Assembly (NCBI GenBank): GCA_012270795.1 | Contig: JAAXHO010000247.1 | Location: forward strand, 1-46,966 | Length of the DNA: 46,966 nucleotides | Source of the DNA: Candidatus Poribacteria bacterium | Lineage (GTDB): Bacteria; Poribacteria; WGA-4E; WGA-3G | Reading direction: 5' to 3' | Shown here: one piece after another, positions 1 through 46,966 of the stretch | Numbering within the stretch: position 1 is the first letter of the stretch | Layout of the letters: each line of letters begins with the position of its first letter | The notes under the pieces: model-generated | What the model was told of the DNA's origin: nothing | What the model saw: the letters and a program-made list of their open reading frames with translations, nothing else | Database searches by the model: none | Position numbers and translations under genes: made by a program

Positions 1-235
1 GAATAGTAATTAGCACAAGTCGTTTAACTAACCTAAAAGTGTCGGATCCGTGCATTTTACCGTTGCTCTGATCCTTCGTATCTGGGATTCGGTTTGTGTG
101 CTTGGGATTAAAAACATTACCCAATATGAAAATTCCTTACATTCATGCCAAACCAAATGTTGTATTATTTATCACTGAATATTACGAAGTTATAATATTG
201 GTTTCCTAAAATGTTAAATTAAAATTATGTCATCA
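1..235 (+). repeat. Dispersed ~215-bp repeat, copy 1
   Basis: From about position 27 this stretch matches two other places in the window, 15904-16138 and 42160-42398, in the same orientation. Shared landmarks in order are AACTAACCT, GTGTCGGATCCG, a GATCCTTCGTAT-like segment, ATTCGGTTTGTG, CTTGGGATT and a distal CAAACC[AG]AAT. ATTCGGTTTG and the distal segment can pair across a loop of roughly 70 bases. No plausible reading frame spans it. It could be a non-autonomous mobile element or a structured RNA; the sequence alone does not decide. Confidence 0.7.
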
Positions 236-845
236 GAGGACATTCAATTGTCAAATAATACTGTTGTGTTGGAGGTGTTTTCAACACCAGTGATTTACGT
301 TTTCTTGTAAAAGATGTTGTCAATTTCCTCTATGAAAGTTGTGTTTATTTCACGTTTTTATTGGGCGATTCGTCCTTAAAATGTTTTCAAATGAAAACAA
401 ATTTCGTTTTTTTGAAAACATTTAAAATGTGGTATAAACCCAGTGTTAGCAAGGGTTTACAGGCAATTTCTTGTAAATTGAAAAAAATATTTTTTTGAAA
501 AGTGTAACATTTTGAAATTTCTTGTCCTTTTATGAGTAGAATGTGTCAGTTTTATAGATGTGGTCATAATATTTTATCAGAAGTTTTATGTGTGAAGTAT
601 ATTATAACACATATTATAATGTGTGTCAAGTATTTTTAACGTTTGTTGTGGTTTATTTTACTTTTTTTATAGTATTGTTTATATATTATAGCGCGTCCTG
701 TATGTCAGTTTCCAAATTGTCTTTGGTGTGGAACAATAGATATCCATTAGATTTCCGTTAATGCTTCATAATGTATTTGAAAAACTGGACAATTGAATTT
801 CAATGACAGAGGCCTACAGAGGCATTCAATTGTCACAAAGCATCA
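236..845. other. AT-rich gene-free stretch with CATTCAATTGTC repeat ends
   Basis: No credible gene lies here. ACATTCAATTGTCAAA occurs at about 240 and an inverted GACAATTGAATTTC at about 787, so the interval may be one degenerate inverted-repeat element. A second copy of the end, AGGCATTCAATTGTC, starts at 820. The segment after 240 (GTTGGAGGTGTTTTCAACACC) resembles sequence after the same motif at 820 and 17568. The rest is very AT-rich, with T and A runs. Confidence 0.5.
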
Positions 846-917
846 TTGTTAGAGGGGGTTCTAACCCTGATTTCTGCTGCTGTGTATCTAAATCGGGGTT
901 AGAAACCCCTCCAACAA
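846..917. repeat. Long hairpin inside a CATTCAATTGTC element
   Basis: The arms TTGTT.GAGGGG.TTCTAACCC.GATTT and its near-perfect complement flank a loop of about 16 bases containing CTGCTGCTG. The hairpin follows the element end AGGCATTCAATTGTC at 820-834. It could terminate transcription or be the body of a miniature transposable element. Confidence 0.7.
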
Positions 918-952
918 CAAAAACGCTTAAACACACGACATAAAATTTCATA

Positions 953-981
953 TTGACATCATTTGTTTTTGTTTATATACT
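953..981 (+). promoter_or_regulatory. Sigma70-type promoter for the sugar module
   Basis: TTGACA at 953-958, a 17-base spacer, then TATACT at 976-981. It sits 37 bases upstream of the first start codon and is followed by an AAGGAG ribosome binding site just before position 1018. It would drive the isomerase and the oxidoreductase together. Confidence 0.75.
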
Positions 982-1017
982 ATCAAAATGTGAATAACTT
1001 AGACTTAAGGAGAAAAT

Positions 1018-1782
1018 ATGGCAACACAACTCGCCGCTCAACTCTATACGCTTCGAGAATTTACGAAAACTGAATCAGACATTGCTGAGACAATGAAAAA
1101 GGTGAAGCAACTCGGGTACGATGCAGTTCAATGTTCTGCACTCGGTCCGATTGAACCTGAGGCGTTGAAAAAAATAATTGACAATGAAGGTATTACAATC
1201 TGTGCAACACACACCAGTTACGGACGCATGCGTGATGAACCACAAGCAGTGATTGATGAACATCAATTGTGGGGTTGCAAACACGCTGCTATTGGTGGAC
1301 TTCCCGGTGAATACCGTTCTGCAGATGGGTATACCCAGTTCGCAAAAGAAGCTTCCGAAGTCGCTGCACGACTCGCTGAAGGTGGATTAACCTTCTCTTA
1401 TCATAATCACAGTTTTGAACTTGAACGTTTTGGTGCTCGTACTGGATTACAAATCTTATATGAGGAAAGCGATCCCAAGTATTTCAATAGCGAAATTGAT
1501 ACCTATTGGATTCAACATGGCGGAGGCGATCCTGCTGATTGGATAGGTAAGTTGAAGGGACGCGCACATATCGTACATCTCAAGGATATGGTCGTTAAAG
1601 GCAATTCACAAAGATATGCAGAAGTCGGTGAAGGCAACCTAAATTGGCCTGCTATTTTAGACGCGTGTGAATACGCTGAAGTAGAATGGTACATCATTGA
1701 ACAAGATTCGTGTTATGAACGCGATCCCTTTGAGAGTTTAGGAATCAGTCTCAAAAACCTTCAAGCAATGGGATTATCGTAA
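1018..1782 (+). CDS. Sugar phosphate isomerase/epimerase (TIM barrel, AP endonuclease 2-like)
   Basis: This 254-residue protein looks like a complete xylose-isomerase-like TIM barrel of the sugar phosphate isomerase/epimerase family. Typical segments are an N-terminal AAQLYTLREF strand, FSYHNHSFEL in the middle and HIVHLKDM toward the C terminus, which supply metal and substrate residues in the family. The ATG start has an AAGGAG site and a strong promoter upstream. An oxidoreductase follows after 46 bases, a common pairing in catabolism of inositol-like or oxidised sugars. The exact substrate cannot be read from the sequence. No signal peptide is evident, so it is probably cytoplasmic. Confidence 0.9.
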   Translation: MATQLAAQLYTLREFTKTESDIAETMKKVKQLGYDAVQCSALGPIEPEALKKIIDNEGITICATHTSYGRMRDEPQAVIDEHQLWGCKHAAIGGLPGEYRSADGYTQFAKEASEVAARLAEGGLTFSYHNHSFELERFGARTGLQILYEESDPKYFNSEIDTYWIQHGGGDPADWIGKLKGRAHIVHLKDMVVKGNSQRYAEVGEGNLNWPAILDACEYAEVEWYIIEQDSCYERDPFESLGISLKNLQAMGLS

Positions 1783-1828
1783 AAATAATACTGTAAATTA
1801 CCAACCAGAATCAAAGGAATTCAAGATT

Positions 1829-2896
1829 ATGGCAACAGATCAATCTTATCGTGTTGGAATCATTGGTTGCGGTGGGATGGGTAGATCCCATTCCAGGAAT
1901 TGGCAAAAGCAACCCAATGTTGAAGTCGTTGCAGCAATGGATATCTATGAAGAATCCGCAAAGCGATTAGCAGACGAATTTGGTATTCCTGCATTCTATA
2001 CGGATGTTGATGATATGTTAGCAAAAGAAGATTTAGACATCGTGAGTATCACAACATGGCAGGGACCGCGTTCTGCAGCTACAGTTGCTGCGGCAAATGC
2101 TGGGGTTAAGGGTATACTTGGCGAAAAACCGATGTCGGCATCGCTTGGACAGGCTGACGCTATGCTGAATGCTTGCGAACAGAACGATGTCAAACTTGTT
2201 ATTGGACACCAACGCAGATATAGTCCTGTAAATATAGAAATCCGAAGACTTGTCGCAGCGGGGGCAATCGGTAATCCGACAACACTTCATCATCGTGCAA
2301 AGCCCCATGCAGGACTACTCAACACCGGCACTCACGCAATAGACGGATGGCGTTTCATCTTGTCAGATCCAGAAACTCTGTGGGTGATCGGACAAACTTC
2401 ACGAACAACAGATCGGTGGGAACGCCGAACAATCTGTGAGGACCTCTGTATGGGATTGGTCTGCTTTGAAGGCGGGGCGCGCGCTATCTATGAAGGTGAT
2501 TTACCCGACCCAGCTGTTTCCATGCCAACTATAGCAGGAACAGAAGGACAAATCCGCAACGGTGAAAATGGCACAGTCCTACTTCAAAACAATGATGCTA
2601 AAGGCTGGCAGACTATTCAACCACCACCAGAACCAAAAAATCAGTTTCAAGAACTAATTGAGTGGATTGAAGGAAAAATTCCAACACACAGGAGTCGAGG
2701 TGAACAAGCGCGGTATACCATTGAAATCATGATGGCAATTTATGAATCCCTACGTATAAAGAATGTCGTAAATATGCCGCTTGAAACCAAGGAATTACCG
2801 TTGGAGTTAATGGTCAATGATGGTACGCTTCCTGTCCTTGAAGAGGGACGGTATGATCTACGTACACCTTTTGAAGGACAAGCTCGAAAAAGATAA
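1829..2896 (+). CDS. Gfo/Idh/MocA family oxidoreductase
   Basis: This 355-residue protein begins with a Rossmann NAD(P)-binding motif, GIIGCGGMGRSH, and has the family GEKP motif after the nucleotide fold and a THAIDGWRF segment that should carry the catalytic histidine. Family members oxidise or reduce sugars and cyclitols, or act as dehydrogenases in their catabolism. It follows the isomerase at short distance on the same strand and is probably cotranscribed from the promoter at 953. No signal peptide is present. The substrate is not determinable, but pairing with the isomerase suggests a two-step conversion of a sugar or inositol derivative. Confidence 0.92.
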   Translation: MATDQSYRVGIIGCGGMGRSHSRNWQKQPNVEVVAAMDIYEESAKRLADEFGIPAFYTDVDDMLAKEDLDIVSITTWQGPRSAATVAAANAGVKGILGEKPMSASLGQADAMLNACEQNDVKLVIGHQRRYSPVNIEIRRLVAAGAIGNPTTLHHRAKPHAGLLNTGTHAIDGWRFILSDPETLWVIGQTSRTTDRWERRTICEDLCMGLVCFEGGARAIYEGDLPDPAVSMPTIAGTEGQIRNGENGTVLLQNNDAKGWQTIQPPPEPKNQFQELIEWIEGKIPTHRSRGEQARYTIEIMMAIYESLRIKNVVNMPLETKELPLELMVNDGTLPVLEEGRYDLRTPFEGQARKR

Positions 2897-2994
2897 TCCG
2901 ATTATCCGTTTCTTTTGTGATGCTGACAATTATTGAGATTCCAAACAATGAACATTTATACCAAATTAACAGGATTTATCTTGTTCTGTTGGTG

Positions 2995-3756
2995 TCAGTT
3001 TCTGTTGGGGATTTCAGCTAAATGTGCTTGGGGTGTGCCGTTATGATAATCACCATCACAAGCGTTCAGCATCCATTGGCTGAGACGGGAAACAATATCA
3101 GGATGCTCTGAAGATACATCGTTTTCCTCACGATAATCACTGAGAAGATGGTATAATTGGAAACTATCCAACTGGTTGATATACCGTAACTTCCAACCAT
3201 CAGAGTTTACAAGGGCGGGACCAAGTCTTGAAGCATATACAATCCATTCATGACTCTGTTGTGCGTCAGGTTGTTCTAACAAAGTCGGTAAATATGACAC
3301 ACCGTCTTTGTCTTGCGGCATTTCTATGCCGAGTAGCTCTGCAAGAGTCGGCATAAAGTCGTAATTCGCTAACATGTGGTTTGATTCAGTGTTGGGAGTG
3401 ATGGTTCCTGGGAATCGCACAAGGTAGGGCACTCGTGTCCCGCCTTCCCAATTTGAAAACTTCAGACCTCCCATACCGTCATTACCGTTGAATACGTCAC
3501 CACATGTTTCTGAATAGAACTTTGATGTAATATCATCTAATCGTTCCCCATTCAAATTGTTCTGTCTACCGGTTGTTCTTCCTTCTTGGCGATAATATAC
3601 CTCGTGTCCGTTATCAGATGTAAACACAATCATTGTGTTGTCGTCAATTCCAAGTTGTTGAAGTTCATCCAAGATAATACCAACGGTTTCATCTAACTTC
3701 AGTATCATTGAAGCGTATTCTTTCTCATACGTCGTAAGTTCTGTAGACTGTTTCAC
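2995..3756 (-). pseudogene. Sulfatase, C-terminal part (frameshifted)
   Basis: This is the distal half of an arylsulfatase-type protein. It contains the metal-site segment FTSDNG (residues 45-50) and a GGTRVPYLVRFPG segment typical of family S1 sulfatases. The frame opens at GTG in a GTGA overlap with the stop of the upstream half. The missing one base in CACCCAATGTG would otherwise join HP to NVKQS and give one sulfatase of about 498 residues. The frame could be restored by a single extra A, so this is a one-base deletion, an assembly error or, less likely, programmed slippage. No ribosome binding site precedes the GTG, so it is probably not a separate gene. Confidence 0.8.
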
Positions 3757-4493
3757 ATTGGGTGGATGTCTGGGATGGAAATCGGTCCGTGGGGTAGCTG
3801 TGAAGGATGATACAGAAAGAAGGGTTTATCCTTGTGATCTCGTAGAAACTCAACAATTTTATCGTTGAAAATGTCTTGTGAATATACTGCTTTACCTTGG
3901 CGATTCCTGCGAATTTCGATGTTCTCGGCAGATTCAGAATTTGGATGTTTTCCACAATCTGCATGGGTATTCCCTTGAATGTGTGTCAATTCCCCGTTAT
4001 CAAAAAGGAAGGGTGGATAAAAGCCGTGGCAACGTTGATGGTCATAGTAACCGTAGTGATACTGCCAACCATGTCGGTAAATGCGTTTGGCTGTTGTGGC
4101 AAATCCCCATTCAAGTTTTCCTATCTGTCCTGTTGCATAACCCGCTTGTTCTGCGATTTGTGCTAAAAAGACATCATTCGGACTTGCTTGTAAACCTGTT
4201 GTATGAATCAACTCTGAGATTTCATTCGGGTTCATTTCACCAGTGCTTATACTTTTATAGATGCCAGCTTTTGTATATGTCCATCTTCCTTGATGGCAAT
4301 CATGGATTCCTGTCAGCATACTGGCTCGTGATGGGGCACAGAATGCACAACCGTAAGCGTGATTGAATCGCATTCCTTCGTTTGCGAGTCGGTCAATGTT
4401 TGGTGTTTCAAAATGTTGCTGCCCATAGCAGCTTAGCGTGCCGCGTCCGAGATCGTCTGCGAAGATGAGAATTACGTTTGGGTTATTTGTCAT
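3753..4493 (-). CDS. Sulfatase, N-terminal part with formylglycine motif
   Basis: The 246-residue frame starts with NVILIFADDLG (metal-binding aspartates 13 and 14) and contains the sulfatase signature C-A-P-S-R at residues 52-56, where Cys52 would be converted to formylglycine. It ends after PHGPISIPDIHPM because of a frameshift at about 3757; the remaining catalytic domain is in the next frame. As written, the product lacks half the domain and should be inactive. It begins 15 bases after the sucD stop, so it is the last gene of that strand's run. No signal peptide is seen. Known family role is hydrolysis of sulfate esters. Confidence 0.85.
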   Translation of the reverse strand: MTNNPNVILIFADDLGRGTLSCYGQQHFETPNIDRLANEGMRFNHAYGCAFCAPSRASMLTGIHDCHQGRWTYTKAGIYKSISTGEMNPNEISELIHTTGLQASPNDVFLAQIAEQAGYATGQIGKLEWGFATTAKRIYRHGWQYHYGYYDHQRCHGFYPPFLFDNGELTHIQGNTHADCGKHPNSESAENIEIRRNRQGKAVYSQDIFNDKIVEFLRDHKDKPFFLYHPSQLPHGPISIPDIHPM

Positions 4494-4508
4494 AATGAAA
4501 AAACTTGT

Positions 4509-5381
4509 TTAGGCTAAGACCTCAGCTACAGTTTCTCCAATGGTAGTTAGGTCTGGTGCGACAGCGATTCCGGCATCCTTTAGTGCTTTTATTTTTTCTG
4601 AAGCGGTGCCTTGTCCACCTGAGATGATTGCGCCGGCATGTCCCATCCGTTTACCGGGTGGTGCAGTTTGTCCAGCGACGAATCCCACAACAGGTTTTGT
4701 CATTTCGTTCTTGACGAATTGTGCAGCTTTTTCCTCTGCAGTCCCTCCGATTTCTCCAATTAAAACAACCGCATCGGTGTCATCGTCTTCCTCAAAAAGT
4801 TTAAGTGCGTCAACGAAGTTTGTTCCGATCACAGGATCACCGCCAATTCCAACACAGGTAGACTGTCCTATGCCGAGTTGCTTGAGTTGATATGCTGCTT
4901 CATAGGTTAATGTTCCGCTTCTTGATACAATACCTACATTACCGGGAGAGTAGGCAAACGCGGGCATTACACCGATTTTACATTCGCCAGGGGTAATGAT
5001 ACCTGGACAGTTCGGTCCGATTAACCGTGTCTGTTTTCCTTGAAGATATGCTTTTGCCTTTACCATATCAAGCACAGGGATATGTTCTGAAATACAGACG
5101 ATGAGTTGTACGCCAGTATCTGCAGCTTCCATGATGGAGTCGGCGGCGTTGAAACGCGCGGGAACGAAAATAAGAGAGGTGTCTGCGCCTGTTTCTGCAA
5201 CAGCATCTGCTACGGTATCAAATACGGGGATACCGTTTACATCTGTTCCGCCTCTACCGGGAACGGCACCGGCAACAATTTGTGTGCCGTAATCCACACA
5301 CTGTTCTGTGTGAAAACGTCCTGAACGTCCTGTTATTCCTTGAACAAGGACTTTTGTGTTTTTGTGTACGAGTATACTCAT
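4509..5381 (-). CDS. sucD: Succinate-CoA ligase subunit alpha
   Basis: The 290-residue length matches SucD. The CoA-binding Rossmann domain comes first ([15 protein letters not shown]), then the ligase domain with the active-site loop [16 protein letters not shown], in which His248 is the expected phosphorylated histidine. With SucC it converts succinyl-CoA, ADP or GDP and phosphate to succinate, CoA and ATP or GTP in the TCA cycle. Oddly it lies directly after a glycosidase gene (5-base gap) and before a sulfatase, while sucC is about 18 kb away at 23745-24929. Only a weak ribosome binding site precedes the ATG, so translation may be coupled to the upstream gene. Confidence 0.96.
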
Positions 5382-5386
5382 ATTTT

Positions 5387-7429
5387 TTATTCAATAACGA
5401 GATAGCTTACGCTCTTTGCCTCCATCTTAATAGGAATCTCAATATTATAATTCCGGTCGATTTTGTATTGTTTAGGTTCTCTCTCTTTTTCACGAATGTT
5501 TGCAGTTTCAGACAAGCCGGTGTAATAGATCGGTAATTTCAGCGTGGTCTGTTGTGCTGTGTGTTTAGGATTATAGAGCATTGCTAACCCACAGGGATTG
5601 ATTTGTGGGTTGACATGGAGCATACAATCAATGGATCGTCCATCCGGACGACGCACGTGGATTATGTCAGACTCTAATATTGTACGATATTTTTTGAAGA
5701 AGTCAACCCATTTTTTAACGACTGCTTTTGTCTGTTCAGTATCATAAAGCCGGGGACCGCGATAGCATGCGATCACACCACTGCCGAAGTTCTGTGCGAG
5801 ATGGTATTCGTAATCATCAATGTGTTCACAAAGTGGCTCAAACGTTGCGGCTTGTCCACCACCGTGATACTCCACTAATGGTACAAACATCCAACCCATA
5901 CTCGGTGTCTTTTGGTATGTGCCATCGTAGATATTCTGGCGTGCAATTAGGATTTGCCGCTCGCGAGGTAAACTGAAATTCGTTTCACGGTAACCCATAC
6001 CGCATTTGTTTGAACCGTTGAGGTAATAATTATCTGGTGAATTGATATAGATACCGCGTTTTCGGCATTCATGATAAAAGTTTACGCATGCTTCCCACTG
6101 TCGCAACTGCGAATCTTCCAAGCCGTTATGGTGTGCGTGCTTTGTTGAGGCACAGACATCGCCGTGATAGGGACCATCTGTCTCAATGATGTCCATACCC
6201 GTGGCATCCATAAAATTCAGCACCCGTTTGACGTAGCCATCTCCCCAGCTGCTCGCAAGACAAGCACTCTGCCCAAACCTACTGCCGGGTTCTCCAGTTT
6301 CTGGGTCAATACAGTTGAATTCCTCACCCACGCCACGCGATGCACACATCAACGTATAACCACCGAGTTCAATACCTTTGCTATGTGCATAATCTGCCAA
6401 TTCCTTCATTGTAGCGATGTATTCCGGGTTTTCACTTTCTATATTGTATCCGCTGCCAAAGGTCATAATCACCATTTCAAAACCGACTTCAGCACACTGA
6501 TCAATCGCTAATCGGACCGCGTCTGGCTCAGCACTCCGCACGTGCATAAGGATAGGATTCTCCGTGACCTGTGGTGCAACCGTGCGAAACATCTTGCGGC
6601 GCGCAAGACCTTTTCGTTCACGATCATCACTGTCATGCAAAATCTCAAAGGTGCGGAAACTTGTGAACGTCTCTCCCGGTTGAAGAACTACTCCAGGACC
6701 GAGTGGGTAGTGGCTTGTCATCAACAGTGGCATCTGATAGCGATAATCAACTTGTGTCAGATATTCTTCATCCGGTCCCCATTGTGTCGTTTGCATGCCA
6801 CTAAATGCATAGTCACTTTCGACATGTAGCCGATGTTTCTCTTGTTCATTAACCGCAAGGATTTCACAACTTAATGCCTCCAATTGAATCGGTTTTTGAC
6901 CCTCATTCTGAATAGTAATCCACTTGGACAGCACCGGAATACCTTGATAGAGTTCATAATGCACACAAACTTGAAGGGAGTCAAGGGAAGGCGGCGGTGA
7001 AAACGCAACTGTTAACGTTACACCTTCTGGTGGATATGGTGATGATGTCTCAGTGCGTCTGTGTTCCCACGGATAGCGTGCCTCAGGTTTACCGATACGA
7101 TATTCTTGAAATTGAAATGCGTTCTCGTCACTGGTCAAGTCTGCAATCCATTCTTCGTCAAGATAGGCGTAGTCAGGTTGTCCTTTTAATCCACCTACTT
7201 CATGTTGTTTGCCGTCAATTGTAAGGAGTGCCTCTGGTTTGATTCCACGAAGGAAACTGGTTTCGGTTATTTGATTGGAATAATCCACTGTTGCGAAATT
7301 TGGTGCGGTGACGAATGTGCGCTGAATAAGTCCGTTACTGAGTATAAGCTGATTGTCTGTTTCTTGGACTGATGCGGGTTGCTGAAAGGGTTGGACTAAC
7401 CAATCATTATGTTGTGATGTGTTGTGCAT
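5387..7429 (-). CDS. Alpha-galactosidase-like glycoside hydrolase (clan GH-D fold)
   Basis: This 680-residue protein has an N-terminal beta-rich region (about 1-290) followed by a TIM-barrel-like region (about 290-600) and a beta C-terminal part, the plan of GH36-like enzymes. The segment [14 protein letters not shown] (Asp418 a candidate nucleophile) and an upstream GGYTL strand support clan GH-D. A natural substrate cannot be assigned. No signal peptide is apparent. Fragments of the 5' end of a homologous gene occur at about 11617-11700 and 16434-16516. sucD follows after 5 bases. It could instead be a non-catalytic or differently specific relative of alpha-galactosidases. Confidence 0.75.
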
Positions 7430-7488
7430 GTTACTATGTTATTTCCTGCTATACGTAGACTTACATATATGTCTAACTTCAATTTTCT

Positions 7489-8073
7489 TTAATCTTCTGG
7501 TATTTCAAAAACGATCCCATCCGACTTTTTCTCGTAAAAAATGATCTTAACCTCTATGTCTTCTGCTAAACTTTGCTTTGATTGATAGGTAGTGGGTTTA
7601 ATAGAATATGCTTCTTCTCCTACAAACCCATCAATACCTTGTGATTCTTCAAAAGTATCAGCTAAGCGATATTCGCAACCTTTTATTTCAGACAACTTTC
7701 TGAGAATTGCCTCTTGAAATCTAAGTCCAGCAAAAGTTTTGACAAGAATAAGATCTTCTACCCAAGATTTTACCAAGTTACGGTCAATTTTTTGGACTGC
7801 ATCATCAAAATTCTCAACCATAGATATTATTTTATCTGTTGCTTCATCAATCGCATGAGGATACCTTTGTTGATACCACTCGACCCATTCTTCAAAAGTT
7901 TGACCGGGAAATAATTGAATCAACTCGCTCAATTGCCCAACATTTCTTGGTCGTGTAGCTTGTGAGTTCTGATTTGCAAGATTCATTAATAATTGTGTCG
8001 TATATTTCGGGAAATCACTTGTAGGAGCATTTACATATTCTTGAATCTCGGTAGTTTTTAATTTGATTTTCAT
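7489..8073 (-). CDS. Type II restriction endonuclease, MjaI-like
   Basis: The 194-residue protein resembles the MjaI restriction endonuclease family: ATRPRNVGQLSELI near residues 39-52, VKTFAGLRFQEAIL around 111-124, and IDGFVGEEAYSIKP, where Asp148 and Lys159, with Glu121, could form a PD-(D/E)XK-type site. MjaI cleaves CTAG, but specificity here is inferred from family resemblance only. The stop of the methyltransferase is 21 bases upstream, the usual tight coupling of a restriction-modification pair. The two genes lie next to the remnant of a toxin-antitoxin operon, so the module may have arrived by insertion. Confidence 0.75.
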   Translation of the reverse strand: MKIKLKTTEIQEYVNAPTSDFPKYTTQLLMNLANQNSQATRPRNVGQLSELIQLFPGQTFEEWVEWYQQRYPHAIDEATDKIISMVENFDDAVQKIDRNLVKSWVEDLILVKTFAGLRFQEAILRKLSEIKGCEYRLADTFEESQGIDGFVGEEAYSIKPTTYQSKQSLAEDIEVKIIFYEKKSDGIVFEIPED

Positions 8074-8094
8074 AATAAGCCTATGGTTAGCAAA

Positions 8095-9237
8095 CTACTG
8101 TTTTTCCAACAAATTAAGCTGCGTATATTGACTATTCTGTTTGTCCGTATTCAAATACATAGCCTTTGGCATCTTATCTAGATCAATAGTTTGCGGTTTT
8201 AGTGAATATGTAATTTCAAATAAATTTGCATTTAGTGCTTGAACCTTGTTTGTCTCATTCAGTAATATATACTGTTCTTGCCTTGTCATTACAGGAAATC
8301 CATAATACTGATTAATGTATTTCATCGGTGTTGCGTTATCGGTCCGATCTTCAACAAATCTAACATGGTTTGATAACCTCTCTTGCACAAGATTGTTTGA
8401 GAATGACATGATATTATGCGTAAATGGATAAATATCATGTTTAAGACTCTCATCGATTTCAACACCTATGCTATTACGTCCTGATGTCATCGCAGCTGCA
8501 ATCGTTGTGCCTGTCCCTAGGAACGGATCAAGAATCACATCCTCTTTCACAGAATACATATTTATTAGTCGATATGCCAAATTATACGGAAAAGCTCCGC
8601 TTCTTGATCTTGATTTATTGTTGGAAAGTTTTTGATCGGTTCCTTTAATGTCTGTCCAAATATCTGAATACCAGATATTTCTCTCTTCCCAAAATATAGC
8701 ACTTTCTCGTCTATTCTCTTTTTCCACTTCTGTCCTGAATTCTCTTTTTGAACCTTTTCGGACTATGAGGATGTACTCATGTTCAAGCGTCACATAGGCA
8801 CCAGCAGGATACATTCCTGACCCCATAAATTTATTTGGTGTATTAGCTTGTTTCCTCCATAGAATGTCGGGTAATGCTGAAAAACCAATATCTAAAAGAT
8901 GTGCCAAAACTCTTGCATGGTTCGGATATAAACAAAAGTCATATTTTACTTTCCTTGTAGCGTCACCGATATTGATGCAAGCAAATCTACCACTTTTTAA
9001 TACCCTAAATACTTCATTCCATACAGAATTGAGGATTTGATGCATCAATTCAAAGGCAGTCATTCCTTTTCCAGATTCCAACGCTTCAATTATCTCAGGG
9101 TTCTGATCGCCAAAAATATCATCCCACATGCTAATCATGGGATATGGGGGAGAGGTGACAATCAGATCAACGCTTTCTGAAGGAATATCTCTCAAATCTC
9201 TTGAATCCTGAAATAGGGTCTTATGAGTGGTTTTCAT
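8095..9237 (-). CDS. DNA methyltransferase, SPPY type (N4-cytosine or N6-adenine)
   Basis: Read from the ATG at 9237 this is 380 residues. The catalytic motif TSPPY (residues 28-32) precedes the AdoMet-binding motif DPFLGTGTT (237-245), the beta-class order common in N4-cytosine enzymes. An upstream in-frame ATG at 9366 would add 43 residues with no family resemblance, and that stretch overlaps the decayed DUF433/DUF5615 genes, so I reject it. The cognate restriction enzyme follows immediately. The enzyme should protect host DNA at the shared site, which may be CTAG if the MjaI resemblance holds. Confidence 0.9.
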   Translation of the reverse strand: MKTTHKTLFQDSRDLRDIPSESVDLIVTSPPYPMISMWDDIFGDQNPEIIEALESGKGMTAFELMHQILNSVWNEVFRVLKSGRFACINIGDATRKVKYDFCLYPNHARVLAHLLDIGFSALPDILWRKQANTPNKFMGSGMYPAGAYVTLEHEYILIVRKGSKREFRTEVEKENRRESAIFWEERNIWYSDIWTDIKGTDQKLSNNKSRSRSGAFPYNLAYRLINMYSVKEDVILDPFLGTGTTIAAAMTSGRNSIGVEIDESLKHDIYPFTHNIMSFSNNLVQERLSNHVRFVEDRTDNATPMKYINQYYGFPVMTRQEQYILLNETNKVQALNANLFEITYSLKPQTIDLDKMPKAMYLNTDKQNSQYTQLNLLEKQ

Positions 9238-9278
9238 GATAATTTTGCCTACATACGGTATATGGCTACAAAACGAGT

Positions 9279-9350
9279 TTATGTGCCTTTTCCTGTTGAT
9301 TTCATGACAAGAGTTGGAAAACACTGATCGGCAAATAACCGCAATCCCAT
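9279..9350 (-). pseudogene. Truncated DUF5615 PIN-like toxin, N-terminal fragment
   Basis: The frame starts at an ATG that overlaps the DUF433 stop (TAATG) and reads MGLRLFADQCFPTLV before losing family resemblance and stopping after 23 residues. The start resembles DUF5615 PIN-like proteins, which are commonly encoded right after DUF433 antitoxins. The rest of the gene is missing and the methyltransferase begins about 40 bases on, so the restriction-modification module may have replaced it. A second short fragment of the same start lies at 16537-16584. Confidence 0.6.
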
Positions 9351-9574
9351 TATGCAACTTTCTCAAATTCTGCTAAGTAACGTGCATAATCAAGGCAAGT
9401 ATGAATCTACGTTGTTTTGAGATCGGGAAATTCAACAATGATTTCTTCTGTGGTCCACCCCACAGCAAAGTAACTAAGAATAAGACTTACAGGAATCCTC
9501 GTATCTCTGATACGCGATTTACCCCGTAGTATTTCTGGCGTGCTAACTATGTGGTCTCTCCAATTTACTGGCAT
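9350..9574 (-). pseudogene. DUF433 antitoxin-like gene with in-frame amber stop
   Basis: From the ATG at 9574, with a GGAG site 8 bases upstream, the frame reads a DUF433 domain: HIVSTPEILRGKSRIRDTRI, then GWTTEEIIVEFPDL. A TAG at 9407-9409 stops it at 55 residues, but the same frame continues after the TAG with IHTCLDYARYLAEFEKVA and ends at TAA, giving a typical length of about 74 residues. The gene is therefore intact except for one nonsense codon. DUF433 proteins are proposed antitoxins of DUF5615 PIN-like toxins. The downstream partner is also truncated, so the pair is probably dead. Confidence 0.8.
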
Positions 9575-9664
9575 TTGCAATTCTCCAAATGATACCGGAG
9601 CTATTGATAAGACTTGCGTTAGTTAACTACAGCGCATCTCATAAATATTTTATTGACATATAAA

Positions 9665-10074
9665 TCAGAAAAGGAGCCGGACAAAGCCAGCCTGCTCAAA
9701 GTGGTGATCTGTCGTTAGCGCATCCGTTAAACCTCGCTGTTCCATGACAACAAAACTTGCACAGTCAACCAGACTCCACGTCTTATCCAATCTGTTTTCC
9801 AGTAACTTCCACGCTCGGACATCAAGCTGCTCGTCTATATGTAAGATTTCGATCCACGTTTCGGCGCGAATGCTGTGGATATAAGAAACACCCCTTGAAC
9901 GTGGCACCCGCAAACGCTCACAAAGGGCAATGAGCTCACCCAGCACATAATTTGTCGTGACAACGTGCCGCTTTTCTTCCTGCCACTGTGTCATCAAGTC
10001 AACAGCCCTTGCATGAGGACGTTCTTGAGATCGAAAGAAGCCCATCCAGAGGTGTCCGCAAAGACCTCATTCAT
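9665..10074 (-). pseudogene. VapC-like PIN-domain toxin with 5' frameshift
   Basis: The open frame 9665-10045 (126 residues) matches a PIN ribonuclease from its second helix on, with VLGEL, SLVDCASFVVM and ALTTDHHFEQAGF carrying conserved acidic residues. The canonical start, MNEVFADTSGWASF with the first catalytic Asp, is in another frame at 10074 to about 10036 and overlaps the antitoxin stop. One base missing near the T run at about 10035-10038 would join them. As written, the ATG at 10045 gives a toxin without its first active-site residue, so it is likely inactive. Upstream antitoxin coupling is the usual operon arrangement. Confidence 0.8.
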
Positions 10075-10345
10075 CCGCATGTCCTTGTAATTCTGCCAGT
10101 AACCCATCACCGATCAACTCATCGTGGCGATCACTGATGTTATCCTCGTCACATTCCAACGTCCCTGCCAATGCTAGGAGTGGAGTTGCCTTATCTGAAC
10201 TTTCTCGTTTTTTCGATTCCCCTTCGGCTACCCAAAGATCAGACTTCCGAAGAGCAACGAGATAGTTAAGGGCGATCTCAAGCTTTTCAGTCGAAAGTTG
10301 TTCAATATAAGCAATTGCTTGTTGTTTAAGTTCAACGTTTTTCAT
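10067..10345 (-). CDS. Putative antitoxin of the VapC-like pair
   Basis: The 92-residue product begins MKNVELKQQAIAYIEQLSTE, a helical start seen in small antitoxins paired with PIN toxins, and is rich in charged residues toward the C terminus. It is preceded by a GAGG site and its stop overlaps the canonical toxin start by 8 bases (ATGAATGA), as expected for translational coupling. No DNA-binding motif is obvious. If the toxin is dead, this is a solitary antitoxin. Its family was assigned from position and general resemblance, not from a clear motif. Confidence 0.7.
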   Translation of the reverse strand: MKNVELKQQAIAYIEQLSTEKLEIALNYLVALRKSDLWVAEGESKKRESSDKATPLLALAGTLECDEDNISDRHDELIGDGLLAELQGHADE

Positions 10346-10734
10346 GATGCCTCAGATTGCTACACGTAACGTAAGTTTGATAAAAATGGGATGTTGGGTT
10401 TCGCTACCACTCTTGCGGCAGAAAGCGTCTTGAAAAACGGCATATTTGCCGAAATTATAAGATTTTTATTAACCATTTCCATAGTGATAAACAATTTTGC
10501 GGATTAAGGTGTCCTTCTTCCGATCTTGATTTAACACTGTTTGCTGAGCACCATATTTTCTATTTCTTGCAGTGTATTGTCTAATTTTATAAGGACATCC
10601 CTTTACTTGCATCGTTAGCGTTTTAGACTTGTTACTGTAAATCGTTGATGAGACCGTCTTCGGCTACTCAGTGTTGCTGCTTTAAATAAAAGTCTAACAT
10701 AACTGCTGGACATTATCAAGGTATAATTTGATTG
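10346..10734. other. Gene-free segment with one TAACGTAAGTTTGATAA end
   Basis: There is no credible gene. TAACGTAAGTTTGATAA at about 10366 differs by one base from the terminal repeat of the element at 14271-14568 and is followed by similar sequence (a TGTTGGGTTTCG-like segment), so this may be half of the same element family. The rest shows no structure I can support. Confidence 0.5.
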
Positions 10735-11174
10735 GGTGTGTAAAGTTTTGTCACTCTTTTGTCTGAATCACGGATTTTTCGGATGGCGCGGCGTGTGTGC
10801 GGAATCACGGAAGGCGCGGAGGACGCGGAAGACACTGAAAAGACCGCTACCCATGAATTTTTTCAAAAAATAACCATTATCCTAATCATGAAGGTTTATT
10901 GTGGGTATCTTCTCCGTGTCTTCAGTGTTATCCGCGAATTCCGCGATTCTGTCTGAACCAGGATTTTCAGGATTTACAGATTTCCAGGATTTCCCTCAAC
11001 AGGTTCTATTCCCAAAGTTGACATCAAAATGCATCAAAAACCCTTGATAAGGTAATCCTGGTAATCTGGAAATCCTGAAAATCCTGGTTCAGACAAGTGA
11101 AAATACTATACACATACGAAAATAAGATGGCGAAGAAAAGTCATATCAATGTTTCTACAAAAACTTTACACACC
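10735..11174. mobile_element. MITE-like element with GGTGTGTAAAGTTTTG termini, copy 1
   Basis: The ends GGTGTGTAAAGTTTTG (10735-10750) and CAAAAACTTTACACACC (11158-11174) form a terminal inverted repeat around about 440 bases without a transposase. Inside are two further inverted repeats: 10801-10845 with 10908-10950 (GGAATCACGGAA...GCGG arms), and 10951-10993 with 11051-11095 (CTGAACCAGGATTTTCAGGA arms). The same outer ends and a related GAATCACGGAA...GCGG core recur at 16140-16433. This looks like a non-autonomous element containing nested insertions. Confidence 0.75.
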
Positions 11175-11184
11175 TCATCTCCTG

Positions 11185-11617
11185 GGTGTGGAAGTTTTGT
11201 ACATTACATTTTTTTGTTCGTTTTTGTGTTGAATTAATGAAATTAAGCTTTCAATTTTAGATAGCACGAATTGTGCAAACATACCACGTGGTATGAAATA
11301 ACATACCGTGGTATGTTTTGCAAATTGGCTTTCAGTCCAGTCGTAGAAAGGTCTGACAGGGGTTTTTTCGAAAACGTAAATTTTTTTTTCAGTTTTTTCA
11401 TTTTTCAGGTTTTTGGAACGGTTTTTTCTCGGTAAATTTACTTCATTTGAAGATGTTTTTTGAGTTGAGATGTTGAGTTCTTATTTTTATAGTAATATTA
11501 TACATTATGTGGTGTGAGGACACTTAGTTTTATTGTGTTTGTTTATTGGGATTTCCAATAGGATTAATGTGTATTTGGATTTTTTGCAGAATTTCTATAC
11601 AAAAACTTTATACATCC
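11185..11617. mobile_element. Degenerate second GGTGTG element
   Basis: GGTGTGGAAGTTTTGTAC at 11185 and CAAAAACTTTATACATCC at 11600-11617 are degenerate versions of the same termini, about 430 bases apart and directly adjoining copy 1. The interior has no gene. It includes the palindromes CATACCACGTGGTATG (11280-11295) and AACATACCGTGGTATGTT just after, which together can form a larger hairpin. Confidence 0.55.
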
Positions 11618-11784
11618 GTTGATTGTCCGTTTCTTGGACTGTGGCGGGTTGTTGAAAGGATTGGACTAACCAGTCGTTTTGTTGTGGTGCATGTTGAGTT
11701 CTTCTCAAGGTGTGTAAAGTTTATAGCAATTAATTAAAATTTGGATTGGGTTTAGCATGAGATAAATCTAATACCATGTGCAAT
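11618..11784. repeat. Fragment of the glycosidase 5' end next to a GGTGTGTAAAG end
   Basis: The reverse strand at about 11618-11700 encodes QNDWLVQSFQQPATVQETDN, almost the N terminus of the intact glycosidase at 5387-7429, but with a shifted start. The fragment begins where a CAAAAACTTTATACATCC end stops, and another end, GGTGTGTAAAGTTTAT, follows at 11709. A like fragment with the same junction lies at 16434-16516. Confidence 0.7.
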
Positions 11785-12306
11785 CTACCTACCTCTTGAA
11801 AAAGTCTTCCCGTGAATCTTTTGATGACAAGAACGGCAGACGTTTTCTAAATCGCTCAAAGGTTCGTTCCCTAAATTCTTATAAGTTTTGTGATGAACGT
11901 GTGATGCGCGTACTTGACAATATACACATACCCATCCATCCCGTTCAAAAATCTGTAGACGTTTAAATTGCCAAGCATCAGATAAAAGATATTCATTATA
12001 CTTGATATTTCTATCTTGTTGAGATAATGATTCCAAAAAAAGACTGATGTGAAAATCGTTTACGGAATTGTCTTCTCTCACAATTGAAAATGATCTCTTT
12101 TGTGATTTGTCATTCACAATTACCAATATTCTATCAATATCTAAACAGAACTTTCTGTTATCAATGAGGGCGTAGAGAAATTCAATATCTTGTTTACCTA
12201 CAATACCTCCACACGGATGTCTAAACAGTATCCTGCGTACTCTGGTAAAGCATCTCCTTGACAAACGTTTGTATAACTTACCTCTAAATGTAAAGTGACT
12301 CAACAT
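11785..12306 (-). CDS. HNH endonuclease domain protein
   Basis: The C-terminal 65 residues form an HNH module: ERDGWVCVYCQV, then SHVHHKTYKN, then LSDLENVCRSCHQKIHG, with two CxxC pairs for structural zinc and the HH of the active site. I take the ATG at 12306 (AAGGG site upstream), giving 173 residues; an earlier ATG at 12348 would add 14. The N-terminal part is basic and unassigned. The gene starts just after the rmuC stop on the same strand, so the two may be cotranscribed. A role in defence, mobile-element homing or repair is possible; none can be chosen from sequence. Confidence 0.8.
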   Translation of the reverse strand: MLSHFTFRGKLYKRLSRRCFTRVRRILFRHPCGGIVGKQDIEFLYALIDNRKFCLDIDRILVIVNDKSQKRSFSIVREDNSVNDFHISLFLESLSQQDRNIKYNEYLLSDAWQFKRLQIFERDGWVCVYCQVRASHVHHKTYKNLGNEPLSDLENVCRSCHQKIHGKTFSRGR

Positions 12307-12362
12307 GGTTTCTTTACCCTTGTTGATTCCGTGAAACGCCAGCATCATTGGTTTAGTATTGA

Positions 12363-13673
12363 CTACTCTGATAACTCGCTTTCCAATTCAGTTTCTGGAA
12401 GTCCAAGTCTTTCCGCCGCTTCTCCCGGGGAAAGGTCTTCAACCTCACGTAATTTATCCACAACCTTTTGTGAACGGTTCCCTGCCTCTTCAAGATTGTT
12501 AGATGCTTGTTTTAGCTGTTTTTGCGTGAGTTGTAAGGATCGATGATACATCCCAAACTCAGTCTTGACAGCAGCAAGAAGTTTACTGATTTCGCTGGAA
12601 TGCTTCTGAATTGCCAATGTTCGGAAACCTACACGAAGACTGATTAAAATAGCGGCAAGGGTCGTTGGTCCGGCAACTACAATACTATATTTTTGTAGCA
12701 GTTCAGCAACCTCACCGGGCTGACGAAGTACCTCCGCATAAAGTCCTTCTGTTGGCAGGAACATAATGGCAAATTCTGTGGTATCAGGTGGTGAAATATA
12801 TTTTTCGCTAATATCCTTCGCTTCTGTTCGCACAGTTCGTGTGAGTGCTTTAATTGCTGCTTGTTCTCCCTTTTTGTCTGCTTTCGTAGCAGCATCAACG
12901 AGTCTTTCATAATCAGCCATAGGAAACTTAGAATCTATTGGTAACCATACATACGTATTTGGATCCTCATCATTGCCTGGAAAACGAATGGCGTACTCAA
13001 CTCGTTCAGAACCCGCGTGCGGTTGTACGTTTAGACTATATTGATCTGGAGTAAGAATTTGTTCAAGGATCGCGCCAAGTTGAAATTCTCCCCAAGTCCC
13101 TCGAGCACTAACATTTGTAAGAACTCGTTGGAGGTTACCTACGTCTGAAGCAAGGTTTTCCATTTTTCCGAGCCCCTCTCGCACGGCATCAAGACGTTCA
13201 CTGACAACTTTGAAAGATTCTGTAAGTCGTTTTTCCAACGTTGATTGCAGGTGTTCATCAACAGTTTTTCGCATCTGATCCAATTTGTTTTCATTGCTTT
13301 TCTGCACGGTATCCAACCGTTCATTGAGCGTCTTTCTCACATTTTCAAAACGATTTTCATTGGATTCTGTTAAAGTGTCAATTGACTTTGTCACACTATC
13401 CAACTTCTCTGTTTGTGTGCCCCCAAGAGCTTTTAAAGTATTTACAAGTGAATCAGAGCTGTTTTTGAAATGATTCGTAAGTGTATTTGAAATGTTTTCT
13501 TGATTAGATTTGACTTCACCTCTGATTTCTTGTTCCGATCTTGAGACTGCTTCGCGAAGTAAATTTATTACTTTAAGCTGCTCAGAATTGGTGTGTGACC
13601 TTCTAATAAGCATAGTCAGTAATACAATAACGACTAATAATAGTCCACTTAATATTATATCTATAATTGACAT
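12363..13673 (-). CDS. rmuC: DNA recombination protein RmuC
   Basis: The 436-residue protein has an N-terminal membrane helix (residues 5-23), a long coiled coil (about 35-185) with repeated ENRFENV/ENKLDQM-like heptads, and the conserved RmuC domain with GTWGEFQLG, WLPIDSKFP and FLPTEGLYAEVL. RmuC proteins contain a nuclease-like fold and limit DNA inversions at short repeats. A strong AGGAGG site precedes the ATG. That function is of note beside so many inverted repeats, but any link is inference. The HNH gene follows within tens of bases. Confidence 0.93.
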   Translation of the reverse strand: MSIIDIILSGLLLVVIVLLTMLIRRSHTNSEQLKVINLLREAVSRSEQEIRGEVKSNQENISNTLTNHFKNSSDSLVNTLKALGGTQTEKLDSVTKSIDTLTESNENRFENVRKTLNERLDTVQKSNENKLDQMRKTVDEHLQSTLEKRLTESFKVVSERLDAVREGLGKMENLASDVGNLQRVLTNVSARGTWGEFQLGAILEQILTPDQYSLNVQPHAGSERVEYAIRFPGNDEDPNTYVWLPIDSKFPMADYERLVDAATKADKKGEQAAIKALTRTVRTEAKDISEKYISPPDTTEFAIMFLPTEGLYAEVLRQPGEVAELLQKYSIVVAGPTTLAAILISLRVGFRTLAIQKHSSEISKLLAAVKTEFGMYHRSLQLTQKQLKQASNNLEEAGNRSQKVVDKLREVEDLSPGEAAERLGLPETELESELSE

Positions 13674-13759
13674 TTAACCTCCTGAAGAGAGTTTATTGAA
13701 TTTTTACACCTTCGCGCGTGATGTCAAGACAGCCGCCATAATAGTGTGTTGGAACATGT

Positions 13760-14206
13760 CTAATGTTCATTATTAACCTTATAGTATTTGACAATTATCT
13801 CAGGACTCGGTAGTAAAAAAGATACGCCATCAATACCATTTACTTCAAAATTTCCTATCACTATATTAGGTTCATGAACATAAGGACATATCACGTTATA
13901 GTACTTACCATTGATTTCTTCGGAATTTATAAAATATTCAATCCATACTTCCTTTACGTAACCTTCCGAACAAATACCATCTTGAGGAATGATTGCGTGA
14001 TAGAAATCCATCAAAGGGGCTGGATGTATGGGTTCTTCACGCTGAGGTGTATAATCGTAAAGTATAACTTGGCAATTTATAGGATAAGCATTAGATTCTT
14101 TAAGGGTGCGGCCATTTTCTAAACCCTCGGCAAGATGATCCGTAACAGGTTCTTTAGAAACCTTTCGGTGTCCTAAACTTACTTCTCTTGTAATTGTATT
14201 AGACAT
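13760..14206 (-). CDS. Hypothetical protein, 148 aa, with conserved leader
   Basis: I do not recognise this protein. It has no signal peptide or membrane helix; the middle (YFINSEEINGKYYNVICPYV) is hydrophobic and aromatic, and the C-terminal FLLPSPEIIVKYYK looks like a beta strand and helix. An AAAGGA site precedes the ATG. Its 5' leader (14219-14270) shares sequence and a GC hairpin with the leaders of the next two small genes upstream, so it may be one of a set acquired or expressed in the same way. Confidence 0.65.
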   Translation of the reverse strand: MSNTITREVSLGHRKVSKEPVTDHLAEGLENGRTLKESNAYPINCQVILYDYTPQREEPIHPAPLMDFYHAIIPQDGICSEGYVKEVWIEYFINSEEINGKYYNVICPYVHEPNIVIGNFEVNGIDGVSFLLPSPEIIVKYYKVNNEH

Positions 14207-14218
14207 TAAATTTTCCTT

Positions 14219-14270
14219 TATTAGCGCGCGGGTTTTTCGTCTCCGCGCAGGACATTTGGAATTTACTATT
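14219..14270 (-). promoter_or_regulatory. Shared 5' leader, copy 1
   Basis: Read on the minus strand the leader has TTTACTATT-like A/T sequence, then GTCCTGCGCGGAGACG, then CCCGCGCGCTAAT and the ribosome site AAAGGA. GCGCGG and CCGCGC can pair. Very similar leaders precede the genes at 14597 and 15291. It ends at the TAACGTGAGTTTGATAA end of a MITE. Confidence 0.6.
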
Positions 14271-14568
14271 TAACGTGAGTTTGATAAAACAATTCAATTT
14301 TGAATGTGGTGTTTCGTCGACGTTCATCTTGGTTGGAAACCAGAACAAGCTCCTTGCTCCGTAGGAGCAATATGTTTATAGCAACTGTTCAACATAGCAC
14401 TCCGCTGGAGTGCCAGAACTCGAAAATCCGATTTTCTATAAACATAGCACTCCGCTGGAGTGCTGCGATTTATTCGGCATCAAATTTGGGTAGGCATGAT
14501 ATAGCGTGTTGGATTCCTCTAAATTATTGCGTCAAACCCACTTTAATATTATTATCAAACTCACGTTA
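14271..14568. mobile_element. MITE-like element with TAACGTGAGTTTGATAA termini
   Basis: A perfect 17-base terminal inverted repeat, TAACGTGAGTTTGATAA (14271-14287) and its complement (14552-14568), encloses about 260 bases with no transposase. Inside, the hairpin AGCACTCCGCTGGAGTGC occurs twice, each after a TAAACATAGC-like sequence, and a related GCTCC-TTGCTCC-GTAGGAGCAA hairpin precedes them. Insertion at this point has separated the leader of the 148-residue gene from sequence that flanks the leader at 15594. Confidence 0.75.
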
Positions 14569-14596
14569 TTTAGATTTGGGGGCATGCTACATTTAA

Positions 14597-15184
14597 TTAT
14601 TTTTCTTCACGTGCTTCTTCAAGAACATTGGTATCAAAATCAACAACAATTTTCTTGCACGCTTCTTCAAGCCTATCTTTACCAATTGAGGCCATACCCG
14701 AATTCTCATCAAAAGTAGGATGATAAAGAAACATTGTTAAGGTAGAGAATTCAGTTTTCTGTTCTTCAGAGAGGGACGATTCAAATTTTTCTAAACGAGT
14801 TCTTACCTTTTCTATGTCATAATATCGGTTTTTTATTTCTGCCTTAATATTTAAATGGTTGAATCTCTCTCGAAATTCATAGAATATTGAAATTATCTCT
14901 GTAGTTTTTATTTTCATTGCAAAAATTTCTAAATCAAAACGTCCGCTGTTCCAACCGCCTTTCCAACTATTTAGCATATCGTCACTGTTTTCTATATTAA
15001 CAATTTCTACATCTCGTAAACCGCGAAGTTCGCGCCTAATATAACTTTTAATAAACGATTCCGTATCAGCGTCATTACATGTTATAAATAAGCAAACTTT
15101 GAATTTTTGTTCATCAGGTGCGTAGGCGTTACCGATGAATATTACTATAAATATGAAGATAGACAGTGCAAAAATTCGTCTCAT
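14597..15184 (-). CDS. Hypothetical exported protein, 195 aa
   Basis: The N-terminal 22 residues (RRIFALSIFIFIVIFIGNAYA) form a clear signal peptide with an AYA cleavage site, so the product is exported or periplasmic. The mature part is mixed alpha/beta with CLFITCNDADTESFIKSYI near the start and a helical charged C terminus. I do not recognise a family. An AAGGAAG site precedes the ATG, and the leader at 15200-15240 resembles those of its neighbours. Confidence 0.7.
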   Translation of the reverse strand: MRRIFALSIFIFIVIFIGNAYAPDEQKFKVCLFITCNDADTESFIKSYIRRELRGLRDVEIVNIENSDDMLNSWKGGWNSGRFDLEIFAMKIKTTEIISIFYEFRERFNHLNIKAEIKNRYYDIEKVRTRLEKFESSLSEEQKTEFSTLTMFLYHPTFDENSGMASIGKDRLEEACKKIVVDFDTNVLEEAREEK

Positions 15185-15199
15185 TTTATTCTTCCTTTT

Positions 15200-15240
15200 T
15201 AGTGCACGGATTTAGCATTTCCGAGCAGGATACATAAATC
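15200..15240 (-). promoter_or_regulatory. Shared 5' leader, copy 2
   Basis: On the minus strand this reads ATCCTGCTCGGAAATGC, then AATCCGTGCACTAAAAAGGAAG, parallel to the leaders at 14219 and 15594. The GC pairs of the stem are altered, CTCGGA with TCCGTG, and some pairing potential is kept. Confidence 0.5.
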
Positions 15241-15290
15241 TCTACGTTCTATTTGAGCTTGCGTAGGTATTATCCGGGTTCGTTTGTTGT

Positions 15291-15572
15291 TTAAATCGGA
15301 CTAACTTCCCAAGTTCGTCTATCATTCTGACAACGCTGCACATGTCCCTCTTTCTCAAGAGCACATAGAATGCTGTTAACGATGAGATACGCTGAACCGG
15401 CTGCGTCTGTTTGTATAGGCGGAATACCAAGTTTTTCGCTAATTTGTTTTGGAAAGAGACACTCTCCAGATTGTTTAGCTTCTATGAGAATCGCATGCAC
15501 TGCCGTTCTAAGATACTCAATCCCTCTATAAGCGAATTCTTGTTCAGGTGTTCTACCATCTATAAATACCAT
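15291..15572 (-). CDS. Hypothetical protein, 93 aa, possible winged helix
   Basis: The protein looks helical with an FPKQISEKLGIPPIQTDAAG segment that resembles the recognition part of a winged-helix fold and a C-terminal strand, RRTWEVSPI. The family is not recognised. An AAAGGAG site lies 13 bases before the ATG. Its 5' leader (15594-15650) shares sequence with those of the two small genes downstream. A role as a small DNA-binding regulator is a guess. Confidence 0.65.
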   Translation of the reverse strand: MVFIDGRTPEQEFAYRGIEYLRTAVHAILIEAKQSGECLFPKQISEKLGIPPIQTDAAGSAYLIVNSILCALEKEGHVQRCQNDRRTWEVSPI

Positions 15573-15593
15573 CTTATGTTTTTACTCCTTTCA

Positions 15594-15650
15594 GTAATTA
15601 GGGCGCGGGTTTAACGCCTCGACGCAGGACGTTTAGAGTTTACTATTTAA
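15594..15650 (-). promoter_or_regulatory. Shared 5' leader, copy 3
   Basis: On the minus strand it reads GGGTTTAAATAGTAAACTC, then CGTCCTGCGTCGAGGCG, then TTAAACCCGCGCCCTAAT and the AAAGGAG site. GGGTTTAA at the start can pair with TTAAACCC. Copies 1 and 2 share the central GTCCTGC and the CGCGC-CTAAT parts. Confidence 0.6.
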
Positions 15651-15903
15651 ACCCAAGTTGCCACTTATAACATCTCTATCATCTACACTGGACTTTCAGA
15701 TAAGTCCTGTTCACAGTTTCTATATACCGCTCTGCTGAAGCGGAAGAAGGACAAACTTTTTCAATAAACATGTCGCTCCGCCAATTCAACGTGAACAATG
15801 TCTTAATGACATTCCCCGGAGCGAATATTGAACACGCTTTTCTAAAGATTATGGACAGAGTAGGACTTACGCATTCCTCTTAAGGTTTCCTTGAAATGTG
15901 GCG
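15651..15903. other. Gene-free segment with small hairpins
   Basis: No gene. A hairpin with TCGCTCCG and CGGAGCGA arms lies at about 15773-15824 and carries in its loop AATTCAACGTGAAC and GACATTCCCC, a version of the loop motif found in three other hairpins of this window. The rest shows no supported feature. Confidence 0.55.
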
Positions 15904-16138
15904 CAGATTCAGGGTTCCGTAGGAATCTTTCAACTAACCTAAAAGTGTCGGATCCGTGCATTTTACCGTTGCGCAGATCCTGCGTATTTGGAATTCGGTT
16001 TGTGTTCTTGGGATTGAAAACCTTGCTATGTCCGAAAATCCCTGATATTTATGTCAAACCGAATATTGTATTTTTTACCTAACGTCACTTTAAGTATAAT
16101 ATTGGTTTCCAAAAATGTCAACCAAAAAAATTATTTCG
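15904..16138 (+). repeat. Dispersed ~215-bp repeat, copy 2
   Basis: It shares with copies 1 and 3 the order CAGAT-TCAGG, GTAGGAATCT, AACTAACCT, GTGTCGGATCCG, ATTCGGTTTGTG, TTGGGATTGAAAAC, GTCAAACCGAAT and AATATTGGTTTCC. ATTCGGTTTG pairs exactly with CAAACCGAAT. Its end abuts the GGTGTGTAAAG terminus of the next element. Confidence 0.75.
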
Positions 16139-16139
16139 G

Positions 16140-16433
16140 GGTGTGTAAAGTTTTTGTCAGAATCACCAAATCAACGGTATGAATGCATTATGGCATTCCC
16201 CGGATTTCACGGCATGCTTCAGAATCACGGAATGCGCGGAAAACACGGAAAACACGGAAAAGACCGTTGCCACAGATCGTCTTGCTTAGTTATGGGTTAT
16301 TCTTTGCGATAAATGTTCATGATGGGGTGTCTTTTCCGCGTCTTCCGTGTACTCCGTGCCTTCCGCGATTCCGCACACAAAGGAAATATGAAATTCCTAA
16401 ATTGACATTTATAGTGGCAAAACTTTACACACC
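16140..16433. mobile_element. MITE-like element with GGTGTGTAAAGTTTTTG termini, copy 2
   Basis: Termini GGTGTGTAAAGTTTTTG (16140-16156) and CAAAACTTTACACACC (16418-16433) enclose about 294 bases without a transposase. Inside is AAATCAACGGTATGAA with ATGGCATTCCCCGG, then a GAATCACGGAATGCGCGG arm with a complementary arm near 16330-16376. The same outer and inner layers occur in copy 1 at 10735. The flanking sequence on the right is a fragment of a glycosidase gene start. Confidence 0.75.
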
Positions 16434-16516
16434 CGTTGATTGTCCGTTTCTTGGACTGTGGCGGGTTGTTGAAAGGGTTGGACTAACCAATCGTTTTGTT
16501 GTGCTGTGTAGTGCAT
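16434..16516 (-). repeat. Fragment of glycosidase 5' end
   Basis: The reverse strand reads ATG then [20 protein letters not shown] and on to ETDNQ, in frame, nearly the N terminus of the intact enzyme at 5387-7429. It breaks at the CACACC end of the adjacent element, the same junction as in the copy at 11618. It can encode only about 28 residues, so it is a remnant. Confidence 0.75.
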
Positions 16517-16536
16517 GTTAAGCCTTTTTCATTATT

Positions 16537-16640
16537 TTAACGTGATTTTGGAATACACTGATCGGCAAATAATCGCAATCCCATGATGCAACTTCCTCAA
16601 ATTCTGCTAAGTCGTGAGAATAATCAAGGCAAGCATAAAT
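16537..16640 (-). pseudogene. DUF433/DUF5615 remnant, second copy
   Basis: The reverse strand encodes CLDYSHDLAEFEEVA, matching the C-terminal end of the DUF433 gene at 9350-9574, and an overlapping ATG frame that reads MGLRLFADQCIPKSR and stops. Both are truncated, the first lacking its N-terminal two thirds and the second ending at once. This is a fragment of a second toxin-antitoxin pair, or a partial duplicate of the first. Confidence 0.7.
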
Positions 16641-16658
16641 CTATTTTTCTAATCAGTA

Positions 16659-17432
16659 TCACCTTTTCAAATTTGCCCACCTCGTTGTGAGCTTACCATC
16701 TGCTTCGACAGCGGCATATTCTTCAACATAGTTCAGCAAATTCTCCATGAAAAGTTTCGCCATGTCTTTTGTATTGTCATCGTTACCTACGATATGATAT
16801 TTATCGGGGGCAATAGCCATCATTAGGAATTTGCCTTTTCCATAAATTGCTTCCATGATGACAGGTCTTCCCAAACTTTCCATCAGCACGTCAAATCCGT
16901 TTTGAGAAGCGATGACTTCCCAAACAGTAGGCCAGTTTCCATATCCCCAGTCTTTAAAAGATTTCTCATCCATACGGTTTGGTATGTTAAAAAGCGGATG
17001 GTCCGCTGCCAGTATTTCAAAATCTGGACTATCAGGGTCACTCCGAACACAACTCAATTCAGGGGGTAACCAATCAACATTCGCTTCGTTCTGATCCGCT
17101 TGAGTTGGTTCCCAGACGACACCACCATTTTCGACGAAATCTTGGATCGCTTTCGCATTCTTATCGAGGTTTTGGTGAAGTACAGCATTGTTAGTTGTCA
17201 TGCTACCGATTAAGAAAATTCTATTTTCTGCTTTAAAAGGTAGCTGCCCCCCTTCAAGCGCGTCTGTCAGATCATCATATTCAACTTTGAATTCATTGAG
17301 TGTCTGACGTAACGCATCAACCTTTGTCCATTGGTCAGCAAAATCAACAACGGCGATTTCAGCGGCTTGGACAGTCATTACGTTCAAAACGAGGGTCAAA
17401 ATACAGCACCCTGCAAACAAACGGGGAATCAT
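16659..17432 (-). CDS. Secreted ThuA/glutamine amidotransferase-like protein
   Basis: The first 23 residues are a signal peptide ending at AEIAVVD. The mature 230-residue protein has the plan of a class I glutamine amidotransferase-like (ThuA-type) flavodoxin fold: IFLIGSMTTNNAVL, ENGGVVW, an ILAADHPLFNIP segment and a C-terminal GKGKFLMMAIAPDKYHI strand. No catalytic Cys-His-Glu triad is evident. ThuA-like proteins are linked to sugar or trehalose metabolism, but the role here is not determined. It has an AAGGAGATGA-type site before the ATG. Confidence 0.7.
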   Translation of the reverse strand: MIPRLFAGCCILTLVLNVMTVQAAEIAVVDFADQWTKVDALRQTLNEFKVEYDDLTDALEGGQLPFKAENRIFLIGSMTTNNAVLHQNLDKNAKAIQDFVENGGVVWEPTQADQNEANVDWLPPELSCVRSDPDSPDFEILAADHPLFNIPNRMDEKSFKDWGYGNWPTVWEVIASQNGFDVLMESLGRPVIMEAIYGKGKFLMMAIAPDKYHIVGNDDNTKDMAKLFMENLLNYVEEYAAVEADGKLTTRWANLKR

Positions 17433-17694
17433 AAGTTCATCTCCTTATTGAATTTTTGGAATTGAAACCTTCATTTTCCTTTTTTGGATGTTTTGATTTG
17501 GACTGAACAGAGTTTACCATAATAAGACAAGAAATGCAAGTACGGTTCATTTCTCGAAAAAAGGCAGAGGCATTCAATTGTCAAAATGTACTCTTGTCGT
17601 TGGAGTTTTCACGCCGATTTTCCTTGACTACAGCAGCATCATATTGTTAGCGTGTGTGATTAAGCGACAATTGAATGCTTCTAAGAAAAAAGGT
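17433..17694. other. Intergenic stretch carrying a CATTCAATTGTC element
   Basis: This stretch lies between divergent genes. AGGCATTCAATTGTC at 17568-17582 and GACAATTGAATGCTT at 17666-17680 are inverted and about 110 bases apart, making the short element 17568-17680. Its interior (GTTGGAGTTTTCACGCCG, ACAGCAGCA) is like the stretch after 820. The rest is without structure I can support. Confidence 0.6.
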
Positions 17695-17723
17695 TTGACT
17701 CTACGGAAAGAATAAGGCATAAT
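17695..17723 (+). promoter_or_regulatory. Sigma70-type promoter for the retropepsin pair
   Basis: TTGACT at 17695-17700, a 17-base spacer, then CATAAT at 17718-17723. It is placed just downstream of the short element that ends at 17680 and 76 bases before the ATG of the small gene. Confidence 0.6.
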
Positions 17724-17798
17724 ATTAAAAATATAACGTTATTGTCTATAATCAGACAAACAATAATCACAAAAACTCACAATAGGAGACTCAGTAAG

Positions 17799-18065
17799 AT
17801 GGCACGTGAGCGTTTGACAACACAGGAAATGGTAGAGAAATATCCTAACCAATGGCTGTTCATCATTGAACCTGCTATCTGTGAGGAAACGGATGAGCTT
17901 ATATCTGGTATCGTTCAAGTTCATAGTCCGTCACGTGATGATATTCATAAGGTATCAAAAGAATTTGTTGGTGGTGCAGCTATAAGGTTCACTGGTGATT
18001 GGACGGACCGAAAATATAAACAGACACATAGGATAACTTCATATAAACTTAAGAACCTCAAATAA
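17799..18065 (+). CDS. Small conserved-looking protein, 88 aa, upstream of a retropepsin
   Basis: I start at the ATG at 17799, with AGGAGA just upstream; a longer frame from 17742 lacks a site. The protein has EKYPNQWLFIIEP near the start and VQVHSPSRDDIHKV in the middle and a basic C terminus. A small protein of this kind next to a retropepsin-like protease is a pairing I associate with cyanobacteria. I cannot name its function; a regulator, chaperone or substrate of the protease are possibilities. The protease gene follows after 76 bases. Confidence 0.7.
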   Translation: MARERLTTQEMVEKYPNQWLFIIEPAICEETDELISGIVQVHSPSRDDIHKVSKEFVGGAAIRFTGDWTDRKYKQTHRITSYKLKNLK

Positions 18066-18141
18066 TTCAAGTACACACACACACAACCCTTGTTGCAACT
18101 AAAGAGTGTAATAAGGGTTTGCTTTAAAGAAGGACATTATT

Positions 18142-18579
18142 TTGGTCTCTGATTACAAAACACGTATAGAATTTAGAAATGGACAGATCACAATTGGATG
18201 TAAGATATATGGAATTTATGATACTAATTATAGAGATATAAAACTTGTTTTAGATACTGGTGCAACAATTAGTGGTATTAGCGAAAATTTAGCAATAGAA
18301 TTAGGATATGATCTACTACAATCTGGTATCACCCAAGATTTTGATACTGCCGGCGGAACACAACCATTTTCAATAATTACAGTTAAACGGATTGATTTTG
18401 CTGGATCACAATATAGAGACCATAAAATTCTATGTAATGAACATTTTGATAACATGTTTATAGATGGAGTTATCGGACTTGACATTCTCCTGAACTACAA
18501 TATTGATATAAACTTTGATGGAAACTTCATAGAATTCTATAGAAGGCATAAAGAAATAGATATGACTATTACACCATAA
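18142..18579 (+). CDS. Retropepsin-like aspartic protease, clan AA
   Basis: The 145-residue protein carries a single aspartic-protease active-site motif, LVLDTGATISG (Asp38-Thr-Gly-Ala), and a downstream GVIGLDIL segment corresponding to the hydrophobic-hydrophobic-Gly loop. A one-motif protein must dimerise to form a site. The start is TTG with AAGAAGG upstream. There is no signal peptide, so it is probably cytoplasmic. It follows the 88-residue gene on the same strand and is probably cotranscribed from 17695. Confidence 0.8.
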   Translation: MVSDYKTRIEFRNGQITIGCKIYGIYDTNYRDIKLVLDTGATISGISENLAIELGYDLLQSGITQDFDTAGGTQPFSIITVKRIDFAGSQYRDHKILCNEHFDNMFIDGVIGLDILLNYNIDINFDGNFIEFYRRHKEIDMTITP

Positions 18580-18731
18580 AGGGACGCAATAAGTATATTT
18601 CATTCTTATGTAGACTATGTTTGAACCCTGACTGATTCTATCATATAGAATACGGGCGTGATATTCTGCCAAATCAAATCCACCCATCAACGGAGGGTAG
18701 AGAGTAACGACTTGGCGTGAATAGTGATTCA

Positions 18732-19447
18732 TTACCGATAAGGATTCACGGTTTGGTAATATAGGTCCTGATCCCATTTGGCATCCTGACGCTTGACCCA
18801 AACCTTAGGTTCACTCGGTGTGTCGTAGATACCAAGAAAATTCAGGACTTTCTTGAGGATTTCCTTTTGCTGTGTTTCTGTTTCTAAGTCTCTATACCAA
18901 GAAAATTCAGGACTTTCTTGAGGATTTCCTTTTGCTGTGTTTCTGTTTCTAAGTCTCTATACCAAATTGTTAGGGGGAAAACCTTGTTTTCTTGAAAGTA
19001 ATATCTCCACGACATATCCTGTGCAGTTAATTCAAGTGTACTGTATGCGATTTCATCACGCGTAATTTTGATTTGATTGAGATCGTCATTTGTCTGGGTT
19101 TTATCTGTCTCGTAAAAGCAATTGCGTTTGTGAGCTTTCAAAAGGGAGATGGCTTGTTTTATTTTATCTTCTCTGCGTATCCAGATGCATTTTATGTTTT
19201 TAAAATCTATAAACTTTTCAACGATATGCCTTTCTTTGGCCATGACCTGTATCCCACAAACTCCATTCGGTGAAGTGGAAACGGATACGTATTTTTGATA
19301 TGTTGCGGGGTCGGTTATGTCCAAGTCTTTTAGCGATTCGTGTCCTTCATGGTATTCTCTCGGATATCCTGCTACATCGGATGAGACCAACAGGTCACAC
19401 AAAACGGTGCTGCGTGTGCGGGGTGTTGCACAGATGACGTAGATCAT
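18732..19447 (-). pseudogene. Stf0-type sulfotransferase disrupted by a 65-bp tandem duplication
   Basis: The open frame 18884-19447 gives 187 residues. It begins IYVICATPRTRSTVLCDLL, a 5'-phosphosulfate-binding P-loop-like segment of the Stf0 family, and ends abruptly LNFLGIET. The bases 18831-18895 are repeated exactly at 18896-18960; 65 is not a multiple of three, and the second copy brings an early TAG. Without it the frame continues IYDTPSEPKVWVKRQDAKW to a TAA at 18732, restoring a normal C terminus. Stf0 proteins sulfate glycolipids such as trehalose. The duplication may be real or an assembly artefact. Confidence 0.85.
18831..18960. repeat. 65-bp perfect tandem duplication
   Basis: Two exact 65-base copies, 18831-18895 and 18896-18960, begin with ACCAAGAAAATTCAGGACTT and end in CTCTAT. 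They lie inside the sulfotransferase coding region and shift its frame. Confidence 0.95.
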
Positions 19448-19494
19448 TTATTTTTCCAATAAGATTCAATCTTGTTTTTTAGGTAGCAACTTTG

Positions 19495-19935
19495 TTATTG
19501 TGCAATAACAAAGTTCATATTTTTATGGGATTGAATACGTTGTCTTTTTAGTTTTTCAATTTCTTGTGTGAGTGCTTCTATTTTTCTTTCAAGAGATCGG
19601 TCTTTTTGGCTTCGCCATGCGGGGAAACCTATTGCTACTGCAACAAGTGCCATGAGTCCATAAGTAATATTTGCTTGGTGTGTCATGCGTTTTTGGTGTG
19701 TCATGCGTTTATCAACGCTATCAAATCGTTTATCAACACTATTAAATCGTTCGTTTACGCTTTTTTCAAGACTATCAATCCTTAAGTCGATGTATTCTTT
19801 GGTTCGTTTTTCAGATTCTGTGACAGTTTCTTTGACGATTTCTCTGATCTTTTGAAGGTCTGTTGGTGTAAGATCGCTATGTGCGGTTGATGCTATGATT
19901 GTAAATAGCATTGTGAGAATTGTGATGTATTTCAT
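19495..19935 (-). CDS. Exported coiled-coil protein with a membrane helix, 146 aa
   Basis: A signal peptide (residues 1-20, ending STAHS) is followed by a coiled coil (about 25-85) with NERFNSVDKRFDSVDKRM heptad-like repeats, one membrane segment (about 92-107, YGLMALVAVAIGF) and a second short coil. An 18-base tandem repeat adds MTHQKR. A GGAGA site precedes the ATG. Phage-like or structural coiled-coil proteins look similar, and no function can be given. Confidence 0.7.
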   Translation of the reverse strand: MKYITILTMLFTIIASTAHSDLTPTDLQKIREIVKETVTESEKRTKEYIDLRIDSLEKSVNERFNSVDKRFDSVDKRMTHQKRMTHQANITYGLMALVAVAIGFPAWRSQKDRSLERKIEALTQEIEKLKRQRIQSHKNMNFVIAQ

Positions 19936-20039
19936 TTTTTATCTCCTTTTGTGTGTATTTTTTCATAGATATAGGTATGTATTAAACGGCACTTTTCTAA
20001 TATTCCTTATCTTTGCTATTTCAAAATTGAGAAAGTCTT

Positions 20040-21476
20040 TTAGTACGCCCGCGCGAAAATTGCTATCTCTTTTGCTTGCGTGTCACAGACAATACACGCA
20101 CCATCGGAATCAGGTTGCTCCATTGGGATACATCGGATAGTTGCTTGTGTCTCTTCTTTGGCCTTATCTTCGCATTCAGCATTGCCACACCACCACGCAA
20201 GGGCAAAACCCGTTTCAACAATCTCCTTAAATGAGTCGTAGTTTGTCGGTTCAAAGGTGTTTGCATTTCGGAATTCGGTTGCGCGTTTTAACATGTCCGT
20301 CTGAATCGTCTCAAGCATTTGTGTTGATGTTTCTGCTACATCGGCAATCGGGATGAACGATTTGCCTTCTTTTCCGGGTATATCTCGTCTCGCAAAGACC
20401 ACCTGTTTGTTTTCAATGTCGCGTGGACCGATCTCTATACGTAGTGGCACACCTTTGAGTTCCCATTCGTTAAATCGCCAACCGGGAGAATACTCGTATC
20501 GGTCATCAACATGGTAGCGGATACTGCCTAAGGTTTCACAGATAGCGTCAACGGTTTGTGTGACGACCTGTTTGGCTTCATCGTTGTTTTTTGGGACGAT
20601 GGGTACGATGATAAGTTGTGTGGGGGCAAGCCGCGGCGGTAGGACTAAGCCTTGGTCATCTCCGTGTGTCATGATGATCGCGCCGATCATTCGGGTGCTA
20701 ACACCCCAACTGGTTGTCCAGCAGTGCTGTTGTTTCTGGTTTGCATCCAGATATTGTATATCAAAGACTTTAGCGAAGTTCTGTCCGAGGTCGTGTGACG
20801 TGCCTGCTTGGAGTGCACGTTTATCACCCATCATCGCTTCAATGGTATAGGAGGTTAAGGCACCGGGAAACTTTTCGCTATCGCTTTTGCGACCAGGGAT
20901 AACCGGTATTGCTGCTTCATTAACAGCAAAGTCGGCATAGATGTCAAGGATGCGGAGTGTTTCCTCCATTGCTTCTTCATGTGTTGCGTGTGCGGTATGT
21001 CCCTCTTGCCAGAAAAACTCCATTGTTCGGAGGAATAGACGCGGACGCAACTCCCATCGCACCACGTTTGCCCACTGATTGATAAGCACGGGGAGGTCAC
21101 GGTAAGATTGTATCCATTGGCTATACATGTGACCGATGATGGTTTCGGATGTGGGACGTACAACAAGCGGTTCTTCTAATTCTTTTCCGCCGCCGTGCGT
21201 GACGATAGCGAGTTCGGGTTTGAAACCTTCAACGTGTTCTGCTTCTTTTTCAATGAAACTCATCGGAATGAAAAGTGGAAAGGCAGCGTTTTCGTGTCCT
21301 GTGGCTTTGAAGCGGATATCCAGTTGTTTCTTGACATTTTCCCAGAGTGCGTAACCGTAAGGGCGCACGACCATGCATCCGCGGACGGGTGCGTAATCTG
21401 CCATTTCTGCTTGACGGATGACTTGTGTATACCATTTTGAGTAGTCTTCACTACGAGGCGTAATTTTATCAAACAT
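20040..21476 (-). CDS. proS: Prolyl-tRNA synthetase (archaeal/eukaryal-type)
   Basis: The 478-residue protein matches the shorter class of ProS that lacks the insertion editing domain. Class II motifs are seen in RPTSETIIG, FLRTMEFFWQEGHTAH and the GVSTRMIGAIIMTHGDDQG loop, followed by the anticodon-binding domain and a C-terminal zinc-like region with cysteines (CGNAEC, CIVCDTQ). It charges tRNA-Pro. It starts 20 bases after pgk and shares its strand, so pgk-proS may be one transcript. Type-3 ProS occurs in several bacterial groups, so this does not by itself prove transfer. Confidence 0.97.
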   Translation of the reverse strand: MFDKITPRSEDYSKWYTQVIRQAEMADYAPVRGCMVVRPYGYALWENVKKQLDIRFKATGHENAAFPLFIPMSFIEKEAEHVEGFKPELAIVTHGGGKELEEPLVVRPTSETIIGHMYSQWIQSYRDLPVLINQWANVVRWELRPRLFLRTMEFFWQEGHTAHATHEEAMEETLRILDIYADFAVNEAAIPVIPGRKSDSEKFPGALTSYTIEAMMGDKRALQAGTSHDLGQNFAKVFDIQYLDANQKQQHCWTTSWGVSTRMIGAIIMTHGDDQGLVLPPRLAPTQLIIVPIVPKNNDEAKQVVTQTVDAICETLGSIRYHVDDRYEYSPGWRFNEWELKGVPLRIEIGPRDIENKQVVFARRDIPGKEGKSFIPIADVAETSTQMLETIQTDMLKRATEFRNANTFEPTNYDSFKEIVETGFALAWWCGNAECEDKAKEETQATIRCIPMEQPDSDGACIVCDTQAKEIAIFARAY

Positions 21477-21496
21477 ATTTTGTTACCAGTTTGTAG

Positions 21497-22687
21497 TTAT
21501 TTGTCTGTTAAAGCTGTGATGCCGGGCAATGGTTTTCCTTCCAAGAACTCTAATGATGCGCCGCCACCAGTGGAAACATGTGTTATGCGATCTGCGACAC
21601 CTGCTTGCTGTATCGCTGCCACACAATCACCGCCACCGATGATACTCACTGCATCGGAAGCAGCGATCTGTTGAGCAACAGCAATTGTACCTTGAGCAAA
21701 CTTTTCAAACTCATAGACACCTAAAGGACCGTTCCACACGACTGTTTTTGCTGAAGCGATTCGTTCCCCAAACTCAGCAACGGTTTTAGGACCGATGTCC
21801 AATCCTTGCCAACCGTCAGGAATAGGCAATTCATCTACAATCTGGGATTCGGTTTCAGGGTCAAATGTTTGTCCTACAACGTGATCAGCGGGTAGGAGAA
21901 CGGTATCTGAAAATCCTTTTTTCTTTATAAGTGAGGCTACCACATCAAGTTTCTCTGTTTCAACGAGTGAGTTGCCGATAGAAACTCCTATTGCGGCAAG
22001 GAATGTGTACGCCATGCCGCCACCAATTAATAAACTATCAACTTTCCCTAATAGATTCTCAATCAGTGTGATTTTATCGGATATTTTTGCACCACCGAGG
22101 ATTGCTATGTATGGTCGTTGTGGGTTCTCAAGACTCATGCTGAGATAATGAATCTCGCGCGCCATGAGTATACCCGTTGCACAAAGTGTCAAGTAGTGTG
22201 TCACTCCTTCAGTTGAGGCATGCGCGCGATGAGCAGTGCCGAAAGCATCGTTGACATAGACATCTGCAAGTGAGGCGAGTTGCTGAGCAAATTCAGGGTC
22301 GTTATCTGTTTCTTCAGCATAAAAGCGGACGTTTTCAAGGAGTAGGATTTCACCATCTTCCAACGACTCAACGGCATTTTGAACATTTTCACCGATACAA
22401 TCATTGATATGTGCAACCTGTTTTCCAAGTTTTCTACTGAGTGCAACAGCAAGTGGGGCAGTGGAAAGTTCCTCTCGGTCAGTAGTCGAACCTACTATTG
22501 GTCTGCCTAAGTGTGTGACAAGGATGATTTTCGCGTTCCGATGAATGAGGTCTAACAAAGTAGGCAGAGCAGCAGTGATGCGCGTTTCATCCGAGATTTT
22601 TCCATCTTGGATTGGAACGTTAAAGTCCACACGCACGAGAACACGTTTTCCGTTTACGTCTATATCTGCTAATTCAAGTTTTACCAT
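21497..22687 (-). CDS. pgk: Phosphoglycerate kinase
   Basis: The 396-residue protein has RVDFNVP near the start, LVTHLGRP, ILGGAKISDK and the C-terminal nucleotide segment GGGDCVAAIQ, all usual in Pgk. It makes ATP from 1,3-bisphosphoglycerate in glycolysis. Its length is normal. The Rpn-like gene lies 62 bases upstream and proS 20 bases downstream. Confidence 0.97.
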   Translation of the reverse strand: MVKLELADIDVNGKRVLVRVDFNVPIQDGKISDETRITAALPTLLDLIHRNAKIILVTHLGRPIVGSTTDREELSTAPLAVALSRKLGKQVAHINDCIGENVQNAVESLEDGEILLLENVRFYAEETDNDPEFAQQLASLADVYVNDAFGTAHRAHASTEGVTHYLTLCATGILMAREIHYLSMSLENPQRPYIAILGGAKISDKITLIENLLGKVDSLLIGGGMAYTFLAAIGVSIGNSLVETEKLDVVASLIKKKGFSDTVLLPADHVVGQTFDPETESQIVDELPIPDGWQGLDIGPKTVAEFGERIASAKTVVWNGPLGVYEFEKFAQGTIAVAQQIAASDAVSIIGGGDCVAAIQQAGVADRITHVSTGGGASLEFLEGKPLPGITALTDK

Positions 22688-22749
22688 TTTTTTTCTATGT
22701 GATATACGTTATACTGTTAATGGATCCGTAAGCGATTCTTCAATATCCA

Positions 22750-23736
22750 CTATGTTCCATTTTGAGCTGTTTGTACTGATTGGATAAAATCTTCTAGATG
22801 CTCCACTTCTAATGCTTCATGAAACAACTCTCTGAGCTGTTGTAAGTCGTCAATCGGTTGAAGCAGGGGTGTTAAAACAGGTTCGGTGTTCATCTCAAAA
22901 CGCTGATCAAGTAAGTCCAAGATACTTTGAATGGTACCCGCTTTTGCCCCTAACTCTTTCCCTTGTTGAATACCTTGTTCAATCCCTCTTTCCATACCAC
23001 GTTCAATACCACGTTCAATAATCATCTCGTAAACTGTTGAATTATTCACAATATCCTCCGATAGTAATTGTATTAAATCTTGACGTTTATGCCTTAAACC
23101 GCTCATTACCCATTGTTCTACCAGTAAATTATTCCGTTTTCCCTCATCCATGGGCAGTGACTTCGTTACTTCAAGGCAACGTGTTGTCCATTCAATTCTT
23201 GACATATTTTCAGGTGGCTTCATCAACGGTGTAAACGGTATCAGGCCTGGTTGTTTTTCTTGAAGAATTGTTTCTCCATCAATCTTGTCCAATCGAATTA
23301 CTTGATATTCAACAATGAATCGGTGTCCTGGTATATCTTGAAAATATCCGCCTGGATCCTTAGCTCCTGCTGTTGATCGAAGATAAAGGACAAAAGAGTA
23401 GATTGGCAACCCATATTTTTCAAAACACCTACCGAGATAGCCAACATTCCGCTGTACCATGTTTGGGTTCACACTATCATCAGTTTGGATTTCACAATGG
23501 ACTAAAACTGTTTGTTCATCAAGTAGTACCTTTATCAAAATATCCATGTGACGAACATCAACATTGGGTAAATTGGTGTCAACATGTTCAATAAACTCAA
23601 AATCAATTTCACCCATCAGAAATTGTAGCATATCCTCTGGAAAGGTATAAAATGGATCTTTTGCCACAATGTCAAATTGCTGATGGGGTAGGTTTGTCTC
23701 ATCAGATGCGGTTTGCTTTTCACTTTGTTCGTTCAA
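22750..23736 (-). CDS. Rpn family recombination-promoting nuclease/putative transposase
   Basis: The 328-residue protein has an N-terminal PD-(D/E)XK-type core, DVRHMDILIKVLLDEQTVLVHCEIQTDD, with acidic and catalytic Gln-containing strands typical of the Rpn (YhgA-like) group. The C terminus (about 245-265) carries IERGIERGMERGIEQGIQQG, the low-complexity helical tail common in the group. Rpn proteins promote recombination. It sits 8 bases after sucC and before pgk, an unusual accessory insertion in a housekeeping operon. No transposon ends are evident at its borders. Confidence 0.85.
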   Translation of the reverse strand: MNEQSEKQTASDETNLPHQQFDIVAKDPFYTFPEDMLQFLMGEIDFEFIEHVDTNLPNVDVRHMDILIKVLLDEQTVLVHCEIQTDDSVNPNMVQRNVGYLGRCFEKYGLPIYSFVLYLRSTAGAKDPGGYFQDIPGHRFIVEYQVIRLDKIDGETILQEKQPGLIPFTPLMKPPENMSRIEWTTRCLEVTKSLPMDEGKRNNLLVEQWVMSGLRHKRQDLIQLLSEDIVNNSTVYEMIIERGIERGMERGIEQGIQQGKELGAKAGTIQSILDLLDQRFEMNTEPVLTPLLQPIDDLQQLRELFHEALEVEHLEDFIQSVQTAQNGT

Positions 23737-23744
23737 AAATACCT

Positions 23745-24929
23745 CTATATTGCGTTTACTGCAGACACTGCAAGTTCTGCTGCTTCAGAAAGCCCGTCTG
23801 CGAGTTGAAGGTTCAAGTCAGATTCGGCAATAATTTGCTTTCCAAGTTCTACATTTGTCCCCTCTAATCGAACGATGAGGGGAACGTTGAGTTTGACCTG
23901 TTTTACTGCTTCAACAATGCCGGTTGCGATAGTGTCACATTTCATGATGCCACCAAAGATGTTAACGAGAACGGCTTTCACGTTTTCATCTGCAAGGATA
24001 AGTCGGAAAGCGTGTGCGACTGCTTCTACGGATGCACCACCCCCAACATCAAGAAAGTTGGCCGGTTCTCCACCCTTCTCCTTGATAATATCCATTGTTG
24101 CCATAGCTAAACCCGCTCCATTTACCATACAACCTATATTACCGTCAAGACGGATGTAACTCAATCCAGATTCACTTGCTTCTAATTCGCTGGGGTCTTC
24201 TTCGTATGGGTCGCGCATCGTTGCAATATCAAGTTGTCGCCAGAGTGAGTTATCGTCAAAATTAACCTTTGAGTCAAGTGCGACGATTTTCAAGTCATCG
24301 TTATCCTTGGCAATTGCTAACGGATTTATCTCTATCAACGAACAGTCGCGTGAAACAAACGCATTATAGACAGACATTATCAACTCAGTGGTGTCGGGAA
24401 TAAGTTGTCTGTATGTTGGATTCGTAATGAGTTTGTATGTAAACTCTCTCGCCTGAAAAACATTTAAGCCAAATGCGGGATGTATCTGTATCCTTATGAT
24501 CTTTTCAGAATTAGTAGCGGCTACCTCTTCTATCTCAACCCCACCCTCTTCGCTTCCAATTAATGTGATTTGTGATGTTTCTCTATCAAGTAAAATAGCC
24601 AGGTAGAATTCTTTTTGTATTTCCGCTGCTTTTACGACTAGAACTTTTCTGACAAGTTTTCCCTCGGCACCTGTTTGCGGAGTCACAAGTTGCATGCCGA
24701 TCATATTTGTTGCAAGTTGTCTTACTTCAGCGATTGAGTTCGCAAGTTTGACACCACCACCTTTTCCACGTCCGCCAGCATGGATTTGTGCTTTGACTAC
24801 ATATTGGGGACAATCAATTTCTTGTGCAATGGTCACTGCTTCCTCTGGGGTCTCAGCGACTTTACCTGGGAGTGTATTAACTCCGAAGGATTCTAAAATT
24901 TCTTTAGCTTGGTATTCGTGAATATTCAT
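23745..24929 (-). CDS. sucC: Succinate-CoA ligase subunit beta
   Basis: From the ATG at 24929 this is 394 residues, the usual SucC length. [12 protein letters not shown] is the canonical start; the longer frame to 24974 adds 15 residues with no family match. The ATP-grasp domain has [20 protein letters not shown], and the C-terminal half contains NFLDVGGGA and [11 protein letters not shown]. It pairs with SucD at 4509-5381, about 18 kb away. The Rpn gene follows 8 bases after the stop. A TTGCAA/TATAAT promoter at 25021-25049 faces it. Confidence 0.97.
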
Positions 24930-25020
24930 TTTTTCTTTGTGATTACTTGTTAGTTTCCTTTGTGATTTTCTCAAAAACAGGATATTAGGTTGGTAAAAAT
25001 TGGATTAAAAATATTTAATG

Positions 25021-25049
25021 ATTATACTATACATAGTTGAAAATTGCAA
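25021..25049 (-). promoter_or_regulatory. Sigma70-type promoter for sucC
   Basis: On the minus strand TTGCAA (25044-25049), a 17-base spacer and TATAAT (25021-25026). It reads toward sucC, 92 bases before its ATG. Confidence 0.7.
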
Positions 25050-25085
25050 ATATAAAATCGTTGTATTTAGAAGGAAACTGATTGC

Positions 25086-25114
25086 TTGACAAACCCCTAT
25101 TTTTGCGTTAGAAT
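25086..25114 (+). promoter_or_regulatory. Sigma70-type promoter for fumC
   Basis: TTGACA at 25086-25091, a 17-base spacer and TAGAAT at 25109-25114, about 60 bases before the fumC ATG, which has AGAGGA upstream. It is divergent from the sucC promoter 36 bases away. Confidence 0.8.
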
Positions 25115-25174
25115 TGAAGTTGTAAATACAACATATATTGACCTTATCGGACAATCTAAAATAAGAGGATTCTG

Positions 25175-26566
25175 ATGAAGACACGTATAGAAAAAGATAG
25201 TTTAGGGGATGTAGAAGTTCCAGAGGAAGCGTATTGGGGCGCGCAAACACAACGAGCATACCAAAATTTTGACATCGGAGATGAATATTTTCCAACAACA
25301 TTTATCCGTTCACTTGCGATTATTAAGCATGCAGCTGCAACTGTGAATGCTGAACTTGGCGGAATAACACATGATATAGCAGACCTGATTTGTCGTGCTG
25401 CAGATGAAGTGGCAAATGGGAATCTTGCTGATCAATTCCCACTACGGATTTGGCAAACTGGCAGCGGAACACAGACACACATGAATATCAATGAAGTGAT
25501 AGCAAACCGAGCGAATGAACTTGCGGGAAAAGGTCGTGGTGTAAAATCACCTGTCCATCCTAATGACCATGTAAATCGTTCTCAATCAACTAACGATGTT
25601 TTTCCGACTGCAATTCACATCGCGGTAGTGACGCAAATTGTTGAGCGATTATTGCCTGCTATCGCAGCATTAGAAGGTGCAATTGAGGAAAAAGCAGAGG
25701 ATTTTTCTGGGATTGTCAAGACGGGACGAACACATCTGATGGATGCGACACCGTTGACATTAGGGCAGGTATTCGGTGGGTATGCTCAGCAGATGACACA
25801 TGCACAGAAAGCAATCTGTGATACCTTAGACCATTTATACGAACTACCGATTGGTGGGACAGCAGTTGGAACAGGATTGAATACGCATTCGGATTATGCC
25901 GAAACTGTTGCTACACGTATTGCTGCCCGGACTGGACACCCATTTGTTACTGCTCCGAACAAGTTTGAAGCGATGGGAAGTAGAGATGCTTTGGTATCAG
26001 CGAGTGGTGCTTTGAAACGATTGGCGTGTGCGTTGTATAAGATAGCTAACGACATTCGTTGGTTAGGCAGTGGGCCACGATGCGGAATAGGTGAATTGAT
26101 TTTACCGGAGAACGAACCGGGAAGTTCTATTATGCCCGGCAAAGTTAATCCGACACAGTGTGAGGCAATGACGATGGTTTGTGCGCAGGTAATTGGTAAC
26201 GACACAACGATTACATCAGCTGGCAGCGCAGGTAATTTTGAATTGAATGTTTTTATGCCCGTGATTGCATTCAACAGTCTGCAATCAATTCGGATATTAG
26301 CAGATGCCTGTGATGCGTTTCGTAGACATTGTGTTGTCGGAATTCAAGCCAATAAACCGGTAATTGAAGGTTATTTAAATTCTTCCTTGATGTTGGTAAC
26401 TGCGTTGACACCAAAGATAGGATATGACGAGGCTGCAAAACTTGCGCAAAAAGCACATCGGGATGGGGTTACATTGAGGGATGTAGCAATCGAGGAAGGC
26501 GTGTTGACTGCTGAAGAATTCGATGCACTTGTTGTACCTGGTGATATGGTTGCCCCGAATTTATAG
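25175..26566 (+). CDS. fumC: Fumarate hydratase class II
   Basis: The 463-residue protein shows the class II fumarase pattern: EEAYWGAQTQRAYQNF, SQSTNDVFPTAIH and the signature GSSIMPGKVNPTQCEAM. It converts fumarate to malate in the TCA cycle. It faces sucC from a divergent promoter pair, so two TCA genes share a control region. Length and motifs are normal. Confidence 0.97.
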   Translation: MKTRIEKDSLGDVEVPEEAYWGAQTQRAYQNFDIGDEYFPTTFIRSLAIIKHAAATVNAELGGITHDIADLICRAADEVANGNLADQFPLRIWQTGSGTQTHMNINEVIANRANELAGKGRGVKSPVHPNDHVNRSQSTNDVFPTAIHIAVVTQIVERLLPAIAALEGAIEEKAEDFSGIVKTGRTHLMDATPLTLGQVFGGYAQQMTHAQKAICDTLDHLYELPIGGTAVGTGLNTHSDYAETVATRIAARTGHPFVTAPNKFEAMGSRDALVSASGALKRLACALYKIANDIRWLGSGPRCGIGELILPENEPGSSIMPGKVNPTQCEAMTMVCAQVIGNDTTITSAGSAGNFELNVFMPVIAFNSLQSIRILADACDAFRRHCVVGIQANKPVIEGYLNSSLMLVTALTPKIGYDEAAKLAQKAHRDGVTLRDVAIEEGVLTAEEFDALVVPGDMVAPNL

Positions 26567-26926
26567 CGATGTAATGCCATTTCTATAAATTATTGTCTTA
26601 TTGGATGGTTGTTATCGTAGTTATGCTTTAGGGCACAAACTGGAAGTTTGTGCTACAAAAAAGAGGCATTATCATTTAGAAATGGTATTGTAGTGAACTT
26701 TGAAATTATTGGGACACTTTGAATCTAGCGTTTAGCAAACCTAACGGACTACGTGTGTTGTAGCACAACCTAACAGGTTGTGCTACAGAAATGTCCCATT
26801 AATTGTAGGTTTTACTATAGATAGCAAGAATTTATTGTCCGAACAAGGATTTTCAAATCAACGGTATGAAAATCTTTGTTCAGACATAGGTAAAAACTTA
26901 CACATTCGTAGCATGCAATATAGTGT
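26567..26926. other. Intergenic stretch between fumC and rpoC with three hairpins
   Basis: No gene is seen. A hairpin GCACAAACT-GGA-AGTTTGTGC lies at 26633-26653, followed by an A run. It sits inside AATGCCATTTCTA and TAGAAATGGTATT inverted ends. A 12-base stem GTAGCACAACCT-AAC with its complement lies at 26760-26786 inside an inverted GGGACA pair. A third has GTCCGAACAAGGATTTTCA at about 26838 with its near-complement ending at 26887 and AAATCAACGGTATGAA in the loop. Confidence 0.7.
26633..26660 (+). terminator. Possible fumC terminator hairpin
   Basis: A 9-base stem with a GGA loop (26633-26653) is followed by a run of A on this strand, so in the rpoC direction it is preceded by U-like sequence. 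It could terminate transcription from rpoC's strand or be an element fragment. Confidence 0.4.
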
Positions 26927-29900
26927 TTAACTTGACGGTTCATCTACTTCACCAACTGGTTCAGGTAGTTCCTCTGGTTCAGGATTAACGATTGCACTGC
27001 TTGTAACTTCTTCATCGGTTGGTTCAGGTAGTTCCTCTGGTTCAGGATTAACGATTGCACTGCTTGTAACTTCTTCATCGGTTGGTTCAGGTAGTTCCTC
27101 TGGTTCAGGATGAGCGATTGTGCTGCTTTTAACCTCAAGTTCCTTCCATTGAGAGAAACCAGTTCCAGCAGGGATAAGTCGTCCAAGTATAACATTTTCC
27201 TTCAAACCGGTGAGTAGGTCTGTCTGTCCTTCTACGGCTGCATCAGAAAGTACTTTACGAGTTTCTTGGAAGCTGGCTGCTGATATGAAACTTTCTGTGC
27301 TGAGTGATGCTTTGCTAATGCTCTGTAAAACGGGTTTTCCAGTTGCAGGTACACCTCCATCCTGTTCAACGCGTCTATTCTCTGCGTGGAATCTGTGTCG
27401 TGGTACTTCATCATTAGCGAAGAATTCGGTATCACCTACGGATAGTATTTTTATCTTTTGTAGCATTTGCCTAACAATAACTTCAACGTGTTTATCATTG
27501 ATAGTATTGTTTCCGGGATATACTGCTTGTACTTCATCAACGAGGTAAGCCCAGACTGCTTCTTCACCTTCTATCGAATGTCCGTTGATAGTTGTTCTAC
27601 CGATTTCAAGGATATCGTGCGGATTCAGGAATCCGTCCGTGAGGGGTTGTCCGGCTTCAATCCAGTCACCATCATCAACCCGTCGTTTTTCATCAGTGAT
27701 AGAATAGAGTCTACTTTGTATTTTACCATCAACTATTCTGTATTGTGGTACACCTGCCTTCTGTCCTGTAAGTTGGACATATCCATCAATCTCTGCGATT
27801 TCTGCAGCGTCTTGCCGTTTTGGTGGTCGGGCTTCAAAGAGTCCGGTTACTCGTGGGATACCCGCCACGATGTCAAGGTTAGTCGTTTTTTCGTGTAACT
27901 CTGCTAAAGCCTGCTGTGACTTTACCTTTTCACCTTCCTTGAGTGAACCGGAATACCCGTTGGGAATTAAGTGAGATACTCTTGCACCGTTTGTGGTTAC
28001 TATATCAATACGGAACCTTTCTTTGAGGTCATCCACTTCAACTCCTGGATACTGTTCATAAGCTGTGGTGTATTCCCAATCCTTCAGTGTTTGTCCAACA
28101 GTCAGTGTGCAGTTAGGGTGAATGATGTTTGTAACTTCATAAGTATTTTTTGAAGTGGCTGCAGTTACATCCTTATAGTCTGCTTCACTTAGGATTTCGC
28201 CGACGGTGAGTTCGATTTCAGCGTCATTGACCTTTGTCACCTTGAAAACGCGTTCAGTATCAAATCCTTTGTAAAGTCTCAATGCGCGTTTATACTCGGT
28301 TTCGTTTATACGTTCACCAACAGTAAGTTGACATTCGCTATGATGTACTGCCAGAATGTGGTAATAAAGTTTGTATTCTGGGGGGGATGTGTCAGTCTCA
28401 CGATGTTTTTTGACCAATGCTTTATAATTCGATTCCATTAGAACTTCTTCAGAATCACTTTCCTCATTTGCAGGTATATAGAGTTTTTCAAAGTCAAAAC
28501 CTCTATAGCTTCTTCGGAATTTGTTGGATTCAGATTGTGTGATTCGTTCATCAATCTCGACAGGAAAATCTGGATGGTGTATTGCCACGACTTTATACAA
28601 TCTTTCAACTTCAAACGCTTCGTCGTTTTTTGCGACATTGACATCAAAACCTGGGTATTGCTTCATTAAAGCTTTTTTCTCACTATCGGTAAGGAGGGTT
28701 CCAGGTTCTAACTTGCAATCTGAATGATGTATAGCGGTGATTCTATGTTTGAGGGGATCTACCGTAACACCACTAAATTTCTCAAGTAAAGAAGCTAAGT
28801 TTGCACTTTCAATGAGTTCCCCCGGTTTCAGAGGACATTCAGGATGCGTAACTTGCGTGACGCGATACTGAGGTGTTGATAATTTCTGGACATCAAAAGC
28901 CTTGTTTTCTTCTTGCTTACGGCGGAATTCAGCTGCAGTCAGTTTTTGCCCTACTTCAATATCAATTCCATCACTCACTTCTTTTACAGTATAAATGGGT
29001 TCATCAAATTCAATATGGTATTGACTTTCTTCTTCAGGTGAGAGCAAATCTCCTACTTTATGTGGGAATTTGGGATCCGTAACCGATTCAATTTTATACT
29101 TCATTTCTGCGGTTACACTGTCCTTCTTCTGCAAGTATTCGCTTTCAGAAAGAATATCACCTTTAGCAGTTTGATATACCCATTCACCGTCAAAGGGACG
29201 GATTTTTGCTCTCCATTCTTCTGCTTTGCTTTCTGTCAAGAGTCTTCCGGGTTTTAACGAAGTCTTTGGCTTTGATACACTGATGACAGGAAACTGTGCT
29301 TCGTTGCAACGGAATAGAGAATATTTATGAGAATAGACATGGTATTCTTGTTCAGTAAGGTACTGCCCTACTGTCAATGGTTCATCCTTATCAGAAGCAG
29401 CTTCAATAACATCTGGGCGGTTAATTTGTCTGACTTCGTAATAGATAGTTTCTACTTCAAAACCGGGAAACCTTTCATTGTTTTCCTGCTTCTGTTTTTC
29501 TGTGAGTAGTTCTTCCGGTTGTAGTTTACATTCAGGGTGTTGTACTGATCTGACCTTATATTTCGGTTGGTCGGGGTGTTCAGCGACCTGTTGTGCGATC
29601 CACAGACCACTTTCTTCTCGAACGGTGCGGCCGGGTATATAATCGCGGAATCGTACTGTTCCTGTAGCTTTTGCTAGGATTTTCCGAGCAAGACGTTCAC
29701 TCATATCTTCAACAACGCCCCCAGTGTGGAAAGTACGCATAGTCAGCTGCGTTCCAGGTTCACCGATTGATTGTGCTGCGATGATTCCTATTGCTTCACC
29801 GACATTTACAAATTGACCTGAAGTTAAATCTGCACCGTAGCAGGTGGCACAAGCACCTTTTTCTGCTTCACAAGTGAGGATAGATTTTACTCGCACACTG

Positions 29901-32662
29901 GGGACTTCTATATCCTCAATGTGTTGTGCCATCTGTGGTGTGATGATCGTATCAGTTTCTACCAATACTTCCTCTGTTTCGGGATGAATCACTGGTTCAA
30001 CGGCAACTCTGCCACTAATTTTATGGCTAATAGTTCCTGAGTCTGTAGTGAACTTGAGAATGCCGTGTGTGGTACCGCAGTCTTCTTCAGTGATCATTAC
30101 ATCTTGTGCTACGTCTACGAGTTTACGTGTTAAGTAACCAGAAGCAGCGGTTTTCATAGCGGTATCCACCAATCCCTTCCGCGACCCATAAGTGGATGTG
30201 AAGTAGTCAAGAACATCTAAACCTTCACGATAGGAGGATTGAATCGGTGTAGAAAGGATTTCACCACTCTGTTTGGATTTCAAACCAACGATAGCACTGA
30301 TTTGATTGAATGGGTTCTTACGTGCGCGTGCCCCACTATCTGCCATAAGGTGAACAGGGCTGAATCCTTTTACATCTTTTCCTTGTTCAACCAGATGCGT
30401 TCCTGTTTCAGGTAGCGTTTCAAACAAAGAATCTTGAATATCAGAAACAGCATCATACCAGATCCGTATTTTTTCGTTCTCTAATTCTTCGAGCTCAAGA
30501 TTTTCCTCTGTAGACAGTCGTTGAATTTCAGCACTTGCTTTATTTAGGATTTCCATTTTATTTTCAGGTATCAGGTAATCCCTGATACCGGGAGAAATCC
30601 CACTACGTGTTGCATATTCAAAACTCAGTGTTTGTAGACGGTCTAATAGCGAAACAGTTTCTGCAGTTCCGAGTTCGTTAAAACACCTTTTTACGAGTTC
30701 TGATAAGCGTCTGCTGCGTGCTTCCTCGTTGAAGAATGGTATTTCAAGTCCTGTTGTTTCATCTTTCCAAGTAAGGGATGCGGTTCCGTTGGTATGTGGG
30801 AGAACTTCATTAAAGATGACACGTCCAACAGTTGTCAAGATCGGTTCTCGATGTCCTTTGAAGAAGAGTATAACCGAATCGTGTAGTTTGAGAGTTCCGC
30901 ATCCGTGTGCGTGTGTAATCTCATCTACTGTTGCGTATCGACGTTTCGCCCATTCTTCTTTTTCTAAAGATGAAAAGTCACCGTTAGATTTGGATTTATC
31001 TGAGTTTTCCGTATATGCAGCATGAAGTTGTTCAGCGCGTTGTGTATGTTCCGGCAATGTTTTTGTTAAAAAACTTGCCCCCAAAATCATATCCAATTCT
31101 GGTACAGTAATAGGTTCGCCGTGCGATGGTTTGAGGATATTTCCACTACTTAGCAGTAACATTTTTGCTTCAGTGCGTGCCTCAATAGAGAGTGGGACGT
31201 GCACAGCCATCTGGTCACCGTCAAAATCTGCATTGAATGCTTTACAAACAAGTGGTGGAATACGAATAGATTTACCTTCAACAAGTACAGGCATAAATGC
31301 TTGGATTCCGAGTCTATGGAGCGTTGGTGGCCGATTGAGCAGTACCGGATGGTCAGCGATGACCTCTTCCAATGCCTCCCAGATCGGTGAATCGGATGTG
31401 ACGTGTTCGGTCATGTATTTTCCGCGTTTGATGGTCTGGACTTCACCTGAGGCTAATAGTTTTTCAATAATGAATGGTTTGAAGAGTTCAACCGCCATCA
31501 ATTTTGGGATACCACATTGATGTAATTCAAGCTCAGGTCCTACGACGATAACGCTTCTTCCGGAATAATCAACGCGTTTTCCAAGGAGATTCTGACGGAA
31601 TCGACCGACTTTACCTCTTAGTATGTCGGATAATGATTTTAGGGCGCGTTTGCCCGGACCAGTAACTTGTCGTCCATGTCGTCCGTTATCCAAAAATGCG
31701 TCAACTGATTCCTGAAGCATCCGTTTTTCATTTCGGAGGATGACTTCTGGTGAGCGTAAGTCGATGAGTTTTTGCAGTCGATTGTTTCGGTTTATAACGC
31801 GTCGGTATAGATCGTTTAGGTCGCTTGTCGCAAATCTTCCACCTTCTAAGGAGACTAAGGGACGGAGATCGGGGCTGATGACGGGTAGGACATCCAATAT
31901 CATCCAATCTGGTTGCATCTGTGTTTTATTGAAACCTGCAACCATTCTCAATTTCTTAGAGAGTTTCATTTTTTTCTGCCGGCTGGAGGTTGCTTCCAGT
32001 TCTTCAGTGAGTTTTTCAACATCGTCAGATAGAGTGGTTTTTTGGAGGAGTTCCTTGATTGCTTCAGCCCCAGTTCCTGCTTGGAAGGAATCGGGATATT
32101 CTCGTAACTTTTCCTCCATTTCAGATTCCTTCAGAATATCTTTTTCAACCAATCCACACTCCTCATCAATTACTTCAATAACGGTGAATGCTTCAAAATA
32201 GAGTATGCGTTCTACGGTCCGTGATGCGAGTTCAAGGAGTGTTCCTATCCGTGAAGGGATGCCTTTAAAGAACCAAATATGAGAGACAGGTGTTGCGAGT
32301 TTAATATATCCAAGTCGTTCACGCCGGACCTGTGATTTTGTAACCTCAACACCGCACTGGTCACAGATTAGTCCTTTGTGTTTAATTCGCTTGTATTTGC
32401 CACAACTACATTCAAAATTCTTTTGCGGTCCGAAAGTTGCTTCACAGAATAGACCTTGATGTTCAGGTCGAAAACTTCTGTAGTTAATGGTTTCAGCTTT
32501 CTTGATTTCACCACAGTCGCAAGTGCCTTTTTCTGGGCATGACCATGTGTCATTAGTTGGGTTCCTCCGTTTGCAAGAGGTGCGTTTTGCCCAATCTCTT
32601 ATCTGTTCAGGAGATGCAATGCTGATAGAGATACGATTAAATTGATTTTCTTTGTCTGTCAT
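26927..32662 (-). CDS. rpoC: RNA polymerase beta' subunit with large repeat-rich trigger-loop insertion
   Basis: The 1911 residues exceed typical RpoC (about 1200-1400). Core features are present: zinc cysteines C85, C87, C100, C103, the catalytic NADFDGDQM (477-485), second zinc site C862, C931, C938, C941, and the trigger-loop start GEPGTQLTMRTFH with GG at 981-982. The loop resumes at DIVAGIPRVTGLFEARPPK (1597 on), so about 610 residues lie between. Most, about 1035-1549, are some eleven degenerate repeats of 35-50 residues (Y.V..I.HP.C.L..GE.L.E). An extra cysteine cluster, C30, C42, C48, C50, precedes the zinc ribbon. The tail has a 21-residue repeat (63 bp) of Glu-Pro-rich sequence. Confidence 0.97.
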   Translation of the reverse strand: MTDKENQFNRISISIASPEQIRDWAKRTSCKRRNPTNDTWSCPEKGTCDCGEIKKAETINYRSFRPEHQGLFCEATFGPQKNFECSCGKYKRIKHKGLICDQCGVEVTKSQVRRERLGYIKLATPVSHIWFFKGIPSRIGTLLELASRTVERILYFEAFTVIEVIDEECGLVEKDILKESEMEEKLREYPDSFQAGTGAEAIKELLQKTTLSDDVEKLTEELEATSSRQKKMKLSKKLRMVAGFNKTQMQPDWMILDVLPVISPDLRPLVSLEGGRFATSDLNDLYRRVINRNNRLQKLIDLRSPEVILRNEKRMLQESVDAFLDNGRHGRQVTGPGKRALKSLSDILRGKVGRFRQNLLGKRVDYSGRSVIVVGPELELHQCGIPKLMAVELFKPFIIEKLLASGEVQTIKRGKYMTEHVTSDSPIWEALEEVIADHPVLLNRPPTLHRLGIQAFMPVLVEGKSIRIPPLVCKAFNADFDGDQMAVHVPLSIEARTEAKMLLLSSGNILKPSHGEPITVPELDMILGASFLTKTLPEHTQRAEQLHAAYTENSDKSKSNGDFSSLEKEEWAKRRYATVDEITHAHGCGTLKLHDSVILFFKGHREPILTTVGRVIFNEVLPHTNGTASLTWKDETTGLEIPFFNEEARSRRLSELVKRCFNELGTAETVSLLDRLQTLSFEYATRSGISPGIRDYLIPENKMEILNKASAEIQRLSTEENLELEELENEKIRIWYDAVSDIQDSLFETLPETGTHLVEQGKDVKGFSPVHLMADSGARARKNPFNQISAIVGLKSKQSGEILSTPIQSSYREGLDVLDYFTSTYGSRKGLVDTAMKTAASGYLTRKLVDVAQDVMITEEDCGTTHGILKFTTDSGTISHKISGRVAVEPVIHPETEEVLVETDTIITPQMAQHIEDIEVPSVRVKSILTCEAEKGACATCYGADLTSGQFVNVGEAIGIIAAQSIGEPGTQLTMRTFHTGGVVEDMSERLARKILAKATGTVRFRDYIPGRTVREESGLWIAQQVAEHPDQPKYKVRSVQHPECKLQPEELLTEKQKQENNERFPGFEVETIYYEVRQINRPDVIEAASDKDEPLTVGQYLTEQEYHVYSHKYSLFRCNEAQFPVISVSKPKTSLKPGRLLTESKAEEWRAKIRPFDGEWVYQTAKGDILSESEYLQKKDSVTAEMKYKIESVTDPKFPHKVGDLLSPEEESQYHIEFDEPIYTVKEVSDGIDIEVGQKLTAAEFRRKQEENKAFDVQKLSTPQYRVTQVTHPECPLKPGELIESANLASLLEKFSGVTVDPLKHRITAIHHSDCKLEPGTLLTDSEKKALMKQYPGFDVNVAKNDEAFEVERLYKVVAIHHPDFPVEIDERITQSESNKFRRSYRGFDFEKLYIPANEESDSEEVLMESNYKALVKKHRETDTSPPEYKLYYHILAVHHSECQLTVGERINETEYKRALRLYKGFDTERVFKVTKVNDAEIELTVGEILSEADYKDVTAATSKNTYEVTNIIHPNCTLTVGQTLKDWEYTTAYEQYPGVEVDDLKERFRIDIVTTNGARVSHLIPNGYSGSLKEGEKVKSQQALAELHEKTTNLDIVAGIPRVTGLFEARPPKRQDAAEIAEIDGYVQLTGQKAGVPQYRIVDGKIQSRLYSITDEKRRVDDGDWIEAGQPLTDGFLNPHDILEIGRTTINGHSIEGEEAVWAYLVDEVQAVYPGNNTINDKHVEVIVRQMLQKIKILSVGDTEFFANDEVPRHRFHAENRRVEQDGGVPATGKPVLQSISKASLSTESFISAASFQETRKVLSDAAVEGQTDLLTGLKENVILGRLIPAGTGFSQWKELEVKSSTIAHPEPEELPEPTDEEVTSSAIVNPEPEELPEPTDEEVTSSAIVNPEPEELPEPVGEVDEPSS
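26958..27110. repeat. 63-bp tandem repeat in the rpoC tail
   Basis: Near-identical 63-base units begin at 26958, 27021 and 27084 and encode a 21-residue repeat with PEPEELPEPTDEEV. The third unit is partial and diverges at its end. Confidence 0.9.
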
Positions 32663-32765
32663 TTTAATACTCCTTAATTTGAAGAACGGTTATCTGCTGT
32701 TGGTTTTCTGAAGGCTATGACGAAAAATAGTTGAGTGTATCGTCAAATTCATTGAAAATATTGAA

Positions 32766-35700
32766 CTATTCTGAGTCGTCGGTGTTCCACGACAATCTGA
32801 GCGGAGGTTCCTCTTCAATCGGTTCCAGTGTATCTATCGTATGTAAGAGTGGGAAGCCGGCATCGTGTAGAGCAGAATGTTCTGCATCGGCATCACCAGG
32901 ATCACCTTCTGAGAGTTCTACATTTAAACCGAGGCTCTGTAGTTCTCTTACTAAGACATTGAAAGATTCGGGTGTCCCTGGTTTTAAAGGACTTTGTCCT
33001 TTCACGATAGATTCATAGATTTTTGTTCTACCTTTCACGTCATCGGACTTTATTGTCAACATTTCCTGAAGTGTATGTGCTGCCCCGTATGCTTCCAGTG
33101 CCCATACCTCCATTTCACCGAGTCGTTGTCCGCCGTGCTGTGCTTTTCCACCGAGGGGTTGTTGCGTCACTAAGGAATAAGGACCGGTTGATCGTGCGTG
33201 CATCTTATCTGCTACAAGGTGATTCAACTTGAGGAAATACACGTGCCCGACAGTCACTTCCTGTCCGAACGGTTCACCAGTTCTACCATCAAAGAGGACG
33301 CTTTTACCGGTTTGTTTGACGTTATTGGGTAAATCGGTTTTTGCTAACATATCAAACACTTCTTCTTCTGTTGCACCGTCGAATACGGGAGATGACACAT
33401 ATAATCCGAGTTGCTGACATGCTAAACCCAAGTGTATCTCAAGGATTTGACCGACGTTCATCCGAGAAGGTACACCGAGGGGGTTTAAGACAATATCCAC
33501 GGGTGTACCGTCAGGTAGATAGGGCATGTCTTCTTCGGGTAGGATCTTTGCGACAACACCTTTGTTTCCATATCGTCCAGCCATTTTGTCCCCGATAGAT
33601 ATTGGACGACGACTTGCGACATAGACTTTAACAAGTTTTAGAACGCCAGGTTTTAATTCTTCACCTGCTTCTAGTTTCTCCAATGCATCTTCTTTTTCCG
33701 CTGTATATGCATTGATTCTACCAGTTGCAAGTTCATGAAGACTTTTGATATATGATGTTGCATCTGGATCAGTAATCTGCAATGTTTCAAGTTCGTTTTG
33801 TGAAAGCGTATCTAGATATTCACGCGTCAAGACATCACCTGCTTGCAGCTGCTTTGCTGATTCTGTGTTTTCTTCTGTGTCATCGCTATTATCAATGTCA
33901 AAAGTTGTTGGATATGCAAGTTCTTTGTTAGTTAAGGTTTCGCGTAGTTCTTCAAGCAAACGTTCTGTGACCTGATCGCGCTGTTCTTTCCAGGTTTGCT
34001 CAATTTGTTTGCGTAACGCTTCTTGCCGCCATGCGGTTTTCTCACTGTTCGGTGAAGTATGTCGTGAGAAGACTTTAACGTCAATGACAACGCCTTCTAC
34101 ACCAGGTCGGGTGTAAGCAGATGCATCTTTTACCTCTTTGACTTTTTCACCGAAGATTGCTCGTAGTAATTTCTCTTCTGGTCCATATTCACTTTCACCT
34201 TTAGGTGAGATTTTGCCAACGAGGATGCTCCCTGTGCCAACGACACTCCCAACACGGATGATTCCCTCATCATCAAGTTGTGCCAGACTGCGTGCGGACA
34301 TGTTCGGAATATCTCTCGTAATTTCCTCATCGCCCATCTTCGTTTGTCTGGCTGCAACTTCAAATTCTTCTATATGGATAGAGGTAAACGTATCATTTTT
34401 GATAAGCGATTCACTGATAAGGATTGAGTCCTCAAAGTTATGTCCACCCCACGGCATATATGCACAAAGGATATTTCTACCAAGTGCAAGTTCACCCCCT
34501 TCGGTAGCAGTACCATCCGCAATAACATCCCCAGCTTCTACTACGTCTCCGATATTTACACGGGGTCGCTGATGTATACATGTTCCGCTATTACTCCGTT
34601 TGAAGTTTTTAAGTTTATATACATCGTATCCCATTTCACTAAAGGTGTGTTCACCCTCTTCCAGATGCAGTGCTTGTCCAGTACGGATGAGTATCTCTTT
34701 TGCGTCAACACTGGAAACGACACCACCTCTTTGTGCAACCACCATTGCGTTAGCGTCTCGCGCAGCACGGTGTTCCATACCTGTGCCGACCCAAGGTGCT
34801 TCTGGACATATTAGTGGTACTGCTTGTCGTTGGTGGTTAGCCCCCATCAGTGCGCGGTTTGCATCTTCATGTTCTAAAAAAGGAACAAGTGCAGCAGAGA
34901 CACCGACAATCTGTTGTGGTGCAACCCCAATGTAGTCTATCTCATTGAGATCGCACTCTATGATCTCCTCACCTTTTCTGCTCCGAAGAGTAGCTAATTT
35001 ATTTCTGGGAGAGATAGAGTCAGCAGGAGCGATGTGATATCTATCCTCAGCATCCGCTGTTAGAAACTCAACATCTTTAGTGATTTTTCCTTTTCGTACT
35101 GCACGATATGGAGTTTCTAAAAAGCCGTACGGATTAACACGCGCAAAAGTCGCTAACGACACTATGAGACCAATAGAGGGGCCTTCAGGGGTTTCTAATG
35201 GACAGACACGTCCATAGTGTGTACGGTGCACATCACGGACCGCTGCTGTTGCTCTATCCCTGTGTAGACCTCCAGGTCCGATAGCTGAAATCCTACGTTT
35301 GTGCGTAAGTTCGTCTAACGGATTTATCTGCTGCATAAATTGGGAGAGTTGGTTGGAACCGAAAAACTCACGAAGTGACATCATCAAAGGTTTGGGATTC
35401 ACTAAGTTCTTTGGACTTTTCAGTTGTGCATCCGATGTTGAACTCAATTTTTCACGTGCTGCGCGACGTATCTGCAGTAGAGCGATTCTGAATTGATTCT
35501 CAAGAAGTTCCCCGATGACACGTACACGCCTGTTACCGAGATGGTCAAGATCATCTACTAATCTAAGACCATTTCGTATATCCATTAGGTGTTGTAAGGT
35601 AGCAGCAATATCTTCTGGGCGTAGCACACGAATGTCTTCTGATGGTAGTTCTCCAGATTCATCAAGGTATACGTTTGAATCAGCGAGTTGTGAGTTGAGT

Positions 35701-36791
35701 TTGTATCTACCGACGGTGCCTAAGTCGTAACGTGCTCCATCAAAAAAGAGGCGTTCTAAACAGGTTGCTGCTGCTTCGCGTGTCGGTGCATCACCTGGAC
35801 GAAGCGTTCGAAAAATCTCGAGCAGTGCACCTTCTTGTAATGTTCCACCTGCATAGGCTTTTACAGTGTCGCGTGAAAGTGTATTTCGTAGATATCTCAA
35901 TTCTTGTTCATCTGTCTCGACTAATACCTCAATCTCTTTCACTTTTGCTTCAGTCAGTCTGTCAAATTCTATTTCTGACAACTTCGTGTTTGATTCAAGG
36001 AGGACCTCACCCGTTTCTTTATCAATAAGAGGTTCGACGACGATGCGTCCTATTACATCCTGAGTCATTTTAACGTTTTCAGTATTGCTGAACAGTCGTA
36101 GTATATCTGCGTCAGTTTCCCAACCGAGGGCTCGTAAGAGCACTGTTGCCAATATTTTCTTTTTGCGATCCAATCGGACGTGAATACAGTCTTTTGAATC
36201 AAATTCGAACTCTATCCAGGCACCACGGTATGGGATAATTTGTCCTGTAGGTAGTTTCTGAATACTTGTTGCACTGGATTTATCAAGGAAAATGACACCG
36301 GGGGATCGTTGTAACTGATTAACAATGACACGTTCCGATCCGTTGATGATAAAAGTTCCATTTTCAGTCATCAGGGGTATATCTCCCAGATAGACATCGG
36401 ATTCGGTAATATCGAGCACCCGTGTTTGGCCTGTGTCTTCATCTTTCTCACGTTCAACACACATTAACCGTGCTTGTAACCTGACTTGATAATTCAAACC
36501 GCGTGCCTGACAATCCGTTAGGTCGTGTGTCGGTGGACTCAAAGTATAACTGACAAATTCAAGACTTGTTGTCTCTTTGAAATCATATATTGGAAAAACT
36601 TCTTTGAACAGTGCTTGTAGACCTACTGATTCGCGTTCGTTTTCTGCGACGTTGCGTTGCATAAATGCTGCATAAGAACGTTTTTGAGTCTCGATTAGAT
36701 TGGGCAGTTCAATGACCGAAGAGGTTTTTGAAAAGGAGGTGCGTTGTCGTAACGCAACCGGTCTTCCATTCGTATTTTTATTTTGGGGCAT
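32766..36791 (-). CDS. rpoB: RNA polymerase beta subunit
   Basis: Read from the ATG at 36791 (AAGG site 8 bases upstream) this is 1341 residues, near the E. coli size. It contains [13 protein letters not shown], the rifampicin-region [30 protein letters not shown] and the C-terminal [25 protein letters not shown]. An upstream GTG at 36800 is less likely. rpoC follows after 103 bases. The usual upstream rplJ-rplL genes are missing; instead there is a roughly 500-base leader and a small ORF. Confidence 0.97.
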   Translation of the reverse strand: [1341 protein letters not shown]

Positions 36792-37314
36792 AGTTTTCAC
36801 CTTGCTCGGTATGTTGGCGGTTTGAAGTTTCGTACGCTTGTACTTCTTTTATTGGACAAGTTGATGATTTTGTTTTAGGAAACAACTATGGTAAATCTGT
36901 TTGTAAAAGAATGCTTTTTTTATGAAAAAGGCCTCAATGCTATTTCAATCTGCTATTAAATTGACCAAACAGTTTTCTTGGCACAGGACGGTATTATGTT
37001 GGATTGTGAGTAGCAGATGATAGACTATTTCTCGCAACCAACAATTGTGGTTCATTTCACCTTGTCGTCACAAAAAGTATGAACTCGTTGAAGATTGAAT
37101 ATTACTAATTTAATTGCGGGGATTGTAAATTTAAGAGTTGACACAGACTAATTGGGTTTGTCTTTACAGATACCTAAATTGTCTAACCAACTGACAATTT
37201 GGTTTCTTATGGGTTGATTTATAGAAACTATTTTTGTGAATGTAAACTGACTGGGAGATGGGTTTGCAGCACAACAATGGTAATAGTTAGGTACATATAT
37301 TTCTACTAACTTTT
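36792..37314. other. Long leader region upstream of rpoB
   Basis: No gene of convincing quality lies here. It is AT-rich. I saw no clear terminator, ribosomal-protein-binding structure or rplL-like frame. A promoter further upstream at 37529-37558 reads through it toward rpoB. Confidence 0.4.
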
Positions 37315-37506
37315 CTACTTATCAGGAGTCGGCGCGACAAACCACTTGACTTCACAGACCCGACTGAAAGGCATGCAAAGTACTTGATTACATCCTGTAC
37401 ACATCAGAAAATTGTTTTCACTGTCATGATACAAAAACAGTTGCCTCTTTTTTGAAGAAGATGTATACTTCTCATAAAAGAAATTACAATGCCTACGCTT
37501 TAGCAA
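37315..37506 (-). CDS. Possible small cysteine-rich protein, 63 aa
   Basis: A TTG-started frame reads a 63-residue protein with HDSENNFLMCTGCNQVLCMP and four to five cysteines (C36, C39, C44, C51), perhaps a zinc knuckle. It lies 23 bases after a strong promoter on the same strand. The ribosome binding site is weak and no family is recognised, so it may instead be part of an untranslated leader or a small RNA. Confidence 0.35.
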   Translation of the reverse strand: MLKRRHCNFFYEKYTSSSKKRQLFLYHDSENNFLMCTGCNQVLCMPFSRVCEVKWFVAPTPDK

Positions 37507-37528
37507 CTACCCAAAAACTTAACGTGTT

Positions 37529-37558
37529 ATTATACATTAATACTTATATATTTGTCAA
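37529..37558 (-). promoter_or_regulatory. Sigma70-type promoter facing rpoB
   Basis: On the minus strand TTGACA (37553-37558), an 18-base spacer and TATAAT (37529-37534). It reads into the small ORF at 37315-37506 and then toward rpoB about 740 bases on. It is the best promoter I see for the polymerase operon. Confidence 0.7.
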
Positions 37559-37667
37559 GAAAAAATGTAAAAATATTTTACTTTACTTCAATTTTTTGAT
37601 GTTATATCGCCAAAATTGCTGTAATTAATTCTAAACGATACAAATAACAAAATTAAACTATCGGGCT

Positions 37668-38207
37668 ATGTGTCCTATGGGAACAATTATTGAACAGTTA
37701 CCTGTCAAAGCAATAATCGGTGTACTCACAGCAGAACCTAAAATCTTACCAACTGTTTATCAACACCTTACTCATCAATTTGGTCCAATTGATTACAGGA
37801 CTGAAATCTTTCCGTTCACATGGACAACCTACTACGAAAAAGAAATGGGTGATGAGATAAAACGGCAGTTTATCAGTTTTGAGAACTTGATTGATGCGGG
37901 AACTTTAGCAGAAAAAAAGCAGTTTACCAATCAACTGGAGCAAGTATTTCTCAAAGAGGAGACCACATACAGACGGGTTAACTTAGATGTAGGTTATATT
38001 TGCCTGGCTAAATTAGTGCTTGCGTCAACGAAAGACCACGCACACCGTATCTATCTTGGTGATGGCATCTACGCTGAGATAACACTCCGATATTATAAGA
38101 AGACCTTTCAACCGTGGGAATGGACATATCCAGATTATCGTTCTCCTCAATATATAGACATTTTTAACCGAATTCGCACAATTTATAGGGAGCAACTCAA
38201 TACATGA
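37668..38207 (+). CDS. DUF4416 family protein
   Basis: The 179-residue protein matches DUF4416 in its FPFTWTTYYEKEMG start, FENLIDAGTLAEKKQFTNQLE and DVGYICLAKLVLASTKDHAHRIYL segments, and closes with AEITLRYYKKTF and WTYPDY. The function is unknown. The ATG at 37668 is followed by an in-frame ATG at 37677; no strong ribosome site decides between them. It overlaps the peptidase gene by ATGA, so the two are translationally coupled. Confidence 0.85.
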   Translation: MCPMGTIIEQLPVKAIIGVLTAEPKILPTVYQHLTHQFGPIDYRTEIFPFTWTTYYEKEMGDEIKRQFISFENLIDAGTLAEKKQFTNQLEQVFLKEETTYRRVNLDVGYICLAKLVLASTKDHAHRIYLGDGIYAEITLRYYKKTFQPWEWTYPDYRSPQYIDIFNRIRTIYREQLNT

Positions 38208-39406
38208 ATATAAGTGACATCATACACAAAATTGTGAATGTTAGAAAAACCTTACACTTGACATTATGTTCCAAAATTATCATTATTTTGTCATTTTGCT
38301 GTTTACTGTCATATATCGCGTATCTAACATCAGCACAGGAAACTAAAACTACTCGGTTACGTGCACGCGAACTGGGTATCAACATTGGTACATTGCCTAC
38401 TGGAGAATTTAACGCAATCACTGATGTTGAAGGTGTCAAGGTAGGTCACGTTACTTTGAACGAGGGTGCGTCTATTCGCACAGGTGTAACAGCGATTCTT
38501 CCTTACGATGATATATGGAAAAGACGTTATTTCGGTGCAGCACACACTATACATGGTAACGGTGAAGCAACCGGAATTGCACGAATAAATCAAGCAGGTT
38601 GGATTGAATCACCTATATTGCTGACAAATACTTTGAGTGTTGGTGCTGTTCATGATGGCGTTGTGCGGTATATTGTCAAACGGTATCCTAACGACAACAT
38701 AATTTTGCCGATTGTTGCTGAATGTTATGATGGTGGATTGAACGACATCAGCGGTTTACATGTTAAACCTGAACATGCCATCAAAGCAATAGAAGATGCA
38801 AAATCTGGTAAAGTTGCTGAAGGTTGTGTGGGTGGTGGTACAGGTATGCGTTGTTATGGATTCAAAGCTGGTATCGGCACGGCTTCGCGGGTCCTACCCC
38901 AAAATAGAGGGGGTTGGAAAGTCGGTGTGTTGGTAAACTCTAACGGAGGAAGAAGACACCAATTGCGGATAGACGGTGTGCCGGTTGGAAAAGCGTTAGA
39001 AGATGATCAGATGAAACCGGGGAGGGATGGTTCGTTTATTATCGTTATCGCAACAGACTCACCGATGTCACATCGGCAGTTGAAACAGTTAGCAATGCGG
39101 GCAACACACGGTCTTGCCCGTACAGGAACGCCGAGTACTGATAGCAGTGGTGAGTTTGTTATTGCCTTTTCCACAGCTAATGTATTTCCAAGCAACACTG
39201 AAAACGGCACCTTCCAGATTCAGATGGTTGTCAACAGACAATTGAGTTCACTATTTCAAGCTGCCATTGAAGCAACTGAGGAGGCTATAATCAACTCAAT
39301 GACAATGGCAACAACCACGACGGGCCGGAACGGCAGAACAATGCCTGCGATTCCGCTGGATCAGTTGAGAAAAATTATGAAACGGTATGGACGTAATGGT
39401 TTTTAA
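38204..39406 (+). CDS. P1 family (DmpA/S58) peptidase, membrane-anchored or secreted
   Basis: The 400-residue protein has an N-terminal hydrophobic helix (about 22-45), consistent with export or a membrane anchor, then an S58 DmpA-like aminopeptidase body with FNAITDVEGVKVGHVTL near the start, GCVGGGTGMRCYGFKAGIGT in the middle and GSFIIVIATDSPMSHRQL, where cleavage before the Ser would give the N-terminal nucleophile. Such enzymes cut small peptides or beta-amino acids. GGGAG lies upstream of its ATGA overlap with DUF4416. Confidence 0.88.
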   Translation: MNISDIIHKIVNVRKTLHLTLCSKIIIILSFCCLLSYIAYLTSAQETKTTRLRARELGINIGTLPTGEFNAITDVEGVKVGHVTLNEGASIRTGVTAILPYDDIWKRRYFGAAHTIHGNGEATGIARINQAGWIESPILLTNTLSVGAVHDGVVRYIVKRYPNDNIILPIVAECYDGGLNDISGLHVKPEHAIKAIEDAKSGKVAEGCVGGGTGMRCYGFKAGIGTASRVLPQNRGGWKVGVLVNSNGGRRHQLRIDGVPVGKALEDDQMKPGRDGSFIIVIATDSPMSHRQLKQLAMRATHGLARTGTPSTDSSGEFVIAFSTANVFPSNTENGTFQIQMVVNRQLSSLFQAAIEATEEAIINSMTMATTTTGRNGRTMPAIPLDQLRKIMKRYGRNGF

Positions 39407-39418
39407 CATCGTCTTTCT

Positions 39419-40924
39419 TCATTTTTTGTTTTGTGGATTGTTGCGGCGAGGCGGTTGCTGTTTTTCCTTCATAAGACGTTCCACCTCTGCTGCAAGTTCA
39501 GGGTCTTTTTCCTTCAGACGTTGGAGACCTTTTATTCCACCGTAGCGTTCGATCATTTCAAATGCGCGGACGATACGTTCGGGTTCCACCGTTGTTTTTC
39601 CACCTTTGAGGTGTGCTTCAAGTTGCTTGGTAAGGAAGTTATTAGTGTCAATCGGGGATTCTTCATTCATAATACTTTCTACCCACTTAAGGAATTCGTT
39701 GAATTCTCGTTGCGCGGCTTCCTGTTGACGTTGAAATTCTGCACGTGCGACTTCAGCACGCGCTGCCTTTTGATCTTCCTTGTTTAGCGGTTGCTTTTCC
39801 AACGGCTGCGGTTCTAAAGAGGGCAGTTCCGGGAACCAAGGCATTTCTTCAGTAACATGGGTAGGTGTTTCTTCAGGGATGACAGCTCCCTTATCTATAT
39901 CTATCTGTTCTTTGTCAATTTGAGGAATCGTTTGACGTTCTAAATGAATTGGGGAATAACGCGATTCACCCCTTTCAACAGCGCGCATATGTATATCAAT
40001 TAACTGATCTTGTCCTCCAGATGATAGATATTTCCTATAATAGATCCATGCGGTTTTGACATCGCCGAGGCGTTCGTATGCAAGACCTATATGTCCAAAT
40101 CCGCGGGTAGGATCAAGTTTGTGTACTTTACTAAGCGTTTTAAGAGCCTCTTCCGGATCGTCATAATGGGTACGATAGGCTAAACTTAGCATTGCGGAAA
40201 TATTATTTGGTTCTTTAGCAAGAATTTCTCGATAACCTTCAGCAGCTTTCGCATTGTCCGCTTCATAAAGAAGTAAATGCTTTTTTGCTTCAGAGTCGTT
40301 AGGGTTTTCCGCGAGTGCTTTTTCAGCATAAGCATTAACGTCCCTATAACTTGCACGTATTGTCTTTAGATATTTAAATGCCCGGTGTGGGGAAATGCGG
40401 TTTAAGATAGCCTCATTATAGATACCATGCTTTTCCAAAAAGGCAACAGCATCCTCTTGATTCATATCTCCCGTGAGTGCTTTAAGTTCTATTTGGGATG
40501 CTTCCTCGGACAGTACCGGACCGCTATCGCGTCTTTCAAAAAGTTTACCAGAATTTGCTAACTCTTGTAGCATAAGATTGCGACGTTTTAGGACATCTTC
40601 CGGAAGTGGTGGGGAAGGCTCTATAATATCGTCATGGGGCAGGCGCATAGTCTCAAGATTTTTCAACGTAGAGATATCCACTTTTGGTCGAAAAGTATCT
40701 ATTTTAGACCGAGTAGTATGCGGCTTTGGAGACCTCTCACCATTGAGTTGAGAACCTCCGGATACTACCCTGCGAGGCTGCGGCTTGATACTATCCTGCG
40801 CATGCTCTGCAATATCAGGTGCGGGTGCTACCTGCTGATTGCGTCGTGCCAAAATGATGCTGCTAATACCCAAACCGATAACGATACCGAGTATCCAATA
40901 CCAATTGTTTTTAAAGAATTTCAT
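39419..40924 (-). CDS. Membrane-anchored TPR protein, 501 aa
   Basis: A single N-terminal helix (WYWILGIVIGLGISSIILA, residues 8-26) anchors it, followed by a proline-rich linker and TPR-like repeats at about 205-310 (SEAKKHLLLYEADNAKAAEGYREIL, AMLSLAYRTHYDDPEEALKTL, GHIGLAYERLGDVKTAW). The C terminus is a charged helix with AARAEVARAEFQRQ and a KEKQQPPRRNNPQNKK end. The ribosome site is AGGAGA. Fourteen bases upstream is a small membrane protein gene, then a sigma-region-4 gene, on the same strand. Confidence 0.75.
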   Translation of the reverse strand: MKFFKNNWYWILGIVIGLGISSIILARRNQQVAPAPDIAEHAQDSIKPQPRRVVSGGSQLNGERSPKPHTTRSKIDTFRPKVDISTLKNLETMRLPHDDIIEPSPPLPEDVLKRRNLMLQELANSGKLFERRDSGPVLSEEASQIELKALTGDMNQEDAVAFLEKHGIYNEAILNRISPHRAFKYLKTIRASYRDVNAYAEKALAENPNDSEAKKHLLLYEADNAKAAEGYREILAKEPNNISAMLSLAYRTHYDDPEEALKTLSKVHKLDPTRGFGHIGLAYERLGDVKTAWIYYRKYLSSGGQDQLIDIHMRAVERGESRYSPIHLERQTIPQIDKEQIDIDKGAVIPEETPTHVTEEMPWFPELPSLEPQPLEKQPLNKEDQKAARAEVARAEFQRQQEAAQREFNEFLKWVESIMNEESPIDTNNFLTKQLEAHLKGGKTTVEPERIVRAFEMIERYGGIKGLQRLKEKDPELAAEVERLMKEKQQPPRRNNPQNKK

Positions 40925-40936
40925 GTGAGTTCTCCT

Positions 40937-41161
40937 TTATTCCCCTGTCTTTCGCGTGCAGGGCGGCACTATTAATTTTGGATAGGATGGATCCTGTTTT
41001 TCCATTATACAATCAGGTTTTGAAAGACCTGGGCAGTCCATCTGTGTCTTTGTAGCATTCAGAGTTTTGATAGAACCGAACAGAACAAAACTTCCTACGT
41101 AAATAATTACAAACGAGTAGACCATCACTTTATACCAGCATTGCTGTTTGAGATGTTCCAT
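40937..41161 (-). CDS. Small membrane protein, 74 aa
   Basis: One transmembrane helix (about 11-30, KVMVYSFVIIYVGSFVLFG) is followed by a short soluble part with three cysteines (MDCPGLSKPDC and PPCTRKTGE). A near-perfect AAGGAGGTACATA ribosome site precedes the ATG. It stands between a TPR membrane protein and a sigma-like gene, so it may act with them. It is not a family I recognise. Confidence 0.7.
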   Translation of the reverse strand: MEHLKQQCWYKVMVYSFVIIYVGSFVLFGSIKTLNATKTQMDCPGLSKPDCIMEKQDPSYPKLIVPPCTRKTGE

Positions 41162-41298
41162 TATGTACCTCCTTATGTGAATTCATTCAAATCAAACTTA
41201 CCAGCTTTTTCGCAGGTGAAAACACTATAGGTATATAGGAGGCAGTAATTGCCTTAATTATACACATTGTCTAAAGTCAAAATCAACCACAAAATAAA

Positions 41299-41715
41299 CT
41301 ATCTCTTTTTCTTTTGCTTCTCCATGAACTCGGAGAAATTCAGGTCATGTCCTTCAGCATAAGCTTGTTCCCAAGCTGCAGCCCATTCCCTCAAAATTTT
41401 CTTCACACGTGACAACCGATTCCGCACGGAGGAAGGTTTTAATGAAGGGAAAGCATCGCGTAATTCCTCAGCAATTTCATCGTAACTCTTACCAGCGCAT
41501 TGCAGGAGTAGTATGCTCTGTTCTAATTCAGGTAATTCCTTAATTGTTTGTTGAAGTTTTTCGCGTAGAACCTCGTTCATTCTGTTTGAGGTGTAAAACT
41601 CAGTTTTAGCAAACTTGATAACCTGTTTATCGTTAGATTGAAGAATTTGGTAGACTAATTCCGCGTTCCGAGTATGATGTTGTTCATCATTCCACAATTT
41701 TACGCTTTCATTCAT
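41299..41715 (-). CDS. Sigma-70 region 4-like regulator, 138 aa
   Basis: The C-terminal half reads an HTH typical of sigma region 4: LPELEQSILLLQCAGKSYDEIAEEL, then SSVRNRLSRVKKILREW. Region 2 is missing, so it cannot be a complete sigma factor; it may be an anti-sigma-like or RNA polymerase-binding regulator. AGGGGC precedes the ATG. The 74-residue membrane gene and the TPR gene follow on the same strand. Confidence 0.7.
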   Translation of the reverse strand: MNESVKLWNDEQHHTRNAELVYQILQSNDKQVIKFAKTEFYTSNRMNEVLREKLQQTIKELPELEQSILLLQCAGKSYDEIAEELRDAFPSLKPSSVRNRLSRVKKILREWAAAWEQAYAEGHDLNFSEFMEKQKKKR

Positions 41716-42005
41716 AGGCAGCCCCTTTATCTGCCATTTGAGGTTTTATGCTTTGTAACCTTAATGAATGCGAATTGTGGGAATACCTCTCAAAACAATA
41801 TAAAATTTTTTATTTTTTTGGTATCATTCAGTTTTTCTTATTTCTATTTTTATTTGACTTCACACCACTATTCATGCAATAATGAAATACACCTATATAA
41901 CAAACAGATAAGAATTTAGCGACAGTAAAAAGCAGATAAAAATAACAGAGATACTTCACGCTTATTCCACAACAAGGATAGAAAAAATAACGGGATTTTC
42001 ATTTT
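41716..42005. other. Gene-free stretch upstream of the sigma-like gene
   Basis: AT-rich, without a supported gene. It contains the leader of the 41299-41715 gene and no repeat that I can match elsewhere. Confidence 0.4.
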
Positions 42006-42075
42006 TTCAGGACGGACACATTTCCCCTAAACCCCTTATCAAGGGGACTTTAAGAGGAAATGCGTCCGTTCTGAA
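42006..42075. repeat. Inverted repeat, TTCAGGACGGACACATTTCC type
   Basis: TTCAGGACGGACACATTTCC and the near-complement at the end (TTCAGAACGGACGCATTTCC when reversed) form the arms; the CCCCTTATCAAGGGG core is itself palindromic. Ends of this type recur at 42408-42545. Confidence 0.7.
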
Positions 42076-42159
42076 TAATAAGCGTTATGTTGATATTACA
42101 TTAACATTTTGGGGTTGGTGTGCGTTCACACCCACAATAACTCAATGAAAAATGTGAAA

Positions 42160-42398
42160 CAGATCAGGATTTCGTAGGAATCTATTCAACTAACCTGAGA
42201 GTGTCGGATCCGCGCCTTTGCCGATGCTCAGATCCTTCGTATTTGACATTCGGTTTGTGTTCTCGGGATTGAAAACCTTATCATGCGTGAAAAACCCTTA
42301 TATTTTCGTCAAACCGAATGTTGTGTTGTTTATGTTTAACTGAACGTCACTAAATTATAATATTAATTTCCAAAATATCAACCTAAAAATTATGTCGG
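42160..42398 (+). repeat. Dispersed ~215-bp repeat, copy 3
   Basis: The same series of landmarks as copies 1 and 2: CAGATCAGG, GTAGGAATCTATTCAACTAACCT, GTGTCGGATCCG, ATTCGGTTTGTG, CGGGATTGAAAAC and GTCAAACCGAATG. CATTCGGTTTG pairs perfectly with CAAACCGAATG. Elements of the CAGGACNGACGCATT family lie on both sides. Confidence 0.75.
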
Positions 42399-42407
42399 TA
42401 TTACATT

Positions 42408-42545
42408 CAGGACAGACGCATTCCCCCTTGATAAGGGGTTTAAAGGTAATTATTTTAGTTATTTACCCCACTCTCCCGGACGCTATCACCATGGGAACCC
42501 TTCCCGCTTACCAAGGGGACTTTAAGAGAAAATGCGTAGGTCCTG
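42408..42545. mobile_element. MITE-like element with CAGGACAGACGCATT termini
   Basis: CAGGACAGACGCATT (42408-42422) and AATGCGTAGGTCCTG (42531-42545) are inverted ends around about 108 bases with no coding capacity. Its interior has the same CCTTGATAAGGGG palindrome as the element at 42006. It is 70 bases before the PhyH gene. Confidence 0.7.
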
Positions 42546-42615
42546 TTTTTATAAAAAAACGCTAATGAATATAATCAATTAGAAATGTTATTATTTTTAA
42601 AAATAGGAGGAGAAT

Positions 42616-43413
42616 ATGGTTGAACTTACGCAAGATAACATTGAGTTTTTCAAGAATGAAGGTTATTTAGTGAAACGCAACGTCCTAAACCCAGACCTAA
42701 TGGAACGCGCCCGAACAAAACTATGGGAAGGTGCACCAGAGGGAAGACACCGCGAGGACCCAGATACATGGGTGGGGCCCTTCAAACCAGAAGAAGAAAA
42801 CGAAGATAATTCTAATAGACGAAAAGGTTTCAGATGGAATTTCCGAGAACCCGGCGGGGAAGATTGGATGGTAAAATTACTCGCTACCGATCCAAATGTC
42901 TGGCACATGGCGGAACAGTTCTTAGGTGAAGGGAATCTTGTGGAACCCAAACACATACGTGGAATCTATTGCACACTCCCCTATGGAGATGTACCGAAGA
43001 AATCAAGTGGATGCCATGTAGATGCACATCCGTTCCATCTCGGTGTTGTCGGTTATATTGATGACGTGCCACCTGAAGGGGGAGGTTTTACTGTGTGGCC
43101 TGGTAGTCATAAAATCTTCTATTACGACTATAAATCGCAATACAAGAACGAACCGACACCTCAATATGATGTTGATAGAGAAAGGCTTAGTAGAGAACCT
43201 GGCGTTGAATGTTACGGCAATGCAGAGGATATTGTCTTTTGGCATCATCGGATCGGACATGCTGCGGGACATAACTATTCCAGGCAGATACGGCAAGCGG
43301 TCCTGTACGACTTTAGAAAAACTGAGTTGTCAGAAACCCAAGAAGAACCACCGAATGAAGACATGTGGCGGGATTGGCCCGGAATTAAAGCGTTGGAGGA
43401 TACTCAGACTTAA
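42616..43413 (+). CDS. Phytanoyl-CoA dioxygenase (PhyH) family protein
   Basis: The 265-residue protein has a double-stranded beta-helix iron site: CHVDAHPFH (His134 and Asp136) with a distal His near HRIGHAAGHN (about His215) and an Arg in YSRQIRQAV. Members hydroxylate substrates with Fe(II) and 2-oxoglutarate. The substrate is unknown. An AGGAGGAG site precedes the ATG. It is isolated between repeat elements, with no obvious operon partner. Confidence 0.9.
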   Translation: MVELTQDNIEFFKNEGYLVKRNVLNPDLMERARTKLWEGAPEGRHREDPDTWVGPFKPEEENEDNSNRRKGFRWNFREPGGEDWMVKLLATDPNVWHMAEQFLGEGNLVEPKHIRGIYCTLPYGDVPKKSSGCHVDAHPFHLGVVGYIDDVPPEGGGFTVWPGSHKIFYYDYKSQYKNEPTPQYDVDRERLSREPGVECYGNAEDIVFWHHRIGHAAGHNYSRQIRQAVLYDFRKTELSETQEEPPNEDMWRDWPGIKALEDTQT

Positions 43414-43461
43414 GATAATTTTATTATGGTAAATTATGGAATTAATTGCACACTTTCACAG
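43414..43461. other. Short spacer downstream of the PhyH gene
   Basis: AT-rich spacer between the PhyH stop and the next element, with no feature I can support. Confidence 0.4.
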
Positions 43462-43586
43462 GTAGGAGCGACCTCCAAATCAACGGCATGAATCATGGCG
43501 AATCATGTAGAATACCACACACGTATTCTACCAAGCGCATTCGCCCAATGGCATTCCCCGGGTCGCGACCAGGAGGTCGCTCCTAC
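43462..43586. mobile_element. MITE-like element with GTAGGAGCGACCTCC termini and nested hairpin
   Basis: GTAGGAGCGACCTCC (43462-43476) and its exact complement (43572-43586) are the outer ends. Inside is AAATCAACGGCATGAA with AATGGCATTCCCCGG, and within that GGCGAAT, GTAGAATAC, a loop, GTATTCTAC and ATTCGCC, so three layers of inverted repeat are stacked. No coding capacity is seen. Confidence 0.85.
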
Positions 43587-43665
43587 CGAAGAGAGGCACC
43601 CCAACCAGCAATAATAGTGGAATTCCTTAATCAGACAATATTTTTTAGAAATGGTATATATTCAT

Positions 43666-43715
43666 AAATTGACGGCTATGGGTAGAGCGTAGACGATACC
43701 CATAGCCGTCAATTT
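43666..43715. terminator. Perfect 19-base hairpin
   Basis: AAATTGACGGCTATGGGTA (43666-43684) and its exact complement (43697-43715) flank a 12-base loop. No T run follows, so it is a weak candidate for a factor-independent terminator; it may be an element fragment or a structured RNA end between PhyH and the TPR gene. Confidence 0.6.
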
Positions 43716-43763
43716 GCGGAGAATCAACACTGAATGTAAGTATGGATAACGAGAATATTTATC

Positions 43764-44240
43764 CTACTTCTGTCCCAGGACATTCAGAAACTCTTTATCG
43801 TCCTTTACATCTTCAAATTCAGGTGTTTCAAGGAAGGCAGGGTAGTATCTCGCTTCATTCCAATAATTTCCGATGTAGTTTGAAGCAAGTTTCAAATTGT
43901 GCAGAGTCTTCTCTCTATCTTTCTCAGTTTCCCAGATTGCGACTGCCAACATGAAATATGCCCAATCGTTCTTGTTTTGCAGATCAAGAGAGGTCTTTAG
44001 GAAACGTTTTGCCTCCTCATACTTCTTTGACCAGACGAGGCAGCAACCGAAGTCATGAGCAGCCCAGATTAGATCACCAGTATTGACAGGATAACCGGCT
44101 TGATGTTTTTCGACTTCCAATTCGATAAACTTATTGAGGTCCACGAACACTGGGTCAAAACGGTTCCAGTCCTCTTGTTTGCTGTATATCAAGATCTTAT
44201 TGGTTCTGATAGCAACCAGAATCGGAAATAATGTTCCCAA
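43764..44240 (-). pseudogene. TPR-like protein, C-terminal part
   Basis: The frame, 158 residues from an ATG at 44240, has YEEAKRFLKTSLDLQNKNDW helices like TPR units. The true N terminus seems to be in the frame 44189-44914, which ends LLSEPIRS just after this ATG. A single-base shift near 44200 (around AATAAGATCTTGATA) would join FRFWLLSEPIR to LIYSKQEDWNRF. It is therefore the third segment of a gene with two frameshifts. Confidence 0.65.
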
Positions 44241-44684
44241 TCCTGATCTTTGTTAGACTGTTCTAACTTTTCTAAACCAAGAAGTGCTTCGTCAAACCGT
44301 TCATTGTGTCGTAGTACCTCTGCGCCGATTTGCAGGAAATCGCAGCGTGAGTAGTCACTGACTTTAGAATTATCAAGACGTTCAGATGCCTCGTCATAGA
44401 GTTGAATCCATTCATCGATTCGTCCATCATCCTTCCAACAATTGGCTGCATTTAAGTTAGACATTACCTCCAACACATGTTTATCTGACATGTTCTTGCA
44501 TGTCCAACGGTAAAGCCGTGTATGCTCTTCAGTAGTTTCTTGGTTTTTCTCCAAACAAGATAGACTATTCACTAAGCTCTGATGTGCCCAGAACCGTTCA
44601 TCATCACTTGGTGCGTTGTCTTGATATTTTTGAAGTAGCGCAACCCGACTCTCCATTCCGATTTTTCCATAATGTGCGTAAATA

Positions 44685-45482
44685 TCATCCACAGCAAAAT
44701 GCACCAACTCTTTTGTGAGCAAAATGCACCAACTCTTTTGTGATTTCACTCTTGAGTGCTTCTTCCACCTCGTCATAAGCCTCTTTAAGGATTTCTTCAC
44801 CAGAAAGGATATCATTCTGAGTAAGGGGATAGGATTCCACCTTTTCCATATATTTATCAAATTTGCTGCGAATATCTTCCAATTTAACAGACATAATATC
44901 TCCTTTGGCACCACTCCAAATCTCGTGAATTACATGTTCCTGCTTCAGTAGCCGTTTTCTTGCACGGTGGAGCCGACTCTTGACCGTGTTCGTTGACACT
45001 CCCATATATTGACTAATATCTTCACATGTCATGTCATCAAGGTAGTGTAACGTTATAGTGGTTCGCTCACTTTCGGGCAACTTCTGAAGGAGGTGTTTGA
45101 CAACGTCGCGTTGTCGTTCACTTGCAATCTCTTTTTGCTGATTTTCGTGGTGCTGTGTATAAGCCAGATCCTCTAATTCCTCTGTTGGCATTGCATCTAA
45201 TGATTTCATTGGAATCCGCTTCTTTTTTAGCCAAGCGAAGCAGTGGCGAGCTGCGATCACGTAGAGCCATCCCACAAATTTATTCGGGTCTTTTAGAGTA
45301 TGGAGTTTTTCGTAAACTCTCAGGAATATATCTTGTGTGATTTCTTCAGCAGTGTGGAAGTCGCCAATTTTTCGCCAGACATAAGCGTGGACCGGCTTTT
45401 GGTATTTTTGCACAAGTGTGTTGAAAGCAGATTGGTCACCTGCCAATGTGCGTTGTATCAATTGTGCGTCATCGTTTTTCAT
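44685..45482 (-). CDS. ECF sigma-70 factor running into a TPR-like gene
   Basis: Residues 1-180 carry sigma region 2 (DFHTAEEITQDIFLRVYEKL, NKFVGWLYVIAARH) and region 4 (LPESERTTITLHYL, CEDISQYMGVSTNTVKSRLHRARKRLL). The frame then continues without a stop past residue 197, an ATG at 44894 with AAAGGAGATATT upstream, into a helical region (MSVKLEDIRSKFDKYMEKV) that should belong to the next gene. The C-terminal HKRVGAFCCG is probably an artefact of a 25-base duplication. The protein may be a sigma-TPR fusion with an internal start, or the stop between two genes has been lost. Confidence 0.85.
   Translation of the reverse strand: MKNDDAQLIQRTLAGDQSAFNTLVQKYQKPVHAYVWRKIGDFHTAEEITQDIFLRVYEKLHTLKDPNKFVGWLYVIAARHCFAWLKKKRIPMKSLDAMPTEELEDLAYTQHHENQQKEIASERQRDVVKHLLQKLPESERTTITLHYLDDMTCEDISQYMGVSTNTVKSRLHRARKRLLKQEHVIHEIWSGAKGDIMSVKLEDIRSKFDKYMEKVESYPLTQNDILSGEEILKEAYDEVEEALKSEITKELVHFAHKRVGAFCCG
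44690..44740. repeat. 25-bp tandem duplication
   Basis: The unit AGCAAAATGCACCAACTCTT plus TTGTG is present twice in a row. Its length is one more than a multiple of three, so it changes the reading frame between the sigma ORF and the TPR-like frame. Confidence 0.9.
44894..44906 (-). promoter_or_regulatory. Internal ribosome binding site within the sigma ORF
   Basis: On the minus strand AAAGGAGATATT immediately precedes ATG TCT GTT AAA, in the frame of the sigma gene. It suggests that the TPR-like protein can start here as a separate product. Confidence 0.65.
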
Positions 45483-45607
45483 GCGTCAGCTCCAAAAACA
45501 TTCTGTCTTTCATAATGTTAAGATAGCATAATGTTAAGATAGGTTATAGAAGCGGCAGGGTTGCATAAAATGCGATTACGAAGAAAATATGAGTTTCAGT
45601 TATTTCA

Positions 45608-46390
45608 TCAATTAGCGTCCTTCAATTTCAGATATTTTAGTGGACTTTCTACAACATAATCTCCAGACTCCTCAAGAAAATGCTGTACCAGATAGACATG
45701 TCCGGCACCGATAATCAACAGAATACGATCGTCGTCAGATTCGGTAATGCGTGTCAGGTTCACAAAGATTTTGAGATTTCTCTCGTACCATCCCAATAAC
45801 CAATCCAATCCGATATATTGGTCTGCTATACCGATTTGGGCGAGTGTGAACTGTGGAAGCGTGTTAATCTCATGTATAACACGAATGGTTTCTTCCTGAT
45901 TGAGAAAATGGAGCATATCGATCACACTCCCAGTTTTTTGGAGCTCCGTGAGGGTAGCGAGCGGTTTTTGTACTATAGATTGAAGCCTTGTATCTGCTTT
46001 TTCCAGCAATCTGCTTTGATTATGCGTCTTTGCAAAAGCATCAACGTCCACTATTTTTTCCTTGTCTGATCTCCCGAACCAGTCAACACAGTAAATCTTC
46101 GGATGTTGCATCTCTTTTGCCAATGGTAAACTGACTTGGTCGCCTTCACTTCGTCCCGGTTTATATATTCCATTTAGATAATCTTGGTACTCAGCGTTGA
46201 CCTCATCGTCAAGGCTGGTATCTGCCTCAACGGCTATTTTAGTCGGGTTAAATCGCGTGAGTTGTTTGACAAGTTGCTGAAGTTCACGCTGCCTTTTAGG
46301 TGCCAACGCATCATCTGCTTCAAAGTTGACAGCATCCGCTCCTGGGTTGTCCATGTGATAAGTGCCAAGAATCATGATTGTTGGCTTCAT
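45608..46390 (-). CDS. DUF5694 domain protein
   Basis: Read from the ATG at 46390 (AAGGAG site 11 bases upstream) this is 260 residues; an earlier ATG at 46438 would add 16 residues without family match. It matches DUF5694: MILGTYHMDNPGADAVN near the start, LAPKRQRELQQLVKQL, NPTKIAVEAD, then a C-terminal GAGHVYLVQHFLEESGDY. The family resembles TraB/ChaN-like proteins of unknown function. No signal peptide is seen. Confidence 0.8.
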   Translation of the reverse strand: MKPTIMILGTYHMDNPGADAVNFEADDALAPKRQRELQQLVKQLTRFNPTKIAVEADTSLDDEVNAEYQDYLNGIYKPGRSEGDQVSLPLAKEMQHPKIYCVDWFGRSDKEKIVDVDAFAKTHNQSRLLEKADTRLQSIVQKPLATLTELQKTGSVIDMLHFLNQEETIRVIHEINTLPQFTLAQIGIADQYIGLDWLLGWYERNLKIFVNLTRITESDDDRILLIIGAGHVYLVQHFLEESGDYVVESPLKYLKLKDAN

Positions 46391-46936
46391 TGGTGTATTT
46401 TCTCCTTTTCGTACAGTAGGTTTGCATAAAAATGTCAAAACACACTGTGGGAAATTGTAGCGTATTGAATTAATGTGTTCTATTTTACCTTGTTAAGTAT
46501 TCGGTAGGCGTGCGTGATTTTGGATATTTAGGTATCATCAATATTTTCCATTTTGTGTAAATTTTAGGTGATATTATAACACATAATTTAAGCAATATCC
46601 ATCAAAATGGGTGTGTAAACAAAGGTATTCAATTGTCAAGTTGTGTATCCTGTCCTAATTCTGGAATTTTTAGTTGTTTTTTTCGTGTTTTTCGTGTTTT
46701 TTTATAAGTGTTATCGATCGTGTCGTGGTATGGGTTAATGAAGGTTTTATGAATTTGCGGAATTTTGAAAAAAACAACTAAATGGCTTTTTTTCGTTTTT
46801 TTGTGTTGTGTTTTCTGTTTTGAGAATAATAGAAACCATGTATATAATCTATGCTTATGTTTTACTCCTTTTTGTGTGAGGAATAACTGCAAATTCTTTG
46901 TGTATTTTTTTAAGTTTCATAAGAATTTTCTAATTT
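46391..46936. other. Gene-free AT-rich end of the window
   Basis: No gene is supported. A GGTATTCAATTGTCAAG copy of the CATTCAATTGTC end lies at about 46623, and a GGGTGTGTAAA near 46610. Many T runs; an antisense frame of 87 residues is low-complexity and rejected. Confidence 0.5.
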
Positions 46937-46964
46937 AAAAACCGTACCGTACGGTACGGTTTTT
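46937..46964. repeat. Perfect 28-base palindrome
   Basis: AAAAACCGTACCGT (46937-46950) is followed directly by its exact complement (46951-46964). It has no spacer, ends in a T run and is near the window edge. It might be an operator, a bidirectional terminator or part of a larger element. Confidence 0.8.
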
Positions 46965-46966
46965 TC

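Follow-up and report, generated by a model that had tools for sequence, protein, structure and literature searches.

What is the repeat that occurs three times in this stretch of DNA, and why does it recur at separate places along one contig? The window analysed here is the whole stretch of 46,966 nucleotides, contig C238 of a Candidatus Poribacteria assembly (G000; 5.18 Mb in 298 contigs), and a sequence-only reading of it had left a choice between a non-coding RNA, an insertion hot spot and an element of its own. Our preferred explanation, to which we give a probability of roughly 0.7, is that the repeat is a dispersed promoter-plus-leader module, derived from one native gene, spread partly by MITEs and predicted to place its target genes under shared control.

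The three copies are genuine and lie at about 20-235, 15897-16134 and 42111-42398. In a search of their own genome, copies 1 and 3 showed 79-80% identity to copy 2 (best E values, 8e-46 and 8e-52), and BLAST with copy 2 against the same assembly gave at least 45 matches, mostly near full length and with 78-91% identity. A covariance model of the 3' half of the element gave at least 46 matches in the assembly among 52 candidates scored. The two lists overlap partially, so that the figure of about 50 copies (at least 45-50 in total) is a lower bound, and chance similarity is excluded by this number of genomic relatives. The dispersed repeat first noticed in the window was thereby confirmed, and the proposed search for further copies in the genome returned many rather than none. 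The strand, in contrast, had been misread: the conserved promoter, the order of the hairpins and the order of the native gene all fit the minus strand in all three copies, and the plus-strand RNA reading was rejected. The extent had also been set too short, conservation continuing about 50 nt further on the low-coordinate side (to 42111 in copy 3) and adding a hairpin.

Read on the minus strand, the element begins with an A/T-rich start (TAATTTTTAGG), followed in order by TTGACA, 17 nt, TATAAT, P1, P3, GGTTAGT, P4 and P5. A promoter of sigma-70 consensus (TTGACA-N17-TATAAT) is thus placed at the distal end, reading into a folded leader of about 250 nt. The P1 stem is formed by ATTCGGTTTG with CAAACCGAAT, the P3 stem-loop by GGATCTG...GGATCC, the P4 hairpin, before which GGTTAGT is strongly conserved, by GAATAGATTC...GAATCTGTTC, and the P5 hairpin at the 3' end of the leader by GGGGTGTGAACGTGC...GCACATCAACCCC. 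The P1 pairing pointed out earlier, which in copy 3 is that of CATTCGG with CCGAATG, is present. The features of the three copies and their surroundings are as follows.

15897..16134, minus: copy 2 leader element with promoter, P1, P3 and P4, without P5 because a MITE end cuts the copy at about 15897
16116..16121, minus: copy 2 -35 hexamer TTGACA, conserved in the family
16093..16098, minus: copy 2 -10 hexamer TATACT, spacer 17
16055..16064, minus: copy 2 P1 5' arm (ATTCGGTTTG as RNA), read from sequence and aligned
15993..16002, minus: copy 2 P1 3' arm (CAAACCGAAT as RNA), read from sequence and aligned
15950..15980, minus: copy 2 P3 stem-loop (GGATCTG...GGATCC), helix 1 of the covariation test
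15905..15928, minus: copy 2 P4 hairpin, helix 2 of the covariation test
15862..15875, plus: end of a family A MITE (terminal inverted repeat, AGGACTTACGCATT), directly adjoining copy 2 on its 3' side
16138..16434, no strand: MITE family B (GGGGTGTGTAAAGTTTT ... AAAACTTTACACACCC; GTGTGTAAAGTTTT-type), abutting the 5' end of copy 2
15291..15572, minus: first co-oriented ORF downstream of copy 2, 93 aa
14597..15184, minus: next gene downstream of copy 2, exported protein of 195 aa
42111..42398, minus: copy 3 leader element, full length
42376..42381, minus: copy 3 -35 hexamer TTGATA
42354..42359, minus: copy 3 -10 hexamer TATAAT, spacer 16
42310..42319, minus: copy 3 P1 5' arm
42248..42257, minus: copy 3 P1 3' arm
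42206..42235, minus: copy 3 P3 stem-loop, covariation
42111..42133, minus: copy 3 P5 hairpin at the leader 3' end, helix 3 of the covariation test
42008..42073, no strand: CAGGAC...GTCCTG-type MITE on the downstream side of copy 3
42408..42545, no strand: CAGGAC...GTCCTG-type MITE on the upstream side of copy 3 (L024 1750-1885)
41299..41715, minus: co-oriented gene downstream of copy 3, sigma-70 region 4 protein of 138 aa
20..235, minus: copy 1 leader element with promoter, P1 and P3, cut before P4 at about 20, near the contig start, and without P4 and P5
212..217, minus: copy 1 -35 hexamer TTAACA, read from sequence
189..194, minus: copy 1 -10 hexamer TATAAC, spacer 17, read from sequence

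Several other features of the window were recorded alongside the repeat. An rpoC-like ORF of 1911 aa (26927-32662, minus strand) contains many repeats of a short unit ('HPxCxLxxGExLTExEY'-like) in the latter half, and its C-terminal end holds three 63-bp tandem repeats (26944-27132). A perfect 65-bp tandem duplication (18829-18958) spans the 3' end of a sulfotransferase-like ORF, and a perfect 25-bp tandem duplication (44693-44742), possibly a frameshifting one, lies where a sigma-factor-like ORF overlaps the ORF of the downstream protein in a different frame. A sulfatase-like gene (2995-4493, minus strand) is represented by two overlapping ORFs (3753-4493 and 2995-3756), a split that probably reflects a frameshift or an assembly error.

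The promoter is well preserved throughout the family. On the minus strand, copies 2 and 3 of the window score 11/12, and among the 40 copies reaching the -35 position both hexamers are perfect in 22 and carry no more than two mismatches in 30, compared with 4.5% of shuffled regions. The hexamer columns are conserved above the surrounding promoter columns (0.875 versus 0.753, p = 7e-4), the P3-P4 core is conserved above the rest of the element (p = 1e-7), and between genera P4 is the best-conserved section of the leader. This pattern would be in keeping with selection acting on promoter and RNA alike at the new sites, although the copies share a recent ancestor. A short ORF inside the leader, upstream of the gene (ATGCACGGATCC...TAG), was dropped as a candidate, since many dispersed copies have it and the native ones do not. 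No intrinsic terminator, P5 included, was found after the leader in window copies 2 and 3, and P5 was rejected as a terminator for this reason.

To examine the pairing, 28 leaders of both the dispersed and the native kind were aligned, and helices P3, P4 and P5 were counted. Pairing was retained in 89.9% of cells, compared with 20-45% when the partners were slid by 1-3 columns. Two-sided changes occurred in 13 of 31 pairs, amounting to 28 cells against a shuffled mean of 11.8, a value reached in 0 of 500 shuffles; they fall mostly in P3 and P5, while P4 is mostly invariant. By eye, P1 appears as CGGTTTG/CAAACCG in this genus and as GGTTTGG/CCGAACC or GTTTGG/CCAAAC in a second genus. RNAalifold on alignment A1 recovered P3 alone, probably because the loop lengths differ, and the consensus fold of the whole element was moderately better than that of shuffles (z = -2.1). 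The expected conservation of pairing was thus kept on aligning more copies, and the leader is, as judged from the alignment, a structured RNA with compensatory changes.

Among 84,980 species of bacteria and archaea, a pattern scan that may omit records very near the window's own genome detected the core only in Candidatus Poribacteria MAGs, the lineage concerned being sponge-associated. Against Rfam, at gathering as well as permissive thresholds, only chance-level matches were obtained and no family's gathering score was reached. The sequences represent what appears to be an undescribed family of structured leader RNAs in Poribacteria, without an Rfam counterpart.

Most other genomes of the genus with a match carry one or two diverged copies each, and these point to the source. 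In several of them the native leader directly precedes the gene for a large secreted protein, with 45-52 nt between it and the start codon: so in G009 (protein of 1361 aa), G016 (1059 aa) and G017 (1353 aa), and also in G002, G008 and G014, where it is the second of two tandem leaders. Overall, native copies lie 45-70 nt upstream of a start codon with a ribosome-binding site, and the downstream gene encodes a large secreted protein with lamin-tail domains (PF00932). The same core, promoter and ribosome-binding site (AAGGAGGAGAATAAGTAAATG) recur in the second genus, where the gene has decayed in several genomes, so that in both genera native copies hold a consistent 5' UTR place before one orthologous gene. 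The window's own genome has kept its native leader (L149, 6919-7070), which stands in front of a gene for a homologue of 1080 aa and has a copy of the dispersed type upstream of it. In the tree, this native leader groups with the other natives (100/99), all dispersed copies form a separate star-like clade (100/99), and within it the copies of G000 and of its sister genome G013 fall apart from each other, a split with weak support. Position and tree together indicate that the dispersed family descends from the promoter and 5' leader of the lamin-tail protein gene. As separate observations, the tandem native leaders of G002, G008 and G014 (L170, L171, L172) stand about 600 bp apart, with a short decayed relative of the surface-protein start behind the first, and at nine loci (L189, L190, L193, L195, L197, L201, L203, L074, L075) leader and promoter are conserved while the lamin-tail gene that follows seems to have decayed or been replaced.

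The position of the native copies also bears on the suggestion of a non-coding RNA, which stood as regards a structured RNA with covariation and had to be changed as regards its form, since a leader without a terminator, placed 45-70 nt before a start codon in native genes, is most likely the 5' part of an mRNA and not a free RNA. A multi-copy family of trans-acting small RNAs would agree with a promoter of its own, a stable fold, covariation and the lack of a tie to one gene family; the missing terminator, the native place in front of a ribosome-binding site and the sense coupling to downstream genes, which would be unexpected for such RNAs, make it improbable.

Movement of the leader is seen by comparison with sister genomes. 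At radC, G013 has an empty site (...AACCCAAATAAAATACAAAAAC...) where G000 carries an insert of about 370 bp with inverted ends YAGGACTTACGCATT and a 5-bp target duplication TAAAA; the insert holds the 3' half of the leader and lies downstream of the conserved radC promoter. At comEC, about 430 bp including the leader, bounded by ATACCATTTCTAA/TTAGAAATGGTAT, are present in G000, while the flanking genes are adjacent in G013. As read from these alignments, the empty sites of the sister species show insertion at both loci. A second leader-carrying composite (C22) has the target duplication ATTAA. A cas operon of G013 is interrupted by a leader that has MITE-A ends, at a place where G015 is without the leader. 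Terminal inverted repeats bound the family A composites that carry the leader (L039/L166, L167 and L161), with no target duplication seen at L161. Compared with G013, L142 and L160 have rearranged flanks and boundaries that are not clean. At L253 (G000, C33), upstream of the gene for a phytanoyl-CoA dioxygenase, only the promoter portion of the element was observed (TTGACATTTTTTGAAACCAATATTATAAT) and the leader body is missing; the orthologous site of G013 shows the converse, a leader body that has no promoter.

Both MITE families are abundant in the genome. In G000 the motif of family A was matched 128 times, often as pairs about 107 bp apart, compared with 0 matches of the reversed control, and family B gave at least 69 matches. 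The mobile-element neighbours described earlier are corrected as follows: copy 2 lies between a GTGTGTAAAGTTTT-type MITE (16138-16434) and a AGGACTTACGCATT-type end (15862-15875), and copy 3 between two CAGGAC-type MITEs. The leader body has only a weak imperfect terminal inverted repeat and no long one of its own, and the direct repeat GTAATACCRACATAA, or part of it, is found at the ends of several full-length copies (window 42111-42398; L149 6614; L177; L137). The search of the ends for target duplications gave the 5-bp ones of the two leader-carrying composites and no clean one at full-length copies. Hence the proposal of an element of its own holds in that the leader is dispersed and, by empty-site comparison, mobile, and falls short in that it lies inside a MITE at both sites with a clean target duplication. 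MITEs do nest around the leader at constant positions, although an insertion hot spot as the main explanation was unsupported.

With gene calls made by a simple ORF caller on MAG contigs, nearly every copy has a same-direction ORF behind it, usually within 20-520 nt. The genes include comEC, radC, sigma factors and genes for dockerin, TPR and WD40 proteins in G000, and genes for a Cas RAMP protein, a PAS histidine kinase and a phytanoyl-CoA dioxygenase in G013; the 195-aa exported protein downstream of copy 2 has a homologue that also follows a leader copy in G013. Duplication of a gene family together with its leader, the leader alone still being recognisable, could be considered for the downstream proteins that are paralogous (a 17-member group connected through the C-terminal family of exported, lamin-tail type, and further groups with four members). 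Many further downstream genes are without mutual similarity, and the orthologous radC and comEC sites are empty. Such duplication is refuted as a general explanation, and very improbable as the origin of the family, while some copies may have arisen in this way.

Leader and downstream neighbour point the same way in 37 of 38 callable cases in G000 and in 11 of 12 in G013, compared with a ratio of 20:13 for the upstream neighbour. One could suppose a neutral or selfish passenger, that is, a leader fragment multiplied by MITEs into useless copies, with the bias arising from loss of insertions that drive antisense transcription; the MITE-rich surroundings and the native promoters retained at two sites are in agreement with this. 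MITE family B failed as an orientation control because it is palindromic, and was used to control for location instead. It too is found preferentially between divergent genes (12 divergent, 7 tandem and 1 convergent), and part of the 37:1 bias is therefore site survival, the p value rising to 7e-4 against this null. The fair test is confined to tandem-gene sites, where 17 copies are in sense and 0 in antisense (p = 1.5e-5). This orientation, the conservation of promoter hexamers and RNA core above the remaining element, and the enrichment of the targets for exported proteins, like the native target (N-terminal hydrophobic segments in 21 of 29 downstream proteins of G000 versus 42 of 123 controls, which include some spurious ORFs; p = 3e-4), speak against a passenger, which we regard as rather unlikely.

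For the dispersed promoter-plus-leader module, the following course of events is proposed. The source would be the gene for the lamin-tail exported protein, with its sigma-70 promoter and about 250 nt of structured untranslated RNA. In the lineage of G000 and its sister G013, a copy of this leader would have become mobile, at least partly as cargo of MITEs bearing terminal inverted repeats, and would have been inserted, in sense, in front of dozens of other genes. Transcription at each of these places would start from the promoter of the module, and the folded leader would join the 5' UTR of the next gene, so that the target genes would share the native promoter and any post-transcriptional control exerted by the leader, which we infer may act as a regulatory RNA at its new sites. 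Not all copies can function in this way. The promoter part is absent from the radC and other MITE-A composites, which can act as UTR inserts only, and at radC and L142 the native promoter is still in place, the module being unneeded for expression there. It is conceivable, and we hold it only tentatively, that a riboswitch-like leader and its promoter were made mobile together and are building a regulon of exported proteins, in which selection would keep the response of the leader to its signal and not just the promoter.

The nearest known kind of element is the mobile promoter, followed by promoter-bearing MITEs such as Correia elements. Mobile promoters are reportedly short non-coding repeats assumed to be promoters, in the accounts attributed to Matus-Garcia et al. 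2012 ('Promoter propagation in prokaryotes') and van Passel et al. 2014. Like these, the present module is able to move and recurs within one genome, closely similar in sequence, in front of several genes that are not homologous, with a promoter recognisable by sequence in the 30 of 40 copies given above and with orthologous sites both occupied and empty. It differs in having an identified gene of origin, a long covarying leader RNA in addition to the promoter, and a strictly sense orientation. Correia elements (CREE/NEMIS) of Neisseria are short many-copy repeats directly upstream of genes, with sigma-70-like promoters and effects on transcripts (PMC10969869); they are themselves MITEs bounded by terminal inverted repeats, whereas here the body is without a long one, is oriented and originated from a native mRNA leader. 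BOX, RUP and SPRITE of Streptococcus pneumoniae are interspersed, structured, transcribable in 5' regions of operons and able to modulate downstream genes, and are over-represented between convergent genes (PMC3049150). The Poribacteria element, in contrast, is sense-oriented and almost never located between convergent genes. With riboswitches and other cis-regulatory leaders the native copies share a conserved 5' UTR structure, covarying helices and association with one orthologous gene in many genomes; the difference is that no Rfam family or known ligand is involved here and that dozens of unrelated genes are reached in one lineage.

Coordinated control of many genes in bacteria has mostly been inferred from the turnover of transcription-factor sites. 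In these Poribacteria, the path of a promoter with a folded leader can be followed from the gene where it is native to dozens of targets, sister genomes offering native, occupied and empty sites for comparison, and the formation of a regulon by dispersal of a mobile control sequence becomes directly testable. The family looks like a set of co-regulated genes under construction by such a sequence.

Follow-up and report, generated by a model that had tools for sequence, protein, structure and literature searches.

In each cellular RNA polymerase (RNAP), the trigger loop is the part that moves, and SI3 is the classical lineage-specific graft on it. In the DNA analyzed here, a stretch of 46,966 nt (the window; contig C238 of a 5.18-Mb Poribacteria genome), gene rpoC codes for a beta' subunit whose trigger loop is parted by 614 residues. 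The locus raises the question of what this insert is made of, where it came from and what it could do at the moving part of the enzyme.

The trigger-loop insert and its distribution

Gene rpoC (26927–32662; all features described for the window are on the minus strand) is a single open frame for an unsplit beta' of 1,911 aa, in which Pfam identifies five domains of RNAP beta', and is accompanied by rpoB (32766–36800; 1,344 aa). The C-terminus of RpoC (26930–27130) is an acidic tail with a tandem EEVTSSAIVNPEPEELPEPTD-like repeat, and the matches of relatives mostly stop short of it. The surroundings of rpoBC, scanned from 20040 to 43413, showed no ribosomal-protein gene among the neighbors; nearby genes match the fumarase, CoA-ligase, PGK, prolyl-tRNA synthetase, DUF4416 and peptidase S58 families.

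The first half of the trigger loop ends at LTMRTFHTGG (residues 973–982; 29717–29746) and the loop resumes with DIVAGIPRVTGLFEARPPK (residues 1597–1615; 27818–27874), the motif DIVAGIPRVTG starting at residue 1597. The insert (residues 983–1596; 27875–29716) occupies the place between these two conserved halves, as SI3-type insertions do. An earlier note made from this DNA had claimed an insertion of about 610 residues, among the largest of its kind; the insertion is real and the limits given for it were exact. As to its size, the available part of PMC10802570 names the cyanobacterial Si3, with 645 aa, as the largest known, while the inserts of the family to which the window belongs span 614–923 aa.

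Relatives were sampled by a protein search over 59 genomes and then by their rpoBC regions. In the family of the window, 55 genomes have an rpoC frame; the insert is complete in 52 of them and the frame is cut in the other three. The complete inserts are of 614–616 aa in the genus of the window (g1; n = 15), of 618–923 aa in a second genus (g2; n = 35), and of 842 and 845 aa in a third (g3). Within the same order, families f2 and f4 carry an ordinary SI3 of 193–212 aa at the same place (11 genomes), and the trigger-loop inserts of family f3 are of 214, 369, and 388 aa (three genomes); class-level relatives have 178–237 aa at this site (six genomes). The earlier note had proposed to look for the insertion in relatives, and to doubt it if they lacked any; in the other families the array that fills the insert (see below) is indeed missing, but an ordinary SI3 is still there, and the array is therefore a trait of the family rather than an error. 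A contig scan with two peptide patterns derived from an alignment of the inserts retrieved 44 loci, every one of them from Poribacteria and several of them on single-contig chromosomes of at least 5 Mb (e.g., OY282386, OX638316, OX638352, and OX639992); judged from these sequences, and at the sensitivity of the two-pattern scan, the array is confined to this group. Alignment sets A3 and A5 contain 42 and 43 rows, respectively, both without L116 (which has an N gap) and the cut L076, and A3 also without L073. Extra RpoC-like frames, either paralogs or contamination, stand beside the main one in G030:C127, G048:C155, and G051:C244.

The SI3 barrel and the tandem array

From our reading of the sequences, the short SI3 of relatives consists of two HABAS/SBHM barrels. 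The first 53 residues of the insert matched the second of these barrels in six out of seven relatives (z 4.1–12.0), versus z ≤1.2 for the first barrel, and the last 53 residues matched the end of the second barrel in the same six (z 2.7–10.8); with L069, from family f3, the test failed for both ends. In an AlphaFold model of residues 873–1860 (mean pLDDT 69.5, pTM 0.35, with a poor C-terminus and a trigger loop below pLDDT 50), both flanks join into one barrel, whose halves are residues 983–1034 (29561–29716) and 1543–1596 (27875–28036). This barrel aligned with the crystal structure of E. coli SI3 (4iqz_D) with Z 10.7 over 80 residues at 2.3 A (VIA-align), as fits the claim of the earlier note that the ends of the insert resemble the SI3 beta-barrel. 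In the VIA-align rows for the whole enzyme, it fell on residues 1021–1126 of E. coli beta', which we take to be the second SBHM of SI3. Of the two SBHMs that characterize the E. coli form, a counterpart was found for the second only; both the sequence matches and the model indicate that a single SI3 barrel is left, similar to that second SBHM, and that the first is without a counterpart.

Between the two barrel halves lies an array of approximately 508 aa (residues 1035–1542; 28037–29560), in which an iterated profile recognized 11 diverged units of around 35 aa with consensus YRVTAVHHPDCPLKVGELLTEAEYKAAREKYKGFD. Units 1–4 are at 29456–29560, 29312–29440, 29189–29293, and 29003–29098, unit 5 is at 28892–28993, and units 6–11 are at 28763–28867, 28643–28747, 28493–28597, 28259–28363, 28160–28246, and 28037–28141; all of them were found in both profile searches, except for unit 5, which was found with the iterated profile and was absent at E ≤0.1 from the genome search with the 89-unit profile (see below). 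The best ungapped 35-aa self-match of the insert scored 89, versus 55 at most among 300 shuffles, and the mean of its 20 best diagonals was 61.7 versus a shuffle maximum of 24.1; the corresponding values for a comparison stretch, residues 1–614 of RpoC, were 26 and 14.8. The mean identity between units is 0.28 (0.17 when shuffled). Modeled alone, the array was locally confident (AlphaFold, pLDDT 89.1, pTM 0.51) and is predicted to fold as a series of short beta-beta-alpha units, with 14 helices in the model; no Pfam family matched it. Our guess from the model is that the array could form two closed half-rings (ranges 2–274 and 275–520 of the VIA model).

The best match of each unit was its positional counterpart for 11 of 11 units in the tested pairs from g1 and from g3, for 10 of 11 in a g2 pair, and for eight of 11 between g2 and g3; comparing the window with g2 and g3 gave five and two of 11, respectively. 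Units match their counterparts well within genera and poorly from the window to g2 and g3; the expansion is therefore old, and it is likely from these comparisons that g1, g2, and g3 share one ancestral array. Against the closest relative, dN/dS was 0.10 for the array (388 codons covered) and 0.055 for the core (residues 1–982), with two other pairs tested being near saturation. The array is under purifying selection and, therefore, a maintained protein. The longest insert (L110, 923 aa) contains, by eye, an apparent second copy of several units.

The units resemble a domain of beta' itself, the small left claw (sLC), whose name and two places in beta' (bD2 and bD7) are from the available part of PMC11515920. 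The profile used here was built from 89 units of 12 loci; set A4 holds units with at least 28 bits over at least 27 profile positions, from 12 loci and with seven units from the window. Searching the whole genome of the window (5.2 Mb) at E ≤0.1, the 89-unit profile had 11 matches, ten in the insert and only one outside the array, at the canonical sLC (32093–32185; bD2 in the naming used in the accessible text of PMC11515920). Over 84 Poribacteria genomes, it had 8–20 matches in 55 of the 58 family members and exactly one in each of the 11 f2 and f4 genomes, a single match that an earlier unit profile had placed at beta' residues 167–223. There was no match in the three f3 genomes, in the 12 more distant Poribacteria genomes or in the family genomes G004, G007, and G068, the RpoC of G004 and G007 being likewise without a match in the protein search. 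The two longest f3 inserts (L069, 388 aa; L070, 369 aa) show no sLC matches and contain, by eye, other, helical-looking repeats; perhaps their SI3 grew independently.

Profile–profile comparison with hhalign matched the units to the canonical sLCs of 17 insert-less relatives with a probability of 98.6 (E 1.4e-15); these 17 were used out of 20 in set A6, leaving out L060, L069, and L070, which have long internal extensions. In a sliding control with 155 RpoC and 141 RpoB segments, and considering the best nine of each protein, the five segments over the sLC scored 91.7–97.8, and those elsewhere 43.3 at most. The latter value was that of the best RpoB segment, which covers the BEAN region, and we accordingly rejected half-BEAN (BBM2) repeats as the identity of the units. 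Structural comparisons were compatible with the same domain. With the model of the array alone, each of the 50 best VIA-align rows was an RNAP chain, 48 near the C-terminal sLC (bD7, an assignment that we inferred for species not tabulated) and two at the N-terminal sLC (bD2), with Z values of 4.0–5.9 that the tool calls middling, warning that Z below 8 may reflect a common arrangement. Against PDB sequences, the unit profile matched beta' of several bacteria at residues 141–173 in five of the nine sequences listed, weakly (best E 0.11), and with the units of the window only the best beta' match had E 1.2; Foldseek with the array alone returned nothing at E ≤0.001 in PDB or BFVD. Taken together, we consider it nearly certain that the insert is built of one barrel plus an array and that the units of the latter are sLC copies. 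The earlier note was right that the middle is unlike a standard SI3, although it missed both the tandem sLC copies and the fact that a single barrel remains.

Among relatives, the similarity is greatest with the sLCs of families f2 and f4. Units and f2/f4 sLCs share a PxC stretch, where the class-level relatives of set A6 have a two-residue gap, and the earlier unit profile scored 22–42 bits on all 11 f2/f4 sLCs, 7–16 bits on five of the nine from f3 and class relatives (no score in the other four) and 15.5 bits on the sLC of the window. The common PxC stretch and the higher f2/f4 scores make duplication of the lineage's own sLC the simplest history, and we consider this origin quite probable from the sequences.

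sLC units elsewhere in the polymerase genes

Inserts with sLC units are not limited to the trigger loop. The rpoB gene of the window was searched for them and none was found. Comparison of 51 RpoB frames of the family (g2 and g3 loci L038–L052 and L132–L153) revealed an sLC-containing insert around position 260 in 32 of 33 g2 frames (the remaining frame being short, 1,305 aa) and in both g3 frames, as well as a second one near 978–1026 in all 33 g2 frames and only in g2; both sites are devoid of sLC inserts in the 16 frames from the genus of the window. Other inserts with or within sLC units are sporadic, occurring in RpoC of G008, G033, G063, and G066 and in RpoB of G014, G073, and G075. Inside RpoC, MTES_1575 nuclease domains with adjoining sLC units were found in three of 57 family genomes and at three different sites: around residues 880–1310 in G008 (L037), within the trigger-loop insert in G033 (L046), and in the C-terminal sLC region in G063 (L102/L135). 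The RpoB of G014 (L075/L129) contains, after GFLETPYR, an HNH-like stretch and sLC units, the HNH label being that of a Pfam match below the cut-off (E 0.056), obtained with just a 73-aa piece. G073 (L144) has sLC units without a nuclease at almost the same position. RpoB from G075 (L122) is of 2,269 aa and shows, at residues ~500–1040, an HSDR_N-like stretch (E 0.008, below the Pfam cut-off) with sLC units, and an apparent degenerate second copy. The g2 RpoB insert near 980–1026 did not match any Pfam family and looks nuclease-like from its similarity to the G075 insert (39% over 214 aa). In G066 (L138), the sLC-unit insert is at RpoC position 168 of the window, inside the canonical sLC itself.

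Two of the RpoC insertions were considered as inteins and rejected. In G008, the extra ~420 aa are instead the nuclease and sLC cassette; in G002 (L036), an insertion of ~418 aa at positions 705–728 of the RpoC of the window is coiled-coil-like by eye, with no sLC units and no convincing Pfam family. The RNAP-gene inteins described in the accessible part of PMC1635734 are similar in being in-frame, nuclease-bearing inserts, which in our case occur in relatives only; unlike them, the Poribacteria inserts lack a Hint or intein match and look like permanent folded domains.

That sLC units are found in RpoB as well, and at additional sites of RpoC, in some cases next to nucleases, suggests that in these relatives they may be movable cassettes, and raises the question of whether an essential enzyme has been colonized by movable in-frame elements. 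All the arrays, including that of the window, could then be relics of cassettes composed of linker, nuclease, and sLC units, which entered rpoB and rpoC in frame and, as sLC units of host origin fold well, were tolerated; the array of the window would be an old, nuclease-free, fixed copy, perhaps without regulatory gain. This agrees with the three different RpoC sites of MTES_1575 and with the HNH-like and HSDR_N-like stretches in RpoB, both below Pfam cut-offs, and also with the resemblance of cassettes across sites and genes, of 36% over 399 aa between G008 and G063 RpoC, of 47% over 157 aa between G014 RpoB and G008 RpoC and of 39% over 214 aa between the G075 and g2 RpoB inserts, versus 24% over 244 aa between the G008 cassette and the array of the window. 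However, no nuclease domain is among the Pfam matches of the latter, which is kept throughout the family under purifying selection; moreover, the G073 RpoB insert is closer to it (E 5e-16) than to the G063 cassette (E 9e-8), and the G008 insert replaces part of the host sequence, with no clean empty site. We consider this relic origin unlikely. A bolder version, which we find slightly more doubtful still, is that sLC units from beta' itself are the scaffold of undescribed, in-frame and non-splicing mobile nuclease cassettes (MTES_1575, HNH-like, and HSDR_N-like) invading the RNAP genes of Poribacteria at many sites, the array of the window being one that became fixed and selected; if so, an element that began as selfish would have become a regulator of transcription.

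It is very improbable that the insert is a cyanobacteria-like SI3 enlarged by extra SBHM/HABAS barrels. The place is the same, the size is similar and one barrel is present, but the middle matches the sLC profile rather than a barrel and is predicted to fold as short beta-beta-alpha units; barrel repeats of the cyanobacterial type were disfavored by the profile matches, the hhalign control, and the predicted fold. A misassembly, a frame error or a spliced-out intein can practically be dismissed since, although inteins also look like large in-frame inserts in conserved active-site segments, the insert is complete in nearly all family genomes and occurs on single-contig chromosomes, the RpoC Pfam matches (E ≤0.01) include no intein or Hint family, the barrel halves stand at both insert ends, and the array is under purifying selection.

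A putative arm on the trigger loop

Our preferred reading is that of a rebuilt SI3, with its second barrel retained and one of the loops of this barrel opened by the ~508-residue array. The sLC of beta' would have multiplied within the gene in the ancestry of the family and then diverged under purifying selection, and the array would now be a large arm that the barrel attaches to the moving trigger loop. This arm would most likely run along the rim of the secondary channel, the jaw, and the beta lobe, and could bias the folding of the trigger loop, hence pausing and transcript cleavage, as cyanobacterial SI3 does; it may also affect the stability of the open complex. Taken as a whole, the combination of a rebuilt SI3, an array from the own sLC and an arm on the trigger loop is in our opinion the probable explanation; that the array works as an SI3-like regulatory arm acting on trigger-loop folding is, by itself, a tentative proposal, made by analogy with the large SI3 of cyanobacteria, which also lack Gre.

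The proposal is set against the complement of factors that use the secondary channel. GreA_GreB_N was found in none of the 84 Poribacteria genomes (9 of 14 in the control), and GreA_GreB had no match over the cut-off in the same genomes and one below it. The DksA finger was detected in one of 58 family members (G067, 81% complete and with 6% contamination), in none of 14 order relatives and in five of 12 other Poribacteria. Since the phylum lacks a detected Gre and the family almost lacks DksA, an arm at the channel entrance would displace nothing that needs it. Loss of Gre was rejected as the cause of the array because Gre is also missing in relatives with an ordinary SI3, although it may have permitted it. 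For cyanobacteria, also without Gre, the part of PMC7026648 available suggests that access to the Gre site could have been blocked by their large SI3; cyanobacterial SI3 also covers the Gre/DksA site (PMC10802570, in the part available) and forms an arch with sigma (PMC10120043, likewise in part).

The closest known analog is the Si3 of cyanobacteria and chloroplasts (type 3 beta'), which is also a giant trigger-loop insert on an SBHM base, in a lineage without Gre (from the available text of PMC7026648, and here from the Pfam searches of 84 genomes). Nevertheless, it has eight interleaved SBHMs and a split beta', whereas in Poribacteria there is one SBHM with an sLC array in an unsplit subunit. 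The SI3 found in type 4 beta' (E. coli and further Gram-negatives) shares with the Poribacteria insert the position and the second SBHM, but comprises two SBHMs in about 190 residues, while here the first SBHM is missing and a 508-aa array was added. The units share the sequence profile, and in the models may share the short beta-beta-alpha fold, with bD2 and bD7, the sLC domains of bacterial beta' (CATH 3.30.60.280), although these occur once each, in the clamp and in the C-terminal part, and here at least 11 tandem copies are in the trigger loop; in the accessible part of PMC11515920, which describes these domains, the only sLC insertions mentioned are those of rare variants, within bD2, bD4, bD5, and bD7.

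Besides cyanobacteria, another lineage has a trigger-loop insertion that equals in size, and in relatives exceeds, the one described as the largest, and this giant insertion was probably made from copies of a different part of the subunit itself. It could serve as a second natural experiment, beside cyanobacteria, with a giant trigger-loop arm in an enzyme without Gre factors. Insertions in RNAP were reportedly surveyed before by Lane and Darst, in 2010. Our literature search on Poribacteria RNAP, SI3, and RNAP insertions, which had most subscription journals outside its reach, found no description of the array; it retrieved "small left claw" only from PMC11515920 and, judging by titles and the beginning of abstracts, nothing related for MTES_1575 with RNA polymerase.

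The residue directly after FHTGG varies among the polymerases compared. It is V in the window (residue 983; 29714–29716), M in five other aligned members of its genus, and A in the g2 and g3 rows. This position is presumably equivalent to A940 of E. coli. In E. coli RNAP, the change A940V leads to more transcript hydrolysis, according to the available part of PMC7026648.
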